From Pseudomonadota bacterium (lineage in GTDB: Bacteria > Pseudomonadota > Gammaproteobacteria > Acidiferrobacterales > Acidiferrobacteraceae): a DNA stretch of 64,000 nucleotides. Positions 1 through 64,000 of the stretch are shown piece by piece. Where the stretch lies: NCBI GenBank assembly GCA_021795715.1, contig JAJYPD010000001.1:62001-126000 (forward strand). Direction: 5' to 3'. The translations under genes were made by a program, and so were the position numbers. Every line of letters begins with the position of its first letter. Positions within the stretch are counted from its first letter, which is position 1. The notes below the pieces were generated by a model. It made no database searches and was not told where the DNA came from. It saw only the letters and a list, made by a program, of their open reading frames with translations.

Positions 1-1253
1 AGCGCCATGTCGAGCGCGTGGCAGACGGTCGGAATCTTTTTCGCCTCCGCGGCGGACAGCTCATAGAGGTCGTGATCGGCCGCCTCCCCCGGATGGATCT
101 TCTTGGCGATGCCATCGAGACCGGCCATCATCATGGCGGCAAAAGCGAGATACGGGTTCGCACCCGGATCCGGGAAGCGCACTTCGATGCGCCGCGCCTT
201 GGGATTGGGAACATGCGGGATGCGGATCGAGGCCGAGCGGTTGCGGGCCGAATACGCGAGCATCACCGGTGCCTCGAAACCCGGCACCAGGCGTTTGTAG
301 CTGTTGGTGAGCGGGTTGGTGATGGCGTTCAGGGCGCGGGCGTGCTTGATGATGCCGCCGATATAATAGAGGGCCGTTTCGCTCAGACCCGCATAGCCGT
401 CACCGGAAAAGAGGTTCTTGCCACCCTTGGCCAGCGACTGATGGCAGTGCATGCCGGAGCCGTTGTCCCCCACGAGCGGCTTGGGCATGAACGTGGCGGT
501 CTTGCCGTGGTTGCGGGCGACGTTGTGCACGCAGTACTTCAGAATCTGGATTTCGTCGGCCTTGCGCACCAGGGTGGCAAACTGGGTGGCGATCTCGTTC
601 TGGTTGGCGGTGGCCACTTCGTGATGGTGAGCCTCCACCACGAGCCCCATTTCGGTCATCGCCAGCACCATGGCGCTGCGGATGTCCTGGGAGGAATCGA
701 CCGGCGGTACGGGGAAATAGCCACCCTTGATACCCGGGCGATGGCCCATGTTGCCGCCTTCGTATTCCTTCCCGGAATTCCAGCCCGCTTCTTCGGAATC
801 GATCTTGTAGAAGGCCCCGGAAATGTCCGCACCCCAGCGGATGTCATCGAAGATGAAGAATTCGGGTTCGGGACCGAAATAGGCGACGTCGGCGATGCCG
901 GTCGACTTCAGGTAGGCCTCGGCGCGCTTGGCGATCGAGCGGGGATCGCGTTCATAGCCCTTCATGGTCGTGGGCTCGATGATGTCGCAGCGCAAGAGCA
1001 GCGTCGGCTCCTCGGTGAACGGATCCAGCACCGCGGTCGAGGCGTCCGGCATGAGGATCATGTCCGACTCGTTGATGGCCTTCCATCCCGCGATGGACGA
1101 GCCATCAAACATCTTGCCTTCTTCAAAAAGCTTCTCATCGACGGTATGGGAAGGGACGGAAACGTGCTGCTCCTTGCCCTTGGTGTCGGTGAAACGGAAA
1201 TCGACGAATTTGACGTCGTTATCTTTGATCATCTTCAAAACGCTAGCGGACAT
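1..1253 (-). CDS. glnA: Glutamine synthetase type I, 3' end cut by window edge
   Basis: Catalyses ATP-dependent condensation of ammonia with glutamate to glutamine in the cytoplasm. The 417 visible residues cover the N-terminal beta-grasp region ([14 protein letters not shown]), the substrate-binding segment [11 protein letters not shown], the HHHEVA motif and the active-site loop [11 protein letters not shown]. About 50 C-terminal residues lie outside the window. Tyr397 in DLYEL sits at the position adenylylated by GlnE in enterobacterial GlnA, so covalent control is likely. The ATG at 1253 follows an aggagg-type ribosome site. A sigma-54 promoter and an NtrC palindrome lie upstream (separate entries), so transcription should rise under nitrogen limitation. 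Confidence 0.97.
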
Positions 1254-1312
1254 TCTTTCCTCCTGCTGTCGGTTATGGGCGGCCGCCGGGTCAGTACCTG
1301 AGGCGGCCATTC

Positions 1313-1328
1313 TGCACGAAATATGCCA
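1313..1328 (-). promoter_or_regulatory. Sigma-54 promoter of glnA
   Basis: On the minus strand the site reads TGGCATATTTCGTGCA. The invariant GG of the -24 element and GC of the -12 element are exactly 10 bases apart, as RpoN requires. It lies 60 to 75 bases upstream of the glnA start codon, which gives a leader of about 50 nt. Confidence 0.85.
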
Positions 1329-1409
1329 CGGGGAAAACGCTCTTCCTCGTTGTTTTTGGGGCGTTTGACGCAGAACCATGCCCCTTCATGGCGCATCGGC
1401 CTATACGGC

Positions 1410-1424
1410 GCACCAACTTGGTGC
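1410..1424. promoter_or_regulatory. NtrC-binding palindrome upstream of glnA
   Basis: The sequence GCACCAACTTGGTGC is a perfect inverted repeat (GCACC, 5 bases, GGTGC) matching the NtrC enhancer consensus. It lies about 85 bases upstream of the -24 element, a usual distance for NtrC enhancers, just past the stop codon of the neighbouring CDF gene. Only one such site is seen; strong glnA enhancers often have two. Confidence 0.85.
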
Positions 1425-1426
1425 GC

Positions 1427-2581
1427 TTAGCGGAAGCAGACGATCAGCGAGGCGATGTCGGCGTCGTGCCGGGCGGCGGCCTGGAATCGTTCTTGAAGGG
1501 CGCGGGCCGCCACCGGGGTCGGCGCGCAATCGAGCGGCAGCATGATCTCGACGTGCAGTTTGCCACCCAGATAGTGAAGGGCGATGTCGGCCTCGGCCAT
1601 CGCCCGGGCCTCCTCGATACCGGCAAAATAATCCTTCAGGCGGGCGAGCAGGGCGGAACGCGACGGCAGATGGATATTGACCACCGCGTACTGGTCGTCT
1701 TCGGGATCGATGTGCACCAGGACGTCGGCAATATTCTCCACGCGGTTTTTCAGGGCCAGGCGCACCATTTCGGCGATCTGATGGCCCTCGGATACGCTGA
1801 GCGTGCCATCCACGAGGATGTGCACGTCGATCAGCGCAAGACCGCCTGTCTGCCGGGTGCGCAGCAAATGCAGTGTGCGCACGCCGTCTATGGACAGGAT
1901 GACCTGCCGGATGCGCTCGAGCTTCTCCGCTTCAAGGCCGGTATCGACGAGTTCGCGCATGGCCTGCCAGCCGATATTGGCACCCATGCGCACGATGAGG
2001 ATGGCCACGCCGATCGCGGCGATCGCATCGAGGTCGTGAACCCCAAGCAGACTGCCGGCCACACCGACGGCAACCACCGCCGACGAAAACACATCCGTGC
2101 GGTAATGCCACGCATTGGCGCGCAGGAGCTGGGAACGCAGTCTTTGCGCCGCCCGTTGCGTGTACCAATACAGCCCCTCTTTGACGCCGATCGCGACCAT
2201 GGCCATCGCCAGCGCCGCCAGATCGGGCGGTGCGAGCTGTCCGGGGTGGCCCAGGATATCGGCGGCGTGCAGGGCGATGCCGATGCCGGTGCCAATCAGC
2301 ACGAGGCTCAGACCGAACGCGCCGGCGGTCTCGATGCGCGCGTGGCCATAGGGATGGTCCTGGTCGGCGGCCCTGGCGCCGAAACGCGACGCGAGCCATA
2401 CCAGGCTGTCACTCAGAAGATCCGAGAGTGTGTGGAAACCGTCGGCCACCAGCGCCGCCGAGCGCCCGAAGATGCCCACCGTGATCTGTCCGCAAGCCAG
2501 CAGGATGTTGGTCAGGAGACCACGCAGGACCACCCGGCTCGGCTCGGATCCGCCTGGCTCGGACACACCCGGCGCGCTCAT
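1427..2581 (-). CDS. Cation diffusion facilitator metal/H+ antiporter
   Basis: Inner-membrane exporter of divalent metals (Zn, Fe, Mn or Cd class). The 384 residues show the CDF signature: a first hydrophobic segment near residues 20-40, the HxxxD metal motif in DGFHTLSDLLSD (about residues 48-59), the HPYGHARIE loop, further helices (GLSLVLIGTGIGIAL) and a cytoplasmic C-terminal domain ending in short beta/alpha elements (VHILVDGTLSV, VLVHIDPED). The length exceeds the roughly 300 of FieF because of an extended C-terminal region. The ATG overlaps the stop of the upstream tusA-like gene (ATGA), so translation is probably coupled. Metal specificity cannot be read from the sequence. Confidence 0.9.
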   Translation of the reverse strand: MSAPGVSEPGGSEPSRVVLRGLLTNILLACGQITVGIFGRSAALVADGFHTLSDLLSDSLVWLASRFGARAADQDHPYGHARIETAGAFGLSLVLIGTGIGIALHAADILGHPGQLAPPDLAALAMAMVAIGVKEGLYWYTQRAAQRLRSQLLRANAWHYRTDVFSSAVVAVGVAGSLLGVHDLDAIAAIGVAILIVRMGANIGWQAMRELVDTGLEAEKLERIRQVILSIDGVRTLHLLRTRQTGGLALIDVHILVDGTLSVSEGHQIAEMVRLALKNRVENIADVLVHIDPEDDQYAVVNIHLPSRSALLARLKDYFAGIEEARAMAEADIALHYLGGKLHVEIMLPLDCAPTPVAARALQERFQAAARHDADIASLIVCFR

Positions 2582-2802
2582 GGACGCACCCGGATCACGA
2601 TCGATACCTCGCCGGTCGGCTCGACGCGGCTTTCCAGCACCTCATGGCCCTCCAGCCGGCACCAGACCGGAATATCGTACAAGGCCCCCCGGTCCGTACA
2701 GGCCACGGTCAGGACTTCGCCCGGCGCAAGCGCGCGCACACGCTCGCTCACCCGGATGACCGGCATCGGGCAGAGCAGGTGGCGCGCATCGAGATGGGGC
2801 AT
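2578..2802 (-). CDS. TusA-family sulfur carrier protein
   Basis: Small protein of 74 residues that carries sulfur as a cysteine persulfide. The N-terminal LDARHLLCPMPVIR contains the family's CPxP motif with the acceptor cysteine. The rest folds as the expected beta/alpha sandwich (GEVLTVACTDRGA, SIVIRV). I chose the ATG at 2802, five bases after the preceding stop, because it puts the CPMP motif about 10 residues from the N terminus as in TusA; the longer frame starts inside the upstream gene. It is co-transcribed between an MnmA-like PP-loop protein and a CDF transporter, so it is a plausible sulfur donor for the PP-loop enzyme. Dissimilatory sulfur oxidation is an alternative role. Confidence 0.85.
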   Translation of the reverse strand: MPHLDARHLLCPMPVIRVSERVRALAPGEVLTVACTDRGALYDIPVWCRLEGHEVLESRVEPTGEVSIVIRVRP

Positions 2803-2806
2803 GGAC

Positions 2807-3871
2807 CTACAGGTACCACTCGCGCGGCAATTGATCAACCGGCCAGGGCGTCACGATCCGCTGTTCCGCAAAACCCCCCGGCCGCACGATGGTCATGCGC
2901 ACCGATCCGGCGTTGCGCTGCTGACAAAAGCGCGCCGTCAACGCCGCCGCCAGGGTCAGATCCTCGCCATGGGCCTCGCCCTGCACGAGCGCAAGCGGAC
3001 CATTGGCGTCGGCGGCAAAGAGGTGGACGAAGCGGTGCCGGTAGCCCTCCAGAAAATGATTCTCACCCTCTTCCCGGCCGATGATCAGCTTGAAATGCGG
3101 CCGCGGGCGGATATGGCGGCCGATCTTCAAGAGCATGATGTCGTCAAAATCGTAGCGCCGCTCGCCGCGCGTGCTCCAGAGATCGCGCAGCTTGCGCGCA
3201 TAATTGGGATCCGTCAGAAAACAGCACCCGCCGGCTGGCTGGGCATAGGCGAGCCCCCCGGCTTGCGCCATCCCGATCTGGGGCTTGCGGTTGCGGCCAC
3301 TCAGGTTTAGCAGGCGCTCGCGGTCGACCCAGCCTTCGCGTTCCGGCAAAGTAGGCGCGAGGAGGCGCGCGCTCAACGGGCGCAGCAGACGGTCGAAGGC
3401 GCCCGATTCACGGGCGATGATCGGGAAGGTGTCGCGCCGCTGCGACTTGGGCCGCTGCCCGAGGACCTCGCCTGTGACGATGAAATCGAAACCGTGCGCC
3501 TCCATCCATTCGCGGGCCTTGCCGACCATGAACGCCTTGCAGTCGATGCAGGGATTCAGGTGGGCGCCATAACCGTGGCGGGGATTGAGGACGACGTCCT
3601 TGTACGCGTCGATCACATCGATGATGTGCAGGCGGATGCCGAGCTGCTCGGCGGCATGGAGCGCGCTGTTGCGCACGGCCCGCCGTTGGCGGTCTTTGCG
3701 GACGGCATGGGTATGGCCTTCGACGCAAAAACCCGTGAAGAAGTTGAGGCCTTCGACATGGATGCCCTGGTCGAGCATCATCCGCGCAGCGAGCAGCGAA
3801 TCGAGCCCCCCGGAAAGAAGGACGACCGCCTTTCTCTGTACTTGTGGCCTGGTCCCGGAATCCATCACCAT
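2807..3871 (-). CDS. MnmA/ThiI-like PP-loop tRNA thiolation protein
   Basis: Probable ATP-dependent tRNA sulfurtransferase of 354 residues. The N-terminal PP-loop is VVLLSGGLDSLLA (about residues 16-28). Two cysteine sites correspond to the catalytic pair of MnmA-type thiouridylases: NPCIDCKAFM in the middle and PAGGCCFLTDPNYA near residue 210. The C-terminal third (LKIGRHIRPRPHFKLIIGR) resembles the RNA-binding domain appended to some ThiI-like proteins; this is from memory of the family. It is the first gene of an operon with a TusA-type sulfur carrier five bases downstream, matching the known TusA-to-MnmA relay, although this protein is not canonical MnmA. The modified nucleoside is unknown. 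Confidence 0.75.
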   Translation of the reverse strand: MVMDSGTRPQVQRKAVVLLSGGLDSLLAARMMLDQGIHVEGLNFFTGFCVEGHTHAVRKDRQRRAVRNSALHAAEQLGIRLHIIDVIDAYKDVVLNPRHGYGAHLNPCIDCKAFMVGKAREWMEAHGFDFIVTGEVLGQRPKSQRRDTFPIIARESGAFDRLLRPLSARLLAPTLPEREGWVDRERLLNLSGRNRKPQIGMAQAGGLAYAQPAGGCCFLTDPNYARKLRDLWSTRGERRYDFDDIMLLKIGRHIRPRPHFKLIIGREEGENHFLEGYRHRFVHLFAADANGPLALVQGEAHGEDLTLAAALTARFCQQRNAGSVRMTIVRPGGFAEQRIVTPWPVDQLPREWYL

Positions 3872-3932
3872 CCCCGCGCTGTCCTGCCTGCCGTCTTTCT
3901 GTTAACATGGCGCCGTTATCCCGACTGCCGCC

Positions 3933-4604
3933 ATGTCCCTGCTCCGCCGTACCGCCATCATCCTGCTCGCCTGTAGCCTCGGCGATCTCCTGTTCGTGAC
4001 CTATCGCTGGGTTTCCGTTGCACATCTCGCGCAGGGACCCATACCCATGTCGCACGTCGTGCGCGACTACCGGGAGAAGCCCAGGCCGGGTTATCCGCTG
4101 CGCTGGCAGCCCGTGCCTTTGGCCGCCATACCCCGCACTTTGCAGCGCGCCGTCATCCTCGGCGAAGACGGCACATTTTATCAAAATGACGGCTTCGATT
4201 TCGATGCGATCGAAAGCGCGGCCCGCTACGACTGGCGCGCCGGCCGCATCGTCTACGGCGCGAGCACCATAACCCAGCAGACCGCCAAGAACATGTTTCT
4301 CGACCGGGCCCGGACCTTTTTCCGCAAGGCCAACGAGGCGCTCCTGACGGTGGCGCTGACCGCGACGATCCACAAATCGCGCATCCTTGCGCTCTACCTG
4401 AACAACGCCCAGTTCGGCCGTGGCGTCTATGGTGTACAGGCGGCGGCCGAATATTACTTCGGCAAGCCGGTCTGGACCTTAAGCACCCGCGAGGACGCGG
4501 AGATCGCAGCCACCTTGCCCGACCCCACGGGCAGCAACCCCGCCACCCGCAGCCGTTACTTCCTAAACCGCACACACAAACTGCTGCGCCTGCTCGGCCG
4601 GTAG
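3933..4604 (+). CDS. mtgA: Monofunctional peptidoglycan glycosyltransferase (GT51)
   Basis: Polymerises lipid II into glycan strands at the periplasmic face of the inner membrane. At 223 residues it matches the size of MtgA. One N-terminal membrane anchor (about residues 6-25) precedes the GT51 domain: motif 1 GEDGTFYQNDGFD, motif 2 GASTITQQTAKN and motif 3 FRKANEALL, which keep the catalytic glutamates of motifs 1 and 3. Motif 1 has Asn where His is usual, and motif 4 reads SRILALYLNNAQFG, with Ala where the family normally has Glu. It is transcribed divergently from the PP-loop operon and followed by an intrinsic terminator. Confidence 0.88.
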   Translation: MSLLRRTAIILLACSLGDLLFVTYRWVSVAHLAQGPIPMSHVVRDYREKPRPGYPLRWQPVPLAAIPRTLQRAVILGEDGTFYQNDGFDFDAIESAARYDWRAGRIVYGASTITQQTAKNMFLDRARTFFRKANEALLTVALTATIHKSRILALYLNNAQFGRGVYGVQAAAEYYFGKPVWTLSTREDAEIAATLPDPTGSNPATRSRYFLNRTHKLLRLLGR

Positions 4605-4610
4605 CCGGCC

Positions 4611-4641
4611 CGGCCGCCATCGGCCGCGGGCGGTCGTTTTT
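4611..4641 (+). terminator. Rho-independent terminator after mtgA
   Basis: CGGCCGCC pairs with GGCGGTCG (8 bp with one G-T pair) across a 10-base loop and is followed by TTTTT. It lies directly after the mtgA stop and before glyQ. Confidence 0.7.
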
Positions 4642-4722
4642 CGGGGCGGCATTTATGGCATTATATGACGGGCGCCACCGGGGCAGAACCCGACCGGCGC
4701 ATTCTTTTAGAGGCCCCCACAG

Positions 4723-5607
4723 GTGACATTCCAAGATTTGATTCTCACCCTGCAGCGCTATTGGGCGAAGCGGGGCTGCGTGATCGAACAGCCTTACGAT
4801 ATCGAAGTCGGCGCAGGGACGTTCCACCCGGCCACGTTTCTTGGCAGCATCGGCCCCGAACCGCTGCGCGCCGCCTATGTGCAGCCGTCGCGGCGGCCGA
4901 CCGATGGCCGCTATGGCGAAAACCCGAACCGGCTGCAGCGCTACTACCAGTTTCAGGTGATACTAAAGCCCTCACCCGCGGATATCCAGGAGCTTTACCT
5001 GGATTCGTTGCGGGCGCTGCACATCGACCTGCTCGACAATGACGTGCGCTTTGTCGAAGACAACTGGGAGTCGCCGACGCTCGGCGCCTGGGGGCTCGGC
5101 TGGGAGGTGTGGCTAAACGGCATGGAAGTCACGCAGTTCACCTATTTCCAGCAGGCAGGCGGCCTTGAGTGCCGGCCCGTGACCGGGGAAATCACCTATG
5201 GTCTCGAACGTCTTGCCATGTATCTGCAGGGCGTAAACAACGTGTTCGACCTGCAATGGAACGAACAATTCCGCTACGGCGATCTGTACCATCAAAATGA
5301 AGTCGAGATGTCGCGCTTTAATTTTGAAGAGGCCGATACCGCCGCACTGCGCGCCCGCTTCGAGCAGTACGAGGAGGAATGCAACAGGCTCCTCGAACAA
5401 CAGCTGCCGCTGCCGGCTTACGATCACGTGCTGCATGCATCCCACACGTTCAATCTGCTCGATGCGCGGCATGCGCTGAGCGTCACCGAACGCACCCGCT
5501 ACATCGGACGCGTGCGCGGGCTTGCGCGCGGAGTGGCACACGGCTATTACAAGAAGCGCGAGGAGCTGGGTTTCCCCCGCCGCGGAGCCGGTCATGACAA
5601 AGAGTGA
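4723..5607 (+). CDS. glyQ: Glycyl-tRNA synthetase alpha subunit
   Basis: Catalytic subunit of the bacterial alpha2-beta2 glycyl-tRNA synthetase, charging tRNA-Gly in the cytoplasm. The 294 residues are near-canonical: [40 protein letters not shown] (class II motif region), [30 protein letters not shown] and [12 protein letters not shown]. The start is GTG (GTG ACA TTC CAA), giving the typical [12 protein letters not shown] terminus. It overlaps glyS by 14 bases. Confidence 0.97.
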
Positions 5608-7696
5608 TTCGTTGCTGCTGGAAATCGGCACCGAGGAGCTGCCGCCCCAGGAACTGTGGGGTGTCGCCCAGGCGCTCGGGCAGGAGCTCGCCGAAGCCCT
5701 GGCCGGCGCGCGGCTGCTCGCCTTCACGAGCCCGCCGCGGGTGTTCGCCACGCCGCGGCGCCTTGCCGTGCGCATCGACGGCGTGCTGAGTCGGCAGCAG
5801 GCGGAAACCATCGAACGGCGCGGCCCGGCGCTTGCGGCGGCGTTCGGCGCAGACGGCGCGCCGACGAAGGCGACGCTGGGGTTTGCCCGATCTTGCAACG
5901 CAGACGTCGCGGATCTGATCCGTCTGTCCACCGAGCGCGGGGAATTTCTGGGCTACCGCGAACGGCGCGTTGGTCTGCCGTTGAAGGCCGTCCTCGAGGC
6001 GCTCATCCACGAGGTCATCAAGAAGCTGCCCACCGGCCGGCGCATGCGCTGGGGGGCGGGGGACACCGAATTCATCCGCCCGGTGCACTGGATCGTACTG
6101 CTCTACGGCGCGCGTGTGCTGCCTGTGACCGTGCTTGGCGTGCGGGCCGGCCGCAAAACCCGCGGCCATCGCTTTCACGGGCCGGCGTCGCTGCCGCTTG
6201 CCCAGGCGCAGTCCTATGAGGACACGCTCGCCCGGCAAGGTCACGTCATCGCCGATTTTCTCCGCCGCCAGGACCAGATTCGCGCCCAGGTCGAGCACCT
6301 GGCCGGCGCCCATGGGGGGCGTGCGCACATCGAGCCCGAACTGCTTGCGCTCGTCACCGCTTTGGTGGAGTGGCCGACCGCCCTTCTCGGGTCGTTCGAC
6401 GCCGATTTTCTGCAGCTGCCGCCGGAAGTGCTGATCGCCACCATGCGCGATCACCAGAAGTATTTCCCCCTCGTCGACGGGCGCGGGCGGCTGCGCGCAC
6501 AGTTCATCACCGTGGCCAACGTCGAACCGAAGGATCCGGCCTCGATACGCGCCGGCAACGAGCGGGTGCTGGCCGCGCGCTTTGCCGATGCCCGCTTTTT
6601 TTGGGAAACCGACCGGGCCCGCCGGCTCGACGAGCAGGGCGCGGGGCTCGGTGACGTGGCGTTTGAACAGCGCCTTGGCAGTCTCGCCGACAAGAGCGCC
6701 CGTGTCGCCCGGCTGGCGGCCGACATCGCCGCAGGGCTCGGACTCGACGTGGCGCAGGCGCGGCGCGCCGCCTTGCTCGCCAAGTGTGACCTGATCACCG
6801 GCATGGTGGGGGAATTTCCGGAACTCCAGGGCGTGATGGGCGGCTATTATGCGCGCCATCAAGGCGAAGACGGCGAGGTCGCGCAGGCCATCGCCGATCA
6901 TTACCGGCCGCGCTTTGCCCATGACACGTTGCCGTCGACGCGGCTGGGCAAGGCGCTGGCGCTCGCCGACAAGCTCGATACCCTGGTCGGTATCTACACC
7001 GTCGGCCTGGTTCCCACGGGCGACAAGGATCCCTTCGCTTTGCGGCGCACCACCATCGGCATCCTCCGGCTCCTGGATGATCTGGGCACAGACGGGCGCG
7101 CGGCCGAGCTGGAGCTGCCGGCGCTCATGGAATGGGCGTTTGGCTATTACCCGCAGGGCCTGCTGCGGCGCGACCTCATGGAGGGGCTCGATGGCTTCGT
7201 CACCGAGCGGCTGCGCCAGCTGCTCCTGGGAGAATTTGGCAGCGGCCCGGTCGAAGCCGCCCTCGCCCAGGGTGTCCGGCGTATCCACGACCTGCGCAAA
7301 CGGCTGCAGGCATTGAGCGCATTCGAGCACAGCGCAGACGCCGCCGCACTCGTGGCCGCCAACAAGCGCATCCGCAACATCCTGCGGCAGGCCGCAGGCG
7401 GCCTTGAAGGCGCCAGCCAGCGCGCGCTCGAGGAACCGGCCGAACGGCACTTGCAGGCCGAACTCGAACGCCTGCGTCCCCGCGTCGTCGCGTTGACGCA
7501 AGAGGGCGCTTACACGGAGGCCTTGGCCGCACTGAGCGGCCTGCGCCCGGCGGTGGATGCCTTTTTCGACACGGTACTGGTCATGACCGAGGATCTGGCT
7601 TTGCGGCACCGCCGCATACAGATGCTGGCGGAACTCGCAGCCCTCTTTTCTTTGATCGGCGATGTGTCTTTGCTGAAGACCGGAGGGACGGCATGA
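5594..7696 (+). CDS. glyS: Glycyl-tRNA synthetase beta subunit
   Basis: Partner of GlyQ; binds and positions tRNA-Gly. The 700 residues start with [13 protein letters not shown], the family's hallmark, which fixes the ATG at 5594 even though the frame stays open upstream. Further signatures are [31 protein letters not shown] and the HD-like segment with GYYARHQGE. The C-terminal anticodon-binding region contains [11 protein letters not shown]. It overlaps glyQ by 14 bases and the following MazG-like gene by 4 (ATGA), so the series is translationally coupled. Confidence 0.97.
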
Positions 7697-8025
7697 CGAA
7701 AACCGATTCGATGCAGGCGTTGCGCGATGCCGTGCAGGCCTTCCACGACAAGCACGGATTCCGCGAAAACGGGGGCGAGGAACTGACCTACCGCGTGGCG
7801 CTGATGGCCGAGGAACTCGGCGAGATTTCCGCGTGCGTGACCAAGGGAAAAAGCAAAGAGGCACTCGCCGAGGAGTGCGCCGACCTGCTGATCCTGCTCG
7901 TCGGCACGGCAATCGCCGCGGACTTCGATCTGCCGGCGGCCACATGGGCGAAGATGGAGAAGCTCATGCAGCGCACGGGGCGCATGGTCAACGGGCGCAT
8001 CCGCGTTTCCGAGTTCCGGGATTGA
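7693..8025 (+). CDS. MazG-like all-alpha NTP pyrophosphohydrolase
   Basis: Small protein (110 residues) with the metal-binding pattern of all-alpha NTP pyrophosphatases: EELGEIS (ExxE, about residues 36-42) and EECADLLI (ExxD, about 56-63). Such enzymes hydrolyse non-canonical or excess NTPs to NMP and PPi; the substrate cannot be inferred. ATG overlaps the glyS stop (ATGA) and gmhB starts two bases after its stop, so it lies in the glyQS-gmhB-plsC operon. It is about half the length of typical two-domain MazG. Confidence 0.75.
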   Translation: MTKTDSMQALRDAVQAFHDKHGFRENGGEELTYRVALMAEELGEISACVTKGKSKEALAEECADLLILLVGTAIAADFDLPAATWAKMEKLMQRTGRMVNGRIRVSEFRD

Positions 8026-8027
8026 AC

Positions 8028-8576
8028 ATGCGCCTTGTCATTCTCGACCGTGATGGCGTCATCAACGAAGACTCCGACGAATACATCAAGTCACCGGAGG
8101 AATGGCAGGCGCTGCCCGGCGCCACGGAAGCGATCGCCCGGCTGTCGCAGGAAGGCTATCTGGTGGTGATCGCCAGCAACCAGTCCGGCATCGGGCGGGG
8201 ACTGTTCGACATGGACATGCTAAACCGCATCCACAACAAGATGATGGACGAGGTCAACCACAAGGGCGGCCACATCGATGCGGTGTTTTTCTGTCCGCAC
8301 ACGCCGGCCGACAACTGCGAGTGCCGCAAGCCTCGGCCCGGCCTCTTTCATCAGATCGCGGCGCGACTGAAAACCAATCTGTCGGGGACCTTTGCAGTCG
8401 GTGATTCCTATCGCGACGTCGAGGCGGCCCAGGCGGCCAGCGCGCGCCCCGTGCTGGTGCTGACCGGCAAGGGTTCGCGGACCATCAGCGACGGCCGGGA
8501 TCTCACGGGGGTGCCGATCTTTGCCGACCTCGCGGCCTTCACCGACGCGCTGCTCAGCCGGCGGCTCGTGCCATGA
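8028..8576 (+). CDS. gmhB: D-glycero-beta-D-manno-heptose-1,7-bisphosphate 7-phosphatase
   Basis: HAD-family phosphatase that removes the C7 phosphate in ADP-heptose synthesis for the LPS inner core. The 182 residues show HAD motif I LDRDGVINED, motif II ASNQSGIGRG, the zinc-binding CPHTPADNCECRKPRPG loop (three cysteines plus His, typical of GmhB) and the motif IV region VGDSYRDVEAA. The ATG at 8028 follows the preceding stop by two bases; the frame is open further upstream but HAD motif I fixes the N terminus. The stop overlaps the ATG of plsC. Confidence 0.95.
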   Translation: MRLVILDRDGVINEDSDEYIKSPEEWQALPGATEAIARLSQEGYLVVIASNQSGIGRGLFDMDMLNRIHNKMMDEVNHKGGHIDAVFFCPHTPADNCECRKPRPGLFHQIAARLKTNLSGTFAVGDSYRDVEAAQAASARPVLVLTGKGSRTISDGRDLTGVPIFADLAAFTDALLSRRLVP

Positions 8577-9307
8577 TCTATCTGCGCGCATTGGCCTTTC
8601 AGATCGGCTTTGTGCTGTCGGTGATTGTTTGGGCGCCCGTCTGCCTTGCGTTTTTCTGGCTGCCGCCGATCCCGCGCTTTCGCGTCGTCAGCCAGTGGGG
8701 CCGCTTTACCGTCTGGTGGTGCCAGGTCACCTGCGGGCTGTCCTACCGGGTGGTGGGCTTTGAGCATGTGCCATCCACACCCTGCGTGATCCTCGCAAAA
8801 CATCAGTCCACATGGGAGACTTTGTGTTTCCTGCAGCTCTTTCCGCCGCACGCCTGGGTGCTCAAGCGCGAACTGCTGCAGATCCCTCTGTTTGGCTGGG
8901 CCATGGCCATGTCCGAACCCATCGGCATCGCCCGCCAGCAGCGCCGCCGGGCGCTTGAACAGGTGCTTGAGCAGGGCCAGCAACGCCTGGCCACCGGCCG
9001 CTATGTGATCATCTTTCCCGAGGGGACACGCATGGCGCCCGGCCAGACCGGCCGCTTTCGCAGCGGCGGCGTGCAGTTGGCGCAGGCGGCCGGCTGCCTG
9101 ATCCTACCGGTCGCGCACAACGCCGGCAGCTTCTGGCGGCGGCGCGAGTTCATCAAGCGCCCGGGTGTCATCACCATCGAGATCGGCGCGCCCATCGAAG
9201 CCCGCAGCGGCACCGTGGAGGCCGTCAACAGCCGCGTACAGGCGTGGGTGGCAGAGACCACCGCACGGCTCGAACGGGATCTTCGCGTAGCCGGTGATGC
9301 CCGATAG
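8573..9307 (+). CDS. plsC: 1-acyl-sn-glycerol-3-phosphate acyltransferase
   Basis: Inner-membrane enzyme that acylates lysophosphatidate to phosphatidate. The 244 residues start with a hydrophobic segment (about residues 7-29). The acyltransferase motif I appears as AKHQSTWET, a variant of HxxxxD with Glu in the last position that is common in proteobacterial homologues. FPEGTRMAPG (motif III) and PVAHNAG follow. The start codon overlaps the gmhB stop (ATGA). Confidence 0.92.
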   Translation: MIYLRALAFQIGFVLSVIVWAPVCLAFFWLPPIPRFRVVSQWGRFTVWWCQVTCGLSYRVVGFEHVPSTPCVILAKHQSTWETLCFLQLFPPHAWVLKRELLQIPLFGWAMAMSEPIGIARQQRRRALEQVLEQGQQRLATGRYVIIFPEGTRMAPGQTGRFRSGGVQLAQAAGCLILPVAHNAGSFWRRREFIKRPGVITIEIGAPIEARSGTVEAVNSRVQAWVAETTARLERDLRVAGDAR

Positions 9308-9316
9308 AATGAGCGG

Positions 9317-9970
9317 ATGATCGTGCCCGAACGTCCTTTGCTGCGGCTGCCTGATGACGGCGGCAGACTGCTGCTGCACAGCTGCTGTGCGCCATGCTCC
9401 GCAGACATCATGAGCGAACTGGCGCGGTCGGGAATCGAATACACGCTGCTGTTTTACAACCCCAACATCCAGCCGGCCCACGAATATGCGCTGCGCAAGG
9501 ACGAGAACAAGCGCTACGCCGACAAGCTGCGCGTCCCCTTCGTTGACCTCGATTACGACAGTGACAACTGGTTTGCGCGCGTGCGCGGACTGGAGGATGC
9601 GCCGGAACGCGGCGCGCGCTGCACGGTTTGCTTTGACATGCGGTTTGAGCGCAGCGCTCTCTATGCCGTTGAACAGGGGTTTCCGGTCTTTACGAGCTCT
9701 CTTGGCATTTCGCGCTGGAAGGACATGAACCAGATCAATGGCTGCGGCGAGCGGGCGGCCGCCCGCCATGAGGGGCTCGTCTACTGGACGCTCAACTGGC
9801 GCAAGGGTGGCGGCAGCCAGAGAATGATCGAGATTGCCAAGGCCGAACGATTCTACCAGCAGGAGTACTGTGGCTGCGTGTACTCCCTGCGCGATACCAA
9901 CCGCCAGCGCCAGCAAAAAGGGCTTGGCAAGATCCGCTTCGGCGTACGCTACTACGGGAGCGAACCGTAA
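9317..9970 (+). CDS. queH: Epoxyqueuosine reductase QueH
   Basis: Last step of queuosine biosynthesis: reduces epoxyqueuosine to queuosine in tRNA wobble positions. The 217 residues carry the QueH/DUF208 cysteine pattern: [13 protein letters not shown] near the N terminus, [13 protein letters not shown] in the middle and YCGCVYSL near residue 180. These cysteines bind the Fe-S cluster and iron in the family. [17 protein letters not shown] is also characteristic. QueH is the non-homologous replacement for cobalamin-dependent QueG. The gene closes the glyQ-plsC run after a 9-base gap. Confidence 0.93.
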
Positions 9971-10461
9971 GCGGCCCGGCCCGCCCGTCACCCCCACCAG
10001 AACCCCCGGCCGCAGCGGCCCTGCCAAGGCTCCGCCAAACGGGTTAGAAGCATCGTGCCGGCAAGTCGCAAGGCGCTTTTCTCACGCTAAGCGCTATTGG
10101 CCGGGTCGTTTTGGGCAAACCCCCGCCCCGGAACACAGAGCGGTTGCCGATCCCAGCAGGCCCGCGCGGGCTATTTGCTTCTTGGAGAGCAGGCCGCCGC
10201 CGCCAATCCTATGCGAAGAAGCGAAACCGCCGCGCAGTCCACCAACGGGGTGCGGGTGCGCCACAAGCCTCTGCGTCTTGCGCGGTTTCCGGGATGCGCA
10301 AAGACCTTCCGGCGCACCGGCCGCGCGCTTTGGTAACACCCGCCCGACGGGCTCCCTTTGCCAGACGCGCGGGTCCTTGCCTGCTTGCGCGGTGCGCACC
10401 GCCGGAAGCATTTTGGTGCCCATCAGCCCATGGTCTCATCGGGACTTTCTGAGGCCGCTGG
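9971..10461. other. Intergenic region without recognised gene
   Basis: About 490 bases between queH and the promoter of the large sensor kinase. Open frames exist on both strands but have no ribosome site, no recognisable motifs and arginine/alanine/proline-rich translations typical of GC-rich noncoding DNA. I find no RNase P, tmRNA, 6S or SRP RNA signature. It could hold a small RNA or a degraded gene. Confidence 0.5.
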
Positions 10462-10490
10462 TTGACGATCTCTGTATACGGGCATACTGT
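10462..10490 (+). promoter_or_regulatory. Candidate sigma-70 promoter for the hybrid sensor kinase
   Basis: TTGACG and TACTGT are separated by exactly 17 bases. The predicted transcript would start near 10497 and have an untranslated leader of about 195 nt before the ATG at 10691. Confidence 0.5.
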
Positions 10491-10690
10491 GCCCCGTGGT
10501 ACGCGTGTCCATCTTCCACCGCGGCCGGCCAGTGCCGGCGGCGTCCGGCGTTGGCGGTCTCGCCAATACGAAGGGAGGTGGCCATCGTAAGCCTGTTCGT
10601 AGAGTCAGTCGTTGTTTCCCTGAGTGCCGCCCGGGTACCCGGGCCAGGTGTACGCCGCGGCACGGTCACAGTAAGGATTGGCCATAAACA

Positions 10691-13600
10691 ATGACAGACG
10701 GGCAGCCGGAACGGAAAACGGGCGCTGCGCGCGTGGGCGCGCGGCGCTTCCCCATCGTTGGCATCGGCGCCTCGGCCGGCGGGCTGGAGGCGTTCACGCA
10801 ATTGCTCGCGCATCTCCCGGCGGATACCGGAATGGGGTTTGTGCTGGTGCAGCACCTCGCCCCGGCCCATCCGAGCGCGCTCGCGCATCTCCTCTCTGCG
10901 GCCACGGTGATGCCGGTGTACGAGGCCGCCGGCAAGCAAAGGATCCTGCCGAACCACGTATACGTCATCACGCCCAGCACGGCCTTGCGCATGGTCCACG
11001 GTGTTTTGGAGGCGCGCACCACAGAGCGGCCCACCGGGGTGCAGCACAGCATCGACTCCTTTCTGGAATCGCTCGCCGCCGACCGCCAGGAACAGGCCAT
11101 CGGCGTGATTCTGTCCGGCAACGCCTCAGACGGCACATTGGGGCTCGAGGCCATCAAGGCCCACGGCGGGGTCACCTTCGCCCAGGACGATTCGGCGCAG
11201 TACCATTCGATGCCGCACAGCGCGATCTTCGCAGGCTGCGTCGACCGCATTCTCCCGCCCGAAGGCATCGCGCTCGAGCTTGCGCGCATGGCCCGTCATC
11301 CCTATGTGCAGGCCGCCAGCCTGCCCGCCGCGAAGCGGTCTTTGGGCGCTGCGGGGGTGGCCGGGCAACCGGATGGCCCGGAAGACGCCGCCGCGCCCGC
11401 GCGGTCGAAACGCAAGGCGGGCGGGGCTGCGGGAACGGCCGCCGAAGCGGATTTTCGTGTGATCCTGCGGCTTGTTCGTAATCACTCCCGGGTCGATTTT
11501 TCACCTTATAAGCCCATTACGATCGGACGGCGCATCGCGCGGCGCATGGCGCTCCATGGCCTGACCGAACCCAAGGACTACCTGGATTTATTGCGGAGCG
11601 ACGACCGCGAAGTCGACAAGCTTTATGCGGATCTGCTCATCTGTGTGACGGAATTCTTCCGCGATCCGGAGGCCTTCGAGGCGCTGCGGCACGAAGTCTT
11701 CCCGGCTTTGCTGCGCTTTGCGCGCAACGAGCAGCCGCGGATCTGGGTGCCGGGGTGCTCAACGGGCGAGGAGGCATACTCGCTTGCGATGGCGTTTGCC
11801 GAGTTTTCCGAGCGGGCGCGATCTACATACCCGCTCCAGATCTTTGCCACCGACCTCAACGAGGCCCTCATCGACAAGGCGCGCACCGCCTTCTACCCGG
11901 AGGCGGCCCTGCGCAAGATGCAGCCGGAGCGGCTGCGGCGGTTTTTCATTCCGCAGGAGGGGGGCGGCTACCGGGTCACCAAGGAACTGCGGGAGCGAAT
12001 CGTATTCGCGCGCCACAATCTGCTTGGCGATCCGCCGTTTTCGCGGATGAATCTGGTCAGTTGCCGCAATCTGCTGATTTATCTCGATGCGCCGGCGCAG
12101 GCGCGTCTGATCGCGAATTTCCATTACGCCCTGAGGCCCGATGGCTTTCTGTTTCTCGGCGCCTCCGAATCGATCGCAACCGCGGTGGATCTGTTTCAGT
12201 CACGAGACAGAAAGCACAAGATCTACATGAAGAGGATGGGCATTGCGCCGCAGCTGCCCTCGGCGCCGGCGGCAAGCCGCGGCAATGACGCCGCGCGCAC
12301 GGCGGTGCGCTCCCTGCGGCCCGGTGCGCGCCACCTCGAGTTCAATGTGCAAAGAGAAGCGGACCGCGTCACGGTCAAGCGTTTCGCCCCGCCTGGCGTG
12401 CTCATCAACGCCGACGGCGAGATCCTCCAGTTCCGCGGCTCGACGAATCCCTATCTCGAGCTGCCAAGCCACAAGGTGAGTTTTAACGTCCTGGACATGG
12501 CGCGGGGCAGTTTGCGGGCGTCGTTGCGCGGCCTGATCAAAAGGGCACAGAAAGAAGGTCAGCCGGTGCGCAGGCCCTACGCCGCCGATGCCTCCGACGA
12601 GCCCACGGATCCGCCGGTCAACCTGGAGGTCATTCCGCTTAAAAATCTCAAGGAACGCCATTACCTTATTTTGTTTGAACCCGTTGTCGCGGGAGAAGCC
12701 GCCGGCCCGGTGACGTACGGGGATGGGGCACCCCGGACACGCGCAGAGACCGCCGATCCGAAGGCCGCCAGCCGCCGCCTCCGGCTGTTGGAGCACGAAC
12801 TCGCCGAGGCGCGGGACTATGCGCAGGCCCTTCAAGAGCAGTACGAGACGGCCAATGAGGAGCTTCAAACCAGCAACGAGGAAGCCCAGTCGGCCAATGG
12901 AGAGCTGCAAAGCACGAACGAGCAGCTCGAGACCTCCAAGGAGGAGATTGATTCCGCCAATGAGGAATTGATCACACTCAACGCGGAGCTGACACACCGC
13001 AACGTCGAGTTGACCCGCCTGAATGACGATCTGGCGAATCTCCAGGCGAGCGTCAGTCTACCGATCCTGGTGCTTGGGCGCGATCTGCGCATTCGCAGCT
13101 TTACGCCGCCAGCCGTCCCCCTTTTCAACCTGGTGGCCACCGACGTCGGCCAGTCCCTGCGCGGAGTCGCGCACCGGCTGGATTGTCCGGACCTTGCGCA
13201 GATCATTACGGTTGCCATCGACACCGTGCGGGCGCAAGAGCGGGAATTGCGCGATCTCGATGGCCGCTGGTATCTGTTGCGCGTTCAACCCTACCTGACG
13301 CTGGACAACAAGATCGACGGGGCGATATTGGTTCTTGTTAGTATCGATGCGTTGAAGCGCAGCGCGCTGGAAGCCCGCCAGGCGCTCGACTATGCCGAGG
13401 CGATGCTGCGCACCGCCCGCGTTCCCCTGGTTGCACTCCACAGTAATCTGCTTGTGCGCACCGCCAACGAGGCCTTCTACAAGACCTTCGGGCTGTCGCC
13501 CCACGAGGTCGAAAATTTCTCCATTTTTTCCATGAAGGGGGGGGCCTGGAACATCCCGGAACTCCACACACTGCTAACAGAAGTCCTGCCGCGGGAGGGT

Positions 13601-15646
13601 TTTCGGGAGAACTTCCAGGTCGTCCATGAGTTTCCGGTGCTGGGGCGGCGGACCATGTGGCTGAACGCGCGGCGCCTACCAAGGGCCGAGGGCACCGCCG
13701 ACATGATCGTTTTGTCGATCGAAGACGTCACCGATCAGCTGAAGGCGCGCGAGGACATGCGGCGTTCAGAAGTGCGCTTTCGCCGTCTGTTTGAGACCGC
13801 CCAGGATGGCATCCTGATTCTGGAGCCAACCAGCGGACGAATCGTGGACGCCAATCCGTTCATATCGGAGCTATTGGGATATTCCCGCGAAGAACTTATC
13901 GGCAAGGAGCCGGGGTCAATTGGCCTGTTCCGGGACGGCAAATCGTGCCACGAGGCACTTGCGCACTTGCGCGAGACCGGTTTTATCCGCGATGACCATC
14001 TTCCGTTGCGTGGCAAGGATGGGCGGATGCACGTGGTGGAGTTCGTAGGCAACATCTACGAGGAAGACTGCGACCGCGTCATCCAGTGCAATATTCGCGA
14101 TGTGACCATCCGCACCCGCGTCACCGAGGCGCTGCGCGCAAGCGAGGCGCGCTTCCATGCGATTGCCGACAACGTGCCGGTGATGCTTTGGATGCGTGAT
14201 GCTGATGACCGCGTCACCTATTTTAACCAGGGATGGCAGACATTTGTCGGCGGGACCGACGGCCAGACAAAGGATGATCAATGGCAGGCGGCGATCCATC
14301 CCGAGGATCGGGCGCGGGTGCTGGCCGAGTATGCGCACGCCTTCGCCGATTTGAAGCGGTTTGAGCTGAAGTACCGGTTGCGGCAGCATGGCGGCGAGTA
14401 TCGCCTCATTCTGGACGTCGGCATCCCCCTGATCCGGGAGGGCAAGAGTACCGGCTACATCGGCACATGCATCGACATAACCGATCGCGAACGGGTGGAC
14501 GCCGAGCTGTCGAAGTCGAGCAAACTGGAATCCATCGGCATTCTCGCAGGCGGCATAGCCCACGACTTCAACAATCTCCTCACCGCCATCATCGGCAATA
14601 TCGGCCTGGCGCGGTTGTCGCTGAACCCTGATGGCGAGTTGTTCAAGAACCTGATGGCGGCGGAGTATGCAGGGCTACGGGCCCGCGACCTCGCGCAGCA
14701 ACTGCTCATCTTCGCGCGCGGGGGCGCCCCCATTCAGAATGTCGTGTCATTGAGCGGCTTGCTGGAGGAATGGCTTGCCTTTGCGCTGCGCGGGTCGAAC
14801 ATCAAGATCACGGCGGTGATCGCGCCCGACCTTTGGCCGGTGGAGGCCGACACCGGACAATTGAGCCAGGTGATCAATAATCTCATCATCAACGCCCAGC
14901 AGGCGATGCCGCAGGGCGGCGTGATTACGGTGACGGCCCAAAACGTCACCCTGGCAGCCGGCGGCGAACACCCTTTTACCGGTGATTACGTAGAGGTGGC
15001 GATCACAGACCAGGGCGAGGGGATCGCAGAAGATCATCTGGGCAAGATTTTTGACCCGTTTTTTACCACCAAGGCCAAAGGAACGGGCCTTGGCCTGGCG
15101 ACGTCTTACACCATCGTGAAAAAACACAACGGCCATCTTACGGTCCGGTCCGAGCGCGGCCATGGGGCGACCTTCAGTGTTTACCTGCCGGCATCCCGGA
15201 AAGAAGCAGGGCCGTCGCCCGATCATCAGAGTGTACCGCCGGCGGGATCCGGAAAAATCCTGTTTATGGACGACGAGCCGGTGATCCGCCAGTACGTGAG
15301 CGCGGCCTTGGCTCAGTTCGGCTACGAAGTGGAGTGCGCCGAAGACGGCAAAAAGGCGATCGAATACTATCGGCGCGCGCAGGAACAGGGCGCGCCGTAT
15401 GATGGCGTCATCCTGGATCTGACCGTCCCGGGCGGTATGGGCGGCAAGGAGACGATGCAGATCCTGCGGGATATAGACCCGCATGTGCGGGCGATCGTCT
15501 CGAGCGGATATTCCAATGACCCGGTCATGGCCGATTTCCCGGCCTACGGATTTTGTGGGCGCATAGTCAAACCATACCAGATCGACGATTTGCGACGGTC
15601 GGTATCCCGGCTCAGTAACGACAAAGCAGAAGACGATTCATCCTGA
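10691..15646 (+). CDS. CheB-CheR-PAS hybrid histidine kinase with receiver
   Basis: Single 1651-residue signalling protein. In order: CheB methylesterase domain (about 20-205) with GIGASAGG (Ser28), VQHLAP and SGNASDGT, the Ser/His/Asp triad; CheR methyltransferase domain (about 254-515) with GCSTGEEAYSLAM and CRNLLIYLD; a coiled coil rich in ANEELQTSNEE-type repeats (about 697-787); four PAS-like domains (about 787-892, 897-1017, 1027-1139, 1152-1267); a HisKA-type H box GGIAHDFNNLL with phospho-acceptor His1291; an HATPase domain with NNLIINAQQAM and GTGLGLATSY; and a receiver with FMDDEP, phospho-acceptor Asp1576 and a C-terminal IVKPY lysine. No membrane segment is seen, so it is probably cytoplasmic. 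No chemoreceptor or other che gene lies nearby; target and signal are unknown. Confidence 0.93.
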   Translation: MTDGQPERKTGAARVGARRFPIVGIGASAGGLEAFTQLLAHLPADTGMGFVLVQHLAPAHPSALAHLLSAATVMPVYEAAGKQRILPNHVYVITPSTALRMVHGVLEARTTERPTGVQHSIDSFLESLAADRQEQAIGVILSGNASDGTLGLEAIKAHGGVTFAQDDSAQYHSMPHSAIFAGCVDRILPPEGIALELARMARHPYVQAASLPAAKRSLGAAGVAGQPDGPEDAAAPARSKRKAGGAAGTAAEADFRVILRLVRNHSRVDFSPYKPITIGRRIARRMALHGLTEPKDYLDLLRSDDREVDKLYADLLICVTEFFRDPEAFEALRHEVFPALLRFARNEQPRIWVPGCSTGEEAYSLAMAFAEFSERARSTYPLQIFATDLNEALIDKARTAFYPEAALRKMQPERLRRFFIPQEGGGYRVTKELRERIVFARHNLLGDPPFSRMNLVSCRNLLIYLDAPAQARLIANFHYALRPDGFLFLGASESIATAVDLFQSRDRKHKIYMKRMGIAPQLPSAPAASRGNDAARTAVRSLRPGARHLEFNVQREADRVTVKRFAPPGVLINADGEILQFRGSTNPYLELPSHKVSFNVLDMARGSLRASLRGLIKRAQKEGQPVRRPYAADASDEPTDPPVNLEVIPLKNLKERHYLILFEPVVAGEAAGPVTYGDGAPRTRAETADPKAASRRLRLLEHELAEARDYAQALQEQYETANEELQTSNEEAQSANGELQSTNEQLETSKEEIDSANEELITLNAELTHRNVELTRLNDDLANLQASVSLPILVLGRDLRIRSFTPPAVPLFNLVATDVGQSLRGVAHRLDCPDLAQIITVAIDTVRAQERELRDLDGRWYLLRVQPYLTLDNKIDGAILVLVSIDALKRSALEARQALDYAEAMLRTARVPLVALHSNLLVRTANEAFYKTFGLSPHEVENFSIFSMKGGAWNIPELHTLLTEVLPREGFRENFQVVHEFPVLGRRTMWLNARRLPRAEGTADMIVLSIEDVTDQLKAREDMRRSEVRFRRLFETAQDGILILEPTSGRIVDANPFISELLGYSREELIGKEPGSIGLFRDGKSCHEALAHLRETGFIRDDHLPLRGKDGRMHVVEFVGNIYEEDCDRVIQCNIRDVTIRTRVTEALRASEARFHAIADNVPVMLWMRDADDRVTYFNQGWQTFVGGTDGQTKDDQWQAAIHPEDRARVLAEYAHAFADLKRFELKYRLRQHGGEYRLILDVGIPLIREGKSTGYIGTCIDITDRERVDAELSKSSKLESIGILAGGIAHDFNNLLTAIIGNIGLARLSLNPDGELFKNLMAAEYAGLRARDLAQQLLIFARGGAPIQNVVSLSGLLEEWLAFALRGSNIKITAVIAPDLWPVEADTGQLSQVINNLIINAQQAMPQGGVITVTAQNVTLAAGGEHPFTGDYVEVAITDQGEGIAEDHLGKIFDPFFTTKAKGTGLGLATSYTIVKKHNGHLTVRSERGHGATFSVYLPASRKEAGPSPDHQSVPPAGSGKILFMDDEPVIRQYVSAALAQFGYEVECAEDGKKAIEYYRRAQEQGAPYDGVILDLTVPGGMGGKETMQILRDIDPHVRAIVSSGYSNDPVMADFPAYGFCGRIVKPYQIDDLRRSVSRLSNDKAEDDSS

Positions 15647-15653
15647 AAACTGC

Positions 15654-15670
15654 AGGGGACTTTGTCCCCT
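15654..15670 (+). terminator. Hairpin after sensor kinase stop
   Basis: AGGGGAC-TTT-GTCCCCT forms a perfect 7-bp stem with a 3-base loop eight bases after the stop codon. There is no following T run, so it may act as an mRNA-end stabiliser rather than an intrinsic terminator. Confidence 0.45.
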
Positions 15671-15920
15671 ACTCAGCCAAAGGGAATCCCGACGCCGGTT
15701 TGTGGCGGTTTTGACGATCCCGGAACGCTCACCGTCGTGCGCAATAACACCCCGGACAAGCGTGATACGCGCGACCCTCCGCCTTTCGATGGTAGCCGGT
15801 CACCATCGCCATATCACCGGGATCTGTGAAGACCACACCCATTCGGAGCTTGTGGGGGTCACGGGGCGGATCCTGGCGGATGCCGCGCGGCGGCTCTCTT
15901 CCTTATAAGGGGCAAATGGG

Positions 15921-15956
15921 GCCACCGGCCTTAAGGGTCGCCGGAGGACCGGTGGC
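15921..15956. repeat. 8-bp inverted repeat GCCACCGG/CCGGTGGC
   Basis: Perfect 8-bp arms flank a 20-base GC-rich spacer. It may belong to the transcription-end region of the two convergent genes. No T tract follows on either strand. Confidence 0.4.
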
Positions 15957-16089
15957 ATGAGGGGCCAACGGCTTTTTCCAGGATCACGGGAAACAGGTGG
16001 CGTGCGCCGGGACACCGGAGGGCCCTGGCCACCCGCGCGCGGCCCTTGGCGCGGCCGCAAGCGGCCATCCCGGCAATGCAGAATCCGAC

Positions 16090-16857
16090 CTAGGGCGGAT
16101 CGGTGCGGGCGGCCGTCCGGTCGGCAATGGCCGCAAACTCCGCCAGCGTCAACGTCTCGGCACGCCGGGTGCCATCGATACCGAGCGCCTGCCAGTCTTC
16201 GCGGGTACACCACGTTTTCAGGCTTTGGCGGAGCATCTTGCGCCGCTGCGCGAAGGCGGCGCTGACGATGCGCCCGAAGTGGGCCGGATCCCGGGTTTTC
16301 AGGGGCGCGCGGGGCTCCAGCCGCACCAGCCGGGAATCCACCTTCGGAGGAGGAAAAAAGGCTCCGGGCGCTACGGTAAAAAGGGGTGTCACCGCGCAGC
16401 GCGCCTGGACCATGACCGACAGACGCCCGCGGGCGGGATCTCCGGGTTCTGCGGCCAGCCGATCGACGACCTCCTTTTGCAGAAGGAATACCATGGCCGC
16501 GATACAGCGCTGATCGATCAAATGAAAAATGAGCGGCGTGGAGATGTTGTAGGGGAGATTGCCGACCACGCGCAGACACGCGCCGAGCGTGCAAAAGTCG
16601 AGCTTGAGTGCGTCGGTTTGGTGAACGATCAGACGGTCGCCAAAGCGTGCCGACAAGGGCGCGGTCAGATCACGGTCGATTTCGATGGCGTGCAGATGCG
16701 CGATGCGCGCAAGCAGATGCTCGGTCAGTGCGCCCTGTCCCGGCCCGATCTCCACCGTGACCTCGCCCGGCACGGCCGCACACACGCCCGCGATCCGCTC
16801 CAGGATCTGCGTATCGCGCAGGAAATGTTGGCCAAATCGTTTTTTAGGCAGCGGCAC
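16090..16857 (-). CDS. rsmA: 16S rRNA (adenine1518-N6/adenine1519-N6)-dimethyltransferase
   Basis: Dimethylates two adjacent adenosines in the 3' hairpin of 16S rRNA during 30S maturation. The 255 residues contain KKRFGQHFLRD, the SAM motif VEIGPGQGALTEHLL, the catalytic NLPYNIS motif and FFPPPKVDS. I chose the GTG at 16857 (VPLPKKRFGQ), which gives the usual N terminus and a 14-base overlap with pdxA. Upstream in-frame ATGs would add about 30 to 50 residues of pdxA shadow sequence. Order surA-pdxA-rsmA is conserved in gammaproteobacteria. Confidence 0.95.
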   Translation of the reverse strand: MPLPKKRFGQHFLRDTQILERIAGVCAAVPGEVTVEIGPGQGALTEHLLARIAHLHAIEIDRDLTAPLSARFGDRLIVHQTDALKLDFCTLGACLRVVGNLPYNISTPLIFHLIDQRCIAAMVFLLQKEVVDRLAAEPGDPARGRLSVMVQARCAVTPLFTVAPGAFFPPPKVDSRLVRLEPRAPLKTRDPAHFGRIVSAAFAQRRKMLRQSLKTWCTREDWQALGIDGTRRAETLTLAEFAAIADRTAARTDPP

Positions 16858-17815
16858 GGCGTCTGCCAAGCTCAGCGGCCAGCAACAGCGCCTCACGGAG
16901 ACTGCCGGTATCGATCGCGCCCGTTCCGGCCTTGTCGAGCGCCGTACCATGATCGACCGACGTACGGATGAAGGGCAGGCCGAGGGTGATGTTGATGCCC
17001 ATGCCAAAGCCCTGCGCCTTCAGGACCGGCAGGCCCTGATCGTGGTACATGGCCACCACCGCATCGATGCCGCGCAAATGGGCCGGCACAAAGGCCGTAT
17101 CGGCGGGCAGCGGACCCACCCACACAACGCCGAGATCCTGGGCGCGCGCCAAAGCGGGCGCCAGGACATCAATCTCCTCACGGCCCATGTGTCCCTGTTC
17201 CCCCGCATGCGGATTGAGCCCCAACACGGCCACGCGCGGACGGACCAGACCGAAATCGCGGTGCAGCGCCTGCGCCACGATGCGCAAGGTGGCATCCAGC
17301 CGCGCCGGCGTGATGGCAGCCGCGACATCGCGCAACGGCACATGCGTTGTGACCAGCGCCACCCGCAGCGATCCCGCCGTGAGCATCATGACCACATCGT
17401 CGACACCCGCCTGGGCGGCCAGAAACTCGGTGTGGCCGGTGAACGGGAAACCGGCGGTGGCGATCACGCCCTTGTGGACGGGGCCGGTCACCAGGGCGTC
17501 GAATTCCCCTGCCAGACAGCCCTCCACCGCCCGCCGGAGGCAGGCCAGCACATAGGCCGCATGGGCCGCATCGAGGACCCCCGCGGTGGCCGGCCGGGCC
17601 GCCGGCACGGCCACGACCGCATCACCGGGCCGCGCCGGATCGGCGGGGGCAAGGAGCGGGCGCCCCAAAAGCACGGCCCGGGAACGCAGAATGTCCGGGT
17701 CGGCGATGGTGAGGATGTCGGCCTCGATGCCGGTGCGGTCGAGGAGAACGGCCAGATCGGGTCCGATGCCCGCCGGCTCCCCCGGAGTGAAGGCCAGCCG
17801 CGGCCGTCTAGTCAT
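16844..17815 (-). CDS. pdxA: 4-hydroxythreonine-4-phosphate dehydrogenase
   Basis: Oxidises 4-phosphohydroxy-L-threonine in the DXP-dependent pyridoxal phosphate pathway. The 323 residues start at the ATG at 17815 (TRRPRLAFTPGEPAGIGPDL), with FTPGEPAGIGPD as family signature. Others are VTGPVHKGVI, FTGHTEFLA, GLNPHAGEQGHMGREE and MYHDQGLPVLK, covering the metal-binding histidines, and SVDHGTALDKAGTG. The start overlaps the surA stop by 8 bases. Confidence 0.96.
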   Translation of the reverse strand: MTRRPRLAFTPGEPAGIGPDLAVLLDRTGIEADILTIADPDILRSRAVLLGRPLLAPADPARPGDAVVAVPAARPATAGVLDAAHAAYVLACLRRAVEGCLAGEFDALVTGPVHKGVIATAGFPFTGHTEFLAAQAGVDDVVMMLTAGSLRVALVTTHVPLRDVAAAITPARLDATLRIVAQALHRDFGLVRPRVAVLGLNPHAGEQGHMGREEIDVLAPALARAQDLGVVWVGPLPADTAFVPAHLRGIDAVVAMYHDQGLPVLKAQGFGMGINITLGLPFIRTSVDHGTALDKAGTGAIDTGSLREALLLAAELGRRRAAA

Positions 17816-19049
17816 TTCGCATATAGCGGATGTACGCGTCGTCGCGCAAGGTCTGCAGCCAGCGCACATAGAGCGTGCTGCCCTTGCGCATGCGCAACAG
17901 ACGTTTGGCCGCCGAACGGGTGAGGCCGTGGCGCAACCGCCTCGATTCCACCTGGATCAGGATCTGTCCCTGACCCATGGCGTAGGGACCACCGACCTGG
18001 CCTATGGGCAGCGACTGCGCGGCCTGTGCCAGGGTGGGCGGCAAAGACGCAAGCGACACCCAGCCCGTCCGTCCACCCTGCAGGGCATTGCCGGCTTCCG
18101 AATAGGCGCGCGCCAAAGCTCCAAAGCTCTGTCCCCCTTGGATACGCAGCTTCAGATCCTTCAACTTTTCGCGCACCATCGCGCCAGACATCCGGACGGT
18201 CGGCCGCAGGATGATCTCCCGCAGGCGGACCTGCCATGTGGCCGGCGGCTGTTTGCCTTGTTTCTCGTTTTCGAGCTTGACCAGATAAACCGCGTCGCGG
18301 CCGGCCAGGACACGCACCTCCCCGATCTTCATGCGGCTGACCGCATGCACGAACAGCGGCCGCAGATGATCGGCCCGGCGCCAGCCCAGCTGGCCACCCT
18401 CCAGCGCGTGCTGGTCCTCGGAATGCTCGATGGCGGCCTGGCTGAACGCCTGACCGGCGGCGATGCCGTCGGCGATCTTGTGGGCCCGTGCCAGGATGCG
18501 CGAGCGCGCGGCCTGACCGGCCGTGGCCGGCACACTCAGTGTAATCTCCGCGATCTTGTAGCGGCTGCCCGCGGCGGCGCGCTCCTCGGCCATGAACCGG
18601 TCGACGCTCGCCTTCGATACGGTGACGCCGCGACTGATGTGCCGCTCGATCAGCGCGCGGATGGTCAATTCGCGCCGCAGGCGCTGATGGAATGCGTGAG
18701 GCGTAAACCCTTCCGTCGACAGGGCATGCTCGAACTGGGCGACGGACATGTGATTGCGGGCCGCCAGCGTGGCCTCGGCGGCGGCCACCTCGGCGGCGCT
18801 GATGTGGATACCGATGCGCTTGGCGTACTGCAGCTCGAGACGCTCCATCACCATCTGGCCGAGAACCCGCCGCCTGAGCAGGCGTTCAGGTGGCAAAGAC
18901 ACATGCTGCGCAGACAGCCGTTCCGCCAGCAGCTTGACCCGCTGGTCGAGCTCCGACTGGGTGATGATACCGTTGTTCACGATGGCCACGATTTTGTCGA
19001 TGGTCACGGGCTGGGCACTGATGAACGGCGGTAGCGCGGATGACATCAT
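17808..19049 (-). CDS. surA: SurA-type peptidyl-prolyl isomerase/chaperone, no visible signal peptide
   Basis: Periplasmic chaperone for outer-membrane proteins in the family. The 413 residues contain the N-terminal SurA domain (QPVTIDKIVAIVNNGIITQSELDQRV) and two parvulin-like repeats, the first around SRYKIAEITLS with GGQLGWRRADHLRPLF, the second around QVRLREIILRP with GGRTGWVSLASLPP. The mature-like region begins at about residue 13; the preceding MMSSALPPFISA lacks positive residues and a proper hydrophobic core. An in-frame stop (the lptD stop) lies just upstream, so no longer start exists. A good ribosome site (gaggagag) precedes the ATG at 19049. Location next to lptD, a SurA client, supports the assignment. 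Confidence 0.9.
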   Translation of the reverse strand: MMSSALPPFISAQPVTIDKIVAIVNNGIITQSELDQRVKLLAERLSAQHVSLPPERLLRRRVLGQMVMERLELQYAKRIGIHISAAEVAAAEATLAARNHMSVAQFEHALSTEGFTPHAFHQRLRRELTIRALIERHISRGVTVSKASVDRFMAEERAAAGSRYKIAEITLSVPATAGQAARSRILARAHKIADGIAAGQAFSQAAIEHSEDQHALEGGQLGWRRADHLRPLFVHAVSRMKIGEVRVLAGRDAVYLVKLENEKQGKQPPATWQVRLREIILRPTVRMSGAMVREKLKDLKLRIQGGQSFGALARAYSEAGNALQGGRTGWVSLASLPPTLAQAAQSLPIGQVGGPYAMGQGQILIQVESRRLRHGLTRSAAKRLLRMRKGSTLYVRWLQTLRDDAYIRYMRND

Positions 19050-19055
19050 CTCTCC

Positions 19056-21212
19056 TCAAGGGCCCAACATGAACCCGTGCTGACTGAGCGGCGCGATCGG
19101 AATCGTGCCGAGGCTGCCCAGTCCATTCAGGGTGAACGCGAGCATGGCGGTTGTAAATTGCGTATTGTTCAGCCCGAGGCGCTGGCCGATGTAAAAACTG
19201 GCGCCCCAGCAGCAGGTATTGTATTGGATGCCGACGTAGGATTCCAAACCGGTGGATTGCATCAGCGAATAACTGGTTTCGGCGAGCGCCGACCATCGGT
19301 GAAACACGGGCCACTGGACACTGAAATCCACCTGCTCCTGGACACCGCGCACGTAGCGGTGGCCGAGCGTGACGATCGCGTTGGCGGCCGGGTGGTATTC
19401 CACATAGGCTTCACCCGCGTCGGTGACGTTGGTAATGGGATTCCATTCGAGGGTACCACGCGTATACCAGTGGCGGGTAAGGCGCGCATAGAGTTCGGCC
19501 GCGATGTCCGATGTGCGGTCGAGAATCCGGGTGGCCGGCGGCAAATAGATCGACGGGCGGTGGAAATAGTGGACGATCCCCGCGCTGGCGCGCAGCCGCT
19601 CGCGTCCGCTTGCCGAATAAAAGCGCGTGGTCAGCGCCGCCGTCAGCTGGTTTGCGTCGGCGACCCGGTCGGGTCCGAAAAAGGCGTTGGCGCGAAAGAG
19701 GTTGGTGTAGTTGAAGTCGGTCGGCGCTGTGTCGAATATGGGGATGTTTTGCTGGTTCCGGTAAGGCGTGTAGAGATAGTAGATTTCGGGCTCGAGTGTC
19801 TGGTGGCCGCCGTCGGCGAGGTGCCGCTCGAGATACAGGCCCCCTTTCAGGCTCGTTGTTGGCGCAATCCTGTGGACGCTGGTCGACGACCCCAGCCAAT
19901 AATCGGTCTCCCGCTCCGTGAAACGGGGCGTCAGAAAGGCGGCCGGCGAACGCCACGGGTAGCTCAAGGTCGCGCGCGCATCGACGCGGTCGGCGGGCGG
20001 ACCGCCGCCGGCAATGAAACGGATGGCGCTGGCGGCGATGCGGTAATGGAAACGGTTGGGGGCGGAACGGCCGCGCACACGCAGGCGGACGCCCGGCAGT
20101 TCCTCGTAGGGCTGGTACCCGGACGCGATCGCCGTGTCGAGCAGCTCGTAGGTGGATGCGAACAGACGAACACGCAGGTGGCGGCCCGAATAGCCGGTCT
20201 CGGCGAGCTGCGGCAGGTCGATCTGGCTGGCGAGGTTGATCGACGTGCTGAAATCGGTATAAAACGCCGGATCCGAGACGCGATTATAATTGATCTTGGC
20301 CCACCAGTACGGATTGAAAGTCTGCGTGTGCACCAGATTGAAGGCGTAGCGGGGGCGGCCGTAGAGGCGGTCGAAGGGGATGTAATCCGCCTCCACCGAA
20401 CCGCTGTAGCTCGCGCCGAGATAGCGGAAATGGTTGCCCAGCATGACGCCGCGCCGGGTCAGGATCTGCGGCGTTGTGACCAGATCGTAGTTGGGCGCCA
20501 GATTCCAGTAATAGGGGACCGACAGCGAAATGCCGGAATTGCCGAGAACCCCGTAGCGGGGCGGCAGGAAGCCGGACTTGCGCTTGTTGGATATGGGAAA
20601 ACTGAGATAGGGCCAGTAAAAGATCGGCACGCCCTTGAAGACGACGAGGGCGTTGGTGGCCACACCCGAATCGTTCTGGTAATCCAGATGCAGCGTATTG
20701 GCGCTGATATACCAGACGCGGGTCCCCTCCGGGCACATGCTGTAGCGTGTGCGGTGCAACAGCGCACGGTGGCGGCCGCGCAGAATGACGATGACCGAAT
20801 GGCCGCGCGCATTGCTCCCCGGCAAATGGAAGTGCACGTCGCGCGCCACCCCGTGGCCCGATACCCGGTTGAGGTGCAGGTAGTGCGCCCGCAGCCGCCC
20901 GCCCTGCGCGTTCACCACGCGCACGTGACCGACGGCCGTAAAGGCGTTGGTGCGGCGGTTGAAGCGGATGATATGGGCCCGTACGGTCTCGGTGCCGTAG
21001 GTCAACACGACGTGGCCGCTGAAGATGCTGATACCGTTGCGCCACGCACGGACCTTGTCGGCGACAACGTGGGCGGCGCGGTGTTTTTGGCCTGGGCTCA
21101 TGAATGTGACCGGGTGGGGCGCGACGGGCGTGCACGCCCCGTAGGCGGAGGCGACAACCAGGGATGAGAGCAATAACCCCGCCCATGAGCGCGTGGCAAC
21201 GGTCCGGGGCAT
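19056..21212 (-). CDS. lptD: LPS-assembly protein LptD
   Basis: Outer-membrane beta-barrel that, with LptE, inserts LPS into the outer leaflet. The chosen ATG at 21212 gives a signal peptide with a hydrophobic core (WAGLLLSSLVVASAYGA) and a protein of 718 residues. An N-terminal OstA-like domain (VVADKVRAWRNG, FSGHVVLTYG, RAHIIRFNRRTNAFTAVG) is followed by the barrel with many aromatic strand ends (FYWPYLSFPISNKRKSGFLPPRYG). Cysteines near the N terminus and a CC pair near the C terminus could form the maturation disulfides known from E. coli. surA follows six bases after the stop, in the same frame. amgK is divergent. Confidence 0.95.
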   Translation of the reverse strand: MPRTVATRSWAGLLLSSLVVASAYGACTPVAPHPVTFMSPGQKHRAAHVVADKVRAWRNGISIFSGHVVLTYGTETVRAHIIRFNRRTNAFTAVGHVRVVNAQGGRLRAHYLHLNRVSGHGVARDVHFHLPGSNARGHSVIVILRGRHRALLHRTRYSMCPEGTRVWYISANTLHLDYQNDSGVATNALVVFKGVPIFYWPYLSFPISNKRKSGFLPPRYGVLGNSGISLSVPYYWNLAPNYDLVTTPQILTRRGVMLGNHFRYLGASYSGSVEADYIPFDRLYGRPRYAFNLVHTQTFNPYWWAKINYNRVSDPAFYTDFSTSINLASQIDLPQLAETGYSGRHLRVRLFASTYELLDTAIASGYQPYEELPGVRLRVRGRSAPNRFHYRIAASAIRFIAGGGPPADRVDARATLSYPWRSPAAFLTPRFTERETDYWLGSSTSVHRIAPTTSLKGGLYLERHLADGGHQTLEPEIYYLYTPYRNQQNIPIFDTAPTDFNYTNLFRANAFFGPDRVADANQLTAALTTRFYSASGRERLRASAGIVHYFHRPSIYLPPATRILDRTSDIAAELYARLTRHWYTRGTLEWNPITNVTDAGEAYVEYHPAANAIVTLGHRYVRGVQEQVDFSVQWPVFHRWSALAETSYSLMQSTGLESYVGIQYNTCCWGASFYIGQRLGLNNTQFTTAMLAFTLNGLGSLGTIPIAPLSQHGFMLGP

Positions 21213-21301
21213 GACAGGATCGGTCAAATGTATGTGGCCGCTAAAATCGCATACAATCGGCCTCTTACGCAAGGGTCTGATCTGACAAAAGGAGATGTTG
21301 C

Positions 21302-22935
<1,634 letters not shown>

Positions 22936-23373
22936 ATGAACGACATCGACACACGGCTTGAACCCGATCCGGAATGGATCGGATCGCTGCGCGCCCACTG
23001 GCTGGGTCTGATCGACTGCGCGGTATGGGGAGACCTGAAAAGCGACAAGCTCGGCGCCGTAGCGAAGCTGCGCAAACGCATACTGGAACTCGGCGAGCGC
23101 CTGCGGTCGGTGGCAGCCGACCGGACCTGGATACCCAAGCCGCGTGAACGCCTGAAAAATGCACTCGGCTCCTGCCTGAATCTGCGCGAGACACTGGTTT
23201 TGGTGGAGCGTTCGGCACAGGAACTGACGGGAGGGGGGGATCTGGCGGCCTTTTCCGAACGGCTGATGGCCTTTCATGGCCTGGTGCAGACAACACTGCC
23301 GACCCACGAAACGGCCTGGGCGCAAGCGCTCGAAAACATCAACAAGGACGCGCTGGCCGATGACGGAGATTAG
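22936..23373 (+). CDS. Hypothetical protein downstream of murU
   Basis: Not recognised. The 145 residues are acidic to neutral and mostly helical in appearance (KLGAVAKLRKRILELGERLRSV, SERLMAFHGLVQTTL), without signal peptide, membrane segment or metal motif. Two cysteines are scattered. The ATG follows the murU stop directly, so it is co-translated with amgK-murU. A perfect 12-bp terminator hairpin begins at the stop codon. A role linked to cell-wall recycling is only suggested by position. Confidence 0.7.
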   Translation: MNDIDTRLEPDPEWIGSLRAHWLGLIDCAVWGDLKSDKLGAVAKLRKRILELGERLRSVAADRTWIPKPRERLKNALGSCLNLRETLVLVERSAQELTGGGDLAAFSERLMAFHGLVQTTLPTHETAWAQALENINKDALADDGD

Positions 23374-23402
23374 GCCGTAGGCCGCCAGCAGCGGCCTACG
23401 GC
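23374..23402. terminator. 12-bp hairpin between convergent genes
   Basis: GCCGTAGGCCGC and GCGGCCTACGGC are perfect complements around the loop CAGCA. It starts at the stop of the plus-strand hypothetical gene and ends 10 bases before the stop of the minus-strand H1-like gene, so it could terminate both. T tracts are weak on both sides. Confidence 0.7.
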
Positions 23403-23411
23403 AATGCGCTG

Positions 23412-23687
23412 TTACTTCCGGCCCGCCGCCTTTTTGGCAGCCGTCTTGCGCTTGGGGGCGGCTTTCCTCACCGCCTTGGTGCGGCTCTTGGCGACCGCCT
23501 TCTTCGCAACACTCTTCACCGTTGCCTTCTTGACCGCCTTCTTCTTGGTGGTGGCCTTCTTCACGGCGGTCTTCTTGGTGACCGCCTTCTTGGCAACGCT
23601 CTTTACGGTTGACTTCTTGACCGCAGCCTTCGCCGACGCCGCACGGACCTTCTTCTTCGTGGTCGCCGCCTTCTTCTTTATTGCCAT
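23412..23687 (-). CDS. Histone H1-like Lys/Ala-rich DNA-binding protein
   Basis: A 91-residue, extremely basic protein made almost only of Lys, Ala, Val, Thr and Arg in repeats such as KKAV, TKKTAVKKAT and TVKSVAKKAV. This is the composition of eukaryote-type H1 C-terminal tails and of bacterial AlgP/HctB-like proteins, which bind DNA without sequence specificity. The ATG at 23687 follows a strong ribosome site (gaggagtgag); longer starts would add unrelated sequence. It is transcribed alone. The same repeat type forms the C-terminal tail of the adenylate kinase at 42585-43691. A nucleoid role is inferred from composition. Confidence 0.8.
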   Translation of the reverse strand: MAIKKKAATTKKKVRAASAKAAVKKSTVKSVAKKAVTKKTAVKKATTKKKAVKKATVKSVAKKAVAKSRTKAVRKAAPKRKTAAKKAAGRK

Positions 23688-24491
23688 GCTCTCACTCCTC
23701 AAATTGACAGTCTTAGAGTCGCTCTCCCCTGCACAATTCTCCGCCTCCCCGAGCAAGGACGTCGAGGCAAGGATGCCCGGCCACAACGGCCATGGGCGAC
23801 GACGTGGTTATTTTGAGGCTGGACTGAAAAGCTCCACTCTTCATCGCCGTGGGCGACACGCCTAGCATAAATTGCCGCATCGTCAACTCTAACTGTATCA
23901 GCGATATCGACGTTTGCAAACAATTCGGCACCGCAAGTTTGGCTTTTCACACAAAGTCATGGCCGCGCACGCGCGCAGAGCGGACATCACACGCCCGGCC
24001 ACCGCGACCGCACAGAGAGAGAATGGCTTTATTTAAAGGGAAATGACGCGGCGCGCGCCGTGCGCGTTGCGATCGCACAGCAGACACACGTTTTCGGTGC
24101 GAGGCGATCCCTTTAGCGCCCGGCCGGGGCGGGTGTGCGGCAAAAAGAGGGCCAGGACGTGGGCATGAGGCACCTTGTGGCCGTCGAGAGGGGGTGGAAA
24201 GCGGTTTGCCGCCCGATCGCGACGGCCGCAACAGCCGGTCACGGGTGGCATGGCGGCACAGACGGCCCGCCAGAGTCGTGCGGCGGCACCAGGCGTTGCA
24301 GAGTCTGGATTTTTGCGCGCTCGGCGGATGCATGGGAGGATGCAGGGACGGAACGACAGTCGGGGGACAAAAGACGTAGCGTCGCGCATGCTGATGATCG
24401 GGTTTGCGGGTCCTGGCGGACACCATCAGGCAAGCCGGCGGAACCCGCGGCTCAAGGGCCTGCCCCACTCTGATCCGCTCTGGAGGACATC
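23688..24491. other. 800-bp intergenic region, no gene recognised
   Basis: Divergent upstream region of the H1-like gene and the DksA-like gene. The part up to about 24040 is less GC-rich and probably holds the H1-like promoter; the remainder is GC-rich with open frames on both strands that look noncoding (Arg/Pro/Ala-rich, no ribosome site). I see no tRNA cloverleaf or standard RNA signature. Confidence 0.5.
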
Positions 24492-24890
24492 ATGACCAAG
24501 CTCACTTCCGAACAGCGCAGGACACTCGAGCACCGCCTGACGGAGCGGCGTGCCGAGCTGGTGAGAAAAGTGCGGACGGCAACGGATTTTGCCAAGACCG
24601 AGAACATCACGAAGGTGGCCGGTGAAGTGGGCGATCCCGGCGACGAGTCCATGGCCGCCCAACTCGTGGATCTGAACCTGACCGAGGTACAAAACGAGTT
24701 GCGCGAGTTGCGTGCGATCGAAGCGGCGTTCAGCCGGCTCGCCGATGACACCTATGGCCGCTGCACGGAGTGCGGCTGCGAAATCCCCTATGCGCGGCTG
24801 GATGCCTACCCGACGGCGGAGCGCTGCACCGAATGCCAGGCCCGCCACGAGCGTGTCTACGGCGGACGTGACGTGACGCCGTCCCTGTGA
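24492..24890 (+). CDS. DksA/TraR-family zinc-finger transcription factor
   Basis: 132-residue protein of the DksA/TraR family that acts in the RNA polymerase secondary channel. An N-terminal coiled coil (LTSEQRRTLEHRLTERRAELVRKV and LTEVQNELRELRAIEAAF) flanks the tip segment GDPGDESMAA. A C4 zinc finger CTECGCEIPYARL...ERCTECQARHE follows. The tip reads DxxDxS instead of the DxxDxA typical of DksA proper, and the N terminus is shorter, so this is more likely a DksA-like paralogue. The ribosome site ctggagg is strong. Confidence 0.85.
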   Translation: MTKLTSEQRRTLEHRLTERRAELVRKVRTATDFAKTENITKVAGEVGDPGDESMAAQLVDLNLTEVQNELRELRAIEAAFSRLADDTYGRCTECGCEIPYARLDAYPTAERCTECQARHERVYGGRDVTPSL

Positions 24891-25030
24891 CAATGCCGCC
24901 ACAACGGCGGCCCCAGGCGGTCGGCGGCGTGCGCGCAGGCGCCGGCCGGTCGATGGACGGCGACCGGTGGAACCGCCGCAGGCTGGCGGCGGCAAAGCCC
25001 GGTGGCTGCGGGCGCAAGGCCGCGGCGCGG

Positions 25031-25059
25031 TTGGAGCCACTCCGGCGCTTTGATAGAAT
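25031..25059 (+). promoter_or_regulatory. Candidate sigma-70 promoter of ugd
   Basis: TTGGAG and TAGAAT are 17 bases apart, 45 bases before the ugd start. The -10 matches consensus at five of six positions. Confidence 0.55.
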
Positions 25060-25103
25060 GCGTGCCGCGGCAGGGCCTGCCGAGCCTCTGAAGGTTTTCG
25101 ATC

Positions 25104-26492
25104 ATGCGATTGACTGTTATAGGGACGGGTTATGTCGGGTTGGTGACGGGCGCCTGTTTCGCCGAGATGGGCAATGATGTCATCTGCGTCGATGTCGACA
25201 AGGGAAAGATCGAGGGATTGCGCCGTGGCGTGCTGCCGATCTACGAACCCGGCCTGAAAACGATCGTCGACAACAACGCCAGTGCCGGGCGGTTGCGGTT
25301 CACGACAGAACTCGCCGGGGCGCTCGCAGAGAGCGAGACCTACTTCATAGCGGTCGGCACGCCGCCCAACGAAGACGGCTCCGCCGATCTCAGCCATGTG
25401 CTGACAGTGGCGCGCGATATCGGCCGGCACCTGGATCATTACGCGGTGATCGTGGACAAATCGACCGTCCCCGTCGGCACCGCCGAACAGGTCCGCGACA
25501 CCATCGCCGCCGAACTGGCGCGGCGCCACGCGGTTGTGCCGTTCGACGTGGTCAGCAATCCGGAATTCCTGAAAGAAGGGGATGCGGTCGCAGATTTCAT
25601 GCGCCCGGACCGGGTGGTGGTCGGTTGCGATTCGGAGCGCGCGCGCGCGATCATGCGCGACCTCTACGGGACGTTCATGCGCAATCACGAACGGCTGCTG
25701 TTCATGGACATCCGCGCAGCGGAGATGACCAAGTATGCGGCCAACGCGATGCTTGCGACCAAGATCTCCTTTATCAACGAGATCGCCAACCTCTGTGAGC
25801 GCCTCGGCGTGGACGTAGAAAGCGTGCGCCAGGGTATCGGTTCCGACAGTCGCATCGGGTATTCCTTCATATACCCCGGCTGCGGCTACGGCGGTTCCTG
25901 TTTTCCGAAGGACGTGAAGGCCATCATCCGCATGGCGGATCAGGCGGGCTTCGAACCGACGGTGCTGAAAGCCGTCGAGAACCGTAATGAGCAGCAAAAA
26001 CAGGTTTTGTTCCAGCACATCCGCAGCGTCTACGGCGACGACCTGACCGGTCTGCATTTCGCCTTGTGGGGACTGGCCTTCAAGCCGGGCACCGATGACA
26101 TGCGCGAGGCGTCATCGGTGGTGCTGCTGAAATCCCTGATCGGCGCGGGCGCGCGCGTGACGGCATACGACCCCGTCGCAGCCGAGGTGGCCCGCCACGA
26201 ACTGCCGGCGTCGTGGTTCGAGGAAGGGCGCATCGACATGTCGGATCATCAATACGCGGCACTCGATGGCGCCCACGCCCTGATTCTCGTGACGGAGTGG
26301 AAGCCCTTCCGGCATCCGGACTTTGCACGGGTGAAGGCGCTTCTGCGGTCACCGATGATTTTCGATGGCCGCAACCAGTACGACCCACGGCGCCTGGCCG
26401 AGCTCGGCATCAACTACATCGGCATCGGCCGCAGCAACGTTCGTCAACCGGCGGATGCGGAAAAAGTTGACAGGGTGCTCGGCGCATCGTAG
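25104..26492 (+). CDS. ugd: UDP-glucose 6-dehydrogenase
   Basis: Two-step NAD-dependent oxidation of UDP-glucose to UDP-glucuronate. The 462 residues show the Rossmann start MRLTVIGTGYVGLVTGACFAEMG, VGTPPNEDGSADLS, VDKSTVPVGT, NPEFLKEGDAV and the catalytic cysteine motif GCGYGGSCFPKD, then WGLAFKPGTDDMREA. UDP-glucuronate is the substrate of the decarboxylase encoded at 30808-31845, so Ugd probably supplies the Ara4N pathway, although it lies on the opposite strand and is transcribed separately. Confidence 0.96.
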   Translation: MRLTVIGTGYVGLVTGACFAEMGNDVICVDVDKGKIEGLRRGVLPIYEPGLKTIVDNNASAGRLRFTTELAGALAESETYFIAVGTPPNEDGSADLSHVLTVARDIGRHLDHYAVIVDKSTVPVGTAEQVRDTIAAELARRHAVVPFDVVSNPEFLKEGDAVADFMRPDRVVVGCDSERARAIMRDLYGTFMRNHERLLFMDIRAAEMTKYAANAMLATKISFINEIANLCERLGVDVESVRQGIGSDSRIGYSFIYPGCGYGGSCFPKDVKAIIRMADQAGFEPTVLKAVENRNEQQKQVLFQHIRSVYGDDLTGLHFALWGLAFKPGTDDMREASSVVLLKSLIGAGARVTAYDPVAAEVARHELPASWFEEGRIDMSDHQYAALDGAHALILVTEWKPFRHPDFARVKALLRSPMIFDGRNQYDPRRLAELGINYIGIGRSNVRQPADAEKVDRVLGAS

Positions 26493-26519
26493 GGTCTGGC
26501 AAAAATCAGGAGACGCCGC

Positions 26520-27455
26520 ATGGCCCGCAACCTAGCCGAGATCGAGGCCCTTTTCGAACAACCGTTTTTCGACCTGCTCTACGAAGCCCACAGTGTGCAT
26601 CGTCAGCATTTCGATCCGGCGGACATTCAGATCAGTACCCTGCTTTCGATCAAGACCGGGGGATGCCCGGAAGATTGTGGGTACTGCCCGCAGTCACGCC
26701 GCCACACCACCGGTGTCGAAGACGAGCCGCTGCTGACGACCGCCGAAGTGGTCGAGGCGGCGAAAGCGGCGAAGGCCCGGGGTGCGAGCCGCTTCTGCAT
26801 GGGTGCCGCATGGCGGGGACCCAAGGATGCCGACGTCCGGGCCGTGGCCGAAATGGTGCGGGCCGTGTCGGCGCTTGGCCTCGAAACCTGTGCAACGCTC
26901 GGAATGTTGCGGGAAGGGCAGGCGGAAAAGCTGGCGGACGCAGGTCTTGATTATTACAACCACAATATCGACACCAGCCGCACGCACTACGGCCAGGTCA
27001 TTCACACCCGCGAGTTCGAGGACCGGCTGGCCACCCTCTCGCGGGTGCGCAAGGCGGGACTCAAGGTGTGCTGCGGCGGCATCGTCGGCATGGGGGAATC
27101 GCGCCGCGACCGCGCGGGCCTGATTGCCGAACTGAGCGCCATGGATCCGCCACCGGAAAGCGTGCCGATCAATCTGCTCGTACGCGTCAAAGGGACGCCG
27201 CTTGCCGATCAACCGAGTCTCGAGCCACTCGAATTCGTCCGCACCATCGCCATCGCGCGTGTGTGTCTGCCGGCAAGCCGGGTGCGGCTGTCGGCGGGCC
27301 GCGAGGAGATGAGCGACGAATTGCAGGCGCTGTGTTTCTTTGCCGGCGCCAACTCATTGTTTGCCGGTGACAAGCTTCTGACGACACCCAATCCCGCGGC
27401 GGCGGCCGACAGCGCCCTCTTCAAGGCACTCGGGCTACGCGCCCTGGTGGCGTGA
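26520..27455 (+). CDS. bioB: Biotin synthase
   Basis: Radical SAM enzyme that inserts sulfur into dethiobiotin. The 311 residues carry the CxxxCxxC cluster motif [12 protein letters not shown], then [52 protein letters not shown] and the [2Fe-2S]-ligating region RLSAGREEM. It starts at ATG 26520 after caggag, 27 bases downstream of ugd. Its last 21 bases overlap the convergent hrpB gene. No other bio gene is in the window. Confidence 0.97.
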
Positions 27456-29876
27456 CCGCGGCGGATTGAGCGGGTCGTCCGGCCACGCGTGGCGCGGATA
27501 GCGCGCAGCCAGCTGGCGGCGCAAGGCCGGATATCCGGTCTGCCAGAAGCGGGGCAGGTCGCTCGTCGTCTGCACCGGACGGCCGCCGGGAGACAACAGC
27601 TCCAGGACCAAGGGTACGCCCCCCGGGATCCTGGGGGTTTCGGACAATCCGTAGAACTCCTGAATGGGCGCTGCGAGTATGGCCGGTCCTTCCGGCTGAT
27701 ACCGGATCGGCCAGAGTCGGCGCGTTCGCAGCGCAAGGGCCCGCGGCGCATCCCGCTCCAGCCGCAGGCGCTGGTCTTCCCGCAACACCCCGTACACGAT
27801 GCCGCGCACGACATCGACGACGGACGCGTCCGCCACCGCCCTGAACGCAGCCGGCAGCCAGGTCTCGGCCGTCGCCGCCAAAGCCTCGCTGGAAAGATCG
27901 GGCCAGCCCGCGCCGGGCTGCCAGTGGGCGAGACTGTGGACACGCGCCCGCAACGCCTCCGCCTCGTCGGGCCACGGCAACGCGCTCATACCCGATCGCC
28001 GGACGGCCTCCACGAGGATGGGGACGACCGCCGCGGGGGGCGGCACTGCAACCGGCACGGACTGCAAGGCGATCTCACCGAAGCGCCGCTCGCGGCGGGC
28101 GGTCACACGATGCGCGCGCTCGTCCCAGGTGACCGACACGGTGTCGGTCGCGCACGCATCCGCCCAGGCCCGCAAAAGCGGGGCAGACACAGGGGCGGCC
28201 AGGCGCACGAACGCCGCCTGGGCCGAGTCGTCCACCACGAGCGCCAAAAGCGCAGGCGCCTGGGCGAGCGGATCATCCGCCCGCACCTGCACACGCGCGC
28301 CCGTCACCAGCTTGAAGACCCCCCGCGGACCTGTGGCGACGGCGAGGCGGTCGCGATAGGCGGCCCACAGGATCCGGGCCTGGAGATCGGCATCGCCGAT
28401 GCCTTCGCCCTGCCAGCGCGTGTCCACACCGAGACGGCGGCCCACCGAGTCGAGGAGCCGCCGAAAGCCCGCGTCGCGATGCGCAGACAGCCAGCGCAGC
28501 CGGGCGTCGATACCGGCTTCGTTGAGATCGCGCGCCGGATCGCGGTCGGCAAGCAAGACGGCCAATACCAGGGCAAGGGTCGGATGCGGCGGATCATGGA
28601 GGATCAGTGCCGCTTGGCGGGGTGCCATGCCCGCTTGCGCAGCCAGGCGCCCGGCGGGCGTCAGGCTGCGATCGGCATGGGTAAAGCCCAGTGACTCGAG
28701 AAGCGTGAAAGCGGCCGCCAGGGCCGGTTCCGGCGGTGGCGTAAGCCACGTAAGACCAGCCCCGGTGGGCGTACCCCAGGCGGCGAGATCGAGCGCGAAC
28801 AGGCCCAGATCCACGGTTTCGATTTCCGGCGGCGCGAAACGCGGACGCCCCGCCTGCTCGGATGCCGTCCAGAGACGATAACAGAGCCCGGGACGCACGC
28901 GCCCCGCGCGGCCGGCGCGTTGCAGCGTAACGTCCTGGCTGGCGGGAAGCGTCAGAAGACGCGTAAAGCCGGTCGTGCGATCGTGGCGCGCCACGCGCAT
29001 GAGGCCCGAATCGATTACGGCATCCACCGCAGGCAGGGTGAGGCTGGTCTGGGCGATCGCGGTCGCAAAAATGACGCGCCTGTCTGCGGCCACACGCAGC
29101 ACCTCGTCTTGCTCGGCGGGGTTCATGTCGCCATGCAGGCGGCACAGACGCACGCCCGCGGCGCGGGCCAGATCGGCGAGACCCTGCTGGCAGGCGCGGA
29201 TTTCGGCCGCACCCGGAACGAAGACGAGGACATCGCCCGTGCTCGCCGGCAGCACGCAGACGAGCGCTGCGCGGATCTGGTCGACTAAGGGCGCACGCGA
29301 AGACCGCTCCGGATAGAGCACGGTGACAGGATGCTGGCGGCCTTCGGACTCGATGCAAGGCGCGTTCGGAAAATGCGCCCGCAGACCCTGCTGGTCCAAA
29401 GTGGCCGACATCAGCAGAGCACGCAGATCCGGCCGCAAAGCCGCCTGGACATCGCAGACGAGGGCCAGACCGAGATCCGTATGCAGGTGCCGCTCATGCA
29501 CCTCATCGAAGATGACCAGGCCGACATCCTCCAAGAGCGGATCGCGCTGCACCCGGCGCGTCAAAATGCCTTCCGTGATGATTTCGATGCGCGTATGCGC
29601 CGATACGGCCTGGCTCTGGCGGGTGCGGTAACCGATCGTGCCGCCCGGCGCCTCGCCCCGGCTGCGGGCCATCCATTCGCAGGCGGCGCGCGCGGCGGCG
29701 CGGCGCGGCTCCAGCATCAGGATCTTGCGTCCGTTGAGCCATGCCTCATCGAGGAGGGCGGGAGGCACCGCCGTGGTCTTGCCGCTGCCCGGAGGGGCGG
29801 AGAGCAGCACGAGCGCGTGGGCGGACAGGGCCGCGCGCAGCGCGCCGAGACAGTCGTTAACGGGAAGGTCGGCCAC
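27435..29876 (-). CDS. hrpB: ATP-dependent helicase HrpB
   Basis: DEAH-type RNA/DNA helicase of 813 residues. Walker A is [14 protein letters not shown], the DExH box is [14 protein letters not shown], followed by LLMSATLD (motif III), [11 protein letters not shown] and [12 protein letters not shown] (motif VI). The C-terminal HrpB-specific domain ends near [16 protein letters not shown] and [12 protein letters not shown] chose the GTG at 29876 (VADLPVND), overlapping arnD by 20 bases; the open frame extends farther but through arnD. It is the last gene of the arn operon, probably by co-transcription rather than function. The cellular role of HrpB is poorly defined. Confidence 0.93.
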
Positions 29877-30804
29877 CGGCTTGGGCGAGGTCGGGAAGCG
29901 CGTTGCCTTGCAAAGCGAGCGTCCCCGACCGGCCCTCGATCTCCCCGGCCAGCAGCTCGCACACCGGCACCGTGTGCGGTGCGCGCAGGACGTTGCGGGC
30001 AACCTCGGCAAGCGTCAGGAACTGCATGCGCATGGACACCGCGCGCGCCAGAAATTCACGGAACCAGTCATATTTGACCATGCCCTCGATCTCGGCGTGA
30101 ATGGTGAGGACGTTGATCTCGTTGCGCTGCAAAAGCGAAACGTAGTGATCGACGAGGCCGTCGTCGGGAAAGTCGGGGCGCCCCAGGAGTTCGTCGAGCG
30201 TCGGCAGCGTGGTGGGAATCTGCAGGGTGCGAAACGTCTGGCCGCCGGCATGGGGAAAGAAAGGGGTGGTGCCGCGTGTGTCGCTGCCATAGAGCAGACC
30301 GGACTCATCGTAAACCGCGAGACTGTCGGCATTGGCCTGCCACCCGGCCGCCGCGGCGGCCCGGGCCGGCTCCTCAAACACCCACTCGAATTCGCGGCGG
30401 GCACGCGCAAACTCCCGGCGCACCTCGTCCAAAGCCATGCGATGCAGGCCGTCCTGCCAGCGGATGTGATCGTAACAATGAATGGCGACTTCATGGCCGC
30501 GGGCCTGGGCGGCACGCAGGATCCCGGGGTTGCGCCGCGCCACCTTCGGACCCGGCCAGAGCACCCCGTTTAGAAGGGTGCGTATCCCGTAGGTGCTGAC
30601 CACGCTCGTGCGCCGCACCTTGCGCAAAAACCCCGGCCGGAAGATGCGGCGCAGGGCGCGCCCGGTATTGTCCGGCCCGAGCGAGAAATAAAAACTCCCG
30701 TGGATGCCGAATTCGTTGAGCAGGCCCACCAGGCGCGGCACGCCGATCCGGGTACCCCGGTCGGTGTCCACGTCGATCTTGATGGCCAGGGCGATATCGG
30801 GCAT
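29857..30804 (-). CDS. arnD: 4-deoxy-4-formamido-L-arabinose-phosphoundecaprenol deformylase
   Basis: NodB-type polysaccharide deacetylase that removes the formyl group from undecaprenyl-phosphate-Ara4FN, making the transfer-ready lipid carrier. The 315 residues start with LAIKIDVDTDRGTRIGVP (metal-binding aspartates), contain GHEVAIHCYDHIRWQD with the zinc histidines, and LTIHAEIEG near residue 240. It follows the decarboxylase gene after 3 bases and overlaps hrpB. Confidence 0.93.
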   Translation of the reverse strand: MPDIALAIKIDVDTDRGTRIGVPRLVGLLNEFGIHGSFYFSLGPDNTGRALRRIFRPGFLRKVRRTSVVSTYGIRTLLNGVLWPGPKVARRNPGILRAAQARGHEVAIHCYDHIRWQDGLHRMALDEVRREFARARREFEWVFEEPARAAAAAGWQANADSLAVYDESGLLYGSDTRGTTPFFPHAGGQTFRTLQIPTTLPTLDELLGRPDFPDDGLVDHYVSLLQRNEINVLTIHAEIEGMVKYDWFREFLARAVSMRMQFLTLAEVARNVLRAPHTVPVCELLAGEIEGRSGTLALQGNALPDLAQAGGRPSR

Positions 30805-30807
30805 GCC

Positions 30808-31845
30808 TTACTGGAGCTCCTGGGACGGCCGCCCCAGATGGTAATCCAGCGTCTTGCGCAGCGCCGTTTGCAAATCGGTGGTCGGCCGCCAGCCGAGATG
30901 CCGGGTGGCGTTTTCGATGGAAGGCACCCGGGTCAGGATGTCCTGGTAGCCGGCGCCGTAGTACTCCTTGGACTCCACGGTGACGATGCGCACCTTCTCC
31001 GCGAGCTGCGCGTAGCGCGGGTAGGACTTGACCAACGCCACCAGCTGCTCGGCGAGATCCTTGATCGAGCAGTCGTTTTGCGGATTGCCGATGTTGAAGA
31101 TACGGCCATCGGCGCAGTTGTCCTCGTTTTCGATGATGCGCAGCAAAGCGTCGATGCCGTCGTCGATGTAGGTGAAGCTGCGGCGCTGGTTGCCGCCATC
31201 GACCAGCTGGATGTCCTTGCCGCGCAGGATGTTGCCGATGAACTGCGTGAGCACGCGCGAACTGCCTTCCTTTGGCTCGAGGATGTTGTCGAGCTTTGGA
31301 CCGATCCAGTTAAAGGGCCGAAAGAGCGTAAACCGCAGGCCTTCCTTCTGCCCATAGGCATAGATGACGCGATCGAGCAGCTGCTTTGAGCAGGAGTAGA
31401 TCCACCGCTGCTTGTGGATGGGTCCAAGAACGAGACTGCTGTTCTCCTCGTCGAACGGGGTGTCGGTGCTCATGCCGTAGACTTCGGAAGTCGACGGGAA
31501 CAGCACGCGGCGCTTGTAGCGCACGCACTTGCGGACGATGTCGAGATTGGCCTCGAAGTCGAGCTCGAAGACGCGCAAGGGGTCCGTGACGTATGTGGCC
31601 GGCGTGGCGATCGCGACGAGGGGAAGCACCACATCGCATTTTTTGATGTGGTATTCGATCCACTCGCGGTTGACGGTGATATCGCCTTCGACAAAGTGGA
31701 AGCGGCTGTTGTCGAGGCTCGCCCCGAGCTTGTCGTTGTTCATGTCCATGCCGTAGACCTCCCAGTCCTTCCGCTCGAGGATGTGCTGGGTGAGGCTGTT
31801 GCCGATAAATCCGTTGACGCCAAGGATCAGGACTTTCAAAGCCAT
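30808..31845 (-). CDS. UDP-glucuronate decarboxylase (ArnA C-terminal domain as separate protein)
   Basis: Oxidative decarboxylase converting UDP-glucuronate to UDP-Ara4O. The 345-residue SDR protein shows the NAD motif LILGVNGFIGNSL, VEGDITVNREWIEYHIKKCD, the substrate and catalytic region STSEVYGMST and IYSCSKQLLDRVIYAYG (YxxxK-like), FRPFNWIGPKLD and RRSFTYIDDGI. In E. coli this domain is fused behind the formyltransferase in ArnA; here it is a free protein, 36 bases downstream of the formyltransferase gene. Confidence 0.94.
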   Translation of the reverse strand: MALKVLILGVNGFIGNSLTQHILERKDWEVYGMDMNNDKLGASLDNSRFHFVEGDITVNREWIEYHIKKCDVVLPLVAIATPATYVTDPLRVFELDFEANLDIVRKCVRYKRRVLFPSTSEVYGMSTDTPFDEENSSLVLGPIHKQRWIYSCSKQLLDRVIYAYGQKEGLRFTLFRPFNWIGPKLDNILEPKEGSSRVLTQFIGNILRGKDIQLVDGGNQRRSFTYIDDGIDALLRIIENEDNCADGRIFNIGNPQNDCSIKDLAEQLVALVKSYPRYAQLAEKVRIVTVESKEYYGAGYQDILTRVPSIENATRHLGWRPTTDLQTALRKTLDYHLGRPSQELQ

Positions 31846-31881
31846 TTGATGTTTCTCCTAGTAGACTGGGATCCCCGCCCC

Positions 31882-32799
31882 TCAGGCGCCGAGAACCTCG
31901 AACCGAACGAATTCATCCCCTTCAACCGCCCGGCCATGCGCCCACTGGGCGCGGCCGATCTGGAAGGCGCCATCCCCGGTCGCCACGATCAAGGGCCGGG
32001 TGGACAGAATGGCCCCCGCCTGGGCTTGATCGGCCGCCGGCCGCTCCACCGGAACCCCCCACCAGATCAGCAGGGTGCGCCCCCGCGTGGTCGTAAAGGC
32101 GCCCGGGTAGGGCTCGGTGAGAGCCCTGACGAAGTCAAAAATCCTCTGTGACGACCAGCTCCAGTCGATGCGGCCGTCTTCCGGCCGGCGGCCGCCGAAG
32201 GTCGTCGCCTGCGCCTCGTCTTGCGCATGGCGCGGGGCGCGGCCGGTCTTCAGGGCGGCCAGGTTCCGGTCGAGCACCTGGACGGCGGCCTCGGTGACCT
32301 TGAAAAAGACGTCCTGGGCCGTGTCCTCGCGTCCGATCGCCACCGCCTGCTGGTCGACGATGTCGCCAGCGTCGGCGCGGCGGACCATGTGGTGGAGTGT
32401 GGCGCCCGTTTCCGTTTCGCCGTGAATGATGGCCCAGTTGATGGGGACGCGTCCGCGATAACGCGGGAGCAGCGAGCCATGCATGTTGAAAGCGCCCAGG
32501 CGGGGTATGCGCAGCACGTCACCTGGAATCATGTAGCGGTAGTAGAAGGAGAAGATGATGTCAGGGGCCAGCGCCCGTATCTGCTCGACGACCGGCCCCT
32601 TGATGCTGGAGGGCGTGTACACCGGGATGCCGTGCGCACGGGCCAGTTCGGCGACCGGCCGGAACCAGATGCGCTCGCCTGCGGCGTCCTCATGCGTGAA
32701 GACCGCAAGGATTTGTTCCTTGCGCTCGAGCAGCAGCTCGAGGCACCGGTAACCGACCTCGTGGTATGCAAACACCAGCATCGAACAGTTAGTCGTCAT
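31882..32799 (-). CDS. UDP-Ara4N formyltransferase (ArnA N-terminal domain as separate protein)
   Basis: Transfers formyl from N10-formyl-THF to UDP-4-amino-4-deoxy-L-arabinose. The 305 residues contain FAYHEVGYRCLELLLER, the catalytic NMHGSLLPRYRGRVPINWAIIHGE (Asn and His) and TGATLHHMVRRADAGDIVDQ with the conserved Asp, then a C-terminal OB-like part (RTLLIWWGVPV). It corresponds to residues 1-305 of E. coli ArnA. It overlaps arnC by 11 bases. Confidence 0.94.
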   Translation of the reverse strand: MTTNCSMLVFAYHEVGYRCLELLLERKEQILAVFTHEDAAGERIWFRPVAELARAHGIPVYTPSSIKGPVVEQIRALAPDIIFSFYYRYMIPGDVLRIPRLGAFNMHGSLLPRYRGRVPINWAIIHGETETGATLHHMVRRADAGDIVDQQAVAIGREDTAQDVFFKVTEAAVQVLDRNLAALKTGRAPRHAQDEAQATTFGGRRPEDGRIDWSWSSQRIFDFVRALTEPYPGAFTTTRGRTLLIWWGVPVERPAADQAQAGAILSTRPLIVATGDGAFQIGRAQWAHGRAVEGDEFVRFEVLGA

Positions 32800-33730
32800 C
32801 GGCGCTCTGCAGGATCTCGCGAATCACGAACCGCGGGCGCTTGCGGACCTCGAGATAGATGCGCCCGATATACTCACCGATGATGCCCAGTCCGAAGATG
32901 CCAAGCCCGACCAGAAAATACATGATGCCAAAGAGCGTGAATACGCCCTGCACCTCCGGCCCGATGAAGATGCGCTGGAGCGTCAGGTAAATCACGAGGA
33001 GGGCGCTGAAAAACGAAACCGCGAACCCCAGCATGGTAAAGACCTGAAGGGGAACCAGGGAAAAACCCGTCATCAGATCGAAATTGAGGCGCAAGAGATC
33101 ATAGATGCGGTATTTCGACCGGCCTGCCGCGCGCGGCGCGTGGCGCACCTCGATCTCGGTCGGCCGCGCGGCGAAACTGTAGGCGAGCGCCGGAATGAAA
33201 GTCGAGACCTCGCCGCTGGTGGCGATGTTGTCCACCACGTTGCGCCGGTACGCGCGCAGCATACATCCCTGGTCGCGCATTTCGATGTGGGTGATGCGCG
33301 CGCGGATGGCGTTGATCAGGCGGGAGGCGCTGCGCCGGAACCAGGTGTCCTGGCGATCCTTGCGATAGCCGCCCACCACATCGTGGCCGGCGTCGATGGC
33401 GGCAAGGAGGCGCGGAATGTCTTCGGGTGGATTTTGCAGGTCGGCATCCAGGGTGACGACGACTTCTCCGCGCACGTACTCAAAGGCCGCCATGATGGCC
33501 ATATGCTGGCCGAAGTTGCCGTTGAAATCGATCACGCGCACCTGGTCTGGGCGGGTCTCGTGAAGCTCCCGGAGAATGGCGCCCGAGCGGTCCGTGCTGC
33601 CATCATTGGTGAAGACGATCTCGTAGCTTTTGCCGATGTCGTCGAGGACGGCGGTCAGGCGCGCAAAAAGGGGACGAAGATTGTCCTCCTCGTTGTAGAC
33701 CGGAATCACCACGCTGAGATAAGGCCGCAT
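32789..33730 (-). CDS. arnC: Undecaprenyl-phosphate Ara4FN transferase
   Basis: GT2-family glycosyltransferase that loads Ara4FN onto undecaprenyl phosphate at the inner membrane. The 313 residues start with LSVVIPVYNEEDNL, contain FTNDGSTDRSG, VVTLDADLQNPPED (metal-binding DxD), RDQGCMLRAYRR, and two C-terminal membrane helices (about residues 232-255 and 267-292). The start codon overlaps the arnB stop by one base (TAATG). Confidence 0.95.
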   Translation of the reverse strand: MRPYLSVVIPVYNEEDNLRPLFARLTAVLDDIGKSYEIVFTNDGSTDRSGAILRELHETRPDQVRVIDFNGNFGQHMAIMAAFEYVRGEVVVTLDADLQNPPEDIPRLLAAIDAGHDVVGGYRKDRQDTWFRRSASRLINAIRARITHIEMRDQGCMLRAYRRNVVDNIATSGEVSTFIPALAYSFAARPTEIEVRHAPRAAGRSKYRIYDLLRLNFDLMTGFSLVPLQVFTMLGFAVSFFSALLVIYLTLQRIFIGPEVQGVFTLFGIMYFLVGLGIFGLGIIGEYIGRIYLEVRKRPRFVIREILQSADDD

Positions 33731-34899
33731 TATTTCCCCTTGGCAAATACATCCGCCATGGCGCCCAGGACGCGATCCTGGTCGTCATCTGTCATGAGCG
33801 GGAACAGGGGCAGGCTCACGATACGATCGGATACCGATTCGGCCCGCGGGAAGTCGCCCACTTTATAGCCGTACCGTTCGCGATAGTAAGGATAGAGATG
33901 CGCCGCCCGGTAATGGATGCCGGTACCGATATTACGCGCCTTCATGGCGGCCATAAAGGCATCGCGATCCATACCAGCCGCCTCCGGGTTCAAAAGCGGC
34001 GCATACAGGTGCCAGGCAGGGCGATGCGCATAGGACGGCGCCCCCGGAAGGGTCCACTGCGGCCAGCCGGACAGAGCCTCCCCATAGCGCCGGGCCAGCG
34101 CGGTGCGCCGTTCGATGAAACCATCCAGAGCCGGCAGCTGGTGGATGCCCAGTGCGGCCTGGATATCCATCATGTTGTACTTGTAGCCGGGCGCGATGAT
34201 TTCATAATGGGGACTGCCGGTCTTGCCGAACCGGTTCCACGCTTCGCGGTCCATGCCATGAAAGCGCGTAAGCGCCACATCGGCGGCCAGCACTTCGTCG
34301 CGCGTCGTGACCGCCCCGCCTTCGCCCGTGGTGATGTTCTTGTTTGGATGAAAGCTAAAGACCTGCGTGTCGCCAAAGGCGCCGATCCGCCGGCCCTTGT
34401 ATTCGGTGCCGATGGCGTGGGCGGCGTCTTCTATGACCCGCAGGCCGTGGCGGTCGGCAAGCGCGTAGAGGGGATCGAGATCCACCGGCACGCCGGCGAA
34501 GTGCACGGGCACGATGGCCCGGGTGCGGGGCGTGATCGCCGCCTCGATCCGTTCGACGTCCATGTTGTAGGTGTTGGCCTCGATGTCGACCAGGACCGGG
34601 CGGCCGCCGGCAATGACAATGGTGTTCAAGGTGGCGGCGAAGGTCATGGGCGTGGTGATGACCTCCTCGCCTGGATGCATGCGCAAGGCCGCAAGCGCCA
34701 GGTGGAGGCCGGCGGTGGCCGACGACAAAGCCAGCGCAAACGGCGCCCCGAGATACGTCCTTAGGGCCTCTTCGAACTGCTGCACGCGCGGGCCGGTCGT
34801 GATCCAGCCGGAGCGCAGGCAGGCGACGACCTCGGCGATGGCCTCCTCGCTCAAGGAGGGTCGTGAAAAGGGCAGAAACTCATCGGCGCGGTCGGCCAT
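33730..34899 (-). CDS. arnB: UDP-4-amino-4-deoxy-L-arabinose--oxoglutarate aminotransferase
   Basis: PLP-dependent aminotransferase forming UDP-Ara4N from UDP-Ara4O and glutamate. The 389 residues of the DegT/DnrJ/EryC1 fold include GWITTGPRVQQFE, LSSATAGLHLALAAL, VPVHFAGVPVD, VIEDAAHAIGTEYKG, the PLP lysine region FSFHPNKNITTGEGGAV and GYKYNMMDIQAALG. It starts one base after the preceding stop (TGAGATG), within the arn operon. Confidence 0.95.
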   Translation of the reverse strand: MADRADEFLPFSRPSLSEEAIAEVVACLRSGWITTGPRVQQFEEALRTYLGAPFALALSSATAGLHLALAALRMHPGEEVITTPMTFAATLNTIVIAGGRPVLVDIEANTYNMDVERIEAAITPRTRAIVPVHFAGVPVDLDPLYALADRHGLRVIEDAAHAIGTEYKGRRIGAFGDTQVFSFHPNKNITTGEGGAVTTRDEVLAADVALTRFHGMDREAWNRFGKTGSPHYEIIAPGYKYNMMDIQAALGIHQLPALDGFIERRTALARRYGEALSGWPQWTLPGAPSYAHRPAWHLYAPLLNPEAAGMDRDAFMAAMKARNIGTGIHYRAAHLYPYYRERYGYKVGDFPRAESVSDRIVSLPLFPLMTDDDQDRVLGAMADVFAKGK

Positions 34900-34900
34900 C

Positions 34901-35266
34901 TCAAGTCCTCGTGATCAGATAGGTGCCGAGCACGATGACGCAGATGCCGGCAAAACGCGTGAGCGTCACATTTTCGCTGAACAGGTAATAGGCTGCGACG
35001 GCGTTGAAGATATAACCGAGGCTCAGCATCGGATAGGCAAAGCTCACGGCGACGCGCGACAGCACCAGCAGCCACACGACGAAACTCACGACATACAAAA
35101 TCAAGCCGCCAAGGACGAACGGATTGACGGCGATGCGCAGGCCGATGGGAACGACGTTTGCCCAGTCGAAGGCGAAATAGCCGATGCGGCGCATGCCTTC
35201 CTTCAAAAGCAGCTGGGCGATGGCGTTTAGGAGAACGCCGAGAACGATCAACGGCAGGTAACGCAT
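34901..35266 (-). CDS. SMR/EamA-type Ara4N-lipid flippase subunit
   Basis: Small integral membrane protein (121 residues) with four predicted helices: LPLIVLGVLLNAIAQLLL, PFVLGGLILYVVSFVVWLLVL, FAYPMLSLGYIFNAVAAYYLF and AGICVIVLGTYLIT. The fold and position correspond to ArnE or ArnF, which in E. coli form a pair that flips undecaprenyl-phosphate-Ara4N across the inner membrane. Only one such gene is present here. I chose the ATG at 35266, four bases after the arnT stop; the longer frame overlaps arnT. Confidence 0.85.
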   Translation of the reverse strand: MRYLPLIVLGVLLNAIAQLLLKEGMRRIGYFAFDWANVVPIGLRIAVNPFVLGGLILYVVSFVVWLLVLSRVAVSFAYPMLSLGYIFNAVAAYYLFSENVTLTRFAGICVIVLGTYLITRT

Positions 35267-35270
35267 GGGG

Positions 35271-36947
35271 CTACCCTTTGTTGCAGACGATGACATGAAA
35301 GGCGTTCTGCGCAACCATGTGCATCAGGATGTGGCGCTTCTCGAGACGCAGATAGGTGGGGCGGTTGGTGACGAGATAGACGGTGCGATCGCCGTTCCAC
35401 TGGTGCCAGAAGCGCTTGCCGCGCATCACCCAGGGCGTTTTCTCGAGTGTCGTGCCGTAACCGAGCTCACCCTTGAAATCGACGATCTCGACGCGCCGGC
35501 GCAGATAAAACGGCAGGTCCTGGTTGTATCCGCCGTAACAGGCCACGACCGATTGCGGCGTAAGGCGCGGGGCAAGCACGCGCGCGAGCGGCTTGATGCT
35601 GCGGGTATCGAGGTAATGCGCAGCGGCGTTGACGCCCCACAGGAACACGGTGAAGCCGCAGGCGAGGAGGACGACACCGCGCGAGAGGCCCCGGCGCAGC
35701 CCGGTGACGGCTGCCGCCACGCCGGTCAGGGCAAACGCCGCCCCCACCCAGGCCATGACGATGGGCATGGTGTGCGGCTCGAGGCTTGGCCGGGTGGCGG
35801 GAACGGCGATGGCGATGGCAAGGCCGAGCAGCACCCCGATGACGCCGGTTGCAAAGAAGGCGATCCGGTCAGCCCGCGAAAGCGGTTCGTTCCAGCGGTG
35901 CGCCAGATAGCGGCCGATCAAAATGGCTGCCGGCGGAAAGATGGGGAGGATATACGGGATCAGTTTCGAGTCCGACACCGAAAAAAAGACAAAGATCGAT
36001 ACGATCCAGATGACGAGCAGCATGACCGACCGGTTCCGGTCGCGCTCCGCCCAGAGAGACCGCAGATGAAACCGGACAGTCTGGGCGGCGAAGGCGCTCC
36101 AGGGGAGCAGGCCGGCGAACACGACGGGCAGGAAATACCAGAAGGGCTGGTAGCGGTGCGCGACATCCGTGAGATAGCGCTCAAAGTGCTGGCGGATGAA
36201 ATAGTAATGAAAGAACGTGGGATGGCGCAGCTGCATCATGATGTGCCAGGGCGCGGCGATCAACAGGTAGAGCAAGACGCCCTGGCCGAGGTACATGCGC
36301 CGCATCTGTCCCCAATCCCAATACAGGATGATCCACAAACCGATCGCCATCATCGGAAAGACAATGCCGATGAGGCCCTTGGTCAACGTGGCCAGGGCGG
36401 CGAACACAAACGCCCAGCCCATGCCCCAGCGCCGCGAAAGACCCAGAGGCTGGGTCTCGGCCCACACAAACGCGAAGAGACTAAGGCACAAGAGCACCGA
36501 CACGGCCATGTCGAGGGTGATGATGTGGCCCATGCTGAAATACAGCAAAGACGTGCCCAGAACGAGGGCCGAGAGAAACCCTGTGCGGCGGTCGTAGAGA
36601 TGGCGGCCCATGGCATAAACCGCCACACAGCCGATGACGGCAAAGCAGGCCGTCCAGAAACGCATCGACCACTGGCTGAGCCCGAACAGATGGATGGAAA
36701 GGGACTGGAGCCAGTAAAAAAGGGGCGGTTTCTCGAAATACAAGACGCCATCCAGGCGCGGCGTGATGTAATGACCGCTGGCCACCATCTCCCGGGGGAT
36801 CTCGCAGTAACGGGCCTCGTCCGGCACACCAAGCTCGCGGCTGCCCAGCATGAAGGCGTAGACGAAGGCCGAGATGAGGCCAATGGAGATCATGTCCCGG
36901 GACCAAGAGGGGGTCCCGTTGGGGTTTTTACTAAGCGTCGAGGGCAT
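35271..36947 (-). CDS. arnT: Undecaprenyl-phosphate Ara4N:lipid A transferase (GT83)
   Basis: Multi-helix inner-membrane glycosyltransferase that moves Ara4N from the undecaprenyl carrier to lipid A phosphates on the periplasmic side, lowering affinity for polymyxin and cationic peptides. From the ATG at 36947 it has 558 residues, close to E. coli ArnT. The GT83 periplasmic loop LGVPDEARYCEIPREMVASGHYITPRL holds the catalytic DEARY motif; FEKPPLFYWLQSL follows. About a dozen hydrophobic helices precede a C-terminal periplasmic domain. No clear ribosome site precedes this ATG; a later ATG at 36893 is the alternative. It heads the arn operon and is divergent from the cytochrome gene. Confidence 0.92.
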   Translation of the reverse strand: MPSTLSKNPNGTPSWSRDMISIGLISAFVYAFMLGSRELGVPDEARYCEIPREMVASGHYITPRLDGVLYFEKPPLFYWLQSLSIHLFGLSQWSMRFWTACFAVIGCVAVYAMGRHLYDRRTGFLSALVLGTSLLYFSMGHIITLDMAVSVLLCLSLFAFVWAETQPLGLSRRWGMGWAFVFAALATLTKGLIGIVFPMMAIGLWIILYWDWGQMRRMYLGQGVLLYLLIAAPWHIMMQLRHPTFFHYYFIRQHFERYLTDVAHRYQPFWYFLPVVFAGLLPWSAFAAQTVRFHLRSLWAERDRNRSVMLLVIWIVSIFVFFSVSDSKLIPYILPIFPPAAILIGRYLAHRWNEPLSRADRIAFFATGVIGVLLGLAIAIAVPATRPSLEPHTMPIVMAWVGAAFALTGVAAAVTGLRRGLSRGVVLLACGFTVFLWGVNAAAHYLDTRSIKPLARVLAPRLTPQSVVACYGGYNQDLPFYLRRRVEIVDFKGELGYGTTLEKTPWVMRGKRFWHQWNGDRTVYLVTNRPTYLRLEKRHILMHMVAQNAFHVIVCNKG

Positions 36948-37050
36948 GTGAGACCGTCTGGTTTGGTCTGGGAGGGTAGCATATCTGACCCGCAAACGGC
37001 CACCCGGGCCCGCACGAAAAGGGCGGATGCGCAAGCCGCCATCGGTGCGG

Positions 37051-37079
37051 TTGCGCCGCTCATCGGCGATGATTACAGT
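37051..37079 (+). promoter_or_regulatory. Candidate promoter of the cytochrome c gene
   Basis: TTGCGC and TACAGT are spaced by 17 bases, 32 bases before the ATG at 37111, within the divergent arnT/cytochrome spacer. Confidence 0.45.
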
Positions 37080-37110
37080 AAGGGGGGAAAATCAGACGGA
37101 TGGAGATCCA

Positions 37111-37563
37111 ATGAATAAGAAAATCGCGGTGGCATTAACGGCGGTGTGTGCGTCACTCAGCGCGCTGCCGGCGCATGCGGCGTCGCATCCCCAGACCTTC
37201 GCGGCGGCGGTGAAGGCCGGCGAACACATTTTCATGACCGGCACCTTTGGCAGCCGGGAACGCACCAACAACGGCAAACCGATGACCTGTGACACCTGTC
37301 ACATCGACGGGGGCCGGACGATGGGCCGCCTGCCCAATGGCAAGCGGTTCCCGAGCCTGATGAACGCGGTGGCGATCTTCCCGCGCTACAATCCGCGCAT
37401 GCACAAGGTCATCACGATCGAGACCCAGATCCGCGCGTGCGTGCACAATGGACTGATGGGGCGCGCACCCGCCTACGGCAGCCAGACGATGACAGACCTG
37501 GTGAGCTACCTGGCGTCGATCGCCCGCGGCCAGCGGGTCGAACCCAACGGGATGCCGCACTAA
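37111..37563 (+). CDS. Periplasmic monoheme c-type cytochrome, SoxA/TsdA-like
   Basis: 150-residue secreted protein. A signal peptide (KKIAVALTAVCASLSALPAHAA) precedes one heme motif CDTCH (about residues 66-70). The downstream part, TIETQIRACVHNGLMGRAPAYGS...VSYLASIARG, resembles the segment of SoxA and thiosulfate dehydrogenases in which a conserved Cys acts as axial heme ligand. Only one CxxCH is present. A role in oxidising thiosulfate or another reduced sulfur compound, or plain electron transfer, is inference. The ATG at 37111 has tggagatcca upstream. The gene overlaps the convergent phosphoesterase by four bases. Confidence 0.8.
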   Translation: MNKKIAVALTAVCASLSALPAHAASHPQTFAAAVKAGEHIFMTGTFGSRERTNNGKPMTCDTCHIDGGRTMGRLPNGKRFPSLMNAVAIFPRYNPRMHKVITIETQIRACVHNGLMGRAPAYGSQTMTDLVSYLASIARGQRVEPNGMPH

Positions 37564-38069
37564 GGAAGCGTCCGGATCTCGAAAGACCAGCGGGTCAGGT
37601 CGGCGAGCACATAGGTGGTGGCCGCGCCGATGCCGCCGACCGTTCCCGGGTTCACCAGCATGGTCTGCCCCCCTTTGACATTCGCAACACTTCTGACGGC
37701 GGCCACGTGGTCGTGGCCGCAGCAGACCACATCCCAGTCGCCCGTACAGGCCATGGCGTAGGCGTAGTGCGGGTAATGGACCAGAAAAAATCGCTTCCCG
37801 CCCAGTTCGATGTCGGCATCCTGGCCATAGTAACGGACGAACGCATCCTGTTCATGGGCCATGTGCGCCATGGAATAGGTATCGCCCGTGTTGTTGCCGT
37901 GGATGGCGTGCACAGGAAGACCATGCCGGCGCAACGTCCGTAACGTGCTGGGGGCAACGATATCACCGCAATGGAGGACCGCTTCGGCGCCGGAGGCCTT
38001 GGCTTCCGCGACCGCGGCATTCAAGGGGTCACGGTTGTCGTGACTGTCTGAGACTATGCAGAGTTTCAC
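37560..38069 (-). CDS. Calcineurin-like metallophosphoesterase (YfcE/MJ0936 type)
   Basis: 169-residue phosphodiesterase. Metal-binding motifs in order: SDSHDN, HCGDIVAPS, GNNTGD (GNHD-like), and CCGHDHVAAV (GHTH-like), ending NPGTVGG. I chose the GTG at 38069 because the frame upstream of it runs into the hppA terminator. Physiological substrate unknown. Convergent with the cytochrome gene; hppA upstream is separated by a strong terminator. Confidence 0.82.
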   Translation of the reverse strand: MKLCIVSDSHDNRDPLNAAVAEAKASGAEAVLHCGDIVAPSTLRTLRRHGLPVHAIHGNNTGDTYSMAHMAHEQDAFVRYYGQDADIELGGKRFFLVHYPHYAYAMACTGDWDVVCCGHDHVAAVRSVANVKGGQTMLVNPGTVGGIGAATTYVLADLTRWSFEIRTLP

Positions 38070-38114
38070 GCGGCGTAGTGTAGCAACAGACGCGTGACGC
38101 AGCACAACTTTTTG

Positions 38115-38156
38115 CACAAAAACGCACCCAGCCAGGAGGCACTCCTCCTGGCTGGG
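38115..38156 (-). terminator. Rho-independent terminator after hppA
   Basis: On the minus strand CCCAGCCAGGAGG and CCTCCTGGCTGGG form a perfect 13-bp stem with a 4-base loop, followed by TGCGTTTTTGTG. It lies 7 bases past the hppA stop. Confidence 0.92.
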
Positions 38157-38162
38157 CCGTTG

Positions 38163-40196
38163 TCAGTGGACGAGGGTGACGATCAAGAGCGCCACGATGT
38201 TGATGATCTTGATCAGGGGGTTGACAGCCGGACCCGCCGTGTCTTTGTACGGGTCGCCGACGGTGTCACCGGTCACGGCCGCCTTGTGGGCGTCCGAACC
38301 CTTGCCGCCGAAGTGGTTGTCTTCGATGTACTTCTTGGCATTGTCCCAGGCCCCGCCGCCGGTCGTCATCGAGATGGCCACGAACAGGCCGGTCACGATG
38401 CTGCCCATCAGCACGCCACCCAGGGCCTGCGCACCCAGGAAGATACCGACCACGACCGGCACCAGCACCGGCAGAAGCGACGGCAGCACCATCTCCCGGA
38501 TCGCCGCCTTGGTCAGCATGTCCACCGCGCGCGAATAGTCGGGCTTGGCCTTGCCTTCCATGATGCCGGCGATTTCCTTGAACTGGCGCCGTACCTCGAC
38601 CACCACCGCGCCGGCCGCCCGGCCGACCGCTTCCATGGCCATCGCGCCGAACAGATACGGAACGAGACCGCCGAGGAAGAGGCCGATAATGACCATGTGG
38701 TTGGAGAGATCAAAAGTCATGGCATGCTGGTTGCCCTGGTCGAGCTTGTGCGTGAAGTCGGCGAACAGAACCAGCGCCGCCAGTCCCGCCGAGCCGATGG
38801 CATAGCCCTTCGTGACCGCCTTCGTGGTATTGCCGACCGCATCCAGGGGATCCGTCACCGCCCGCACATGCGCCGGCAGGTCCGCCATTTCGGCGATACC
38901 ACCGGCGTTGTCGGTGATGGGGCCGTAGGCATCCAGCGCGACGATCATACCGGCAAGCGACAGCATCGCCGTCGCGGCGATGGCAATACCGTAGAGGCCG
39001 GCGAAATGGTAGCTCAGGGCAATACCCAGACAGATCGCCAGCACCGGCGCCGCCGTGGATTTCATCGACACAGCAAGGCCGGCGATGACATTGGTGCCAT
39101 GACCCGTCGTCGACGCCTGCGCGATCGATCGTACCGGCGCAAACTCGGTGGCCGTGTAGTACTCGGTGATGACGACGAGCAGTCCCGTGACGAGCAGACC
39201 GGTCAGCGCGGAGTAGTAGAGGGCCGGCACCGAGTAATGCCCGAACTGGCTGACGCCGGCCATCATCTGATGGGTCACCGGGTAAAAGAGGGCGGCCGCG
39301 AGGATGCCCGCCACGATCAGCCCGCGGTAGAGCGCATTCATGATGCGGCTGCCGGGCTTTACGCGGACGAACAGGGCGCCAATGATGGTGGCGATGATGG
39401 AAGCTGCGCCCAGCATCAACGGATAGAGGATGGCGTTGTGCATGCCCGGGAACAGAAGACGCCCAAGCAGCATGCTGGCGACCACCGTGACGGCGTAGGT
39501 CTCGAACAGATCCGCGGCCATGCCGGCGCAGTCACCGACGTTGTCACCGACGTTGTCGGCGATGACCGCCGGATTGCGCGGGTCGTCTTCGGGAATGCCC
39601 GCTTCGACCTTGCCGACCAGATCGGCACCGACGTCGGCCCCCTTGGTGAAGATACCGCCGCCAAGCCGGGCGAAGATCGAGATCAGCGAGCCGCCGAAGG
39701 CCAGACCGACCAGCGGGGCGATGTGCACCGGCTGACCGGCCGGGGTCATGTGGGCGAGAATCGTGTAGTAGCCGGCGATGCCGAACAGGCCAAGACCCAC
39801 CACCAGAAGACCGGTGATGGCGCCACCGCGAAATGCCACGCGCAGCGCCTGGGTCAAACCCTCACTGGCGGCCTGCGTCGTGCGGACATTGGCGCGGACC
39901 GACACGTTCATGCCGACGTAACCGGCGGCCGCCGACAGGACGGCGCCCGTCAGGAAGCCAAACGCGGTGGGCGCACCGAGGAACGCCCAGATCAGCGCAA
40001 AGACCACCACTCCGACCATGCCGATGGTGCTGTACTGGCGGTTCAGGTAAGCCGATGCGCCGACCTGGATCGCCCGGGCGATCTCCACCATGCGTGGAGA
40101 CCCCGTCGATTGCTTGAGGATCCACCGGATCGACAGGGCACCATAAATGAGTGCCGCTGCCGCGCAGCCGAAGATAATGATGAGACTATCAGACAT
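38163..40196 (-). CDS. hppA: Membrane-bound proton-pumping pyrophosphatase, K+-independent type
   Basis: Hydrolyses PPi and pumps protons across the inner membrane, or runs in reverse. The 677 residues form about 16 helices and carry [20 protein letters not shown] and [20 protein letters not shown], the PPi/Mg site. [10 protein letters not shown] has Lys at the position where K+-dependent enzymes have Ala, which marks the K+-independent subclass. The ATG at 40196 follows gggaggaaag. It is the last gene of the pfp operon; pairing with PPi-dependent phosphofructokinase is known from methanotrophs and suggests PPi-based energy saving in glycolysis/gluconeogenesis. Confidence 0.96.
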
Positions 40197-40242
40197 AACT
40201 TTCCTCCCTATCGCAAATTTATCTGTCCGCGCCGACACCGCG

Positions 40243-40455
40243 CTAAGTCTTGAACGCTACTCCCCCTTCAAAGCGCGTGCCGGGCTCGAACCCGAAAACA
40301 CGATCAAGGCCGGTCTCCCGGATCAACGCGTCCACCGCTTCCTGTCCGTGTTCGCGAAAGACTTCGGACAGAATCAGCTTGGCCGCGTTGCCGTTGTAGA
40401 ACCCGCCGAAGCCAGCTTGAACCAAAAGGAGTTCACGCGCTTTGTCGATAGTCAT
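40243..40455 (-). CDS. Small protein between pfp and hppA
   Basis: 70 residues, starting 3 bases after the pfp stop and ending 47 bases before hppA. The sequence looks like a real, folded helical domain ([45 protein letters not shown]) with no signal, membrane helix or cysteine. I do not recognise the family. Position inside the PPi operon suggests a link to pfp or HppA function or regulation; that is inference. Confidence 0.7.
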
Positions 40456-40457
40456 CC

Positions 40458-41723
40458 CTAAACCTTGAACGTGCCACCGAGCTTCTTCTTGACCGCCACG
40501 TTCTTGAGCTGCACGTACTGCGGCAATCCATTCTTGTAAGGCGGGTAATCCTCGCCTTGGATGAGCGGCTCGAGGTATGTGCGGCACTTCTTCGTGATGC
40601 CAAACCCGTCGGCCGTGATGTAGCCCGGCGGCATCTTCTTTTCGACGTTGGCGACATCGGCCAGATCGGCCTCGCCCACCGTCCATTTGTAGGGTTTGTT
40701 GGATTGCCGGACGATGACCGGCATCACCGCATTGCGCCCCTTGAGGGCCAGTTCGACGGCCTTCTTGCCCAGCGCATAGGCCTGATCCACATCCGTCTTG
40801 GAGGCGATATGGCGCGCGGCGCGCTGCAGATAGTCGGCCACCGCCCAGTGGTACTTGTAGCCAAGCTTGTCTTTGATGAGCTGCGCGATCACGGGCGCGA
40901 CACCACCAAGCTGGGCATGTCCAAACGCATCCCGCGTACCGCTCTCGGCCAGGAAGCGGCCGGCCTTGTCGCGCACACCCTCGGAAACGACGATGGCACA
41001 GTAGCCTTGAGACTTGACCGTCTTGTTGACCTTGGCCAGGAACGCCTCTTCATCGAAGACCCGCTCCGGAAAGAGGATCACATGGGGCGCGTCACCCGCC
41101 TTTTCGGCGGCCAGTCCGCCGGCCGCCGCAATCCAGCCCGCATGCCGCCCCATGACCTCCAAGACGAAGATCTTGGTCGAGGTCTTGGCCATGCTGGCGA
41201 CATCGAACGCCGCCTCGCGGATGGAGACCGCGACATACTTGGCGACCGAGCCGAATCCCGGAGAACAGTCGGTGATGGGCAGATCGTTGTCCACCGTCTT
41301 GGGTACGCCCACACAGACGACCGGGTAGCCAAGGCGCTCGCCGATCTGCGAGACCTTGTACGCGGTGTCCTGGGAATCGCCGCCGCCGTTGTAGAAGAAG
41401 TAGCCGATATTGTGGGCCTTGAAGACCTCGATCAGCCGCTCATACTGGGCTTTGTTTTCTTCGAGGCCCTTCAGTTTGTAGCGGCAGGAACCGAAGGCCC
41501 CGGCCGGGGTATGGCGCAGCGCGCGGATGGTCGCCGCCGATTCCTTGCTGGTATCGATCAAGTCTTCCGTCAGGGCGCCTATGATGCCGTTGCGGCCCGC
41601 GTAGACCTTGCCGATCTTGGCCTTGTGCTTGCGCGCCGTCTCGATGACACCGCAGGCGGACGCATTGATGACGGCGGTCACACCACCCGATTGGGCGTAA
41701 AACGCGTTTTTCGGTTTTGCCAT
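40458..41723 (-). CDS. pfp: Pyrophosphate-dependent phosphofructokinase
   Basis: Interconverts fructose 6-phosphate and fructose 1,6-bisphosphate with PPi/Pi instead of ATP/ADP. The 421 residues include YAQSGGVTAVINASACG, GRNGIIGAL, NGGGDSQDTAYK (where ATP enzymes have GGDGS), PKTVDNDLP (catalytic Asp), VLEVMGRHAGWIA and QRAARHIAS. I prefer the ATG at 41723, with aaagg-like aagg eight bases upstream, to the GTG three codons earlier. PPi made by biosynthesis is shared with HppA two genes downstream. Confidence 0.93.
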   Translation of the reverse strand: MAKPKNAFYAQSGGVTAVINASACGVIETARKHKAKIGKVYAGRNGIIGALTEDLIDTSKESAATIRALRHTPAGAFGSCRYKLKGLEENKAQYERLIEVFKAHNIGYFFYNGGGDSQDTAYKVSQIGERLGYPVVCVGVPKTVDNDLPITDCSPGFGSVAKYVAVSIREAAFDVASMAKTSTKIFVLEVMGRHAGWIAAAGGLAAEKAGDAPHVILFPERVFDEEAFLAKVNKTVKSQGYCAIVVSEGVRDKAGRFLAESGTRDAFGHAQLGGVAPVIAQLIKDKLGYKYHWAVADYLQRAARHIASKTDVDQAYALGKKAVELALKGRNAVMPVIVRQSNKPYKWTVGEADLADVANVEKKMPPGYITADGFGITKKCRTYLEPLIQGEDYPPYKNGLPQYVQLKNVAVKKKLGGTFKV

Positions 41724-41775
41724 TTGCTGCACCTTACCTCATAAGGAGAAAAATCCCGCCGGCGCCACCTTGGGG

Positions 41776-42138
41776 CTAATGCCTGGGCGGCGAGTCGGCC
41801 GACAAACCCCGCTGCCGCTCATGGTCGGCCTGCAGCTGTAATACATGGGTCACGCACTCGCCGAGATCGTCATAGACATCGCGGCCGGTCCCGTACTGTT
41901 CGTTGGCCGAATAGAAAAACTGGCACTTGTAGCGGCTTTCGTCGATCTTGAATATGACAAAACTGGTCCCGCGCTCGGTCCAAAACAGCGTCGGACAAAC
42001 TGTGAGGGTGGTGGATTCGGGGTCGAGGCGCAATTCGCTGTCAGCCAGCTCGATCGGTACAGACTTGCCGTAACGTTCTCGTACGGTCGTGCGCGCTACC
42101 CAGAGTTCAGTATCGGTAAAATCCGGTATGGGTTTCAT
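41776..42138 (-). CDS. Hypothetical protein upstream of pfp
   Basis: 120 residues, not recognised. It appears globular and cytoplasmic: ELRLDPESTTLTVCPTLFWTE and SFVIFKIDESRYKCQFFY look like beta strands, followed by an amphipathic helix and a charged tail. The ATG lies after a gttgatgtgag-type upstream sequence with only a weak ribosome site. It precedes pfp by 52 bases on the same strand and may be its first co-transcribed gene. Confidence 0.65.
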   Translation of the reverse strand: MKPIPDFTDTELWVARTTVRERYGKSVPIELADSELRLDPESTTLTVCPTLFWTERGTSFVIFKIDESRYKCQFFYSANEQYGTGRDVYDDLGECVTHVLQLQADHERQRGLSADSPPRH

Positions 42139-42584
42139 CAGCTCACATCAATCTTCGATATCGCCTTTTAACCATATAAATAGGTTAACCGTAAAACCCT
42201 GTCGTTGTATATGCGCCCGAACAGGCCGCGCGGGTTTTTTTCATGACCGGCGTCGCGCGGGCCCCGCCGCCACCGTGGAGTCGGTCCAGAATACCGGCAG
42301 ACCCCACCGCCCAGACGGGCAGGCGGCGGCACCCGGGAGACGCAAAGCGCGTTCGCGCCGCGCCTGCGAAAGCACAACCGCGGCGGCGCAGGCCTTGGGG
42401 TGGTGTGGACGGGATCCCGGGGCGATGTTTTGCGTGCGCGGCGCAAACCGGAAGGAAAGATGCGTCCACTGCCAATAAAATATTGACGGGATAAACAGAG
42501 GAAGGTAGCTTAGGCACGGGACCGCCCTCGGGCACAATATAACGAATCTCTAATAGGTCACTGAGCACCTAAAGCGAGCACACC
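42139..42584. other. Intergenic region upstream of adk
   Basis: Divergent spacer of 446 bases. The edges are AT-rich (promoter-like ttatatggttaa on the minus side; caatataacg on the plus side). The centre, about 42230-42470, is very GC-rich and has no credible coding frame. It contains a 15-base motif repeated at 46486-46500. Confidence 0.5.
42298..42312. repeat. 15-base motif CAGACCCCACCGCCC, copy 1
   Basis: Identical to 46486-46500. In both places it lies in a GC-rich spacer and is followed within about 30 bases by GACGCAAAG. Possible dispersed repeat or regulatory element. Confidence 0.35.
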
Positions 42585-43691
42585 ATGCGAATCGTATTAT
42601 TGGGAGCGCCTGGGTCTGGAAAAGGGACCCAAGCGAAATTGTTGGTCGAAAAATACAAGATTCCCCAAATCTCCACGGGTGACCTGTTGCGGGCGGCGGT
42701 CAGCGCCGGCACGGAACTCGGGCGGCGCGCCAAGGCCGCCATGGACGCAGGCCAGTTGGTGTCCGATGACATCGTTCTGGGCATGATCCAGGACCGTCTG
42801 AGTCAGCCCGACGCCAAAAACGGATTCATTCTCGACGGGTTCCCGCGCAGCAATCCGCAGGCCCAGGCGCTCGACTCCATGCTCGCCCGTCTCGGCCAAC
42901 CCCTGCAGCTTGCGCTCCTCGTCGATGTCGATACGTCCGAACTGATGAAGCGCCTGACGGGCCGGCGGACCTGCAAGAATTGCGGCCAAATGTACAACGT
43001 CTATTTCTCGCCGCCCAAGGTGAGCGGCAAATGTGACAAGTGCAGCGGCGAACTGATGCAGCGCTCGGACGACAACGAGGCCACCATCGGCAAGCGCCTC
43101 GAGGTGTACGAACAGCAGACGGCGCCCTTGATCAGCTATTACCGGATGCAGAACAAGCTTCGGCGGGTGGCCGGTGTCGGCAGCATGCAGGACATCGCCC
43201 GCGAGATCGCCAATGTAATCGAGCAGCACATTCACCCGCTGTCTGCGCTCAAGCCGGCCGTGACCCCGGCTGCGCCCCCTGCCGCAAAGCCGCGGCTCGT
43301 GGCCCAGAACAAGACGGCCCCGGCCCCGCAGGCGGGAACGGGAACGGCCGCAGGTGCGCGCGTGACCCTGGCAACCCACGCGGGTGCAGGCGCCAAGAAA
43401 GCGGCGCCGAAGAAAAAGGTTGCCACCAAGAAGAAGGCGGTAGCGAAGAAGGCGGCCCCGAAGAAGGCCGCGGCGAAGGCTGCCCCCAAGAAGAAAGCCG
43501 CTGCGAAAAAGAAGGCGGTTGCGAAGAAGAAGGCCGCGCCAAAGACGGCCGTAAGGGCCGTTGCCAAGAAGAAGGCGGCCACGAAGAAGAAGGTCCTTGT
43601 CAAGAAGAAGGCGGTCGTCAAGAAGAAGACGGCCGTCAAGAAAGCCGCCACCAAAAAGGTGGTCCGCAAGGGCGCCCGCGGCCGCCGTTAG
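42585..43691 (+). CDS. adk: Adenylate kinase with histone H1-like C-terminal tail
   Basis: Residues 1 to about 216 are a complete long-form adenylate kinase (ATP + AMP to 2 ADP): Walker A GAPGSGKGTQ, STGDLLRAA, DGFPRSNPQAQ and GRRTCKNCGQMYN. The LID carries Cys130, Cys133, Cys150 and Cys153, the zinc ligands of Bacillus-type enzymes, unlike the zinc-free E. coli Adk. Residues about 225-265 are an Ala/Pro-rich linker, and about 269-368 are a Lys/Ala-rich tail of repeats such as KKAAPKKK, AVAKKKAA and VVKKKTAVKK, ending RKGARGRR. The frame is continuous with no stop at the normal Adk end. This tail should bind nucleic acid or polyphosphate, by composition. A strong terminator follows. Confidence 0.95.
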   Translation: MRIVLLGAPGSGKGTQAKLLVEKYKIPQISTGDLLRAAVSAGTELGRRAKAAMDAGQLVSDDIVLGMIQDRLSQPDAKNGFILDGFPRSNPQAQALDSMLARLGQPLQLALLVDVDTSELMKRLTGRRTCKNCGQMYNVYFSPPKVSGKCDKCSGELMQRSDDNEATIGKRLEVYEQQTAPLISYYRMQNKLRRVAGVGSMQDIAREIANVIEQHIHPLSALKPAVTPAAPPAAKPRLVAQNKTAPAPQAGTGTAAGARVTLATHAGAGAKKAAPKKKVATKKKAVAKKAAPKKAAAKAAPKKKAAAKKKAVAKKKAAPKTAVRAVAKKKAATKKKVLVKKKAVVKKKTAVKKAATKKVVRKGARGRR

Positions 43692-43697
43692 TCCCCT

Positions 43698-43731
43698 GGA
43701 CGCCGCCCCAACGGGGCGGCGTCCCTTCTTT
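43698..43731 (+). terminator. Rho-independent terminator after adk
   Basis: GGACGCCGCCCC and GGGGCGGCGTCC form a perfect 12-bp stem with loop AAC, followed by CTTCTTT, beginning seven bases after the adk stop. Confidence 0.9.
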
Positions 43732-43742
43732 GCCCGGATTGA

Positions 43743-44807
<1,065 letters not shown>

Positions 44808-44821
44808 GCCGGCCGCAGGCC

Positions 44822-45559
44822 CTACAAGGGCTTGGAGTCGGCCGCCGCCCGGCCCAGAATCTCGGTTTCGATCTGCTCGAGACTCGTGTGGCGCACATCC
44901 TTGCCCTTGACCAGATAGATCACATACTCGCAGATATTGCGTGCATGATCGCCGATGCGCTCTAAAGCGCGCATGGCCCAGATGACGTTCAGCACCCGCG
45001 AGATCGTACGCGGATCTTCCATCATGAAGGTGATCATCTGCCGCATCAGGCCGTCGTATTCCTTGTCGACACGCCGGTCCTCGCGGGCCACGCGCACGGC
45101 CGCCTCCATGTCGAAACGGGCAAATGCATCCAGGGCATCGTGCACCATCTGCCGGACATGGTCTCCAAGCGACTGCACTTCGACGTAGCCGTCCTTGGGG
45201 CGCTCCTCGACGGCCAGGCGCACCGCCATGCGGCCGATCTTCTCGGCCTCATCCCCGATCCGCTCGAGATCGGTGATGGTCTTGATGACGGCCATGACCA
45301 GGCGCAAATCGCTCGCCGTGGGCTGGCGCCGGGCAATGATCTGGTTGCACTCCTCGTCGATGGTGACATCCATCTTGTTGACTTTGATGTCGTTTTTTAT
45401 GACCTCGTCACCCAGGACGGAATCACCCTTGACCAGCGCGGTCATGGCGTCGACGATCTGCTGCTCGACCAGGCCACCCATGTGCAGGACCCGCGTACGG
45501 ATGTCCTCGAGCTCGGCGCTGTAGCGCCGCGAAATGTGTGGGCTAATGTGCAGCTCCAT
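44822..45559 (-). CDS. phoU: Phosphate-specific transport system accessory protein PhoU
   Basis: Negative regulator linking the Pst transporter to the PhoR kinase. The 245 residues fold as two three-helix bundles, each with the metal-binding E/DxxxD pattern: [22 protein letters not shown] and [14 protein letters not shown] in the first, [22 protein letters not shown] and [15 protein letters not shown] in the second. It lies 17 bases downstream of pstB. Confidence 0.95.
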
Positions 45560-45576
45560 CTGTCCTCCTCGCTCCC

Positions 45577-46347
45577 TCAGCCGTAACGGCCGGTGATGTA
45601 ATCTTCCGTCTGCTTCATGGCCGGATTCGTAAAGATCGTGTTGGTGTCACCGAACTCCACGACGCGGCCTAAGTACATGAATGCAGTATAGTCGGAAACA
45701 CGTGCCGCCTGTTGCATATTGTGCGTCACGATTACGATCGTGTAATTCTGTTTTAGTTCATAAATGAGCTCTTCGATCTTGAGGGTCGATATCGGATCGA
45801 GGGCCGAGGCCGGCTCGTCCAGAAGGAGCACCTCCGGCTTTAGCGCGACCGCGCGGGCCATGCACAGGCGCTGCTGCTGACCACCCGACAGACTCATGCC
45901 GCTTTGGTGCAACTTGCCGCTCACCTCATCCCAGAGCGCGACCTGCCGCAGAGCCTCTTCCACGCGGTCATCGAGCTCTGCTTTGGCCATCCGCTCGTAG
46001 AGGCGGATCCCGAAGGCCACATTCTCGTAGATCGACATCGGAAAAGGCGTCGGTTTCTGGAACACCATGCCGATCCGCGACCGCAAGCGGTAAAGATCCT
46101 CACCGGGCAGCAGCACGTTGCGGTCGTCGAGCCAGACCTCTCCTTCCGCGCGCTGCTCGGGGTAGAGCTCGTACATGCGATTGAAGGTGCGCAACAGCGT
46201 CGACTTGCCACAGCCCGACGGGCCAATGAAGGCCGTCACCATGTTGGTTGCGACGTCCAGGCTGATGTCGTGCAGGGCGGCTTCCTTGCCATAGTAAAAA
46301 TGCAGGTTGCGAACCTTGATCTTGATGCCGTGCTGCGCAGAGTCCAT
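45577..46347 (-). CDS. pstB: Phosphate ABC transporter ATP-binding protein
   Basis: ATPase of the high-affinity phosphate importer PstSCAB. The 256 residues show Walker [15 protein letters not shown], the Q-loop region [21 protein letters not shown], signature [14 protein letters not shown], Walker [14 protein letters not shown] and the switch histidine in [11 protein letters not shown]. The usual partners pstS, pstC and pstA are absent from this window; pstB stands with phoU behind two unrelated genes of the Pho cluster. Confidence 0.96.
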
Positions 46348-46485
46348 GGGAAAATTCCGACGATCTCCAGGAAAAAGGATGTGACCGCCGACCGGCCACG
46401 GGCGGGATTATGCCACAGGCGCCCGAGTCCGCCCATCGCAGGGGAAACGCCGGCAACGGGCGGGACCGGAAAGCGGTGCGGCGCA

Positions 46486-46500
46486 CAGACCCCACCGCCC
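46486..46500. repeat. 15-base motif CAGACCCCACCGCCC, copy 2
   Basis: Identical to 42298-42312, in the spacer upstream of pstB. GACGCAAAG follows about 20 bases later, as in copy 1. Confidence 0.35.
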
Positions 46501-46548
46501 GGCAGCCTACGGAGTGGATGCGACGCAAAGATGACAAGGATGGCGTCT

Positions 46549-46857
46549 TCAGGCCGGCGGCCCGCTGTCATCGACGGCCGCCAACAGGCGCATACCGCCC
46601 ACGAGGCCGGCCACCCGGCGGCGGATGTCCTCCGCCCGCGGTTCGCCGATCGGCCAGTGCTTGTGCGGCACGCCTTGGGGCAGCGGGCCGCAGGCGGCAT
46701 CCGCATCGAGACTGATGATCAGATCGATCGGCGTGTCGTGCGCATCGCCGACCGGTTCGAGCCACTTTGCGCCCAGGGTTTGCGCCGCACGCCGGGCGCA
46801 CGCCCCATCGGCGGGATCGGTGGCCAAAAACAGGATGCGGGCGCGTCGTTTGTACAT
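46549..46857 (-). CDS. Degenerate low-molecular-weight phosphatase/arsenate reductase-like protein
   Basis: 102 residues whose overall pattern resembles LMW protein tyrosine phosphatases and thioredoxin-type arsenate reductases: an N-terminal RILFLATDPADGACAR strand-loop-helix, IDLIISLD in the middle and HKHWPIGEPRAEDIRRRV, which matches the HWxxxDP region. However, the P-loop CxxxxxR(S/T) is missing: the catalytic Cys position is Ala or Thr. It is therefore unlikely to be an active phosphatase or reductase and may bind a phospho-ligand or partner. It lies between a DUF481-like gene and pstB in the Pho cluster. Confidence 0.6.
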   Translation of the reverse strand: MYKRRARILFLATDPADGACARRAAQTLGAKWLEPVGDAHDTPIDLIISLDADAACGPLPQGVPHKHWPIGEPRAEDIRRRVAGLVGGMRLLAAVDDSGPPA

Positions 46858-46875
46858 GCCAGGCCGGTGACCATT

Positions 46876-47637
46876 TCAGGGAAAGTGGTAGAGGAGATTG
46901 ACCGTACTAAACGTGGTTGTGCGCGGAAACCCAAGGGGCGCACTCGTGTAATGCTCGACGAGCTCCGACAGTTTGAGGGCCAGGGCGCCGTCGATGGGGG
47001 TGCTAAGACCGCTGGCAGAGGAAAACAGCGTCCCCGAGGTGGCGGCCATCACCCCCAGGCGCTCCGTGAAAAGACTGTGGCGGGAGATGGCCCAATGGTA
47101 GGTGAGGGCCGCGCGCACCACGGGCACATCGGAGTCGCGGCCGTTTACATAGTCATTCTGCCGCATACCAAGGCCCCCTTCGACCTTGAGGGCCATGCCG
47201 GCGCGCTCGAAGATGCGATGGCCGGCACCAAGGGATTCGACGAGGTAGTGCGAGTAGCCGCTGAAGGGATTGTGATCGAAACGGACGGCCGCCAGCAGGA
47301 AATTCGTTCCGGCCCGCGACAGAAAGCGCTCGGCGCTCGCGTCGATGGCCAGACGGTTGGCGCTCACGCGGGCGCCCGTCGAAATGTAGTTGTAGCTGAC
47401 GCGGCCCGCATACCGCCAGAGTCCGTCTTCATAGAAGGCATGATCGCGGCTGTCGACGGTGCGCGTGGTGGCAAGGCCCGTGGTGGCCGCGTAGCCAAAG
47501 CCCACCGAGGCGCCAAAGGGTGTCTTCTTCGCCTGCGGGGGCGCGACCGCATAGGCAGGCCGCAGCAGCCAGGAAGACCACGCGCCGGGGGCGGACCCGC
47601 CGTCTGCGAGCCACAGGGAACAAGGCAGATTATGCAT
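46876..47637 (-). CDS. DUF481-like outer-membrane beta-barrel protein
   Basis: 253 residues with alternating hydrophobic/aromatic strands and Gly/Tyr/Asn-rich turns typical of DUF481 salt-induced outer-membrane proteins (ASVGFGYAATTGLATTRTVDSR, YAGRVSYNYI, FLLAAVRFDHNPFSGYSHYLVE, ALTYHWAISRHSLFTERLGV) and a C-terminal FSTVNLLYHF with terminal aromatic. The ATG at 47637 follows a strong ribosome site (aaggag). Its N terminus is a poor signal peptide, while an overlapping frame encodes a good one (see finding). Co-oriented with phoR upstream and the phosphatase-like gene 18 bases downstream. Confidence 0.7.
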   Translation of the reverse strand: MHNLPCSLWLADGGSAPGAWSSWLLRPAYAVAPPQAKKTPFGASVGFGYAATTGLATTRTVDSRDHAFYEDGLWRYAGRVSYNYISTGARVSANRLAIDASAERFLSRAGTNFLLAAVRFDHNPFSGYSHYLVESLGAGHRIFERAGMALKVEGGLGMRQNDYVNGRDSDVPVVRAALTYHWAISRHSLFTERLGVMAATSGTLFSSASGLSTPIDGALALKLSELVEHYTSAPLGFPRTTTFSTVNLLYHFP

Positions 47638-47766
47638 CAGTCTCCTTGGGTACACCGACACGTGCCGAGACAAAAGACACCGACGGCAACGCGGCCTGAC
47701 GCCACAAAGGGGTTACCATACCAATGGCGGCGCGGCAGGGAAAGCCGCCCGCGCCCCGCCATGCCG

Positions 47767-49086
47767 TCAGGTCGCCGTCGTGGTGGTGGCGGCGGCGGCC
47801 TGGATGCGGGAGAGCGGGAAGACACAGGTAAAGGTGCTGCCCGAGCCGATGGTGCTGTCGATGACCAGGCGCGCGTCATGACGCGCAAGCACCTGCCGGA
47901 CGATGGATAGACCAAGACCCGTGCCGCCGGTTGCGCGCGAACGGCCGCTGTCGACGCGGTAGAAGCGCTCCGTGAGATAGGGGATATGGTGCGCTGCGAT
48001 CCCTTCGCCGTAGTCCTGAACGGAGAAGCGTCCGCCGTCACCGGCCAAAGACCAGCGGATGATGATCCGGCCCTCCGCCGGCGTATGGCGCAGGGCATTA
48101 TGGACAAGGTTGGTGAAGGCGCTGCGCAGTTCTTCGCGGTTGCCGATCAGCAGGCCCGGTTCGGCTTCCACCTCGATGCGATGGTGGCGCTCGCCCGACA
48201 AGGCGACAGCCAGATCGCGCAGACCCTGGCTCATGGCGCGCACATCCACGAGCTCGTCGTGGCGGCGCGCCGGCGTGGTTTCGAGGCGCGCCAGGGCGAG
48301 CAGGTCGTCGATCAGGCGCTGCATGCGCTCGGCCTGCTCCTGCATGAGGGCGAGATTGCCCTGCACATCGTCCATGGTCACGCCTTTGTCCTGCAGCGTC
48401 TCGAGGAAGCCGCGCAGCACGGTCAGCGGCGTGCGCAATTCGTGCGACACGTCGGCCACGAAGTGGCTGCGCATCTGCTCGAGGCGGATCAGATGGGTGA
48501 TGTCGCGGCCGATCACGAGCTTTTGGCTTGCGCCAAACGGAATGATCTGCACCTCGACGACATACCCCCCGGCGAGATCCTTCAGGATCAGCGGTTCATG
48601 GTAGTCGCCGCTGTCCAGGTAGGCGGAAAGGGCCGGGTGGCGGACCAGATGGACGAGGCGCATGCCGACGTCGCGGCGGACATCGAGGCCGAGAAGCCGG
48701 GCCGCCTGCGTGTTGCTCCACTCGATCAGGTCGTACTGCGACAGCACGACCATGGCGTCGGGCATCGCTCCGGCGGCCGCCTGCAGGCGGGCAAAGAGGC
48801 CGCTGATCAGATCCTTGTGGCGGGCATTGGCGCGGTCCGCGCGATGGACCTCGCGGACCACCTCGTCCCACAAGCCGCCGAGCTCCGGAATGGGTTGTGC
48901 CGGACGCGCCAGCCACCGATGGAGGCGGCGCAGCCGGTTCCACTGCAAGACGAGGAGCAGACCGAAGGCGACAGCAACCCCGAACCAGGCCCGCCCGAAC
49001 AGGGCGCCGGCCGCGAAACCGCCGGCACCGGCTGCCAGGATCCCCCACAATTGGCGCCGGGCCGCGGCGGTGGCGCTAGGCGTCAC
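47767..49086 (-). CDS. phoR: Phosphate regulon sensor histidine kinase PhoR
   Basis: Membrane-associated kinase that phosphorylates PhoB when phosphate is low. From the GTG at 49086 it has 439 residues, near the 431 of E. coli PhoR; it overlaps phoB by 11 bases. An ATG at 49134 or 49140 would add a segment overlapping phoB further. Two hydrophobic segments ([18 protein letters not shown] and [13 protein letters not shown]) lack a large periplasmic loop, as in E. coli. A PAS domain ([19 protein letters not shown]) precedes [15 protein letters not shown] (phospho-His), [10 protein letters not shown] and [13 protein letters not shown]. Confidence 0.93.
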
Positions 49087-49765
49087 CGGAGAATCGGTAG
49101 CCCACGCCACGCACCGTTTGAATAAACCGGTCATAACCACTGACGGTCAAGGCCTTGCGCAGACGGCGGATATGGACATCCACGGTCCGCTCATCGATGT
49201 ATGCATTGTTCCCCCACACGGCATCCAGTACACGCTCGCGGCTGTGGACGCGCTCCGGATGGGTCATGAAAAAGTGGAGCAGCCGAAACTCGGTGGGCCC
49301 CAGGCTCAGGCGCTCGTCGTTGGCGAGCACCTTGTGCGTCGAGGGATCGAGCACCAGGCCCTCGGCGACGACGACCTCGTCTACCGCCATCGGCGCCATC
49401 CGGCGCAGGACCGCCCGCACGCGCGCGACCAGTTCGCGGGGCGAAAACGGCTTGGTGATGAAATCGTCAGCGCCTGTGTTCAGGGCGCGCACCTTGTCTT
49501 CCTCGTCGACCCGGGCGGTCAGCATGATGATGGGGATATTCTGCGTCAAGCGCTCGCGCCGCAGGCGGCGGGCATAATCCACGCCGCTTAAGCCTGGCAG
49601 CATCCAGTCGAGCAGGATCAGCTCCGGCGGATCGGCCGTCACGAGCGCCTGCGCCTCGATGGCATCTCCGGCCTCGGCGCAGTTATAATCCGCCTGTTTG
49701 AGCGCGAACCGCACCATGGCGCGGATCGCCGGCTCATCATCGACAACAAGGATTTTTCCAGGCAT
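49076..49765 (-). CDS. phoB: Phosphate regulon response regulator PhoB
   Basis: OmpR-family transcription activator. The 229 residues equal the length of E. coli PhoB. The receiver has VVDDEP, phospho-acceptor Asp53 in [11 protein letters not shown], and a KPF lysine; the winged-helix domain has [31 protein letters not shown] and [14 protein letters not shown]. The ATG at 49765 follows ggggagg. A Pho box upstream suggests autoregulation. Confidence 0.97.
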
Positions 49766-49802
49766 TATTGTCCTCCCCTGCTGCCCATTCAACACAAACA
49801 GT

Positions 49803-49820
49803 ATGACGATTTTGTGACGG
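49803..49820 (-). promoter_or_regulatory. Pho box upstream of phoB
   Basis: On the minus strand CCGTCAC-AAAA-TCGTCAT gives two 7-base half-sites around an AT spacer of four bases, close to the CTGTCAT-N4-CTGTCAT consensus. A possible -10 TTGAAT lies 10 bases downstream, as expected when PhoB replaces a -35 element. Confidence 0.75.
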
Positions 49821-49845
49821 GCGCAACGAGGGCGGAGAACGGCCC

Positions 49846-50208
49846 ATGCGTAAGAATACCCTACGACCAACCGACATCAAGCTGCACCAGAAGTCCCGGA
49901 TCCTCGAGGTCGTTTTCGAGGATGGCGGTCATTTCCGGCTGCCCGCCGAATTCCTGCGGGTCTATTCCCCGTCTGCCGAAGTGCGCGGGCACGGACCGGG
50001 CCAGGAGGTCCTGCAGACCGGCAAGGAGAACGTCAATATCGTCGGCATCGAGCCCGTAGGCACCTATGCCGTCGTGCTGCGCTTTGACGACGGCCACGAC
50101 ACGGGGATTTATTCCTGGGATTTGCTTTATAATCTGGGGATACACCAGACAGAACTCTGGAATGAATACCTGGGCCGCCTAGAACAGGCCGGTCACAAAC
50201 GAGCATAA
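49846..50208 (+). CDS. DUF971 protein upstream of ubiE
   Basis: 120-residue protein with the DUF971 fold also found at the N terminus of gamma-butyrobetaine hydroxylases: [67 protein letters not shown]. Biochemical role unknown. It is divergent from phoB and followed seven bases later by ubiE, an arrangement I recall as common in beta- and gammaproteobacteria; a function around ubiquinone synthesis is possible but unproven. Confidence 0.85.
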
Positions 50209-50215
50209 AAACACC

Positions 50216-50977
50216 ATGACCGACACGGCCTCCGACCCCGCACTCACCCATTTCGGCTACAAGGACGTCGACCCGGCCACCAAGACACGGCTCGTGGAAG
50301 GGGTGTTCCGCTCGGTCGCCGGCCGTTATGACTTGATGAACGACCTGATGTCCGGCGGGCTGCATCGGGCCTGGAAACGCTTCACGATGAGCATCGCCAC
50401 GCCCCATCCGGGCGAACAGGTGCTCGATTTGGCCGGCGGAACCGGCGATCTGTCCTATCTGCTGAGCCGCCGCGTGGGCCCGACCGGGCAGGTCGTGCTG
50501 AGCGACATCAACGGATCGATGCTCGCAGTCGGACGCGACCGCCTGTTGAACCGCGGCGTATGCGGCAACCTCGTCATCACCCAGGCCAACGCCGAATGCC
50601 TGCCCTTCCCCGACAACTCGTTCGATCTCGTGACCATCGGCTTTGGCCTGCGCAACGTCACCTTCAAGGAGCGTGCGCTGGAGGCCATGTTCCGCGTCCT
50701 GCGCCCGGGTGGAAGGCTCGTCATCCTCGAATTCTCCAAACCGCGGTCGGCAGTCCTGCAGCGCGCCTACGACCTGTATTCGTTCCGGATCGTGCCGCAG
50801 ATCGGACGGCTCGTCACGGGCGACGAAGGCAGCTACCAGTATCTGGTCGAATCCATCCGGCGCCACCCTGACCAGGAGACCCTGAAGGCCATGATGGCGG
50901 CGGCGGGTTTTTGCCGCATCGACTACTGGAACCTGACCGACGGTATCGTGGCCGTACACAGGGGCTACAAGTTTTAA
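50216..50977 (+). CDS. ubiE: Ubiquinone/menaquinone C-methyltransferase
   Basis: SAM-dependent methylation of the quinone ring. The 253 residues contain the UbiE signatures [21 protein letters not shown] motif [54 protein letters not shown] and [14 protein letters not shown]. First biosynthetic gene of a ubiE-RDD-ubiJ-ubiB run with one-to-four-base overlaps. Confidence 0.96.
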
Positions 50978-51486
50978 TGGCGCAAGCCGCCACATCACGG
51001 CCGGCGGGGGGCGAGCGCCCCGTGCGCTACGCCGGCTTCTGGCGGCGGCTTTGCGCCGACATCGTCGACAACCTCATCCTCTTGCCGCTGGCGTCCGTGC
51101 CCATGCCTTTGCTGACTGAGCCCCCGCACCGCGCCAGTACGCTCGCCCGGGAGCTGGCGCAGAACCTCGCCGCCCATGCCGGCCAGCAGCTGCTCATGCT
51201 GCTGGTTGGCGTCGCCTACTCGGTGTTCTTCTGGGTGCGTTACCTGGGCACACCAGGCAAACTCCTGTTCCGCTGCCGGGTGGTAGACGCGCAGACGCAT
51301 GCGGCCCTTTCGGTCTCGCAGTCACTCCTGCGCAATCTGGGGTACATTGTCTCTGCGTTGCCGTGCATGCTGGGCTTTCTGTGGATTGCGTGGGATCCCC
51401 GCAAACAGGGATTTCATGACAAGATCGCAGGCACGGTGGTTCTCTATGCGCCGCCCGCGGCATCCACCCGACAGAGGGTTTTGTGA
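50977..51486 (+). CDS. RDD-family membrane protein
   Basis: 169-residue integral membrane protein with the RDD pattern in YAGFWRRLCADIVDNLILLPLA (Arg, then two Asp in the first helix), a second helix QQLLMLLVGVAYSVFFWV and the third around ILGTPGKLL-type GTPGKLLFRCRVVDAQ and LGYIVSALPCMLGFLWIAWDPRKQGFHDKIAGT. Function of the family is mostly unknown; transport is suspected for some members. The start shares one base with the ubiE stop (TAATG). The stop overlaps ubiJ (GTGA). Confidence 0.85.
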   Translation: MAQAATSRPAGGERPVRYAGFWRRLCADIVDNLILLPLASVPMPLLTEPPHRASTLARELAQNLAAHAGQQLLMLLVGVAYSVFFWVRYLGTPGKLLFRCRVVDAQTHAALSVSQSLLRNLGYIVSALPCMLGFLWIAWDPRKQGFHDKIAGTVVLYAPPAASTRQRVL

Positions 51487-52079
51487 GTCTCATTCTGCGC
51501 ACACTCGAACACGGCCTGAACTGGCCCTTTCAATTCCATCCGGCGGGCCGTGACGCACTGGCTGCGGTCGAAGGCCGCACCATGCAGGTCGTGCTGACGG
51601 CGCCGGCGCTCGCCTTCGATCTCGTCTTTGAGCTCGGCCGGATCAGCGTGCGCGCGCCCGCATCGGTGTGCGACGTCAAGCTCACCGGAACTGCGGGCGC
51701 ATTTCTCGGGCTCTTGCGCGCAGATCAGCAGAACCTGCAGTCGGCCGCGCAAGGCCTTCGCATCGAAGGGGACATCGACTGCGCGCTCGCCATCCGCAAG
51801 GCTCTGGCTGCGGCGCGGCTCGATGGGGAAGAGGTGCTGGCACGCGTCCTCGGCGACATACCCGGTCATTGGCTGGCTGTCGGTCTCACGCGGCTGGCGA
51901 CGGGATTGCGGCAGGCGGGGCTTCGGCTGGCCCGCAACGGCGCCGAATATCTCCAGGAGGAACGGGGGGTGCTGGCGCGCGCCGACGACGTGGAGGGCTT
52001 TCTGGGAGCCGTAGACAGCTTGCGCCACGACGTCGAGCGGCTCGCCAAGCGGATTGAGCGGCTGGGTGCGCGCGCATGA
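51483..52079 (+). CDS. ubiJ: Ubiquinone biosynthesis accessory factor UbiJ
   Basis: 198-residue protein with an N-terminal SCP2-like lipid-binding domain (VEGRTMQVVLTAPALAFDLVFELGRISV, CDVKLTGTAGAFLGLL, GLRIEGDIDCALAIRKALAAA) and a C-terminal helix (VDSLRHDVERLAKRIERL). In E. coli UbiJ scaffolds the cytosolic Ubi complex and binds its lipid intermediates. Start GTG overlaps the preceding stop; the stop overlaps ubiB (ATGA). Position between ubiE and ubiB is the canonical one. Confidence 0.88.
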   Translation: MSLILRTLEHGLNWPFQFHPAGRDALAAVEGRTMQVVLTAPALAFDLVFELGRISVRAPASVCDVKLTGTAGAFLGLLRADQQNLQSAAQGLRIEGDIDCALAIRKALAAARLDGEEVLARVLGDIPGHWLAVGLTRLATGLRQAGLRLARNGAEYLQEERGVLARADDVEGFLGAVDSLRHDVERLAKRIERLGARA

Positions 52080-53743
52080 TGTCGGCCTATGGTCGCTTCG
52101 TCCGGCTGCTGACCATCACGCGCGTATTCATCCGCCACGATCTGGATGAGTTCGTCACGACGCTGCATCTTTTCCGTTTCTACCGCATCGCGTTCCGGCT
52201 GCTGCCGTGGCGCTGGCGGCGGCGGAAACTCGCCCCGCGCGGCGAGCGGCTGCGGTTGGCACTGGAAGCGCTGGGGCCGATCTTCATCAAGTTCGGACAG
52301 ATGCTGTCGACACGGCCCGATCTGATACCCGAAGACATACTGGTCGAGCTGAACAAGCTGCAGGACCGGGTGCCGCCGTTTTCCGCCGACAAGGTCGTCG
52401 CGCGCCTCGAGGAGGCCTATCGGACGCCGCTTGCCAGCATGTTTCGTGAATTCGACACGACGCCGATTGCCTCCGCATCGGTTGCACAGGTCCATTTTGC
52501 GGTTCTCCACGACGGCACCGAAGTGGCGGTCAAGGTCCTGCGCCCGGGCATTGACGTCGTCCTCGAGCGCGATCTCGGGCTGCTGCGCATCCTCGCGCAG
52601 CTCGCCGTGCGCTACTGGTCGGATGCGCGGCGCCTGCGGCCGCTCGATGTCGTCAACGAGTACGACAAGGTCATCCACGACGAGATGGACCTAAACCACG
52701 AAGCCGCCAACGCCAGCCAGATCCGGATCAATTTTGCCGGCTCCGATCTGCTTTACGTGCCGAAGGTCTACTGGGATTACACGCGCAAGACGGTCATGGT
52801 GATGGAGCGCATCAGCGGCATACCCATCTCCCATGTCGAGGCGCTGCGGGCGCATGGCATCGACCTGCGGCGGCTCGCCCACAACGGGGTGGAGATCTTC
52901 TTCACCCAGGCCTTCCGGCACGGCTTCTTCCACGCCGACATGCATCCCGGCAACATCTTCGTGTCGGCGCAAGGGCAGTACCGGGCGGTCGACTTCGGCA
53001 TCGTCGGCACGCTCGGCGCCGAAGACAAGTATTATCTCGCCCAGAACATCCTGGGCTTCCTGAACCGCGACTACCATGCGATTGCCGAGGCCCACGTACG
53101 CGCGGGGTGGGTGCCGCACGACACCCGCGTCGACGAACTGGAAGGCGCCATCCGGACCGTGTGCGAGCCGATCTTCGCCCGCCCCATCAAGGACATTTCG
53201 TTTGGCCGGCTGCTTTTGAACCTGTTCCAGACGGCGCGCCGCTTCCATATGGAGGTTCAACCGCAACTGGTTTTGCTGCAAAAGACACTGTTTAACATCG
53301 AAGGGCTCGGGCGCCGCCTCTATCCCGACCTGGACCTCTGGGTGACGGCCAAGCCGTTCCTCGAACGCTGGATGCGGGAGCAGCTCGGGCCCCAGGCGCT
53401 GTGGGCAATCGCCCGGCGCGAATATCCGACATGGGTAAAGATTTTGCCGGACATGCCGCGCTACCTGCATGCCGTGTTGAAGCAGGCGCAAGACGGCAAT
53501 CTGCATGTCGTCGGTCGGTCTTCGGAGATCGAGAACCTGGCCCAGGACATGCGCCGGCGGCATCGGCGGATCATGGTGGGATTGCTGGGCGGCCTGCTCG
53601 CGACCACGGCGATCGTGTTTCTCGGCATGGAGCATCCCGCCGCGACAATGCGTCACCTGGACCTGATCGAACTCCTCCTGGGGATACCGGGTGTGGCGCT
53701 GGTCGGCTGGTCACTGATCGATCTGATACGGCACGACGCCTGA
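52076..53743 (+). CDS. ubiB: Ubiquinone biosynthesis ATPase/kinase-like protein UbiB
   Basis: ABC1/ADCK-type atypical kinase fold needed for ubiquinone synthesis. The 555 residues include the KxGQ motif IFIKFGQMLSTRPDLIP, the A-rich loop IASASVAQVHFA, VAVKVLRPGID, FFHADMHPGNIFV (catalytic loop) and AVDFGIVGTLG (DFG-like). Two C-terminal membrane helices (VGLLGGLLATTAIVFLG and LLLGIPGVALVGWSLID). Coupled to ubiJ by a four-base overlap. Confidence 0.96.
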   Translation: MMSAYGRFVRLLTITRVFIRHDLDEFVTTLHLFRFYRIAFRLLPWRWRRRKLAPRGERLRLALEALGPIFIKFGQMLSTRPDLIPEDILVELNKLQDRVPPFSADKVVARLEEAYRTPLASMFREFDTTPIASASVAQVHFAVLHDGTEVAVKVLRPGIDVVLERDLGLLRILAQLAVRYWSDARRLRPLDVVNEYDKVIHDEMDLNHEAANASQIRINFAGSDLLYVPKVYWDYTRKTVMVMERISGIPISHVEALRAHGIDLRRLAHNGVEIFFTQAFRHGFFHADMHPGNIFVSAQGQYRAVDFGIVGTLGAEDKYYLAQNILGFLNRDYHAIAEAHVRAGWVPHDTRVDELEGAIRTVCEPIFARPIKDISFGRLLLNLFQTARRFHMEVQPQLVLLQKTLFNIEGLGRRLYPDLDLWVTAKPFLERWMREQLGPQALWAIARREYPTWVKILPDMPRYLHAVLKQAQDGNLHVVGRSSEIENLAQDMRRRHRRIMVGLLGGLLATTAIVFLGMEHPAATMRHLDLIELLLGIPGVALVGWSLIDLIRHDA

Positions 53744-53746
53744 GCT

Positions 53747-54220
53747 TCAGCCCCAGTCGAGCCGCTTGGTGAAATTGACGACGCTCGAACGCTCTTCGTA
53801 ACCGAGGGCCGGATAGAAGCCGCGCTTGTAGGATTCCCGCTCGCGGCTGTTCAATACGCTGATACGGAAGCACTTGCGCTCCACCGCCTCGCGCTCGATC
53901 GCGGCCATGAGCGCCGACCCCACGCCGCGGCCGCGCGCCGCCTCGATCACGAACACTTCGCTGATCAGGAGCTCCCGGCCGGCAAACAGCAGGTGGGTGA
54001 CGATCTCACCGTGCACATACGCCACCACCGCGCGGTCGTGCTCGGCGACGAGAAGCAAGGCGCTCTCCTCCGTGATGAGCGCGGCGAGCCGCTGAGCCAA
54101 GGTGCTGCCGTCGGCCTTGAAGGCGGGATTCCAGCCGAGCTCGCGGTGCAGCTGCATGACCCCCGGCAGATCGCTGCGCTGTAAAGGGCGGATGGTGACT
54201 TTCAAGCGATCCTTCGCCAT
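53747..54220 (-). CDS. GNAT-family N-acetyltransferase
   Basis: 157 residues with the GNAT fold: VTIRPLQRSDLPGVMQLHRELGW (N-terminal strand and helix), VYVIEAARGRGVGSALMAAIE-type motif A (RGRGVGSAL binds acetyl-CoA) and FRISVLNSRERESYKRGFYPALGYEERS at the C terminus. The acceptor substrate is unknown. It begins three bases after the ctpA stop, at the end of the gpmI-envC-ctpA run, and is convergent with ubiB. Confidence 0.88.
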   Translation of the reverse strand: MAKDRLKVTIRPLQRSDLPGVMQLHRELGWNPAFKADGSTLAQRLAALITEESALLLVAEHDRAVVAYVHGEIVTHLLFAGRELLISEVFVIEAARGRGVGSALMAAIEREAVERKCFRISVLNSRERESYKRGFYPALGYEERSSVVNFTKRLDWG

Positions 54221-54223
54221 GGC

Positions 54224-55561
54224 TTAGCTCCCGAACTTGTGAAAGACCGCGATGCCCTGCAAAAGATCAAACGCCTCGCGCAGCTGGTAGTCGCTGTCGA
54301 TCAGACGCCGCGAGCCGGGCGGAATGGGTGCGTTTACGGCCGCCTTCGGCGGATTGCTGTTGTTGAGATGTCCAGGCAGGTTGGTTTCGCGCAAGAACGG
54401 CTTCTGATGATCCACGGTGATTTGCGCCTGATGGACGACGATGTTCGGGGTGATGCCGAGGTCCTGGATGGAATGGCCATTGGGCGTGAAATACCGCGCC
54501 GTGGTCAGACGCAGGGCGTCCCCATCGCCGATCGGCATGATGGTCTGGACCGACCCCTTGCCAAAGGTCCTCGTGCCCATGATGAGCGCGCGATGGTTGT
54601 CTTGCAGGGCGCCGGCGACGATCTCGGCAGCCGATGCCGATCCGCCATTGACCAGCACGACCATGGGCGCACCGTGCAGCAGATCCGGCCCATGCGCCCG
54701 GAATACCATGTCGGCGCCCTGCGCACGGCCGCGCGTACTGACGACCACACCGGAATTCAGAAAGTCATCGCAGACCGACACGGCGGCGTTCAGCACGCCG
54801 CCTGGGTTGTCGCGCAGATCCAGGACCACGCCCTTGAGCGGCCCATGATTTTGCGCCATCAGCGACTTCAGGGCGCGCGTGACACCCTGGCCGGTGTGCG
54901 ACTGGAATTCCGAGATGCGCACATAGCCATAGCCGCGGCCGAGAAGGCGGCTGCTCACGCTGTGGACCTTGATGATGTGCCGGTGCAGGATGAATTGCAG
55001 GGGGTGATTGACGCCCTTGCGGATGACGGTCAGATCCACCGCCGAACCCGGCTGGCCGCGCAGAAGATGCACCGACTTGCGCAGCGACAGGCCCTGAATG
55101 AAGGTCTTGTTGATGCGGACGATCAGATCGCCCGGCCGCAGGCCGTGGCGCGCCGCCGGCGTGTCCGACAGCGGCGTCACGACGCGCAAAAAGCCATGGG
55201 ACTCCGTCACCTCGAGACCGATACCGCCGAACTTGCCGGTGGTGTCGACCCTCAGATGGGCGTATTGACGGGCATCGAGGTATTGGGAATGCGGGTCGAG
55301 ATTGTCGACCATGCCGCGGATGGCATCGTCAATGAGCTTGTGACTGCTGACCGGCGTGACATAGTCGGATTTGACGATGTTGTAGACCTCGGCAAAGGTG
55401 CGCAGCCCTTTCAGGGGCAACGCCGAAAGGCCGTTGGCGTTGGCCGGTTGCGGCGGTGTCGGCTGCGCGTCCACGGCGTGTTCGACCGTAAGCCCCGCAC
55501 CCAGGAACACACCGGTCAACAAGATGCCAACGTAGCGCAGGATGATTCGTTTCTTACCCAT
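54224..55561 (-). CDS. ctpA: Carboxy-terminal processing protease (S41)
   Basis: Periplasmic serine protease of 445 residues. An N-terminal signal/anchor (ILRYVGILLTGVFLGAGLTV) is followed by LKTFAEVYNIVKSDYV-like helical region, a PDZ domain (GIGLEVTESHGFLRVVTPLSDTPAARHGLRPGDLIVRIN) and the protease domain with LDLRDNPGG, catalytic Ser in NGGSASAAEIVAGAL and Lys in FGKGSVQTIMPIG. In some proteobacteria such proteases control peptidoglycan hydrolases, which agrees with the adjacent envC-like gene 18 bases upstream. Confidence 0.94.
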   Translation of the reverse strand: MGKKRIILRYVGILLTGVFLGAGLTVEHAVDAQPTPPQPANANGLSALPLKGLRTFAEVYNIVKSDYVTPVSSHKLIDDAIRGMVDNLDPHSQYLDARQYAHLRVDTTGKFGGIGLEVTESHGFLRVVTPLSDTPAARHGLRPGDLIVRINKTFIQGLSLRKSVHLLRGQPGSAVDLTVIRKGVNHPLQFILHRHIIKVHSVSSRLLGRGYGYVRISEFQSHTGQGVTRALKSLMAQNHGPLKGVVLDLRDNPGGVLNAAVSVCDDFLNSGVVVSTRGRAQGADMVFRAHGPDLLHGAPMVVLVNGGSASAAEIVAGALQDNHRALIMGTRTFGKGSVQTIMPIGDGDALRLTTARYFTPNGHSIQDLGITPNIVVHQAQITVDHQKPFLRETNLPGHLNNSNPPKAAVNAPIPPGSRRLIDSDYQLREAFDLLQGIAVFHKFGS

Positions 55562-55579
55562 CTGTCCTCACATCGCCCC

Positions 55580-56731
55580 TTAGCGGGCAAGCCATGTCAG
55601 CGGATTCACCGGCCGACCGTCATGGCTGATATCGAAATAGAGACCGGCACGGCCAAAGCCGCCGCTGTTGCCGACCGTCGCGATCGGCTGTCCCCCGTGC
55701 ACGTAGTCACCCACCCGCCCCAGCAGACTCTGGCAATGGCCGTACAAGGTCATGTAGCCGTCGCCGTTTTGAAGTATCAACAACAAACCGTAACCGCGCA
55801 ACCAGTTCGCATAGACGACCCGCCCGGAAAAGACGGCATAGACCGTCTGTCCCGGACGGCCGGGCATGAACACGCCCGCCCAGCGCTGCAGGCCGCGCGG
55901 CCCCTGTTCGAGGCGGATGGCCCCATAGGTGGTGCGCAAAGGCAGCGGCAAACGGCCCCGGTAGGCGACGAAGGCGCCGTGCAGATTGGGAACGGGCGGC
56001 CGCAGGTGCGGCAGGCGCCGCAAGCCGGCCAGCAAGCGCTTGAGGCGGCGTGCCCGCGCCCGCATGGCCAAAAGTTGCGCATGGCCGCTGCGCACCCGGC
56101 CGTCGAGGCGGGCGAGAACGGCGCGCCGGCGGGTGAGCGCCTGCTCAAGACGCGCCTTCTGCCGCGTGAGATGGGCGGCAAGCCGCGCCAGCCTTTGCTG
56201 GGCCAGCGCGGTGGCGCGGGCCGCCTGTTGGGCTTGCGCGAGCACCCGCTCCACCGCGTGCACGACGCCCAGACGCGCCCGCACCACGAAGCGGTAGTAG
56301 GTGAGCAGGCGGTCGATCGTGGTGGGCTGTTCCTGGCTCAGGAAGATTTCGAGGCCGCCGGCGCGGCCGGTCATGTAGGCGGCGACGATCTGACGGCGCA
56401 AGGCGACACGCTGGCGCCCCAGGCGCGCCTGCAAGGCCGCCTGCCGGGCGCGCAGCCGCGCCAGACGCTCCTGGTCGCGGGCGGCGCGGGCCTTGAGGCC
56501 ACCAAGCCGGGCGCTTTCGTGCGCCACGGCGTCTTCGGCAAGGCGCAGCGCATTGATGGTGCGGTCGCGATGACGCAGCGTCCGGTCGAGACGCCTTTGC
56601 AAGACCGCCTCCTCATGTCTTAGGAGGGACAGCTCGCGCTGGACCGAGGCCTGGGCGGCGGGGGCGTGGGCCGCTGCGAGAAGGGCGCCGCAGAGCAGCA
56701 GATACAGCCCCGCTCTACCGGCAGCCCGCAT
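55580..56731 (-). CDS. EnvC-type murein hydrolase activator (M23/LytM domain)
   Basis: 383-residue secreted protein. A signal peptide (GLYLLLCGALLAAAHAPAAQA) precedes a long coiled coil rich in Arg, Ala and Leu (about residues 28-245), then a LytM domain (PLRTTYGAIRLEQG, VYAVFSGRVVYANWLRGYGLLLILQNGDGYMTLYGHCQSLL, YFDISHDGRPVNPLTWL). The metal site looks incomplete: where active M23 peptidases have HxH, it reads YGHCQ, and the first HxxxD site is absent (GLQRWAGV), as in EnvC activators. So it likely activates amidases at the division septum. It lies between gpmI and ctpA, a frequent arrangement. Confidence 0.88.
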   Translation of the reverse strand: MRAAGRAGLYLLLCGALLAAAHAPAAQASVQRELSLLRHEEAVLQRRLDRTLRHRDRTINALRLAEDAVAHESARLGGLKARAARDQERLARLRARQAALQARLGRQRVALRRQIVAAYMTGRAGGLEIFLSQEQPTTIDRLLTYYRFVVRARLGVVHAVERVLAQAQQAARATALAQQRLARLAAHLTRQKARLEQALTRRRAVLARLDGRVRSGHAQLLAMRARARRLKRLLAGLRRLPHLRPPVPNLHGAFVAYRGRLPLPLRTTYGAIRLEQGPRGLQRWAGVFMPGRPGQTVYAVFSGRVVYANWLRGYGLLLILQNGDGYMTLYGHCQSLLGRVGDYVHGGQPIATVGNSGGFGRAGLYFDISHDGRPVNPLTWLAR

Positions 56732-56734
56732 CGG

Positions 56735-58285
56735 CTATTCCTTGAGCTCGATGAGCGGCCGCCCCGTCATTTCGGAGGGGATGGGCAATCCCGCCACCCG
56801 CAGGAGTGTCGGCGCCACATCCTCGAGGGAGCCCGTGGGCGCCATCAGCGCCTGGCGGCCGATGTAAAGCAAAGGCACCGGGTTGGTTGTGTGCGCCGTA
56901 TGGGCCTGGCCGCTTTCCTCGTCCTGCATCTGCTCGGCATTGCCATGATCGGCCGTGATCAGCAGTTCACCGCCGTGACGGCGCACCGTATCGGCGAGCA
57001 TCGCCAGGCAGCGGTCGAGGATTTCGATGGCCTGCACGGTGGCGGCAAAGTCGCCGGTGTGGCCGACCATATCGGGATTGGCGAAATTGCAGATGATCAC
57101 GTCGTGGCGGCCGTCACGGACGGCCTGCATGACCGCCTCTGTGACCTTCAGCGCGCTCATCTCCGGTTTGCTGTTGTAGGTCGCAACGTCGGTCGGGGAC
57201 GGGATCAGGATCCGGTCCTCGCCCTCGAACGGGGTCTCTTCACCGCCGTTGAAGAAAAACGTGACGTGGGCGTATTTCTCGGTCTCGGCCACACGCAGCT
57301 GCCGCTGGCCAAGGCCTGCCAGGTGCGCGCCGAGGACATTGCGCAGGCGCGCCGATGGGAAAGCGACCGGCACATTGAAGTCGGCCTGATATTCGGTGAG
57401 GCTGACGAAGCGGGCGAGCCGCGGATGAACCCCGCGCACGAACCCGTCGAAGCGCGGTTCGATGAATGGCCGGGTGATCTGCCGCGCCCGGTCGGAACGG
57501 AAGTTCATGAAGACGACCACGTCGCCGTCGCCGATCGTGCGCGCCCCGCAACCGGGCGGGAGAATGAGCGTGGGACGCACGAATTCATCGGTCTCGCCCC
57601 GCGCATAAGCGGCCTCGAGTGCGGCGGCCGCCGTCGGCGCGTGGAACTCCGCCTGGCCCGCCGTCATCAGGTCGTAGGCGGCCTGGATGCGCGGCCAGCG
57701 ATGGTCGCGGTCCATGGCATAGTAGCGCCCGACGACGGACGCGAAACGGCCGTGGCCCAGGGCCTCGAACTTCGCCTCCATCGACACGATCGACGCGCCC
57801 GCGCTCTGCGGCAAGGTATCGCGCCCGTCCAGGAAGGCGTGCAGGCACACGTCGGTGAGCCCGCGGCTGACCGCGAGCTCGACCAGGGCATGGATGTGGT
57901 CTTCGTGGCTGTGTACCCCGCCTTGGGACAACAACCCCATGATATGCAAAGCCTTATGGCTGTCGCGGGCGAGGTCGACCGCATCCGTCAGGGTCTTGTT
58001 GGTAAAAAAGGCCCCGGAGGCGATGGCGCGATTGATGCGGGTATATTCCTGATAGACGACCCGGCCCGCGCCGAGATTCAGATGACCGACTTCGGAATTG
58101 CCCATCTGCCGCGAGGGCAGGCCGACGGCCGCCTCGGACGCCTGAATCAGGCCGTGGGGCGACGCCTGCCAGGCCTGATTCCACCAAGGGGTACGGGCGG
58201 CGGCAATCGCATTGTGCTCCGCCTGCTCGCGATATCCCCAGCCATCCAGAATGACGAGTACCAAGGGTTTTGGGGTCGACGACAT
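56735..58285 (-). CDS. gpmI: 2,3-bisphosphoglycerate-independent phosphoglycerate mutase
   Basis: Interconverts 3- and 2-phosphoglycerate using two Mn2+ ions. The 516 residues show LVILDGWGYRE (metal Asp), the phosphoserine motif RQMGNSEVGHLNLGAGR, GLLSQGGVHSHEDHI, AFLDGRDT, GRYYAMDRDHRW, NFRSDRARQI, CNFANPDMVGHTGD and TADHGNAEQM. First gene of a run with envC and ctpA; three bases separate it from envC. The AT-rich divergent spacer upstream is shared with the ArsR-type regulator gene. Confidence 0.97.
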   Translation of the reverse strand: MSSTPKPLVLVILDGWGYREQAEHNAIAAARTPWWNQAWQASPHGLIQASEAAVGLPSRQMGNSEVGHLNLGAGRVVYQEYTRINRAIASGAFFTNKTLTDAVDLARDSHKALHIMGLLSQGGVHSHEDHIHALVELAVSRGLTDVCLHAFLDGRDTLPQSAGASIVSMEAKFEALGHGRFASVVGRYYAMDRDHRWPRIQAAYDLMTAGQAEFHAPTAAAALEAAYARGETDEFVRPTLILPPGCGARTIGDGDVVVFMNFRSDRARQITRPFIEPRFDGFVRGVHPRLARFVSLTEYQADFNVPVAFPSARLRNVLGAHLAGLGQRQLRVAETEKYAHVTFFFNGGEETPFEGEDRILIPSPTDVATYNSKPEMSALKVTEAVMQAVRDGRHDVIICNFANPDMVGHTGDFAATVQAIEILDRCLAMLADTVRRHGGELLITADHGNAEQMQDEESGQAHTAHTTNPVPLLYIGRQALMAPTGSLEDVAPTLLRVAGLPIPSEMTGRPLIELKE

Positions 58286-58295
58286 CGCTTGACTC

Positions 58296-58350
58296 TATAT
58301 CCGTCCGGTTCTTTAGTTTTTTAAAATTGACTTATTGTATAATCTTTTCT
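58296..58350. promoter_or_regulatory. AT-rich divergent promoter region of gpmI and the ArsR-type gene
   Basis: A 50-base AT-rich island in GC-rich DNA holds a perfect -10 TATAAT at 58338-58343 on the plus strand, 75 bases before the regulator's ATG; no good -35 lies at 17 bases. The island is a plausible operator for the adjacent repressor, since BigR-type sites are AT-rich, but no clean palindrome is seen. Confidence 0.45.
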
Positions 58351-58417
58351 GTGATCGGGGCAGCTGGCGCATCCGCGCAGCCCGCCGCCGTCCGCCATCA
58401 CCCTGACAGGAGTCACC

Positions 58418-58759
58418 ATGGTGCCTAACGAGACGATCCGTCCGCTTGACGAGATCCTCATAACTAACGAAGACGATATTGATCTGGCATCGCGTTCGCT
58501 CAAGGCCATTGCGCATCCGTTGAGACTGAAGATCCTCTGCATTCTCGGCGCGGCGACCGAAGTGAGTGTACAGGATATTGTCGCGCAAGTGGGGACTTCG
58601 CAGAGCAACATATCCCAGCACCTCTCGATCCTGCGCGACAAGGGAATCCTGGCGTCGCGCAAGCACGCGAACAAGGTCTTCTACCGCATCGCCGACCCGC
58701 GGATTTTGCAGTTGATCGGGGCCATGCGCATGGCGTTTTGCACCCTTCCTGGAAGCTGA
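58418..58759 (+). CDS. ArsR-family repressor with BigR/SqrR-type cysteine pair
   Basis: 113-residue winged-helix regulator: AIAHPLRLKILCIL, the recognition helix SQSNISQHLSILRDKGIL and wing SRKHANKVFYRI. Instead of the ArsR or SmtB metal motifs it has exactly two cysteines, Cys41 in helix 2/3 (KILC) and Cys108 in the C-terminal helix (MAFC). That spacing matches the persulfide-sensing regulators BigR and SqrR (about 41/42 and 107/108), which form a tetrasulfide bridge and release DNA on sulfide stress. A rhodanese gene starts nine bases after the stop. Sensor function is inferred. Confidence 0.85.
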   Translation: MVPNETIRPLDEILITNEDDIDLASRSLKAIAHPLRLKILCILGAATEVSVQDIVAQVGTSQSNISQHLSILRDKGILASRKHANKVFYRIADPRILQLIGAMRMAFCTLPGS

Positions 58760-58768
58760 GGTCATCCC

Positions 58769-59182
58769 GTGGAAAGTTTTGTCATCGCGCATTGGTACCT
58801 CTTTTTGGCCCTCGTCGTGGTGGTCGCGGCACTGATCGCGCAACCCCTCATGAGCGCGGCCTCTGGCGTGGCGGCGGTGACGCCGACCGAAGCCGTCCAG
58901 ATCCTCAATCACCAAAATGGCGTGATCATCGATGTGCGCGAGCCGAGCGAGTTCAAAAGCGGCCACATCATGCGCGCCATCAACATCCCGCTAAGCCAGG
59001 TCGGCACGCGCAGCCAGGAGCTGAAGAAGTACAAGGATCGGCCGGTGATCCTCTGCTGCGTCAGCGGGGCGCGCTCGGCGCGCGCGGCGGGCATTTTACG
59101 CCAGCAAGGATTCAGCGATCCCCGCAATCTGGGCGGGGGGCTGAACGCCTGGCGGTCGCAAAACCTCCCTCTGGAGTCCTGA
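58769..59182 (+). CDS. Membrane-anchored rhodanese-like sulfurtransferase
   Basis: 137 residues: one N-terminal membrane helix (WYLFLALVVVVAALIAQPLM) and a single rhodanese domain with VIIDVREPSEFKSGHI and the active-site loop CCVSGARSA, where the second Cys is the expected persulfide carrier. GTG start, preceded by ctgaggtc. Similar to YibN in E. coli, which also lies upstream of grxC-secB-gpsA. Following a sulfide-type repressor, it could move sulfane sulfur to acceptors such as glutathione or TusA-like carriers. Confidence 0.88.
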   Translation: MESFVIAHWYLFLALVVVVAALIAQPLMSAASGVAAVTPTEAVQILNHQNGVIIDVREPSEFKSGHIMRAINIPLSQVGTRSQELKKYKDRPVILCCVSGARSARAAGILRQQGFSDPRNLGGGLNAWRSQNLPLES

Positions 59183-59188
59183 CACACC

Positions 59189-59446
59189 ATGGCCAAAGTC
59201 CTGATGTACACTACACGCGTTTGTCCCTACTGCCAGATGGCCCAAAAGCTCCTCGAAACGAAGGGCGTGACCATCGACAAGATCGCTGTCGACGAGATGC
59301 CGGAGCGGCGCCGGGAAATGACGCAACGCGCCGGCGGCGCGACCACCGTCCCGCAGATCTTCATCGACGAATACCACGTCGGCGGCTACCGGGAGCTGGC
59401 GCAGCTTGAAGTCAAGGGCGAGCTCGACCGCCTGCTGGCGCAGTAA
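59189..59446 (+). CDS. grxC: Glutaredoxin 3
   Basis: 85-residue dithiol glutaredoxin with active site CPYC (VCPYCQMA), the cis-Pro motif TTVPQIFID and the glutathione-binding GGYRELAQLE. Reduces mixed disulfides with glutathione in the cytoplasm. It lies six bases after the rhodanese gene; the order rhodanese-grxC-secB-gpsA is conserved in gammaproteobacteria. Confidence 0.95.
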   Translation: MAKVLMYTTRVCPYCQMAQKLLETKGVTIDKIAVDEMPERRREMTQRAGGATTVPQIFIDEYHVGGYRELAQLEVKGELDRLLAQ

Positions 59447-59485
59447 AAGACAACCCCATCATTCAGATTTTTAAGGAGCACAGGC

Positions 59486-59953
59486 GTGGCCGAATCCGGT
59501 ACGGAGCAGGAAGTCGTTTTCAGTCTCGAGAAGATCTATGTGAAAGACATCTCCTACGAGGCACCCCACGTCCCCCAGGTGTTCCTCGAAAAGGCCGCCA
59601 TGGAGGTCGATCTGCAGCTGGGCATCGAACACAAGCCCATCGAGGCGGCGGAAGGCCTCTATGAGGTCGTCCTGGCCGTAACCGTGACCGCGCGCGTCGA
59701 AAAGCGCACCGCCTTTCTCACCGAAGCCAAACAGGCCGGCATCTTCCGCGTGGTCGGCGTGCCGGACGAAGAGATGCCGAAGGTGCTCGAGATCGCCTGC
59801 CCCAACATCCTTTTGCCGTTCGCCCGCGAAGTCATCAACGACCTCGTTGCGAAGGGCGGCTTCCCGCAGCTTCTCATCAATCCCGTGAACTTCGAGGCAC
59901 TTTATCAGCAAAAGATGAGCGGCGAGCAGCCCCATGGGCAGCCGGCCCACTGA
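59486..59953 (+). CDS. secB: Protein-export chaperone SecB
   Basis: Tetrameric chaperone that keeps precursors unfolded and delivers them to SecA. The 155 residues contain FSLEKIYVKDISYEAPHVPQVF, AVTVTARVEKRTAFLTEAKQAGIF, and CPNILLPFAREVINDLVAKGGFPQLLINPVNFEALY. The start is GTG at 59486 after aaggagcacagg. It overlaps gpsA by 20 bases. Confidence 0.96.
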   Translation: MAESGTEQEVVFSLEKIYVKDISYEAPHVPQVFLEKAAMEVDLQLGIEHKPIEAAEGLYEVVLAVTVTARVEKRTAFLTEAKQAGIFRVVGVPDEEMPKVLEIACPNILLPFAREVINDLVAKGGFPQLLINPVNFEALYQQKMSGEQPHGQPAH

Positions 59954-60980
59954 CCCGCGCCGCGACATCGCCGTACTGGGCGCCGGCGCATGGGGCACGA
60001 CGCTTGCGATCGTGCTCGCCCGGCAGGGCCACCGGGTCCGGCTGTGGGGCGCCGATGAAGCGCGGCTTGCGCGCCTGGCTCATGAGCGATGCAATGCGGC
60101 CTACCTGCCCGGGGTGGCCTTCCCCGACTCGCTCACGACAGAGCCCGGGCTCGCGGCACTAAGCGGTTGCCAGAACATCCTCGTGGCGGTGCCAAGCGGC
60201 GGCTTCCGGGCGGTCGTGCGGGCCGTCGCGCCCGCCTTGCGCCCGGATACGGTCCTTGCATGGGCGACGAAGGGCCTCGAGACCGGCACGGGCCGGCGGA
60301 TGAGCGAAATCGTCGAGGAGATCCGGCCGGGACACCCCGGCGCGCTCATCACCGGGCCGAGTTTCGCGCGCGAGGTGGCGGCCGGGTTGCCGACGGCGCT
60401 CACGGTGGTGTCGACGCAGACCGCGGTGGCAGACGAGGTCGCGCAGTGGCTGCGCCACGCGCGGCTGCGTGTCTACACCGGCCGCGACATGCTGGGCGCC
60501 GAACTGTGCGGCGCCATCAAGAACGTGCTGGCCATTGCCGTTGGCATCAGTGACGGGCTCGGATTTGGCGCCAACGCGCGCGCCGCCCTCATCACCCGCG
60601 GACTGGCCGAACTCATCCGCTTCACCAGCGCACTCGGCGGACAGCGCGAAACCGTCATGGGACTTGCGGGCATCGGCGATCTCGTTTTGACCTGCACGGA
60701 TGATCTGTCGCGCAACCGGCGCGTCGGTCTTGCGCTTGGCCGCGGACGGCAGCTCGGCGACATCGTCGGCGAACTCGGACAGGCCGTCGAAGGCGTGGCG
60801 AGCGCCCGTGAGGTGTGCCTGCTCGCACAGGCGCAGGGTGTGGAGATGCCGATCGTCGAACAAGTGCATGCGGTGCTTTTCGAAGGCCAGACACCGGCGA
60901 AAGCGGTGGATGCGCTGCTCAACCGCCAGCCGCGGCCGGAGGACCCTTTGGCGGGCGATCCCGGCAACAAGCGGCTTTAA
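59934..60980 (+). CDS. gpsA: Glycerol-3-phosphate dehydrogenase [NAD(P)+]
   Basis: Reduces dihydroxyacetone phosphate to sn-glycerol-3-phosphate for phospholipid synthesis. The 348 residues show the Rossmann motif IAVLGAGAWGTTLAIVLARQGH, VAVPSGGFR, ATKGLETGTG, ITGPSFAREVAAGLPTALT, the catalytic lysine region ELCGAIKNVLAIAVGISDGLGFGANARAALI and GLAGIGDLVLTC. The ATG at 59934 gives nine extra N-terminal residues compared with the family minimum and a 20-base overlap with secB. Confidence 0.95.
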   Translation: MGSRPTDPRRDIAVLGAGAWGTTLAIVLARQGHRVRLWGADEARLARLAHERCNAAYLPGVAFPDSLTTEPGLAALSGCQNILVAVPSGGFRAVVRAVAPALRPDTVLAWATKGLETGTGRRMSEIVEEIRPGHPGALITGPSFAREVAAGLPTALTVVSTQTAVADEVAQWLRHARLRVYTGRDMLGAELCGAIKNVLAIAVGISDGLGFGANARAALITRGLAELIRFTSALGGQRETVMGLAGIGDLVLTCTDDLSRNRRVGLALGRGRQLGDIVGELGQAVEGVASAREVCLLAQAQGVEMPIVEQVHAVLFEGQTPAKAVDALLNRQPRPEDPLAGDPGNKRL

Positions 60981-61064
60981 GACACCCAAACCGCCGCCGG
61001 GGTTGTAGTCGGGCAAAAACCGTTGATGAGCGGGGTGGCTGCAGGAGACGCTGATCGCGGCTGC

Positions 61065-63371
61065 TTATTGCGCCGCGTCGGCGGATTCGGCAGGCGGCGC
61101 CAGTTCCGGCGCCGGCACGGCGTAGCCGCACTCCTTGCGCGGACAGACTTTCTCGGTGCCCCTGCGCTTGGTGGTCTTTACCGTAAGCACCGGATAGCCG
61201 CACTGCGGACAGGCTTGCGCAATGGGCGGATTCCACACCGCGCACTTGCAATCCGGATATCGCGAGCACGAATAGAAGATCTTCCCGTAACGGGAACGGC
61301 GCTTCAGGAGCATTCCCTCCTTGCACTCGGGACAGGTGACACCGGTCTCGGCGGGCTTTTCGAGCGGCTCCATGTGGCGGCAGGCGGGATAGTTGCTGCA
61401 GCCGATGAAGCGCCCGTACCGTCCGCGCTTGATGACGAGCGGGCTTTGGCATTCCGGACACACCCGGTCGGGCACCGTCTCCGGCTCCACGGTCCCCTCA
61501 TCGGACAGATTGCGCGTGTAATCACACTCCGGGTAGCCGGTGCAGCCAATGAAGTATCCGTTGCGCCCGAGCCGCTTGGACAAAGGCTTGCCGCACTTCG
61601 GGCAGGCCTCGCTCAGGATCTCCGTGCCCGGCCGCTCGGCGTCTTCTTTTTCGGTGATCTGCTGCTGGAATTCCGCCCAGAAATCGCGCAGCAACGGGAT
61701 CCACTCCTTCTCGCCGCGTGACACCGCGTCGAGATCGTCCTCCAGCCGGGCCGTGAAGTCGTAGTCGACGTAGCGCTCGAAGTGGGTGGACAGGAATTTG
61801 TTGACCACGCGGCCGACGTCGGTCGGCTTGAAGCGGCGCTTCTCGAGGATCACGTACTCCCGTTGCTGCAAGGTCGAGATGATCGTGGCATAGGTCGATG
61901 GCCGACCGATCCCGTGGGCCTCGAGGGTCTTGACGAGCGTCGCTTCCGAATAGCGTGGCGGCGGTTCGGTGAAATGCTGCTCGGGCCGCACCTCGGTGAG
62001 CGTGACATGCTCGCCTTCACGCATCTCCGGCAGCAGACGATCGGACGTGTCGTCGTCGCTCCGCTGATCGTCGGCGCCTTCCTGGTAGACCGACATGAAT
62101 CCGGGGGCCAGCAACACCGAACCCGTCGCCCGCGAAATGTCCCCCTGTCCCGCTTCCAGATCGACCGCCACCGTGTCGAGCAAGGCCGCCACCATCTGCG
62201 AGGCGACGGTGCGCTGCCATATGAGTTCGTACAGGCGCGCCTGATCGTGCGTGAGGATCTTCTTCATATCCTCCGGGAGCCGCAAAACCGAGGTCGGACG
62301 GATGGCCTCATGGGCCTCCTGCGCGTTCTTCGAGCGGGTCTTGTAGACGTGCGGGCTGTCTGGCACGCTGCCTGCGCCAAAGCGCTCGCTGATCAGCGCG
62401 CGGATTTCGGCAACCGCCTCCTGCGCCAGATTGACCGAGTCGGTTCGCATGTAGCTGATCAAACCGATGGTCTCGCCGTTGATCTCGATCCCTTCGTAGA
62501 GCTGCTGGGCCGTGCGCATCGTGCGCTGCGCCGTAAAGTAGAGTTTGCGTGCGGCTTCCTGTTGCAGCGTCGAGGTGGTGAAGGGAGGCGCGGGGTTGCG
62601 CCGCCGCTGCTTGCGGTCGACCGACAACACCCGGTAGCGGCCGCCTGCGCCATCGGTCAGACGCTTTTTGATCGTCGCCGCCTGCGTGGCGTCGCCGATC
62701 CCGAATTGCTCGAGCTTCTCCCCGCCCAGATGGGTGAGCTTCGCCCCAAAGGACTGACCGTGCGCGCTCAGGACCGACTCGATGGTCCAGTATTCCCGGC
62801 TGGCAAAACGCTCGATCTCTTCCTCGCGCTCGACGATCAGACGCAGCGCCGGACTTTGCACACGCCCGGCCGAGAGCCCCCGGCGGACCTTCTTCCACAA
62901 GAGAGGCGAAAGATTGAAACCGACCAGATAATCGAGCGCCCGGCGGGCCTGTTGGGCATTGACCAGATTGGCCGACAGCGCGCGGGGCTCCTGCACGGCC
63001 TTCTGGATGGCGCGTTTGGTGATCTCGTGAAACACGACGCGGTGGACGGTTTTGTTCTCGAGCAGGCCCTCGTCTTTCAAAAGCTCGTACAGATGCCAGG
63101 AGATGGCTTCCCCTTCGCGGTCCGGGTCGGTCGCGAGATAGAGGGCCTCGGCTTTCTTCATCGCCTTGGCGATCGTCTCGACATGCTTTTTGTTCTTCTC
63201 GATGATTTCGTATTTCATCGCGAAATCATGGCTCGTATCGACCGCGCCCTTCTTGGGCACGAGATCGCGCACATGTCCGTAGGACGCGACGGCCGTGAAA
63301 TCGCGCCCCAGATACTTGGCCATTGTCTTGGCCTTCGCCGGCGATTCGACGATGATCAGGTTTTTAGCCAT
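61065..63371 (-). CDS. topA: DNA topoisomerase I
   Basis: Type IA enzyme relaxing negative supercoils. The 768 residues contain the Toprim domain (NLIIVESPAKAKTMAKYLG, TDPDREGEAISWHL), NAQQARRALDYLVGFNLSPLLW, the catalytic tyrosine in GLISYMRTDS and four C-terminal CxxC-type zinc ribbons (CPKCGKPL, CPECQSPL, CPECKEGM, CPQCGYPV). E. coli TopA has 865 residues; the shorter C terminus here is within the normal range. The order dprA-smg-topA upstream is typical. Confidence 0.97.
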   Translation of the reverse strand: MAKNLIIVESPAKAKTMAKYLGRDFTAVASYGHVRDLVPKKGAVDTSHDFAMKYEIIEKNKKHVETIAKAMKKAEALYLATDPDREGEAISWHLYELLKDEGLLENKTVHRVVFHEITKRAIQKAVQEPRALSANLVNAQQARRALDYLVGFNLSPLLWKKVRRGLSAGRVQSPALRLIVEREEEIERFASREYWTIESVLSAHGQSFGAKLTHLGGEKLEQFGIGDATQAATIKKRLTDGAGGRYRVLSVDRKQRRRNPAPPFTTSTLQQEAARKLYFTAQRTMRTAQQLYEGIEINGETIGLISYMRTDSVNLAQEAVAEIRALISERFGAGSVPDSPHVYKTRSKNAQEAHEAIRPTSVLRLPEDMKKILTHDQARLYELIWQRTVASQMVAALLDTVAVDLEAGQGDISRATGSVLLAPGFMSVYQEGADDQRSDDDTSDRLLPEMREGEHVTLTEVRPEQHFTEPPPRYSEATLVKTLEAHGIGRPSTYATIISTLQQREYVILEKRRFKPTDVGRVVNKFLSTHFERYVDYDFTARLEDDLDAVSRGEKEWIPLLRDFWAEFQQQITEKEDAERPGTEILSEACPKCGKPLSKRLGRNGYFIGCTGYPECDYTRNLSDEGTVEPETVPDRVCPECQSPLVIKRGRYGRFIGCSNYPACRHMEPLEKPAETGVTCPECKEGMLLKRRSRYGKIFYSCSRYPDCKCAVWNPPIAQACPQCGYPVLTVKTTKRRGTEKVCPRKECGYAVPAPELAPPAESADAAQ

Positions 63372-63455
63372 GGATTCGCGTAAACACCGTTAGGAAGCGG
63401 GCACGAGGAGGTTTCTCACCCATGCGGACGCGGGATTGGAGGGAAACGAGGGAGA

Positions 63456-63938
63456 CTAGTTCAACGCACCCTGGGCCTCGTTGAAAACGAGATCTTCCAT
63501 CCAGGCATACGCCTGCTCCTGTCCAGGCTGATTGAACAACACCATGAGAATCACCCATTTGAGTTGTTCGAGATCGATTTCGTCGGTCTCGAGTGCCATC
63601 ACCCGGTCGATGACCAGCTCGCGGGCGGCCGGATCGATGACACCACCCTGTTCCAGAAACAAGAGGAAGCCGCGGGACTCGACGTCCATTTTCGCGCACT
63701 CCTGCTCCGAATAGATGCGCAGCGACTTCAGCGACGATGCCGCCGTGGCCGGCGCATCCTCGCGGCGCAACGCCGCCAGACCCTCGAGCCAGGCGAAGGC
63801 CTTGGCGATCTCACCCTTCGGGAAGCCGGCCTGCGACAACTCCGCAACCAGCGACTCCTGATCCGGATCGAACTCCGGACCTTCGTCCATGTAGTTTTCA
63901 AACAGGTACATCAGTACATCGAGGACGTTTTCTTTCAT
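63456..63938 (-). CDS. smg: Smg family protein (DUF494)
   Basis: 160-residue acidic protein, DUF494. Signatures are KENVLDVLMYLFENYMD at the N terminus, ELSQAGFPKGEIAKAFAWLEGL, RIYSEQECAKMDVESRGFLLFLEQGGVIDPAARELVIDRVMAL and LKWVILMVLFNQPG. Molecular function is unknown. I chose the ATG at 63938, overlapping the stop of the upstream gene (ATGA); the five-codon-longer start lacks support. Confidence 0.92.
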   Translation of the reverse strand: MKENVLDVLMYLFENYMDEGPEFDPDQESLVAELSQAGFPKGEIAKAFAWLEGLAALRREDAPATAASSLKSLRIYSEQECAKMDVESRGFLLFLEQGGVIDPAARELVIDRVMALETDEIDLEQLKWVILMVLFNQPGQEQAYAWMEDLVFNEAQGALN

Positions 63939-64000
63939 GTCCGGGTCTTGCACTCTCCGATAAGCTCCCCATGCGCACGGTCTTCTGGCGCGCTTTTGAG
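63935..64000 (-). CDS. 3' end of an upstream gene, probably dprA (partial)
   Basis: The minus strand is open from the window edge for 21 codons and stops at a TGA that overlaps the smg ATG (ATGA). In many proteobacteria dprA precedes smg and topA. The 21 residues are too short for sequence recognition, so identity rests only on gene order. Confidence 0.35.
   Translation of the reverse strand, partial: LKSAPEDRAHGELIGECKTRT

Follow-up and report, generated by a model that had tools for sequence, protein, structure and literature searches.

The gene that heads a rhodanese-grxC-secB-gpsA cluster in the 64,000-nucleotide stretch of DNA analysed here (the window) encodes an ArsR-fold protein that is probably a dedicated, autoregulated repressor of arsR-rhodanese-grxC-secB-gpsA, responsive to sulfane sulfur (persulfide) and released from DNA through a pair of cysteines. 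We would file this regulator as a member of an uncharacterised subfamily of dithiol ArsR regulators. The regulator-rhodanese-secB arrangement appears never to have been studied before, as our search of the literature found no paper on an ArsR protein together with rhodanese, glutaredoxin and secB. Coordinates of the features are given in Table 1.

Table 1. Features of the regulator locus in the window
Feature	Position	Strand	Evidence
gpmI, divergent, sharing the intergenic region with the regulator; starts at 58285	56735..58285	-	Pfam iPGM_N, 263 bits
Conserved promoter and candidate operator core TTATTGTATAATCTTTT, with a TATAAT -10 at 58338-58343	58332..58348	+	EM motif; single match in the genome; dyad in relatives
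GGCAGC-like element at a conserved position, some 16-17 nt past the -10	58359..58364	+	GCAGC at a fixed offset in 20/109 upstream regions vs 1.1 in shuffles
Putative ArsR-family repressor with Cys41/Cys108, 113 aa, ATG start	58418..58759	+	Pfam HTH_5; NCBIfam NF033788; PDB relatives BigR, YgaV, SqrR and HlyU; invariant cysteines
Membrane-anchored rhodanese (YibN homologue), GTG start, active-site loop CCVSGARS intact	58769..59182	+	Pfam Rhodanese, 71.5 bits; 33% identity to E. coli YibN; same gene order
grxC, dithiol glutaredoxin 3 (CPYC)	59189..59446	+	TIGR02181, 110.9 bits (cut-off 90)
secB, export chaperone, GTG start	59486..59953	+	Pfam SecB, 167.7 bits; TIGR00809, 170.3 bits
gpsA, glycerol-3-phosphate dehydrogenase, overlapping the end of secB	59934..60980	+	Pfam NAD_Gly3P_dh_N/C

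The regulator and its relatives

The regulator belongs to the ArsR/SmtB superfamily, as it passes both curated cut-offs (42.8 bits against 22 for Pfam HTH_5, PF01022, and 87.1 against 55 for the generic "metalloregulator ArsR/SmtB" model of NCBIfam, NF033788) and has the expected fold of alpha1-4, beta hairpin and alpha5. Its sole cysteines, Cys41 (RLKILC) and Cys108 (AFC), are placed by an AlphaFold model (mean pLDDT 88, built from 44 aligned rows) in alpha2 (34-44) and just after alpha5 (94-107), respectively, and they align with the cysteines of BigR, SqrR, HlyU and YgaV; the original prediction of an ArsR-type protein with only two cysteines at the BigR/SqrR positions was therefore correct. 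A cysteine pair in alpha2 and alpha5, which the regulator shares, is one mark of the RSS-sensing ArsR type (SSN cluster 4, PMC10509353). Direct identity is 33-38% to the persulfide sensors and 23-29% to metal sensors; an edge in that network corresponds to an alignment score of 22, or about 40% identity. When the PDB was searched by sequence, BigR came first (1.2e-15), followed by YgaV, SqrR, Rv0081 and HlyU, and the best fold matches of the model were HlyU (top, 2.2e-7), SqrR (1.7-1.8 A rmsd) and BigR.

In a tree computed without the two cysteine columns, the regulator family forms one clade (95/87), while BigR, SqrR, HlyU, YgaV and their relatives form a separate one (95/89), and the metal sensors fall in neither. 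When the two dithiol clades were joined, the AU test returned a p of 0.318, with which their sisterhood is neither rejected nor supported. The earlier view of a BigR-like sensor thus survives in that BigR, YgaV, SqrR and HlyU are its nearest relatives of solved structure, and in that a placement among metal sensors was not obtained; the regulator nevertheless branches beside the clade that holds the tested persulfide sensors, and not within it. The idea that it is a BigR orthologue was dropped on the tree and on its score with the NCBIfam BigR equivalog, NF040642 (67.6 bits against a cut-off of 155).

That the regulator might be an ArsR/SmtB-type sensor of metals or metalloids is suggested by its score above the NF033788 cut-off, although this model also matches BigR-type proteins. 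We consider such a function highly improbable: a residue check found neither the CxC of alpha3 nor the His/Asp set of alpha5, in agreement with the absence of classical metal motifs noted at the outset, neither a transporter nor an arsenate reductase gene adjoins the regulator, and the metal sensors lie elsewhere in the tree. This candidate was dropped on residues and tree.

The nearest outgroup of the regulator family (L224, 97/94 together with it) has the dithiol as well, and it heads an operon for a rhodanese of the YgaP type, a protein with the metallo-beta-lactamase fold that is similar to the dioxygenase domain of Blh (persulfide-dioxygenase-like), and a second rhodanese, along with an SQR-like protein and an exporter of the TauE kind. 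Paralogues were also seen beside sulfur globule protein genes, namely L155 (5100-5396) and L161 (4832-5113, reverse strand), both with Pfam SGP matches at the locus, and L162; in L161 and L162 a Tyr replaces Cys41 and the protein has a CTNC tail. On ArsR proteins with sulfur globule proteins, our literature search found only a genome report.

Both cysteines are kept in all 111 close orthologous loci and in 41 of 41 family-level orthologues, the most divergent of which are about 53% identical. The recognition helix, VGTSQSNISQHL, hardly varies among orthologues. Taken alone, however, the invariance of both cysteines is a weak argument for a thiol switch, because most other columns of the family are also conserved. 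It could be argued, then, that the cysteines are structural and that the regulator responds to another ligand or provides constitutive tuning, in the manner of Rv0081 or NolR-like proteins. Rv0081 is about equally similar in sequence (35.7% identity), and its aligned part has no cysteine at all. In other classes of the phylum, the relatives (L218-L236, e.g. L222:1243-1539) carry Val or Ala, and once Asp, at position 41, and most of these loci keep the rhodanese linkage. The Cys41/Cys108 pair is hence not universal in the wider clade, which is our main reason for caution. As the same relatives share Cys27, Cys94 and Cys108, they may use another, possibly relocated, thiol pair, or else the clade may not always act through thiols. 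For the regulator itself we judge the lack of a thiol switch improbable, since its cysteine positions match the thiols of the tested sensors while remaining invariant in the 41 family-level representatives, and genes of sulfur metabolism are found again and again near members of the entire clade.

An old arrangement with one conserved promoter

The spacing of the genes, with gaps of 9 bp between regulator and rhodanese, 6 bp between rhodanese and grxC and 39 bp between grxC and secB, fits a single operon, and a consensus scan found no terminator-like site on the + strand inside the gene run. The original prediction that a membrane rhodanese and glutaredoxin 3 directly follow the ArsR gene holds; the rhodanese is a YibN homologue, alignable to YibN over 133 aa including the hydrophobic N-terminus.

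That a regulator leads this operon is no oddity. It is an ancient and common gammaproteobacterial arrangement and not a local rearrangement, as shown by its recurrence across the sampled genomes and by conserved synteny. Matches to the regulator are present in 54 of 60 near-relative genomes, mostly as close orthologues, and in 90 of 185 genomes drawn evenly across Gammaproteobacteria, so that about half of the sampled families carry it; the relatives collected from a scan of GTDB genomes are the best 80 of at least 539. The rhodanese gene follows directly in 74/75 testable loci, secB lies downstream in 65/66 and gpsA in 57/58, ctpA is found upstream in 61/62, and a divergent gpmI in 42/75. Together with the cysteines kept in all 111 orthologous loci, the rhodanese linkage goes well beyond what chance would give. 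The rhodanese-grxC-secB-gpsA order is thus as common as had been stated except for grxC, a facultative member present in only 20/62 loci. Two unusual loci were also seen. In genome G018, a second copy of the regulator (L165:4572-4911) has its own copy of the operator and is followed by CbiM-like and phosphoribulokinase-family genes, with no rhodanese; in a contig labelled as Gallionella (L076:4242-4544), the regulator stands with ctpA-envC-gpmI and without rhodanese, which could reflect a betaproteobacterial transfer or a mis-binned contig.

EM analysis of 110 orthologue upstream regions returned the block TATTATTGTATAATGTTTT..T.ATA, with a log-likelihood of 1508 against 125-131 for shuffled sequences. 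The regulon was looked for by pattern search only: with up to 2 mismatches allowed, TTATTGTATAATCTTTT matches nowhere else in the genome, and across 20 further genomes every hit to the complete operator pattern lies at an ArsR gene of the regulator family. Such confinement to a single local promoter block argues for a dedicated local repressor, whose binding there is predicted; a second match to the regulator protein was, moreover, not found in the window genome at E values up to 1. A consensus scan for sigma-70 promoters detected none in which both hexamers are present, and the leader, including the GGCAGC-like element, gave no Rfam match.

In 36 of 109 aligned upstream regions (86 if one mismatch is allowed), ATTA is followed by TAAT after exactly 16 bases, and in none is the spacing 14, 15, 17 or 18 bases. 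The symmetry of this ATTA-N16-TAAT dyad peaks at its own centre, over the -10, in gammaproteobacterial loci; ATTA-N5-TAAT is frequent too, yet its TAAT is the -10 itself. L011-like loci have TATTAGT-N12-ACTAATA, and those outside Gammaproteobacteria have ATTAGT-N4-ACTAAT over the -10, equivalent to ATTA-N8-TAAT and thus spaced like ATTC-N8-GAAT, the SqrR site (SqrR and YgaV sites are from PMC9774250). In the window, the left part of the operator is intact, the right half-site is degenerate or not recognisable, and a search of 58286-58417 that tolerated up to 2 mismatches gave no SqrR-type ATTC-N8-GAAT.

The proposed sulfane-sulfur switch

Of the 161 ArsR-linked rhodaneses that could be read, 160 retain the catalytic cysteine. 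Among YibN-type rhodaneses of operons that lack the ArsR gene (L238, L242-L297), 13 of 55 have no active-site cysteine, that of E. coli included. The canonical C..R loop, with its arginine kept, is found in 35/39 rhodaneses with ArsR vs 5/55 without (Fisher 5e-16). Because the two traits cluster on the tree, this link is only suggestive, and common ancestry could account for it: the trees imply about 9 changes, with 2 or 5 supported independent pairs, too few for significance (sign test, p about 0.5).

We infer a sulfane-sulfur switch because the cysteines of the regulator stand where those of tested sensors do, because the gene is linked to a rhodanese, because its nearest outgroup lies in a sulfur operon, and because soxB (824 bits) and dsrA (565 bits) are present in the window genome, which makes it probable that the host's own metabolism exposes it to sulfane sulfur. 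The known RSS sensors of the ArsR superfamily, in fact, all have this cysteine pair and co-localise with rhodaneses, and release upon sulfane-sulfur bridging has been published for HlyU and other proteins with such a pair (PMC10509353, PMC12423496). Against this reading speak the position of the regulator outside the tested-sensor clade, the equal similarity of Rv0081, the Val/Ala at position 41 of the non-gammaproteobacterial relatives, and the degenerate dyad in the window.

According to the mechanism that we propose, the reduced dimer would sit over the -10 of the single promoter and repress the operon. A rise in per- or polysulfide would then lead to the bridging of Cys41 and Cys108 of one protomer by a polysulfide, and the bridged dimer would leave the DNA, allowing synthesis of the membrane rhodanese and of glutaredoxin, for sulfur relay and reduction. 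Derepression would also raise whatever share of secB-gpsA transcription starts at this promoter.

The same two cysteines might instead form a plain disulfide upon exposure to peroxide or glutathione disulfide, with GrxC resetting the switch. A dithiol regulator and a dithiol glutaredoxin do share one operon here, and peroxide sensors with the ArsR fold are known, RexT among them (PMC8960804). The cysteines of RexT, however, are in alpha3 and not in alpha2/alpha5, RexT falls in another SSN cluster, and HlyU, which has the equivalent pair, ignores H2O2 and GSSG (PMC10509353). Furthermore, grxC is missing from two thirds of the loci and the rhodanese from almost none. A general thiol-redox switch is, in our opinion, unlikely.

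A wider generalisation of the sulfane-sulfur reading is possible, albeit doubtful. In about half of the gammaproteobacterial families such a switch might directly set the level of the membrane rhodanese and, through the common promoter, that of SecB and GpsA. Protein export and the supply of phospholipid precursors would thereby be coupled to intracellular reactive sulfur, and in other Pseudomonadota the same regulator might work with the repositioned Cys27/Cys94/Cys108 set. The persulfide sensors of ArsR type that have been tested to date are scattered, and they govern mostly sulfide oxidation, sulfur oxidation or toxin genes. The regulator described here is orthologous and strongly conserved: many gammaproteobacterial families have it at a single set position in the chromosome, and its promoter site is conserved and single as well. 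If it does sense sulfane sulfur, a function would be given to this protein and to YibN-type rhodaneses, and a link between reactive sulfur and envelope assembly would be directly testable in culturable species (Thiohalocapsa, Thioalkalivibrio).

Relation to known systems

BigR of Xylella and Acinetobacter resembles the regulator in its winged-helix ArsR fold, its cysteines in alpha2 and at the end of alpha5, and an operon with sulfur-transfer genes that is autoregulated, as is predicted for the regulator; it differs in sequence (36% identity) and clade, and the operon of the regulator contains rhodanese-grxC-secB-gpsA and no blh or dioxygenase gene. SqrR of Rhodobacter capsulatus, also 36% identical, has its cysteine pair in the same alignment columns and a similar half-site, ATT(A/C), but no sqr gene adjoins the regulator, and the gammaproteobacterial dyad is ATTA-N16-TAAT instead of ATTC-N8-GAAT. 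HlyU of Vibrio cholerae, persulfide-specific in vitro (PMC10509353), shares an identical dithiol and is the top fold match, although it is 38% identical, has another regulon and is a transcriptional activator. The YgaVP system of E. coli comes near in layout, with an ArsR gene followed by a membrane rhodanese, and YgaV binds over its own promoter (PMC9774250); YgaV, however, is 33% identical and belongs to the other clade, and its partner is YgaP and not YibN.

The operon itself has its counterpart in E. coli yibN-grxC-secB-gpsA, which has no ArsR gene but shows the same gene order and a divergent gpmM, and whose proteins are homologous to those of the window (33-52% identity). E. coli YibN lacks a cysteine at the canonical active-site position (VDGSGMQC, against CCVSGARS in the window), and it has been linked to YidC, the membrane and cell shape (PMC12282094).
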